Source: a bacterium (GTDB taxonomy: Bacteria > Cyanobacteriota > Vampirovibrionia > Gastranaerophilales > UBA9971). Taken from it: DNA of 17,236 nucleotides. This document shows, in pieces, positions 1 to 17,236 of this stretch (positions are counted from its first letter, which is position 1; the number at the start of each line of letters is the position of its first letter). The stretch spans positions 1-17,236 of the forward strand of contig JBAWVS010000055.1 in the NCBI GenBank assembly GCA_037147175.1. The letters run 5' to 3'. The position numbers and the translations under genes are program-made. The notes below the pieces were generated by a model, which ran no database searches, was not told where the DNA came from, and saw only the letters and a list, made by a program, of their open reading frames with translations.

Positions 1-54
1 TAATTTTTCAGCAAACTGTTTTACCGATAAAAACTGCTCATTTTCAATTATCAT
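1..54 (-). CDS. N-terminus of a small HTH (excisionase-like) DNA-binding protein, cut by the window edge
   Basis: The minus strand from 54 reads 18 codons, MIIENEQFLSVKQFAEKL, with no stop before the window edge. An AGAAAGGG Shine-Dalgarno lies about 9 bases before the ATG. The phrase FLSVKQFAEKL matches the first helix of HTH_17/MerR-like excisionase proteins and resembles DFITVKQVAKVI in the gene at 2320-2514, so a second small DNA-binding protein of that type is likely. Only the first 18 residues are visible, so the family call is inference. It points the same way as the replication-type operon upstream of it. Confidence 0.55.
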   Translation of the reverse strand, partial: MIIENEQFLSVKQFAEKL

Positions 55-275
55 ACCAAAAACCCTTTCTATTTATAATAAAAATCCAATTTTACTTGCG
101 ATTACTGTTGTTAAATGGGATAGGATGATATGAGATATAGTTAATCGAGGATTTTAATTAAGGAATATAACCCTACAATTATAAAAAATCAAATTGTTAG
201 GAAAGAATCTTAGCGAGGACATAAATTATTTATTTATATGTTCTGTTCTTTCACTTCTCTATAGGTAGGAATAAG

Positions 276-411
276 AGTGAACGAATGAAAGAAAGAGAAA
301 ATAAATATATAAATAAAATATATATAGATTCTTTTTTCATAGAGAGTATTTTATTCGTTCGTTCGTTCATTCATATTTTCCTGTATGGGTATAAAATAAA
401 AGTGAACGAAT
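276..411. repeat. Iteron-like AGTGAACGAAT copies and a period-4 GAAC/GAAT array
   Basis: The 11-mer AGTGAACGAAT occurs exactly at 276-286 and 401-411, and again at 719-729 inside the ATPase gene. Between them, 353-372 is a period-4 run of RTTC units that reads GAAT/GAAC on the other strand, so GAACGAAT (279-286) can pair with ATTCGTTC (353-360). Repeats of this kind next to a replication ATPase suggest initiator-binding iterons or an operator. That role is inferred. The remainder of the 55-415 gene-free stretch is AT-rich, with one imperfect inverted repeat (CCTACAATT 172-180 with AATTGTTAGG 192-201) and no credible gene. Confidence 0.5.
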
Positions 412-415
412 CATT

Positions 416-1969
416 TTAATCGTTATTAAAATCATCCTCAGGATCAATACCAACCTGTGATTCAGATAAATCCTTTATATCTTCGGGTAATTCTTTTACA
501 TACTTATAATATGTATTTTTACCATTACCTTCTTTATATAAAAGCCCTTCTTCTACTAAAATATTAATAATTTTACTCATTTGCGTTCGCCCCGAACCAA
601 AAGTGGACGTAAGATAGAACGAAGTGATTTTTTCGTCAATATCCTTATCCCTATTACGTGTAAGGGTATTTCTGACTTTTTCTAAAAGACCATCCTCTTT
701 CACACACTCTGTTTTTTGAGTGAACGAATCCTCGTATAAACTTATATCATAGTCATATTCAATTCTTCTTTTATTGTCCTCTGTGACTAATATTTTCTGT
801 ATGAAAGGAGCAGGATACCCACTACCGCTTTTTGTACACCTAATGACGCAGGTGCTTTCTACCTGATTGTCTTTGTCATCATATATTTTTTCCATTCCTA
901 ACATTTGATATGCTAAGTTTTGAAATATAGAAGATCCCATTAAGTCGGACTGGTCTAATTTTTTTCTTTTTTCTCCTGTAGCTCTTTTTCTTGGGTGTGC
1001 CGATAAAATTATATGCATATTATTTTCATCTACCATAGTTTTTAAAGTAGATATAATTGGGTCAACATCTATTTGCTTAGATAAATCACATCCAAAAACA
1101 GACATAACCGTATCAATTATAACTACATCGGGCTTAAATAAATTAATATCCCTTACTAGACTAAGTAATATATCCTTATCAATTAACTTATAAGCAGGTG
1201 TACTACAGAATGCAGATATAAATTTTACATTTTCATTGTTAAAATCATATCCGAGCAATTCTATACGTTCCTGTATGAACTCCGCAGACTGGTCGCCTTC
1301 TATTATCAATACTTTTTTAGGTTCGCTCTTGTACTTGCCTAAGACTTCCTTACCTTCAGCTAGACTATATGCTAAATCGAATAAAAATAGCGACTTACCT
1401 GTCCCTGCTTCCCCGTATACAACAGAGAATGCCCTTTTAGGAAATAATATATCTCCGACAATATATTCTCTTTTAGGTATTTTCATTATATCTGCACCGC
1501 TCAACAGCATACTTTCGCTGCTATTACTTTTATTTTTATAACTAGTCATAACTTCAATAGTTTTATCTAAATTTTCAATAGATAAATTTTCATTATCACC
1601 TAATCTATTTGCATATAGTCTAACTATTTGTACATCTAAATAATTTACAACAGAATAATAAATATCTTGTGAGTAATTCTTATAACCTCTTTGAATATCA
1701 AAATTTTCTAAATTTACAGAGATCCAATCCATATCGGGAAAGTGCTTATGTATTTTATAAAATTTATAAACTTTATTAAAAGGTTCAGAAAATACCCTTA
1801 AAGGACAGTTATAGTCCCTATCATTTAGTTCTTCAAATCTATCTACAATAACTTTAATTTTTTCAGGTTCATTATCTAATTTATTAAGGTTATTTAAAAT
1901 AATATAGCACATTTGTTTAGGACTAATCTTATCACGCTCATCTTGTGTAAATTCTTGCTTCCTAATCAT
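416..1969 (-). CDS. RepA/DnaB-like RecA-fold ATPase of plasmid or phage replication type
   Basis: This 517-residue protein has a RecA-fold (AAA_25/RepA-type) ATPase core. It carries Walker A GEAGTGKS at residues 186-193, a catalytic-Glu-type IIEGD at 222-226, and a hydrophobic Walker B strand ending in IIDT at about 284-287, followed by LSAHPRK at 322-328. Residues 440-490 look like a winged helix (QMSKIINILVEEGLLYKE). The first 150 residues are unassigned. Proteins of this kind act as hexameric replicative helicases on plasmids and phages or as primase-helicase partners; no primase motif is visible here. The start is supported by AGGAG about 9 bases upstream. It is the last gene of a three-gene minus-strand operon behind an HTH protein. 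A KaiC-like regulator is a less likely alternative. Confidence 0.75.
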   Translation of the reverse strand: MIRKQEFTQDERDKISPKQMCYIILNNLNKLDNEPEKIKVIVDRFEELNDRDYNCPLRVFSEPFNKVYKFYKIHKHFPDMDWISVNLENFDIQRGYKNYSQDIYYSVVNYLDVQIVRLYANRLGDNENLSIENLDKTIEVMTSYKNKSNSSESMLLSGADIMKIPKREYIVGDILFPKRAFSVVYGEAGTGKSLFLFDLAYSLAEGKEVLGKYKSEPKKVLIIEGDQSAEFIQERIELLGYDFNNENVKFISAFCSTPAYKLIDKDILLSLVRDINLFKPDVVIIDTVMSVFGCDLSKQIDVDPIISTLKTMVDENNMHIILSAHPRKRATGEKRKKLDQSDLMGSSIFQNLAYQMLGMEKIYDDKDNQVESTCVIRCTKSGSGYPAPFIQKILVTEDNKRRIEYDYDISLYEDSFTQKTECVKEDGLLEKVRNTLTRNRDKDIDEKITSFYLTSTFGSGRTQMSKIINILVEEGLLYKEGNGKNTYYKYVKELPEDIKDLSESQVGIDPEDDFNND

Positions 1970-2009
1970 TGTTTTATTCTCCTATTCTATTCTGCTCTTA
2001 CTCTTCTTC

Positions 2010-2267
2010 TTAAATTTCTTTTACATTTCGGATAATATATCCAACGGTTGCCCCGTATAACTTTTGGTCATAATTTATTCCTGAATCCCACCCACACAGG
2101 TAATTAAGGCAGGACTTATAAATTTTAATAACCTGTTCCTTCTGAAAAGCATCCAATCTCTTATATTCATATATGTTTGTCTTGAAATGCTCTATCAAAT
2201 CATCAACCGATTCAAATTTCGGCATAATTTTTAGTTTTAAATCTTTGTCTACCCTGTTCATATACAA
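2010..2267 (-). CDS. Small hypothetical protein in the replication-type operon
   Basis: This 85-residue protein is not recognised. It is mixed-charge and predicted mostly helical, with a central QKEQVIKIYKSCLNYLCGW segment and a conserved-looking tail (YGATVGYIIRNVKEI). It has no signal peptide or membrane segment. The first ATG is preceded by AGAGG with a 6-base spacer; a second Met two codons later is possible. It lies 40 bases upstream of the ATPase gene and 52 bases downstream of the HTH gene on the same strand, so it is probably co-transcribed and may be a replication accessory factor. That role rests on position only. Confidence 0.6.
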   Translation of the reverse strand: MYMNRVDKDLKLKIMPKFESVDDLIEHFKTNIYEYKRLDAFQKEQVIKIYKSCLNYLCGWDSGINYDQKLYGATVGYIIRNVKEI

Positions 2268-2319
2268 TTCCTCTCTATTTCTAAACTCTAAAGACCCTTA
2301 TATGTGGCAATATAACTTT

Positions 2320-2514
2320 CTATTCTTTCTTATTCATAATCCACGCAATTAATTTGCTTTTAGAAAAGACTATTTTCCTCTTCCCGACTTTATAATATAT
2401 GTCGGAAGGAAATACACCTCTGTGAAGCATCACGTACACGGAATTGGGTGTGCTACAAATTACCTTTGCCACTTGTTTCACGGTAATAAAATCTTCTGAA
2501 TCTTCATCAAACAT
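2320..2514 (-). CDS. Excisionase-family (HTH_17) DNA-binding protein
   Basis: This 64-residue protein is almost entirely a MerR-type winged HTH of the HTH_17/excisionase class. FITVKQVAKVICSTPNSVYV forms the helix-turn-helix (residues 9-28), and VGKRKIVFSKSKLIAWI (43-59) is the wing and closing helix that ends such proteins. AGAGAGG lies 9-10 bases upstream of the ATG. It is the first gene of the minus-strand operon that ends in the RepA-like ATPase. It may bind the repeats at 2540-2781 as an autoregulator, an origin-binding factor or a recombination directionality factor for the recombinase at 6421. The fold is confident; the role is inferred. Confidence 0.75.
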   Translation of the reverse strand: MFDEDSEDFITVKQVAKVICSTPNSVYVMLHRGVFPSDIYYKVGKRKIVFSKSKLIAWIMNKKE

Positions 2515-2539
2515 AATTAAATTGACCTCTCTTTAAAAA

Positions 2540-2697
2540 ATTACAAACTCTTAATTAACATTTCTTAATATAAAATATAATTAATTTAGATTTCTTTTAC
2601 TTAACATCATTTTCTGCATTGCTACGCACATATAATTATGTGTGTAGCATAATTACAAACTCTGCTTCAGCAGCAATACTAAAGCATTACAAACTTT
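2540..2697. repeat. Three direct repeats ATTACAAACTYT upstream of the replication-type operon
   Basis: ATTACAAACTCT occurs at 2540-2551 and 2652-2663, and ATTACAAACTTT at 2686-2697, all in the same orientation. They lie upstream of the HTH-ATPase operon, interspersed with hairpins, in a gene-free stretch of about 500 bases (2515-3031). They are candidate binding sites for the HTH protein at 2320 or for replication proteins. The remainder of this stretch is AT-rich and non-coding. Confidence 0.5.
2621..2648. other. 12-bp stem hairpin
   Basis: GCTACGCACATA (2621-2632) pairs with TATGTGTGTAGC (2637-2648) across a 4-base loop, with one G-T pair. There is no following T-run, so a terminator is unlikely. 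In DNA it could be extruded or be a protein-binding palindrome near the putative origin or operator repeats. Confidence 0.55.
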
Positions 2698-2733
2698 GCA
2701 GTAATGTAAAAAGTTATTCATTCTTAGTAGCGT

Positions 2734-2781
2734 ATGTATTCATTAATACAAGCAGCAGATTGTTTGCATTAGTGAATACAT
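2734..2781. repeat. 16-bp imperfect inverted repeat
   Basis: ATGTATTCATTAATAC (2734-2749) pairs with GCATTAGTGAATACAT (2766-2781) across 16 bases, with one wobble and one mismatch. Together with the 2621 hairpin and the ATTACAAACTYT repeats it makes this spacer unusually structured, as seen in plasmid origins and control regions. Confidence 0.5.
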
Positions 2782-2973
2782 TTAACTTCCGATAGAATTT
2801 AACTTTTAGATGTGAACCGAATATTTAATTTTAGTAAATGATTCTTATCATTATATATATAATTATATTACAGATTTGTTACAAAGTCAATACTTCATCT
2901 AAAAAAATCTTGACAACATGCAGAACAGTCATACAGAGTGCTTCTTGGTAGAATTTATAAATTTAAAATTTAA

Positions 2974-3015
2974 AAAACCGTCTCTTATGTTGTAAAAACA
3001 AGAAGAGACGGTTTT
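2974..3015 (-). terminator. Rho-independent terminator of the DUF3102-like gene
   Basis: AAAACCGTCTCTT (2974-2986) pairs perfectly with AAGAGACGGTTTT (3003-3015). Read on the minus strand, the stem is followed by a T-rich tail, placing it just after the stop of the gene at 3032. Confidence 0.8.
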
Positions 3016-3031
3016 ATTCTACATATTGTAT

Positions 3032-4183
3032 TTAGGTTGAGACTACCACCACTTGTTTTTTCGACTTCTTTTTTATTTGTTCAGAACCTTTTTCTATTTC
3101 TGAAGATATATATTGTTTTAATTTATCCATTCGTTCAACAGTTTCTTTTTCGGACTCCTGCTCTTCTATCAATGCTTTTTTATAAAAATGTATTTCTTTA
3201 AATAATTTTAATTCCTTTTTACTTTCTTTTTGAGAATCAAAAAAACTTTTTACTTTTTCATAATTTTCATCATAAATTAATGATTCACCCTGTTCATCTG
3301 TTACACAATATTTTACTCTATCTATAACCTCTTCACGGAAAGAAAGTTCTTCTAAAATTTTCGCTTTTTCTTTTCTAACCTTTAGTTGTGCGAGCTGTTG
3401 CACACGTTGGTTGAGATGATATTGAATCTTAGAACTTTCTCGACCTTGCTCTTCCATTTTAGTTTTCAGCACTTCATAGTCAGATTGAAGCTTGTTAAAT
3501 TTATTAATTGATACCGATTTTCTTTCGGGTTTAACTTCTTCTGCTTCAGGACTTTCTTCAACCTCTTTTTTAATAGTAAATTTAACATCTTCGTTTCTAT
3601 GTTGTCTTCTCAAATAGTTAAGATAATGTTTAGTTTCTTCATAGTCATATGAAGAAAAAGGGCGGCTTTCATATAAACAGTCAGAACGATTTATGGTATA
3701 TTTTATTTTTTCTGATTTAGGAAGGTCTTTCATTTTTTTAACTTCTTCTATTGCTTCCGCTACTGGTTCGAGTTCATTTACTTTTTTAACAAGTTGTCTG
3801 GTTTCTTTTACCGTAAAATCCACGTTAATAATTTGTTCCGCAAGTTCCTTTCTTGCCGTCTCATCGCTGATTCTGGTGAGAAGGTATGTTTCTTCTATGC
3901 CTTTTTTATTTAGAAGGTCAGTCAACTGACCCATTTTTTTACAATGTTCTGCAATGGCAATAAATTTCTTTGCCTGTGTTTCTTTCAGATTAATTCTACT
4001 ATCTGCAAGCCATTTAAGCCATTCCCCTTCTTTTTTAAGTTGTTCTTTTGCTTCAACGCATACAGAAGCCATTTCAAGAAGTGAATTTCCGAATTTGTTC
4101 CTTGCAGTTACATATGATTCCGCAAGGGAATCAAAAGTTTGCTCTTGTGCTGTCGGTACTGTTATGGAAGTTTCATTATTCAT
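3032..4183 (-). CDS. DUF3102-like N-terminal domain with long coiled coil
   Basis: This is a 383-residue, highly charged protein. Residues about 20-90 (FGNSLLEMASVCVEAKEQLK, then EWLKWL and QAKKFIAIAEHC) match the pattern of DUF3102 proteins, which are found on phages and mobile elements. Residues about 225-300 and 320-375 are strongly coiled-coil, and the end is lysine-rich (IKKKSKK), suggesting nucleic-acid contact. There is no membrane segment or enzymatic motif. AAGGAG lies 8 bases before the ATG. It is monocistronic, with its own terminator at 2974-3015. Its function is not established; a ParB- or KfrA-like structural or partition role is possible but unproven. Confidence 0.6.
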   Translation of the reverse strand: MNNETSITVPTAQEQTFDSLAESYVTARNKFGNSLLEMASVCVEAKEQLKKEGEWLKWLADSRINLKETQAKKFIAIAEHCKKMGQLTDLLNKKGIEETYLLTRISDETARKELAEQIINVDFTVKETRQLVKKVNELEPVAEAIEEVKKMKDLPKSEKIKYTINRSDCLYESRPFSSYDYEETKHYLNYLRRQHRNEDVKFTIKKEVEESPEAEEVKPERKSVSINKFNKLQSDYEVLKTKMEEQGRESSKIQYHLNQRVQQLAQLKVRKEKAKILEELSFREEVIDRVKYCVTDEQGESLIYDENYEKVKSFFDSQKESKKELKLFKEIHFYKKALIEEQESEKETVERMDKLKQYISSEIEKGSEQIKKKSKKQVVVVST

Positions 4184-4610
4184 TATTTGTACTCCTTAAA
4201 ATTACAGGATAGTAATTCAAATATCTCTTTATTTTTTATACCCATTTTAAATTTTTTAATAACTTCATATATCAAAATCATTTACATTTATTTATTAAAA
4301 TGCCGTAAATAATATGTATAATTGAAAAAAATATAGAATTTCAAGAAAATTGCAGACCTGTCAAGGGCTTACTTATAAATTAATCTTAAGACTACCTCTA
4401 TCGTAGGATTTTAGGTCTAACGAGCGATAGGCACCTACTTTATCTGGAGTTATCATACTTGTATGAGTTAAATTAAAAGCAATAAAGAACCAGATATTAA
4501 CGGTTTAGTTAGATACAAAAGAATAACTGTAAAGATATTTTAATTTAAAAAAAGTGAATGAAGCACAAAACCCTGTAATGAAGGGGGATTTTGTAACGGA
4601 GTTTTAACCT
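4184..4610. other. Long gene-free region with a candidate structured leader before the ArdC operon
   Basis: There is no credible ORF. A weak plus-strand promoter (TTGCAG-17-TTATAA) lies at about 4351-4379. Downstream, CTATCG (4398-4403) pairs with CGATAG (4425-4430), overlapping an alternative GTAGG/CCTAC pairing. TATCTGG (4441-4447) can pair with CCAGATA (4491-4497) around a CATAC/GTATG palindrome. This would be a transcribed, foldable leader of about 200 bases. I recognise no known riboswitch in it. Confidence 0.3.
4565..4594 (+). promoter_or_regulatory. Leader hairpin just before the ribosome-binding site
   Basis: ACAAAACCC (4565-4573) pairs with GGG-A-TTTTGT (4585-4594), a stem of nine pairs with one bulged A. 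It ends four bases before the GGAG of the 77-residue gene at 4611. The TTTT in the 3' arm gives it an attenuator-like look; it could instead control access to the ribosome-binding site. Confidence 0.35.
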
Positions 4611-4844
4611 ATGACAATGCAACTATCTAAAAAAAGAACTGGTCATTATCGTTACGGGTGGTATCTATGGGAGCTGATAACCGACTTGGATTTAAAAATT
4701 GATGATATAGCAGAGATTCAGAGTAAAGAAGGCTATCCGCCTAACCCATACGGTTTATACACTCCAAAGAAAAAAGTAAGAACCTATAAAAGCGGTAAAA
4801 AAGAGTATATCTATCAATGGAGAAGTAGCACAAACAGTGATTGA
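4611..4844 (+). CDS. Small hypothetical protein preceding ArdC
   Basis: This 77-residue protein is not recognised. It is basic and rich in aromatic residues (GHYRYGWYLWELI at about 11-23) and ends in a Lys/Tyr-rich segment (KKKVRTYKSGKKEYIYQWR). It has no signal peptide or membrane helix. GGAG is 9 bases upstream of the ATG. Its stop is 15 bases from the ArdC start and the two genes are almost certainly co-transcribed, so it may belong to the same anti-defence or transfer-establishment function. That link is inference from position. Confidence 0.6.
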   Translation: MTMQLSKKRTGHYRYGWYLWELITDLDLKIDDIAEIQSKEGYPPNPYGLYTPKKKVRTYKSGKKEYIYQWRSSTNSD

Positions 4845-4859
4845 AGGAGTAGTATACCT

Positions 4860-5744
4860 ATGCAGACAAATGAAATCAAGGCAAAAATCACGGCTGAAAT
4901 CGTAGAGAGTCTTAAGACTAATCAAAGTTTATGGTCAAAAAGCTGGAAACCCTCTACCCCTCAGAATTATGAGAGTAAACACGCTTATTCAGGTATCAAT
5001 AACCTGATTTTAACTCTTAAAGCAATGAATAAAAGTTATCAGTCGCCATTCTGGTTGACCTTTAAGCAGGTAGACAAATTAGATCACAGTGTCTTGAGAG
5101 GGGAAAAGTCAACAATGATAGTTTTCTATTCTCTGATAGACTCGAAAAATACGAATGAAGACGGTGAAAAGAAAAAAATACCGCTCCTAAAGTATTATAA
5201 TTTATTTAATACCGACCAGACAACTTTAAAAAATAAAATAAATAATGATACCAGCATTGATCCTACATTACAAAATGAAGACTTAGAGCAGATTATAAAT
5301 ACTTTTGATTGTCCTATAGTATACGCTTCTCAGGATAGGGCATTTTATAGACCTATAGAAGACAAAATTTACTTGCCGACTAAAGGACAATTTAAAACAA
5401 TACATGGCTATTACGCTACAGCTATGCATGAAATGGCACACGCTACAGGTCATGAGAGAAGATTAAAAAGGGATTTATCAAGTAAACTTGGTTCTATGGG
5501 TTATGCTAAAGAAGAATTAATAGCAGAAATTGCTACAATGTTTATTCTAGGCTATTACAGCATAGATAATAAAGAAATAAGCAATAATAATATAGCTTAT
5601 ATTAATTCATGGCTTAAACTCCTACAGAATGACAGTAATTTTATCTTTACCGCATCAAAACAAGCAGGTGAGATTCTCGAATACATAACAAAAGATAATA
5701 ATAAAACTACTGAAAATAAAGAATCGGAACTTATTGCAGCATAA
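4860..5744 (+). CDS. ardC: ArdC-like antirestriction protein with zincin metallopeptidase domain
   Basis: This 294-residue protein has the two-part ArdC architecture. The N-terminal ssDNA-binding domain (about 1-120) carries hallmark phrases W(S)KSWKPSTPQN, AYSGINNLIL, PFWLTFKQ and KYYNLFNTDQ. The C-terminal zinc metallopeptidase-like domain has HEMAH at residues 190-194 followed by TGHERRL, and a third-ligand-type EELIAEI at 218-224. ArdC proteins enter or act in recipient cells and protect incoming single-stranded plasmid DNA from restriction. GGAG precedes the ATG. It is the second gene of a two-gene operon and ends in a possible terminator. The acidic tail (NKTTENKESE) is dispensable-looking. 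The family call is firm; substrate and protease activity are not shown. Confidence 0.85.
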   Translation: MQTNEIKAKITAEIVESLKTNQSLWSKSWKPSTPQNYESKHAYSGINNLILTLKAMNKSYQSPFWLTFKQVDKLDHSVLRGEKSTMIVFYSLIDSKNTNEDGEKKKIPLLKYYNLFNTDQTTLKNKINNDTSIDPTLQNEDLEQIINTFDCPIVYASQDRAFYRPIEDKIYLPTKGQFKTIHGYYATAMHEMAHATGHERRLKRDLSSKLGSMGYAKEELIAEIATMFILGYYSIDNKEISNNNIAYINSWLKLLQNDSNFIFTASKQAGEILEYITKDNNKTTENKESELIAA

Positions 5745-5747
5745 AGT

Positions 5748-5764
5748 AGGGGGGAATCCCCCCT
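5748..5764 (+). terminator. GC-only hairpin after ArdC
   Basis: GGGGGG (5749-5754) pairs with CCCCCC (5758-5763), closed by A5748-T5764, with a 3-base loop. It begins four bases after the ArdC stop. The following GTTCTTT is a poor T-run, so termination may be partial or the hairpin may protect the mRNA 3' end. Confidence 0.5.
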
Positions 5765-5808
5765 GTTCTTTAAAATATTAACTAAATTTAAAGAAAGTGA
5801 GGCAAAAT

Positions 5809-6252
5809 ATGGGCATGCGAGTACAAATAGGATTCACACACAGTGAAATTAAGGGCAATGATTTATTAGAACTTGTTAAAACAGCTGAAGCAAATCCCTT
5901 CATTTATCTGCACTGGGGATTTAAGGCGGAAGATCAAGAAAGTTTAGATTCGGTTAAAGGATTTATAAAGGAATTTCATAAACACAGGGGGCATGATATT
6001 GTGTATCTTCCTTTTTGGTTAGTACATTACTTTGCTAACAATGATATTAAAGCCTGTAAATCCCTTAAAACTGCTTTTAGCTATGAAGAATTTAACTACA
6101 ATGTTCTTTCTCACGGGATTGATAACAACATTCACGGGGATATTGAGTATTTATACCTTGTTTCACCTACTCAAATATATTGTCTTTCCCCAAAATATAA
6201 AAATTATGAAATTTATGATTATTCTTTAATCAAAACTGAACCGCTGAATTAA
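5809..6252 (+). CDS. Hypothetical protein
   Basis: This 147-residue protein is not recognised. It is soluble and mixed alpha/beta by eye, rich in His, Tyr and Trp (YLHWGFKAEDQ, KEFHKHRGHDIVYLPFWLVHYF, HGDIEYLYLVSP). The clustered histidines could bind metal, but no known motif is formed. I prefer ATG 5809 because AAGTGAGG sits 6 bases upstream; the GTG at 5797 would put the Shine-Dalgarno inside the gene. It follows the ArdC hairpin and precedes the recombinase on the same strand, suggesting mobile-element accessory content. Confidence 0.55.
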   Translation: MGMRVQIGFTHSEIKGNDLLELVKTAEANPFIYLHWGFKAEDQESLDSVKGFIKEFHKHRGHDIVYLPFWLVHYFANNDIKACKSLKTAFSYEEFNYNVLSHGIDNNIHGDIEYLYLVSPTQIYCLSPKYKNYEIYDYSLIKTEPLN

Positions 6253-6271
6253 TTATTTCTACCTGAATGCA

Positions 6272-6289
6272 ACACAATAGGTATTGTGT
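6272..6289. repeat. Perfect 8-bp inverted repeat upstream of the recombinase
   Basis: ACACAATA (6272-6279) and TATTGTGT (6282-6289) form a perfect palindrome with a two-base spacer, 132 bases before the recombinase start. The loop is too small for an ordinary RNA hairpin, so a protein-binding operator or a recombinase arm site is more plausible than a terminator. Confidence 0.45.
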
Positions 6290-6420
6290 AAGATTCACCG
6301 AATAAGGCAAAATGTAGACAGTGTAAATGTTTGAGGCAATTTCTCTAAATCCTGAATATGGATGATTTAACAAAACGTATCTGTTAGTAACATTGAATGA
6401 AACATAAAGGAGTTTTTACT

Positions 6421-6969
6421 ATGGAATTTGTACAACCGTTACGTGAAAAAAATTGTATCGAAAAAGTTAAAAATATTTTACTTAAAAATGGTTATCGGGA
6501 TTATTTATTATTTGTTGCAGGAATTAATACAGGTTTAAGAATATCGGATTTATTGAAATTGCGTGTATCGGATGTGAAAGATAAATCACATATTGAGTTT
6601 AGGGAAACTAAAACGGGCAAGAACAAGCGTTTTTATATCTCTCCTACACTTAAGACCTGCTTCGATAATTACACGTCTTCTATGACCTCCAGCGAGTTCC
6701 TTTTTCAGAGTCGCAAGGGAATTAATAAACCGATTACAAGAGTACAAGCGTACAAAATTATTAATGATGCCGTAAAGTCTACAGGATTATGCGATAAAAT
6801 CGGTACTCATACTTTAAGAAAGACTTTTGGATATTGGCATTATCAACAATTTAAGGATATTGCTGTATTGCAGGATATTTTTAATCACTCTGCTCCTTCT
6901 GTAACTCTTCGTTATATAGGGATTAATGACGATATGAAAGATAAAACTATTGCTGAATTTGCTTTGTAA
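6421..6969 (+). CDS. Compact tyrosine recombinase (catalytic domain only)
   Basis: This 182-residue protein is a phage-integrase/XerCD-type catalytic domain with the full set of active-site residues: R40 in TGLRISDLL, K64 in RETKTGK, H130 and R133 in THTLRKTFG, H156 in FNHS, and the nucleophile Y165 in LRYIGI. The N-terminal SAM-like core-binding domain of full integrases (usually about 300 residues in total) is missing. Compact versions are known on plasmids and in small elements, where they resolve multimers or invert DNA. I chose ATG 6421 because AAGGAG lies 9 bases upstream; the in-frame ATG at 6397 has none. A decayed homologous segment lies at 13839-13889. Confidence 0.85.
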   Translation: MEFVQPLREKNCIEKVKNILLKNGYRDYLLFVAGINTGLRISDLLKLRVSDVKDKSHIEFRETKTGKNKRFYISPTLKTCFDNYTSSMTSSEFLFQSRKGINKPITRVQAYKIINDAVKSTGLCDKIGTHTLRKTFGYWHYQQFKDIAVLQDIFNHSAPSVTLRYIGINDDMKDKTIAEFAL

Positions 6970-7039
6970 CCGCAAATATTTGGGTTTTTTAAGCCTTCCT
7001 TTTAGGTCATCATTGAAATTCGTTTTATTCGATAACATC

Positions 7040-7585
7040 TTAACCGTCTTTGTCCTCTACCTTAAAGCCTATTGCCTTTGTAGCAGGTGTTTTAGTAAGC
7101 TCTGAAAGTTGCTTCAACTGTAGAAAAATATCATTAATATCGGCACTTGTATCTTTTGCATATAACATGAAGCGACTTTCAAGCTCATCATACCTTTGAG
7201 ACAATTCTTTGTTTGTCAAAGCGAACTCTTTAAGTTTTACAAATATTTTTATTATCTGAATATTTACTGCTATCGCTTGCTTACTCTTTAGCACACTGCT
7301 CAACATCGCCACCCCATGCTCATTAAAGGCATATGGATTAGTTGTAGAAAATTTAATAGTTTGGAGGCGGTCGCAATTTGCGACCAGCTCATTTTTCTCA
7401 TTATCATTAAGCTGGAACATAAATTCTGACGGAAACCGCTCAATATTACGCTTAACAGCCTCATTAAGTCTCTTTGTATCGACTCCGTAAAGCTCTGCTA
7501 AGTCTCTATCAATCATAACTTTTTGATTGCGGATGACAAATATCTTATTTTCTATTACATCTATCGAAATAATATTATTATCCAT
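7040..7585 (-). CDS. ORF6N-domain (phage antirepressor-type) protein
   Basis: This 181-residue protein has a clear N-terminal ORF6N domain (about 8-100): KIFVIRNQKVMIDRDLAELYGVDTKRLNEAVKRNIERFP, then SEFMFQLN and YAFNEHGVAMLSSVL. A helical, coiled-coil-like C-terminal part (about 110-165) follows. ORF6N/KilA-N proteins are DNA-binding antirepressors or regulators common in prophages and mobile elements. AAAGGG lies about 5 bases upstream of the ATG. It lies downstream of the XRE gene on the same strand (gap about 100 bases), so an XRE repressor/antirepressor pair is plausible. The pairing is inference. Confidence 0.85.
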   Translation of the reverse strand: MDNNIISIDVIENKIFVIRNQKVMIDRDLAELYGVDTKRLNEAVKRNIERFPSEFMFQLNDNEKNELVANCDRLQTIKFSTTNPYAFNEHGVAMLSSVLKSKQAIAVNIQIIKIFVKLKEFALTNKELSQRYDELESRFMLYAKDTSADINDIFLQLKQLSELTKTPATKAIGFKVEDKDG

Positions 7586-7684
7586 ATTGACCCTTTTACT
7601 TTGCTTATCGGATTCTATCCTATTTTAAAACATATCCAGCAATCGGGCAACTTTATTAACCACCCTGCTTCTGTTTTATAGTGA

Positions 7685-7900
7685 TCATTTTAAATCAAAA
7701 TCAAAGAAATATTTTAATGAAATATCGAGTGTTTCACATAACTTAACGAGTGTAGAAAGTCGGGGTTCTTTTAGCCCACGCTCGATTTCACTTAATCCGC
7801 CTTTAGAAATACCGCTCTCATAAGCAAGTTTTTCTAACGTAAGTTTTTGCTCTTGTCTGAGCTGTGTAATTCTGTTACCTACCTGTATATTTAAACTCAT
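7685..7900 (-). CDS. XRE-family (Cro/CI-like) transcriptional repressor
   Basis: This 71-residue protein is a single HTH_3 domain: GNRITQLRQEQKLTLEKLAYESGISKGGLSEIERGLKEPRLSTLVKLCETLDISLKYFF. The recognition helix lies at about 30-42 (ISKGGLSEIERG) and the domain fills the protein, so effector sensing or peptidase activity is absent. Two GTTCA-N6-TGAAC palindromes lie 21 and 74 bases upstream of its start, fitting autoregulation. The Shine-Dalgarno is weak (AAGGGG about 14 bases upstream). It is probably the master repressor of the neighbouring mobile-element genes, though targets beyond its own promoter are not shown. Confidence 0.85.
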   Translation of the reverse strand: MSLNIQVGNRITQLRQEQKLTLEKLAYESGISKGGLSEIERGLKEPRLSTLVKLCETLDISLKYFFDFDLK

Positions 7901-7920
7901 TATGATTTACAAACCCCTTT

Positions 7921-7936
7921 GTTCATATTCATGAAC
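7921..7936. promoter_or_regulatory. Operator GTTCA-N6-TGAAC, copy 1
   Basis: GTTCATATTCATGAAC is a dyad with perfect 5-bp half-sites and a 6-bp spacer, 21 bases upstream of the XRE start codon. An identical dyad lies 53 bp further upstream (7974-7989). It is the likely binding site of the XRE repressor. A TATAAT at 7946-7951 lies between the two copies. Confidence 0.7.
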
Positions 7937-7973
7937 TTCAAGGTTTATAATAATTAATTCATATGTTATACTA

Positions 7974-7989
7974 GTTCACATAAATGAAC
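7974..7989. promoter_or_regulatory. Operator GTTCA-N6-TGAAC, copy 2
   Basis: GTTCACATAAATGAAC has the same half-sites and spacer as copy 1; the centre-to-centre distance is 53 bp, about five helical turns. It sits next to a TATACT (7966-7971). The pair may control a promoter in each direction, including one running toward the chemotaxis cassette. Confidence 0.7.
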
Positions 7990-8009
7990 TTATGAAACTT
8001 TTTTATTTT

Positions 8010-8033
8010 TAAAAATTTTAATTTCGCCGATAG
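8010..8033 (+). promoter_or_regulatory. Weak sigma-28-like (motility) promoter candidate
   Basis: TAAA (8010-8013) is followed by GCCGATAG (8026-8033), matching the -10 of flagellar/chemotaxis promoters in 7 of 8 positions. The spacing is 12 instead of the usual 15 bases, so it may be non-functional or coincidental. It lies about 280 bases upstream of the chemoreceptor. Confidence 0.25.
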
Positions 8034-8136
8034 TCAATGCTATATTAAATATATGCTTTTCGGGTTGGATACATAATTAATTCTAAAGAGCTTTTGGATT
8101 ACAAAACTCGTATTACCTTTCTAGTAAAGGGTTATA

Positions 8137-8150
8137 CCCCCCCCCCCCCC
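8137..8150. repeat. 14-base poly-C tract
   Basis: There are fourteen consecutive C in an otherwise AT-rich spacer, 159 bases upstream of the chemoreceptor ATG, in the 8001-8309 gene-free stretch. Homopolymer runs of this length slip during replication and commonly cause phase variation. Here the tract is upstream of the reading frame (a stop in frame lies at 8214), so any effect would be on transcription or the mRNA leader. Confidence 0.85.
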
Positions 8151-8309
8151 GAAACCTTGATTATACCTGAGAAAAAGAGTACAGTATATTACATATCTTT
8201 ATTAAAACTATTTTAAAACAATAAATTTATATCTTTCGTGTCTTATTTAGCTGTGTTTAGAAGAAAATATAGAGTTGTCGTGTCAGTATTATTTGAAAGG
8301 GTGGCTATT

Positions 8310-10022
8310 ATGCAGTGGTTTAAGAATTTTAAGATTTCGCAAAAGATCTTGGCGTTTGTTGCAATGGCAACATTATTTATTTGTATTGTCGGTTATGTCG
8401 GATTTCATTTCACCACAAAAGGTGCAAACGATATGACAGCTATTTACAAAGACAGAGCACTACCTATGATGTGGATGTATGATGCTGTCGGCAATGTTAA
8501 CAACATAGAAGCTCTTATTAATGAAATAAATGCAACATCCGATAAAAATACACAAAAAGCAATGTATGATGAAATTGTTGCAAACAGAGAAGACAATAAT
8601 AAAATACTGGCGGAATATGAAAAAACAAAGCTTGACCCTTTTGAACTCAAAACATTGGCAGAATTAAAAAATAACCTTCAGGAATACAGTGTTGTTCAGA
8701 CAAAAACTATTGATATGGGAATGAACGGCAATAGAAACGAAGCCGAAAAATATTTTCTGTCTAACATAGATGCGGCCCAAAAAGTAGGTGATAATTTTAA
8801 AGCTCTTGCAGATTACAATGCTAAAGTTGCCAAGGAGTTGAATACTCAAAATGACAAAGATGCAGCAGAAGCAGTCGCTCTTATAATAGGAATTATTGTT
8901 GTGGCAGTGGTACTTGCTGTATCTATCGGATTAATGATCGCAAGTATTATTTCTAAGCCGATAAACGCTGTAGTAGAAAACTTAAATGAAGTGGCTAAAG
9001 GAAATCTTGCAATTGATGAAGTTCATAATGATTCTAATGATGAAACAGGAATCCTTGCAAAATCGCTTAATCTTACCGTGAAAAACCTTAGAGCACTTAT
9101 CGGTACAGTTTCTAAATCAATTGAAGAAATTTCTGCAAATTCCGAAGAAATGAGTGCTTCATCTGAACAAACGGCACAAGGAGCTCAACAGACAGCAACC
9201 AGCACTCAACAGTTAGCTCAGGGTGCTCAGGAAATTTCAAGAAATGTTGAACTGGGGGCTACAAGCATTAACGGTTTAAATAAAACCATTCAGGGTGTTG
9301 CTCTGGAAGCAGGCGTAGTAGCTAAACTTGGTAATGACACAGAAACAAATGCTAATGTAGGTGCTGAACACGTTAAAAAGGCAGTGCTTAAAATAGACAG
9401 CATCAAAAATGTTGCTGGTGCTATCTCCATTAATATTGCCGAACTCGGAAAATTAAGTTCAGACATTGAGCAAATCGTTGATTTAATTAAAAATATTGCA
9501 GGACAAACCAACCTTTTAGCCTTAAATGCTGCTATTGAAGCTGCCAGAGCAGGAGAACACGGAAAAGGCTTTGCTGTAGTGGCAGATGAAGTCAAAAAAC
9601 TTGCAGGACAATCAGCAGGAGCAACAGAAAAAATAACAGCTATGATTAAAGAAATTCAAAATAAAACGCATATCGCCGTAAATACTATGGATAAAGCAAC
9701 TAAAGAAGTTGAAGAAGGCGTGTTTGTAATCAACGATGCAGGAAAAGCACTAGATAATATTATTTCTCAGGTAAAACAGGCTAATAATAAAATACAGGGT
9801 ATCACTAAAGATATAGACGGAGTCGCTGTCAGCTCAGAAGAAGTTTTAAGAATGGTTGAAAATATTTCCGCTATAACAGAAGAAACGGCTGCAAGTGCGG
9901 AAGAGATTTCAAGCATTACCGAAGAACAAACAGCGAGCCTTGAAGAAATAAGCGCAAGCTCTCAAACACTTGCTAAAGTTGCTGAAGACTTACAAAAACA
10001 GGTTTCTGTATTTAAAATTTAG
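8310..10022 (+). CDS. Methyl-accepting chemotaxis protein (4HB sensor, HAMP, signalling domain)
   Basis: This 570-residue transmembrane chemoreceptor has TM1 at about residues 13-34, a helical extracytoplasmic sensor of 4HB_MCP type at about 35-188 (ALPMMWMYDAVGNVNNIEALI near its start), TM2 at about 189-214, HAMP at about 212-265 (ISKPINAVVENLNEVAKGNL), and the long signalling coiled coil. The kinase-control tip lies at 398-432 (GQTNLLALNAAIEAARAGEHGKGFAVVADEVKKLA region). It relays ligand state through CheW to CheA. I chose ATG 8310 because AAAGGGTGG lies 5 bases upstream and the protein then begins with a normal TM1; the GTG at 8238 has no such site. No CheR-tethering pentapeptide is seen (it ends QVSVFKI). 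It is the first gene of the MCP-hemerythrin-CheW operon, 10 bases before hemerythrin. Confidence 0.92.
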   Translation: MQWFKNFKISQKILAFVAMATLFICIVGYVGFHFTTKGANDMTAIYKDRALPMMWMYDAVGNVNNIEALINEINATSDKNTQKAMYDEIVANREDNNKILAEYEKTKLDPFELKTLAELKNNLQEYSVVQTKTIDMGMNGNRNEAEKYFLSNIDAAQKVGDNFKALADYNAKVAKELNTQNDKDAAEAVALIIGIIVVAVVLAVSIGLMIASIISKPINAVVENLNEVAKGNLAIDEVHNDSNDETGILAKSLNLTVKNLRALIGTVSKSIEEISANSEEMSASSEQTAQGAQQTATSTQQLAQGAQEISRNVELGATSINGLNKTIQGVALEAGVVAKLGNDTETNANVGAEHVKKAVLKIDSIKNVAGAISINIAELGKLSSDIEQIVDLIKNIAGQTNLLALNAAIEAARAGEHGKGFAVVADEVKKLAGQSAGATEKITAMIKEIQNKTHIAVNTMDKATKEVEEGVFVINDAGKALDNIISQVKQANNKIQGITKDIDGVAVSSEEVLRMVENISAITEETAASAEEISSITEEQTASLEEISASSQTLAKVAEDLQKQVSVFKI

Positions 10023-10032
10023 GAATCCGACA

Positions 10033-10437
10033 ATGTTAATTAAGTTTGATGATTCCTTATTAACAGGGATTACGGATATAGATATTCAGCATAAGTATCT
10101 GTTTAATGCAATAAATAGCCTTGAAGATATTGATAATCACGAAGAACAATTGCGTTTTGCTATTTGTGATATTGAAGAGTATGCCTCTGAACATTTTAAA
10201 ACAGAAGAACAATATATGGCTGAATGTAAATATCCTGAAACAGAAGAGCATATTAAAGAACATCAAGAATTTTCTGAAAACTATAAAGCATTACAATCAA
10301 TATTGGACAAACATGATGTTTCCGATGACTTCCTTATTGAGTTAAAGAGCTTTTTAGCAAACTGGATTGTAAAGCACTATACAGAAATTGATGTCAAAAT
10401 GGCTAAATTTATTAAATATTCGTATAAAAAATCATAA
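10033..10437 (+). CDS. Bacteriohemerythrin, O2-binding di-iron protein
   Basis: This 134-residue single-domain hemerythrin has every ligand of the non-heme di-iron site: H20, H54 and E58 (HFKTE), H73 and H77 (HIKEH), and H115 with D120 (HYTEID). The N-terminal FDDSLLTGITDIDIQH is typical of bacterial hemerythrins. It binds O2 reversibly, and related proteins also react with NO. ATG 10033 is chosen because GGA lies just upstream and the domain begins directly there. It starts 10 bases after the receptor stop and ends 12 bases before cheW, so it is translationally linked to chemotaxis and is probably the oxygen-responsive component or a buffer near the receptor. Confidence 0.92.
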   Translation: MLIKFDDSLLTGITDIDIQHKYLFNAINSLEDIDNHEEQLRFAICDIEEYASEHFKTEEQYMAECKYPETEEHIKEHQEFSENYKALQSILDKHDVSDDFLIELKSFLANWIVKHYTEIDVKMAKFIKYSYKKS

Positions 10438-10449
10438 AGGAGACTTACT

Positions 10450-10977
10450 ATGGCTTCAGTCGATACAGAAAGTGATGAACTACAGCTTATAGCATTTAAA
10501 CTGGGCAATGAAGAATACACCGTGCCGATAGAAAGCGTTCAAGAAATTATTATGCCTCAGCAAACTACTCACATCCCAAAATCCCCTCAATTTGTAGAAG
10601 GGATTATAAATCTCAGAGGTCATATAATCCCTATAATTGACGGAAGAAAAAGATTTGACATAAAGGTTACTGAAAATAATGCAGACACAAGAGTCATTGT
10701 GCTTGAACTTGATGACCATACAGTAGGCTTAATCGTTGATTCCGTTTCGGAAGTCGTTCATCTTAAAAAGAGCAATATTGAACCGTCCCCGACAGAAAAT
10801 GACGAAAACAGCTTTATAGTCGGAGTCGGAAAACATCAAGACAGGCTTCTTTTATTATTAGATGCTTCTAAAATTCTTGATATAAAAGAGACTGAGCATA
10901 TAAAACAAACACTGGAAGCCGTGAATAAGATTTCAAAACTACAGGAAACAATAGCCGAAGCGAATGTCAGCGTTTGA
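10450..10977 (+). CDS. cheW: CheW coupling protein
   Basis: This 175-residue protein is a CheW domain (about 10-155): LIAFKLGNEEYTVPIESVQEII, the arginine-containing receptor/kinase-binding stretch FVEGIINLRGHIIPIIDGRKRF, then DSVSEVVHLKKSNIEPSP and FIVGVGKHQDRLLLLLDASKIL. It couples chemoreceptors to CheA. A short helical tail follows (156-175), longer than the minimal CheW. AAGGAG lies 8 bases upstream. It is the last gene of the MCP-hemerythrin-CheW operon. No CheA is present in the window, so the cassette must feed the host's chemosensory array. Confidence 0.92.
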   Translation: MASVDTESDELQLIAFKLGNEEYTVPIESVQEIIMPQQTTHIPKSPQFVEGIINLRGHIIPIIDGRKRFDIKVTENNADTRVIVLELDDHTVGLIVDSVSEVVHLKKSNIEPSPTENDENSFIVGVGKHQDRLLLLLDASKILDIKETEHIKQTLEAVNKISKLQETIAEANVSV

Positions 10978-10986
10978 AAATCTTAT

Positions 10987-11036
10987 AATTTAATGAACAA
11001 TGACAAGAGGTTTCCGACTTAAATTCAGTAACAAGG
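10987..11036. repeat. 50-bp direct repeat, copy A
   Basis: This stretch matches 13955-14004 in 44 of 50 positions, in the same orientation, including runs ATGAACAATGA and AAATTCAGTAACAA. It begins 9 bases after the CheW stop. The two copies bracket about 2.9 kb holding the IS256 element, the exported protein and the MerR-like gene. It is too long and too diverged for a target-site duplication. Confidence 0.7.
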
Positions 11037-11057
11037 AATCCATTAATAATTTTGTGT

Positions 11058-11097
11058 AAACCTCCGAAAATACGTATAGTAGAAAACGGAGGTTTTT
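11058..11097 (+). terminator. Rho-independent terminator of the chemosensory operon
   Basis: AAACCTCCG (11058-11066) pairs perfectly with CGGAGGTTT (11087-11095), ending in TTTTT (11093-11097). The loop is 20 bases. It lies 80 bases after the CheW stop. The sequence just before it (TTTTGTGTAAAC) resembles the ends of some IS256-family elements. Confidence 0.75.
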
Positions 11098-11169
11098 CAA
11101 ATTTCCCCAGGATATTAATAATCTTTTTAAAACTAACAACAATATGTTTGTTTTAATTGACAGATGCAA

Positions 11170-11297
11170 AACCTAAGCGGGCGACATAAACTCTTCTTAA
11201 AATCGATGCTGTGAGCCTCATAGTTGAAATAAAGAAAGCTCATAAGGTTTCACTTATCTAAATATCAGAACTCAATTGTCGATAAATTTCTTAGGTT
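11170..11297 (+). other. Structured non-coding stretch before the IS256 element
   Basis: There are nested complementary segments. AACCTAAG (11170-11177) pairs with CTTAGGTT (11290-11297), and CGACA (11182-11186) with TGTCG (11277-11281). Inside, GTGA-g-CCT-c-AT (11211-11221) pairs with AT-A-AGG-tt-TCAC (11242-11253). GTGAGC can alternatively pair with GCTCAT (11238-11243). Downstream, TTAGG (11291-11295) can also pair with CCTAA in AACCTCCTAAC. No known RNA family is recognised. It might instead be the decayed end of another insertion sequence (minus-strand GGTTCTGTGCCA near 11304-11315). It fills the 10978-11422 gap together with repeat A and the terminator. Confidence 0.35.
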
Positions 11298-11365
11298 GAG
11301 GGGTATGGCACAGAACCTCCTAACTGTCTTTTGTATCGTAAAGAACAAAAAGCGGGACCTTAAGA

Positions 11366-12716
11366 AATTTTATTGATTCTCCGATAAAAAAAGAAGAGAA
11401 AAATTAATCGGAGGAACAAAGAATGTCAAAGTTATTTACAAAGGAACAAGCAAGAAAATTTCTAAAAGAAGGAAATTTTAAAAATGCAGAAGGCATAGCA
11501 AGCGCCATAAAAGAAAGTTTCAAAGAAGTATTGCAAGAAGCCCTTGAAAATGAGCTTGAAGAAGAGCTCGGCTATTCTCGATATGATTGGGCAAACAAAA
11601 ATACAGACAACAGCAGAAACGGTCATCATAAAAAGACTGTTCGCTCAGAGTTCGGCAAAGTGGAACTTGATATTCCGCATGATAAAAAAGGCGAATTTGA
11701 GCCTGTCATCGTGCCAAAGAACTCAAGAGAAGTATCTCCGAGCATAAATGATATGATAATTTCAATGTATGCCAAGGGAATGACAACTCCCGATATTCAT
11801 TTTCATATGCAAAAAATATACGGGCTTGATATTTCAGAAGATTTAGTTTCAAAGATAACGGATAAAATCCTTCCGAAGGCAAAAGAATGGCAAAAAAGAC
11901 CGCTTGATTCTATTTATCCGATAGTCTATCTTGACGGAATGGTTTTCAATGTTGTAGACAACGGCTCTGTCGTGAAGAAAACGGCATATATCGTTTACGG
12001 AGTGAATACAGACGGGCATAAAGATATTCTGGGCATTTGGATAGGAGAAGCCGAATCTTCAAAATTTTGGATGTCAGTTTTGTCTGACCTCAAAGAACGA
12101 GGGGTAGAAGATATTCTTATTGCTTCAATAGACGGATTAACAGGATTCAAAGACGCAATTAAGGCAGTTTTTCCCAAGACAGAAATCCAAAGATGCATTG
12201 TTCATCATATCAGAAATTGTACAAAGCACGTTGTACATAAGGACAGAAAAGAATTTTGCAGCGATATGAAGCCTATTTACAAGGCAATAAATGAAGAAGC
12301 GGCAATTGAAGCTTTTGATGAATTTTCGGAAAAATGGAAAGCCAAATATCCTTATGCAATAAGGTCTTGGAACAACAATTGGAATGAACTTATGGCTTTT
12401 ATGAAATTTCCCGCTGAAGTCAGGAGGCTGATTTATACCACAAACCCCATAGAAGCTTTTAACAGGGGCGTAAGAAAAATTACAAAGTCCAAAACTTCTT
12501 ACAGAACTGACGATAGTCTTTTTAAAATCTTATATCTTGCATCTATTGATATACTTGATAAATGGACTATGCCGCTTCAAAACTGGAGTTTGATTTTTAA
12601 TCAATTAGTGATATATTTTGAGGGAAGAATTTAAAAGATGATAATTTCTCCTTACAAAAAAATTATCATCTCAAACAAAAAGTATAAATTTAATTTTTAT
12701 CAGAATCAAAAGAATT
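11366..12716 (+). mobile_element. IS256-family insertion sequence, candidate ends
   Basis: An imperfect terminal inverted repeat frames the transposase. AATTTTATTGATTCT (11366-11380) matches the reverse complement of 12702-12716 in 13 of 15 positions. After a two-base gap (CC on the left), GATAAAAA continues the match inward (11383-11390 with 12694-12701). The resulting length of about 1.35 kb is typical for IS256 elements. No convincing 8-9 bp target duplication is visible beside these ends, so the boundaries are provisional. Confidence 0.5.
11423..12634 (+). CDS. IS256-family (mutator-type) DDE transposase
   Basis: This 403-residue protein is a full-length IS256 transposase (family about 390-410). 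The catalytic acidic residues sit in the family contexts: D171 in YLDGMVF, D237 in ASIDGLTGF and E344 in TTNPIEAFNRGVRK. The IQRCIVHHIRN motif at 255-265, between the second D and the E, is also diagnostic. The N-terminal region (SRNGHHKKTVRSEFGKVELDIPHDKKGEFEP) binds the ends. GGAGG precedes the ATG. The reading frame is intact, so the element may be active. A hairpin (12637-12670, 11-bp stem) follows the stop inside the element. Confidence 0.95.
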   Translation: MSKLFTKEQARKFLKEGNFKNAEGIASAIKESFKEVLQEALENELEEELGYSRYDWANKNTDNSRNGHHKKTVRSEFGKVELDIPHDKKGEFEPVIVPKNSREVSPSINDMIISMYAKGMTTPDIHFHMQKIYGLDISEDLVSKITDKILPKAKEWQKRPLDSIYPIVYLDGMVFNVVDNGSVVKKTAYIVYGVNTDGHKDILGIWIGEAESSKFWMSVLSDLKERGVEDILIASIDGLTGFKDAIKAVFPKTEIQRCIVHHIRNCTKHVVHKDRKEFCSDMKPIYKAINEEAAIEAFDEFSEKWKAKYPYAIRSWNNNWNELMAFMKFPAEVRRLIYTTNPIEAFNRGVRKITKSKTSYRTDDSLFKILYLASIDILDKWTMPLQNWSLIFNQLVIYFEGRI

Positions 12717-12729
12717 ATTTAAAATCCCC

Positions 12730-12754
12730 AAAAAGCCCCTCAGAGGGGCTTTTA
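12730..12754. terminator. Bidirectional terminator
   Basis: AAAAGCCCCT (12731-12740) and AGGGGCTTTT (12744-12753) form a 10-bp stem with a CAG loop, flanked by A-run and T-run. It lies between the converging IS256 transposase and the exported-protein gene and can serve both. Confidence 0.85.
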
Positions 12755-12772
12755 AAATGCTTTAAATTACTA

Positions 12773-13306
12773 TTAATTACTAAAAACTAATTCTCTATCT
12801 GTTTTAATCGGAACGATTGAACCAGCAGGAACTATCGTATCTTTACCTCTAGGAGCTACGAACAATAAAGATATAGGAAGAAATAATACAGAAGCTACAA
12901 CAATAGGTATAAATTTGTTGCTATCTGGGTCAAATCTGTCGGTAGCATGTTTTTCCACAACATTAGAAACAGGGATTATTTTTCCACTTGCTAAATTAAT
13001 AGATGTTAATTGGATACCGACTCTTCCATTAGTTCCAAAGTAAGTTTTTGATTCCACGGAGGATACTGTGCCCTTTACCTTTGAGCCTTTTGGAATAACT
13101 ACTGCATCGTTAACGGTTACATCGTCTGCAATAGACATATCAACTCTTTGTCCAACAACACTATCTTTTGAAGACAACTGACTGTTTACAATTAAATTGA
13201 TTGGAGTTCCTGGGTCTAATACCAAATCTTTTGCCAAAGTAATCGGACAAACGAATACGTTAACGAGAGTCACTAATAAACCAGTGACGAAAACTTTTTT
13301 CAACAT
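12773..13306 (-). CDS. Exported beta-rich protein of unknown role
   Basis: This 177-residue protein has a clear signal peptide (MLKKVFVTGLLVTLVNVFVCPITLAKD, cleaved near residue 26; no lipobox). The mature part carries a repeated small-beta pattern seen in many periplasmic proteins: LDPGTPINLIVNSQLSSKDSVVGQRV, VVIPKGSKVKGTVSSV, GRVGIQLTSINLASGKIIPV, and at the end a hydrophobic segment (FIPIVVASVLFLPISLLFV, about 132-150) followed by DTIVPAGSIVPIKT. The IPKGS turn resembles the VirB10/TrbI beta domain, but the protein is far shorter and no secretion genes are near. ATG 13306 is chosen: a TTGACA-17-TAAGAT promoter at 13344-13372 rules out the longer frame, and GAAAGG lies 8-9 bases upstream. 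Confidence 0.7.
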   Translation of the reverse strand: MLKKVFVTGLLVTLVNVFVCPITLAKDLVLDPGTPINLIVNSQLSSKDSVVGQRVDMSIADDVTVNDAVVIPKGSKVKGTVSSVESKTYFGTNGRVGIQLTSINLASGKIIPVSNVVEKHATDRFDPDSNKFIPIVVASVLFLPISLLFVAPRGKDTIVPAGSIVPIKTDRELVFSN

Positions 13307-13343
13307 AGACAACGACCTTTCTAAAAAATACACCAACAATTTT

Positions 13344-13372
13344 ATCTTAGATGATGTCAATATATTTGTCAA
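13344..13372 (-). promoter_or_regulatory. Sigma-70-type promoter of the exported protein
   Basis: On the minus strand this reads TTGACA (13372-13367), a 17-base spacer and TAAGAT (13349-13344), giving a start near 13337 and a leader of about 30 bases. TGTCAATAT occurs twice (13355 and 13367, 12 bp apart), overlapping the -35, and could be a regulator site. Confidence 0.6.
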
Positions 13373-13520
13373 TATTTCTATTCACTAAAAAAGCATTTTT
13401 GATAGTCATAAAACTACTTGTTATATAAGTCATTAAAACAACCTTTATTCTTGTCCACCAAACTTATAATAGCAAAAGCACTCAAACGGTTAAAACCTTA
13501 TCCATACAAAGAGGCTATTC

Positions 13521-13838
13521 ATGGAAGTAGAAAAGAATAAACCAGTATATTCCACTAATGTTGCAGCCGACCTCAGTGGTATTTCAAAAAGTACATTGAT
13601 GCGTTATGAAGAAAAAGGGCTGATTAATCCTTATAAGAGCAAGGGAGGGAAAAGACTTTACTCTCACAACGATATCGAATGGTTAATATGCCTTAAAGAT
13701 TTAATTAAAAAGGGCTATAGTATTTTAAGCCTGAAAAAGCTTTTAAAATACGAATCTTGTTATGAGCTGAAAAATTGTTCTGAAGAAATTAAAGCAAAGT
13801 GTCAGATTATCAAAGACCAGTTGAAAAATCAGGGATAA
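13521..13838 (+). CDS. MerR-family regulator, HspR-like
   Basis: This 105-residue protein has a MerR-type winged HTH at residues 8-75: VYSTNVAADLSGISKSTLMRYEEKGLINPYKSKGGKRLYSHNDIEWL, then a KKGYSILSLKKLL helix. The order VYsTNVAADLSGIS-LmRYEEKGL-GGkRlYS is closest to the HspR branch (stress-response repressors). The C-terminal helix holds two Cys (YESCYELKNCSEEIKAKCQ, three in all), which could sense metal or redox state; this is speculative. AGAGG lies 6 bases upstream of the ATG. A TATAAT at about 13467 is the likely -10. It diverges from the exported-protein gene and may regulate it. Confidence 0.8.
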   Translation: MEVEKNKPVYSTNVAADLSGISKSTLMRYEEKGLINPYKSKGGKRLYSHNDIEWLICLKDLIKKGYSILSLKKLLKYESCYELKNCSEEIKAKCQIIKDQLKNQG

Positions 13839-13889
13839 ACCTTTAGATATTGGCATTATCAACAATTTAAAGACGTTGCGGTATTCTAA
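13839..13889 (+). pseudogene. Relic of a second tyrosine recombinase
   Basis: Sixteen codons, TFRYWHYQQFKDVAVF and then a stop, match residues 135-150 of the recombinase at 6421 (TFGYWHYQQFKDIAVL) with 13 identities. Several DNA differences are silent, so the source was a diverged functional gene rather than a recent copy. The catalytic HTLR before it and the Tyr after it are absent. The fragment directly follows the MerR-like stop codon. Confidence 0.75.
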
Positions 13890-13954
13890 TATTATTTTAG
13901 TTAAATATGACGTTGTAAATAGTTATAATGAATTGTTAAATAAGGTTATGCACT

Positions 13955-14004
13955 AATTTGATGAACAATGATAAGAAGTTACCGACTCAAATTCAGTAAC
14001 AATG
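13955..14004. repeat. 50-bp direct repeat, copy B
   Basis: This is the partner of 10987-11036 (44 of 50 matches, same orientation). Its right end overlaps the last codons of the minus-strand gene at 13993-14277. It lies 66 bases after the recombinase relic. Confidence 0.7.
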
Positions 14005-14277
14005 TTTATCCGTATCCAATTCAGCATTTATTTTCAGGCATTGTTCCAGCTCATAACGCTCTAGGTGGCTTCGTAAAAGAAATCCCATTATTAAAGAGCT
14101 TGAAATTACGTCTTTTACGCTGATACCAACATTCTTTCTTGCCCTGTTCAGTAGTTCCGCATAGTCGTTTATTGCTTCAAGTACCTGTGGATCAATTCTG
14201 TCCGCCATTAACTTCTCATTTTTCTTAGTCTTCTCAAGGCTTGTAAAGAATTTTTTTATTTGTTTTCTTAAGCTCAT
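13993..14277 (-). CDS. Small hypothetical protein
   Basis: This 94-residue protein is not recognised. It has a very basic N-terminus (MSLRKQIKKFFTSLEKTKKNEK) and helical remainder (IDPQVLEAINDYAELLNRARKNVGISVKDVISSSLIMGFLLRSHLERYELEQ). The DPQVLEAINDYAELLNRAR-type helix followed by VISSSLIMGF is compatible with a ribbon-helix-helix or plasmid accessory protein, but that is a guess. GGGGTG lies about 7 bases upstream of the ATG. A double CTTAAG element sits 32-54 bases upstream. The 3' end lies in repeat copy B, so the C-terminal residues may have been supplied by a recombination event. Confidence 0.5.
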   Translation of the reverse strand: MSLRKQIKKFFTSLEKTKKNEKLMADRIDPQVLEAINDYAELLNRARKNVGISVKDVISSSLIMGFLLRSHLERYELEQCLKINAELDTDKHCY

Positions 14278-14306
14278 TTTATTTCACCCCAATGAGAATG
14301 GTAATA

Positions 14307-14331
14307 CACTTAAGTTATACCCTTAAGCGTG
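14307..14331 (-). promoter_or_regulatory. Inverted repeat around two CTTAAG sites
   Basis: CACTTAAG (14307-14314) faces CTTAAGCGTG (14322-14331), an imperfect dyad upstream of the minus-strand gene at 13993-14277. A minus-strand TATAAC (14319-14314) in the middle could be a -10, so repressor binding here would block transcription. No clear -35 was found. Confidence 0.3.
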
Positions 14332-14455
14332 ATTTTTTAAACATCACTGCACACATACAAGCCAGTTTAAGGCATGTTAAATTTTATTCAGGAGTGTTTG
14401 TACCTACGAATTTCAGGGTAAAACAATCATTGTAAGTTTTCGGAAAAATCTCATT

Positions 14456-14480
14456 AAAAAAACGGCTCATTTCTGAACCG
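14456..14480 (-). terminator. Rho-independent terminator of the toxin-antitoxin operon
   Basis: On the minus strand CGGTTCA and TGAGCCG (14480-14463) pair with one G-U pair around a GAAA tetraloop, followed by seven T (14462-14456). It lies 23 bases after the antitoxin stop. Confidence 0.85.
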
Positions 14481-14503
14481 CTCGTAAAATATTACTAATC
14501 ATA

Positions 14504-14818
14504 TTAAGCAATTTTTGTTAAAAGTTTAAATTGAACTTTAAACCCTAACGAATTTAATATTTTTAAAACTGAATCCATTGAAGGATTAATTTCATTTTTA
14601 AATATTCTGTAAAGCTGCTTCCTGTTGAATTTATTTTTTTCTGAAAACTCACTAACAGAGGATTTTGACTTAACAAGATGTTCAAGAGCTATACAAAAAG
14701 CTGCTATATCACCATCGTTCATATATTCATCAATAGAGGCATTAAGATAGGCTTCTGCTTCTTCGGGATCTTTTAATAGCTCAATTATATAATCATCCAT
14801 ATTTTTATATTTTCTCAT
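14504..14818 (-). CDS. higA: HigA-like antitoxin (addiction module antidote family)
   Basis: This 104-residue protein carries an XRE-type HTH at about 53-90 (SVSEFSEKNKFNRKQLYRIFKNEINPSMDSVLKILNSLGF) behind an N-terminal DDYIIELLKDPEEAEAYLNASIDE, the standard opening of the putative addiction-module antidote family. It neutralises the upstream RelE-type toxin and should repress the operon. It overlaps the toxin by 14 bases and has a perfect AGGAGG 5 bases before its ATG, in contrast to the leader-less toxin, which favours excess antitoxin. A terminator follows at 14456-14480. Confidence 0.85.
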   Translation of the reverse strand: MRKYKNMDDYIIELLKDPEEAEAYLNASIDEYMNDGDIAAFCIALEHLVKSKSSVSEFSEKNKFNRKQLYRIFKNEINPSMDSVLKILNSLGFKVQFKLLTKIA

Positions 14819-15215
14819 TTTTACCTCCTTTATTTATTTTATGTAACCAATCGAAGATTGTTTCTTTCATTAAAGGATTTCTAAACTTATAATCTTGCCA
14901 GTACTCTTTTGCTTTTGATATATCCTTGTTTTGACTGTCTTTATCTCCTGCTACAAGAAATAATATAATGTCTTTTCCATTTTCTCTTATATAAATTCTT
15001 GTACCACCTGGATCAAAAAATCTTAATTCTCTTATAAGATCACTATTTGCCCCTTTAATAAATGGGCAATCTCCAAAATTACCAAGCCTAACACGTTGTA
15101 ATCGTGTTAATACCATCATTCTTGTTTTCCGATCAGTACCTGCAATCCATTCTAAAAAAGGTTGCCGATCATTCTCGGTTGAATAAGGTATAAGATTTTT
15201 CTCATTTACTATCAT
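14805..15215 (-). CDS. higB: RelE/HigB-superfamily toxin (addiction module killer protein)
   Basis: This 136-residue protein belongs to the phage-derived Gp49-like/HigB branch of RelE/ParE toxins. It has FLEWIAGTDRKTRMMVLTRLQRVRLGNFGD (20-49), then LIRELRFFDPGGTRIYIRENGKDIILFLVAGDKDSQNKDISKAKEYW (60-106) with the diagnostic GdKdSQ-kDI-KA motif. Such toxins cut mRNA on the ribosome. The C-terminal 25 residues (about 112-136) extend beyond the usual length of about 110. It is the first gene of the operon, in the toxin-first order typical of HigBA. No Shine-Dalgarno precedes the ATG and the promoter -10 is only 7 bases away, so the mRNA is probably leaderless. Confidence 0.88.
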   Translation of the reverse strand: MIVNEKNLIPYSTENDRQPFLEWIAGTDRKTRMMVLTRLQRVRLGNFGDCPFIKGANSDLIRELRFFDPGGTRIYIRENGKDIILFLVAGDKDSQNKDISKAKEYWQDYKFRNPLMKETIFDWLHKINKGGKNEKI

Positions 15216-15222
15216 AATATAT

Positions 15223-15250
15223 ATTGTATCACATATGACACGTATTTCAA
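15223..15250 (-). promoter_or_regulatory. Toxin-antitoxin promoter with operator dyad
   Basis: The minus strand reads TTGAAA (15250-15245), a 16-base spacer and TACAAT (15228-15223). The predicted start is about 15216, one base before the toxin ATG. An imperfect dyad, GTATCACATATGACAC (15226-15241, 12 of 16 symmetric positions), fills the spacer and is the likely antitoxin operator. Confidence 0.7.
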
Positions 15251-15254
15251 GTGT

Positions 15255-15815
15255 TTATCTTAATTTAATTCCAAAGAATGTTTTTTGTTTAAGGTGTTCA
15301 ATTTCTTTTTTAAGTGATTCATTATCGGTTTTTAATTGAATATTTTCCGCTTTAAATTCAGATATTTGCCTTAAATACTCATCTTCTTTTCTTTTTTCTG
15401 AATCTATTAAAAGCTTATTCTGTAACGAAACATTTACAATCTCGTCTTTATAAGATTTATGGATTTTATCCACTTCATTAAAAATCAACTTGATTAAATC
15501 GGGTTGTTGTTGTGGCTCTATATCTTTATTAACAATATTTTCAGGCTGTCTACTTATCGGAATTTCATCACTTTTTAAGTGATTTACTTCCGCTTTTTTA
15601 CTACCAAATATCTTTTTGTTCTCTTCTATCTCATGCCTTATTTCTGAAATTTCCTCATCTGACAAGAATACAACAATTTGTTTTCTTCCATTAACAAATT
15701 TTTTATCGGTATTAAATTGGTACTTCTCCACTTTTTTACGCACTACAGAATCAGCAGTATTAAAAATACCTTCTAATTGTTTGTATGTATAGAAATTATT
15801 ACTTGCTTCAACCAC
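15255..15815 (-). CDS. KfrA-like DNA-binding coiled-coil protein
   Basis: This 186-residue protein begins with a helix-turn-helix-like domain (about 10-65: YTYKQLEGIFNTADSVVRKKVEKYQF, then GRKQIVVFLSDEEISEIRHEI). After a linker with PQQQP it continues as a long coiled coil (about 105-178, with heptad-spaced I/L in LRQISEFKAENIQLKTDNESLKKEIEHLKQ). This matches the architecture of KfrA-type plasmid stability proteins and of plasmid-borne regulators, though sequence recognition is weak. The GTG start has no Shine-Dalgarno, and no in-frame ATG or TTG exists upstream before a stop at 15834. The GTG lies inside an 11-bp repeat array, suggesting tight autoregulation. It diverges from the putative initiator gene at 16034. 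Confidence 0.6.
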   Translation of the reverse strand: MVEASNNFYTYKQLEGIFNTADSVVRKKVEKYQFNTDKKFVNGRKQIVVFLSDEEISEIRHEIEENKKIFGSKKAEVNHLKSDEIPISRQPENIVNKDIEPQQQPDLIKLIFNEVDKIHKSYKDEIVNVSLQNKLLIDSEKRKEDEYLRQISEFKAENIQLKTDNESLKKEIEHLKQKTFFGIKLR

Positions 15816-15853
15816 TTTTAAACCACTTAAAAATTACTTTTTAACCACTTTTT
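15810..15853. repeat. Four tandem 11-bp repeats (iteron/operator array)
   Basis: AACCACTTTTA (15810), AACCACTTAAA (15821), AATTACTTTTT (15832, degenerate) and AACCACTTTTT (15843) follow each other without a gap, with a period of 11 bp, one turn of B-DNA. The first copy contains the GTG start of the minus-strand KfrA-like gene, and the last ends 7 bases from a plus-strand TTGACA. Likely operator or replication iterons. Confidence 0.7.
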
Positions 15854-15859
15854 ATTATC

Positions 15860-15887
15860 TTGACACCTACAAATATCTATATATCAT
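15860..15887 (+). promoter_or_regulatory. Promoter of the putative initiator gene
   Basis: TTGACA (15860-15865), a 16-base spacer and TATCAT (15882-15887) form a good plus-strand sigma-70-type promoter abutting the 11-bp repeat array. It gives a transcribed leader of about 140 bases before the gene at 16034. Confidence 0.6.
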
Positions 15888-15926
15888 GATACATGCTTAT
15901 AAGCAAAAAATATTACAAAGAAAAAA

Positions 15927-15991
15927 GCACTTCCGAAGAAGCACTTATTACTTTTAGCAATCTAATATTACATGTTTCTTCCGAAAAGTGC
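15927..15991 (+). promoter_or_regulatory. Folded leader of the initiator mRNA
   Basis: GCACTT and GAAGAA (15927-15932, 15935-15940) pair with TTCTTC and AAGTGC (15976-15981, 15986-15991), a two-part stem. A second GCACTT (15941-15946) could pair with AAGTGC instead of the first, giving two exclusive folds. The location between promoter and ribosome-binding site suits copy-number control by attenuation or antisense RNA. Confidence 0.4.
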
Positions 15992-16033
15992 AAGAGTTTC
16001 GTATGCAAATATTTTTGGAGGAATTGAGAGAAA

Positions 16034-16894
16034 ATGCAAAATGCGGCATCACTACAGCAAAAACCGACACAGTTCAAAATAAGTAAGATTACCTTACAAA
16101 GTTTATCAAAGTTCAGTATAAGCCCGACAGCAAAGCTCGTATTGCTTTATTTAGTAGACTGCTACAACCCTGCTAAAAGTTATATCTTTCCTAAACAGGA
16201 AACAATGACAGATAAGCTAGGAATTTCTTTAAGCAGTGTTAAAAGGGCGATAAAAGAACTTGCTAAGGCTAATATAATCATCATAGAGCTAAAATTTTCT
16301 AATAGATATAATCTAACTCCAACTTTTTTCGACCTGCTTAATATGACACCTGATGCAGTCCAAATTGAACCGTTAAAGTGTCAAAATGAAACGAATCATG
16401 TAGTAACAGAAAAAGAACTAAATAAAAAAACAGAAAAAACTTTTATTTTTAAAAATCTTTTAGAATTAGGAAAAACTAATACTATCGCATACTATGAACA
16501 AATTTTAAATCTTTCGGATCAAGATAAAGAGCATCTTTGTAAAATCAAACTCGGTAGAATGTCCTTAACAGACTTCCAAAAGGTTAATATTGAAAAATTT
16601 ATTATGTTATCCGATAGTGAAATTGTCGCTATAAATAACAAAGAACCATACCACAGGCAAGAGAACATAGATATTTATTATAATTCCCGTATGAAAAAGA
16701 TCAAGGAATTTCAAGAACAGCCAGAAAAACAGGAAGAAAATAATTCACAAAATGAAAGAGCATCTGTTTTGGCAGCATTAAAGTGTAGTTATCAAGTTAA
16801 TAGCAGTAATAAAATTAAACTAATAGACCTCCTTAACCGTAGTAAGGTTAAAATGGAACTATTTAGCATTACTGAAGCGGAGTTATGTTGCTAG
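16034..16894 (+). CDS. HTH_36-domain protein, putative plasmid replication initiator
   Basis: This 286-residue protein has an N-terminal winged HTH (about 28-95): SISPTAKLVLLYLVDCYNPAKSYIFPKQETMTDKLGISLSSVKRAIKELAKANII. This is the HTH_36 pattern shared by plasmid Rep and phage replication proteins. The middle region (about 120-215) is unassigned and helical; the region about 220-245 is Gln/Glu-rich. GGAGG lies 12 bases before the ATG, a little far. The strong promoter, folded leader and neighbouring iteron-like array fit a Rep gene. It ends without a convincing terminator. It could equally be a transcription regulator. Confidence 0.6.
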   Translation: MQNAASLQQKPTQFKISKITLQSLSKFSISPTAKLVLLYLVDCYNPAKSYIFPKQETMTDKLGISLSSVKRAIKELAKANIIIIELKFSNRYNLTPTFFDLLNMTPDAVQIEPLKCQNETNHVVTEKELNKKTEKTFIFKNLLELGKTNTIAYYEQILNLSDQDKEHLCKIKLGRMSLTDFQKVNIEKFIMLSDSEIVAINNKEPYHRQENIDIYYNSRMKKIKEFQEQPEKQEENNSQNERASVLAALKCSYQVNSSNKIKLIDLLNRSKVKMELFSITEAELCC

Positions 16895-17126
16895 AAGGTA
16901 TCTTTACAAGTGCTGGGATGCCCGACAGCGAAAGTTCAGAGTGTCCCCTTCGTGTTCCTATGTCCCGATAAAATCAACCGCCTTTAAAGCAGCTCTTTTT
17001 AAATTGGAAATAATCAATATTAAAAAGTTTTGAATTATTACACAGAGGTGTGTTAAGGAAATCGTAATTTCCCCATATATTTTATGATTTTTTTCTACGG
17101 CATCTGGTACACTTATAAATTAGCAT
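16895..17126. other. Gene-free stretch after the initiator gene
   Basis: No ORF is supported. The first 80 bases (to about 16970) are richer in G and C than their surroundings, with GGGA and TCCC elements that can pair (16915-16946), and may be an origin or transfer element. GGAAAT (17057-17062) and ATTTCC (17067-17072) form a small hairpin with a CGTA loop. There is no T-run, so termination is doubtful. Confidence 0.3.
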
Positions 17127-17236
17127 TTACAGGAATGTAGGCATTGATTGACACTGATCATTAAAATGTTTAAGCAGTTGTAAAGTTAATTCCCGCATTT
17201 CCTCTTCAGGGGGCTTTTCTTGCGGAAATAAATATT
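17127..17236 (-). CDS. C-terminus of an unknown protein, cut by the window edge
   Basis: On the minus strand, 35 codons run open from the window edge to TAA at 17127-17129, ending LLKHFNDQCQSMPTFL. The composition (FPQEKPPEEEMREL, then an amphipathic helix) is protein-like and unbroken in a region where the other frames hold stops. No family is recognised from this fragment. It may be the tail of a longer gene convergent with the putative initiator. Confidence 0.5.
   Translation of the reverse strand, partial: YLFPQEKPPEEEMRELTLQLLKHFNDQCQSMPTFL

Follow-up and report, generated by a model that had tools for sequence, protein, structure and literature searches.

A chemoreceptor, hemerythrin and CheW operon on accessory DNA and its possible role as a two-part oxygen receptor

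Introduction

Why does the gene for a free hemerythrin lie between those for a membrane chemoreceptor and a CheW protein, and does its product belong to the receptor? The question is raised by contig C55, a stretch of 17,236 nucleotides (the window) from a 2.66-Mb genome that is assembled in 109 contigs, is 99% complete and contains three hemerythrins, with 10 matches to the CheW domain and 12 to MCP, 11 of the latter over the family cut-off. We compared the window with the rest of its genome, with related genomes and with plasmid and phage DNA. The reading that we prefer, at a probability of about 0.42, is that the operon encodes a two-part O2 receptor, a two-gene counterpart of the DcrH type with a CetAB-like function; O2 binding by the hemerythrin, its contact with the receptor and an effect on taxis would all follow from this reading as predictions.

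Anatomy of the operon

The features of the locus are collected in Table 1. The preliminary description reported a tight triplet of receptor, hemerythrin and CheW, all seven iron ligands of a hemerythrin and a shared terminator, and each of these observations is confirmed. The receptor matches 4HB_MCP_1 (2.7e-37), HAMP (1.3e-7) and MCPsignal (4.6e-44) and has the TM-4HB-TM-HAMP-MCP signal architecture of 4HB-MCP transducers; the hemerythrin matches Hemerythrin (6.1e-12); and CheW, a stand-alone CheW domain protein, matches PF01584 (1.2e-39) over residues 12-144 of 175. The genes are separated by gaps of 10 bp (10022/10033) and 12 bp (10437/10450) and are followed by a single hairpin with a U run, which has a folding energy of -16.4 kcal/mol (z -4.2) and was missed by a consensus scan because of its long loop. 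From this arrangement, the three genes are predicted to be transcribed as a single operon.

The hemerythrin passes the cut-offs for TIGR02481 and NF033749 and has the attributes of the PF01814 family, a four-helix bundle with five His, one Glu and one Asp; its iron ligands (H20, H54, E58, H73, H77, H115 and D120) are invariant in an alignment with four other bacterial hemerythrins. The AF2 model has a pLDDT of 86.9, and the closest solved folds are those of DcrH-Hr, with a TM of 0.87.

Table 1. Positions of features in the window
Feature	Position	Strand	Basis or remark
ORF6N	7040-7585		left of cassette
XRE	7685-7900		left of cassette
14-C homopolymer	8137..8150	+	159 bp 5' of receptor ATG; candidate length-variable control tract
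Limits of DNA homology to the C72 MCP-CheW pair	8265..10991	+	sensor and hemerythrin excepted
Membrane chemoreceptor, 570 aa	8310..10022	+	Pfam; TM1, 4HB periplasmic sensor, TM2, HAMP, 44-heptad-class signalling domain
Putatively exchanged sensor stretch of receptor, aa 43-160	8436..8789	+	comparison with C72
Bacteriohemerythrin (Hr), 134 aa, seven diiron ligands	10033..10437	+	Pfam, alignment, AF2 model
CheW, 175 aa	10450..10977	+	Pfam; 89% identity to C72 CheW
Intrinsic terminator, hairpin and U run, ending the three-gene operon	11058..11096	+	folding
Complete single-copy IS256-family element	11354..12728	+	transposase 11423-12634; imperfect terminal inverted repeats; 8-bp target duplication CAAAAAGC

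Origin from a receptor-CheW pair

Another contig of the same genome, C72, carries an MCP and CheW pair with a 39-bp spacer where the window has the hemerythrin gene. The two receptors are 75% identical overall and 95% identical across the signalling part, the two CheW proteins are 89% identical, and DNA homology extends from 45 bp 5' of the receptor ATG (8265) to 14 bp past the CheW stop (10991). The dS between the copies is approximately 0.73 in both genes, with dN/dS of 0.055 for the receptor signalling part and 0.077 for CheW; the low ratios at equal dS indicate a single duplication, after which the function of both the C55 and the C72 copies was preserved. Judged by sequence, the window receptor and CheW are a diverged duplicate of the C72 pair.

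The sensor departs from this pattern: residues 43-160 are 22% identical, and the stretches on either side reach 85% and 80%. A receptor in a related genome (G001, contig C34) has a sensor that shares 47% identity with the C72 sensor, and the signalling parts of the C55 and C72 receptors are each other's closest matches. This mosaic points to a sensor swapped through recombination rather than simple drift, with the caveat that sensors diverge fast throughout the family.

Three further pairs with receptors of this family and the same order of receptor then CheW (C77, G001 C41 and G012 C130) likewise have no hemerythrin between the genes, so that the history is most simply explained by an insertion in the C55 lineage. 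The repeated unit is therefore receptor plus CheW, and the hemerythrin a lineage-specific insertion whose probable source is the stand-alone clade: in the hemerythrin tree, the window protein groups with stand-alone hemerythrins and apart from the MCP-fused proteins (moderate support, 0.67-0.90), its nearest neighbor being a protein of genome G023 with 40% identity. The preliminary description viewed the triplet as a plug-in unit that travels without CheA; receptor and CheW do recur in this manner, but the hemerythrin was added to one copy and is not a member of the unit. The re-tuning of a host's array to O2 or NO, which the description ascribed to the module, would be a prediction.

The hemerythrin could also have arrived by chance, as a passenger in the MCP-CheW spacer, leaving an operon that is simply a receptor with an exchanged sensor and its CheW. 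We consider this unlikely: its reading frame, its ligands and the ribosome-binding site ahead of CheW are all intact and both gaps are short and tidy, although a passenger would fit the single occurrence of the triplet among all genomes examined, the accessory neighborhood with its recombinase remnants and IS, and the base composition of the hemerythrin gene, which at 28.6% GC is more AT-rich than the receptor and CheW genes at 36-37%.

Comparison with fused hemerythrin receptors

The same genome encodes a fused MCP-hemerythrin (C53; L001 590-2254) that adjoins flagellar genes and is conserved in two other genomes (G001 C80 and G007 C48). Its MCP part ends in SVFK and leads straight into the hemerythrin, in the order of the window genes, and VFK and the TG motif of the hemerythrin are 15 residues apart in C53, a spacing that the window matches with 15 codons when counted in the hemerythrin frame. 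DcrH of Desulfovibrio vulgaris shares with C53 and the window this order of MCP part then hemerythrin, with the same hemerythrin fold and ligands, and has a periplasmic domain and HAMP as does the window receptor. In DcrH and C53, however, the two parts are fused, whereas the hemerythrin of the window is a separate gene of the stand-alone clade, with its own ATG past the native stop of the receptor; it is not covalently C-terminal to an MCP domain, as in the DcrH type.

The frame relation invites a further explanation, in which the ribosome shifts by +1 at AUU UAG G and so makes a single fused protein, or in which the split is only apparent and due to an assembly indel. The receptor stop is at 10020-10022, the hemerythrin ATG follows 10 bp on in the +1 frame relative to the receptor, and the hemerythrin frame is open for approximately 27 codons 5' of this ATG; the linker of such a fused product would equal that of C53 exactly. 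Against this, the receptor ends in VFKI followed by the stop exactly as do its unfused paralogues C72, C77, C5, C30 and C94, which identifies the stop as ancestral, and no known shift signal was identified at the site, making a fused product very improbable. Fission of a formerly fused MCP-hemerythrin gene was also considered and is rejected, the receptor stop being the ancestral one.

A possible two-part oxygen receptor

The kinase through which the receptor would signal can be predicted from its class. Exactly 154 residues (22 heptads) follow the hairpin tip in the receptors of C55, C72, C77, C5, C30 and C94, which by this residue count belong to the 44-heptad class; the C29 receptor, which adjoins another CheA, differs from this count. 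In G012 C130, an MCP of the family, CheW and CheA are contiguous, and this CheA is 54% identical to the CheA of C2 in the window's genome. On the strength of this contiguity, the C2 CheA, encoded elsewhere in the genome, is the likely kinase partner of the window receptor and CheW.

In the reading that we prefer, the operon is a duplicated MCP-CheW unit; a stand-alone hemerythrin gene would have entered its spacer, and the periplasmic sensor would have been exchanged. Receptor and CheW would enter the existing 44-heptad array of the host, run by the C2-type CheA/CheW. The hemerythrin, produced from the same message, would bind O2 or report redox state at its cytosolic diiron site and act on the cytoplasmic end of the receptor, such that the 4HB signal is integrated with that of O2.

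This two-part receptor is consistent with the short gaps and single terminator, the purifying selection on the receptor signalling part and CheW, the intact ligands, DcrH-Hr as the nearest fold, and the presence of the fused C53 in the same genome. Several observations argue against it: the C72 receptor, with its 95% identical signalling part, has no hemerythrin; the C55 and C72 signalling parts differ at a few dispersed positions, which form no obvious new surface for docking; the hemerythrin belongs to the stand-alone clade; no second triplet was found in the genomes examined; and the receptor retains its own sensor, unlike CetA.

CetA/CetB of Campylobacter and Magnetospirillum is the known system closest to such an arrangement in two genes, likewise combining a membrane MCP with a small cytosolic redox-sensing protein encoded alongside. 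Bipartite CetBA receptors interact and mediate an aerophobic response, and Magnetospirillum CetBA2 shows that a membrane receptor can be driven by a small cytosolic redox protein from a separate, neighboring gene (PMC12442639). The systems differ in that CetB is a cytosolic PAS-FAD sensor and the window partner a hemerythrin, in that CetA lacks the sensor domain that the window receptor has, in the missing CheW of the Cet pair, and in that contact with the MCP is established for Cet but only predicted for the window hemerythrin.

The main rival to the two-part receptor is an unlinked O2 buffer: a cytosolic protein that stores or scavenges O2 in protection of the cell or the array and shares only a promoter with the receptor, making no contact with it. 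In its favor, the hemerythrin belongs to the stand-alone clade, one of the two other hemerythrin genes of the genome encodes a free single-domain protein (C1), and Campylobacter hemerythrins protect iron-sulphur enzymes, according to a passage of PMC9665402 that refers to Kendall 2014. We nevertheless judge it somewhat unlikely, as it leaves unaccounted for both the location of the gene at exactly this point of a tight operon, with receptor on one side and CheW on the other, and the parallel with the fused MCP-hemerythrin of the same genome. The preliminary description had argued that a 4HB sensor outside the membrane forces the hemerythrin into a role as buffer or cytosolic partner. That argument falls, since DcrH joins a periplasmic domain and a C-terminal cytoplasmic hemerythrin in one protein (PMC9388753) and the genome itself encodes a fused MCP-hemerythrin; the 4HB sensor is thus no argument against a receptor role.

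The cassette is well preserved and its gene order is unusual, with parts that are known; it is a variant of the known hemerythrin chemoreceptors if its partners interact. If the hemerythrin works with the receptor in trans, the components of O2 sensing by hemerythrin receptors could be gained and lost one gene at a time, and a two-gene arrangement would be a plausible precursor of the fused MCP-hemerythrin receptors. According to PMC9388753, how the signal passes from hemerythrin to MCP in DcrH is still to be settled, and a separable hemerythrin partner would make it testable. C72 and C55 form a natural experiment with and without the hemerythrin: their signalling parts and CheW proteins are almost alike, and C55 differs in having the hemerythrin and another sensor.

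Distribution of the triplet

Hemerythrin matches are present in 13 of the 40 nearest genomes (the window's own included), and at the loci examined in these, the window excepted, no MCP and CheW lie beside a free hemerythrin; only fused MCP-hemerythrins were seen. Nor was a triplet found within flanks of approximately 1.5 kb on each side of the best hemerythrin matches in samples drawn from the phylum (292 genomes) and from the class (382 genomes). The survey rests on matches passing an E-value threshold, covers two genomes of the same genus that are approximately 80% complete, and reaches other phyla through nine close hits. With no second triplet found, there is no conservation of gene order to which evolutionary weight could be given. 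The preliminary description named a triplet at the same chromosomal place in all relatives as a refuting result, and this was not found; the triplet has no conserved place and is absent from the relatives examined.

The plasmid, phage and IMG/VR records yielded no triplet either. In plasmid DNA, matches are limited to the conserved MCP tip, with no triplet. Hemerythrin-like genes occur in 19 plasmid records, and the three that we opened contain two MCP-hemerythrin fusions (Deferribacter pDF308 and Azonexus) and one isolated gene. Among four CheW-bearing plasmids opened, those of Methylosinus, Photobacterium and Sphaerotilus have che clusters that include CheA, and that of Deferribacter has several CheW-domain genes; none resembles the receptor-hemerythrin-CheW unit of the window. 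A phage search yielded no triplet, and the viral contigs of IMG/VR gave no match for the hemerythrin, CheW, the helicase or the upstream DNA.

The accessory setting

The contig also carries a DnaB/primase-like ATPase (absent from both same-genus genomes, which are approximately 80% complete), a replication-initiator-like protein, ArdC, a short tyrosine recombinase, the remnant of a second recombinase and a MerR regulator, and the setting of the cassette is accessory DNA. A check for circularity found no terminal overlap between the contig ends. Adjoining toxin-like (phrog_3445) and HI1420-like antidote genes lie at 14504-15215.

The XRE and ORF6N genes on the left and the IS256 element on the right, taken earlier as the bounds of the cassette, are present as described, but the IS256 is not a boundary in any mechanistic sense: a single copy with its own 8-bp duplication CAAAAAGC, it is an independent insertion and no part of the operon, and we reject it as the mobilizer. 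Its insertion has interrupted a terminator-like hairpin next to the gene at 12773-13372. Mobility as a cassette finds no support, as the IS256 is unrelated and no flanking repeats suggestive of transposition or integration, whether the IS copies of a composite transposon or the att repeats of an integrated cassette, enclose the operon.

Two direct repeats are present. The copies of a 49-bp repeat (10986-11034 and 13954-14002; 90% identical), the only two in the genome, lie on the same side of the operon; the first begins where C72 homology ends and is possibly a recombination site. A 47-bp repeat (6823-6869 and 13839-13885; 87% identical) encloses 7 kb that include the cassette, and is a coding remnant, its second copy being part of the tyrosine recombinase gene remnant. 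The occurrence of this recombinase-gene repeat on both sides of the cassette suggests that both sides are part of one element.

Repeat tracts upstream of the receptors

By pattern matching, on which all genome-wide repeat counts are based, the 14-C tract upstream of the window receptor is the sole run of C or G of at least 10 in the 2.66-Mb genome; it is a candidate for either a phase-variable tract or an assembly artefact. A chimeric assembly at the poly-C was considered, and the recombinase-gene repeat on both sides suggests a single element instead. The C72 receptor is preceded by an (ACTCTT)9 array that ends approximately 240 bp 5' of its ATG. Elsewhere in the host genome, 123 kb contained no similar repeat, and in 313 kb, mostly from related genomes, the sole further instance was the end of the same array on contig C81.

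That each of the two accessory receptor-CheW units has a long repeat on its 5' side suggests control through variable repeat length. Helicobacter pylori tlpB, in which a long C/G homopolymer is similarly located 5' of a chemoreceptor gene (PMC8295292), offers a loose precedent; its variable G-repeat is the target of an sRNA (RepG) in the mRNA leader, whereas in the window the C strand is involved and the tract is 159 bp away. That the window holds a two-gene hemerythrin chemoreceptor, a diiron counterpart of CetAB, on accessory DNA and switched by the length-variable poly-C upstream, is an extended version of our reading that we regard as improbable.

The (ACTCTT)9 array is confined to the start of C72 (L035 1-54) and the end of C81 (L199 6907-6963), and with the array common to both, the two contigs probably abut there. 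By inspection, phage morphogenesis and tail-fibre-like genes lie 3' of the C72 receptor-CheW pair (L035 3128-8962).
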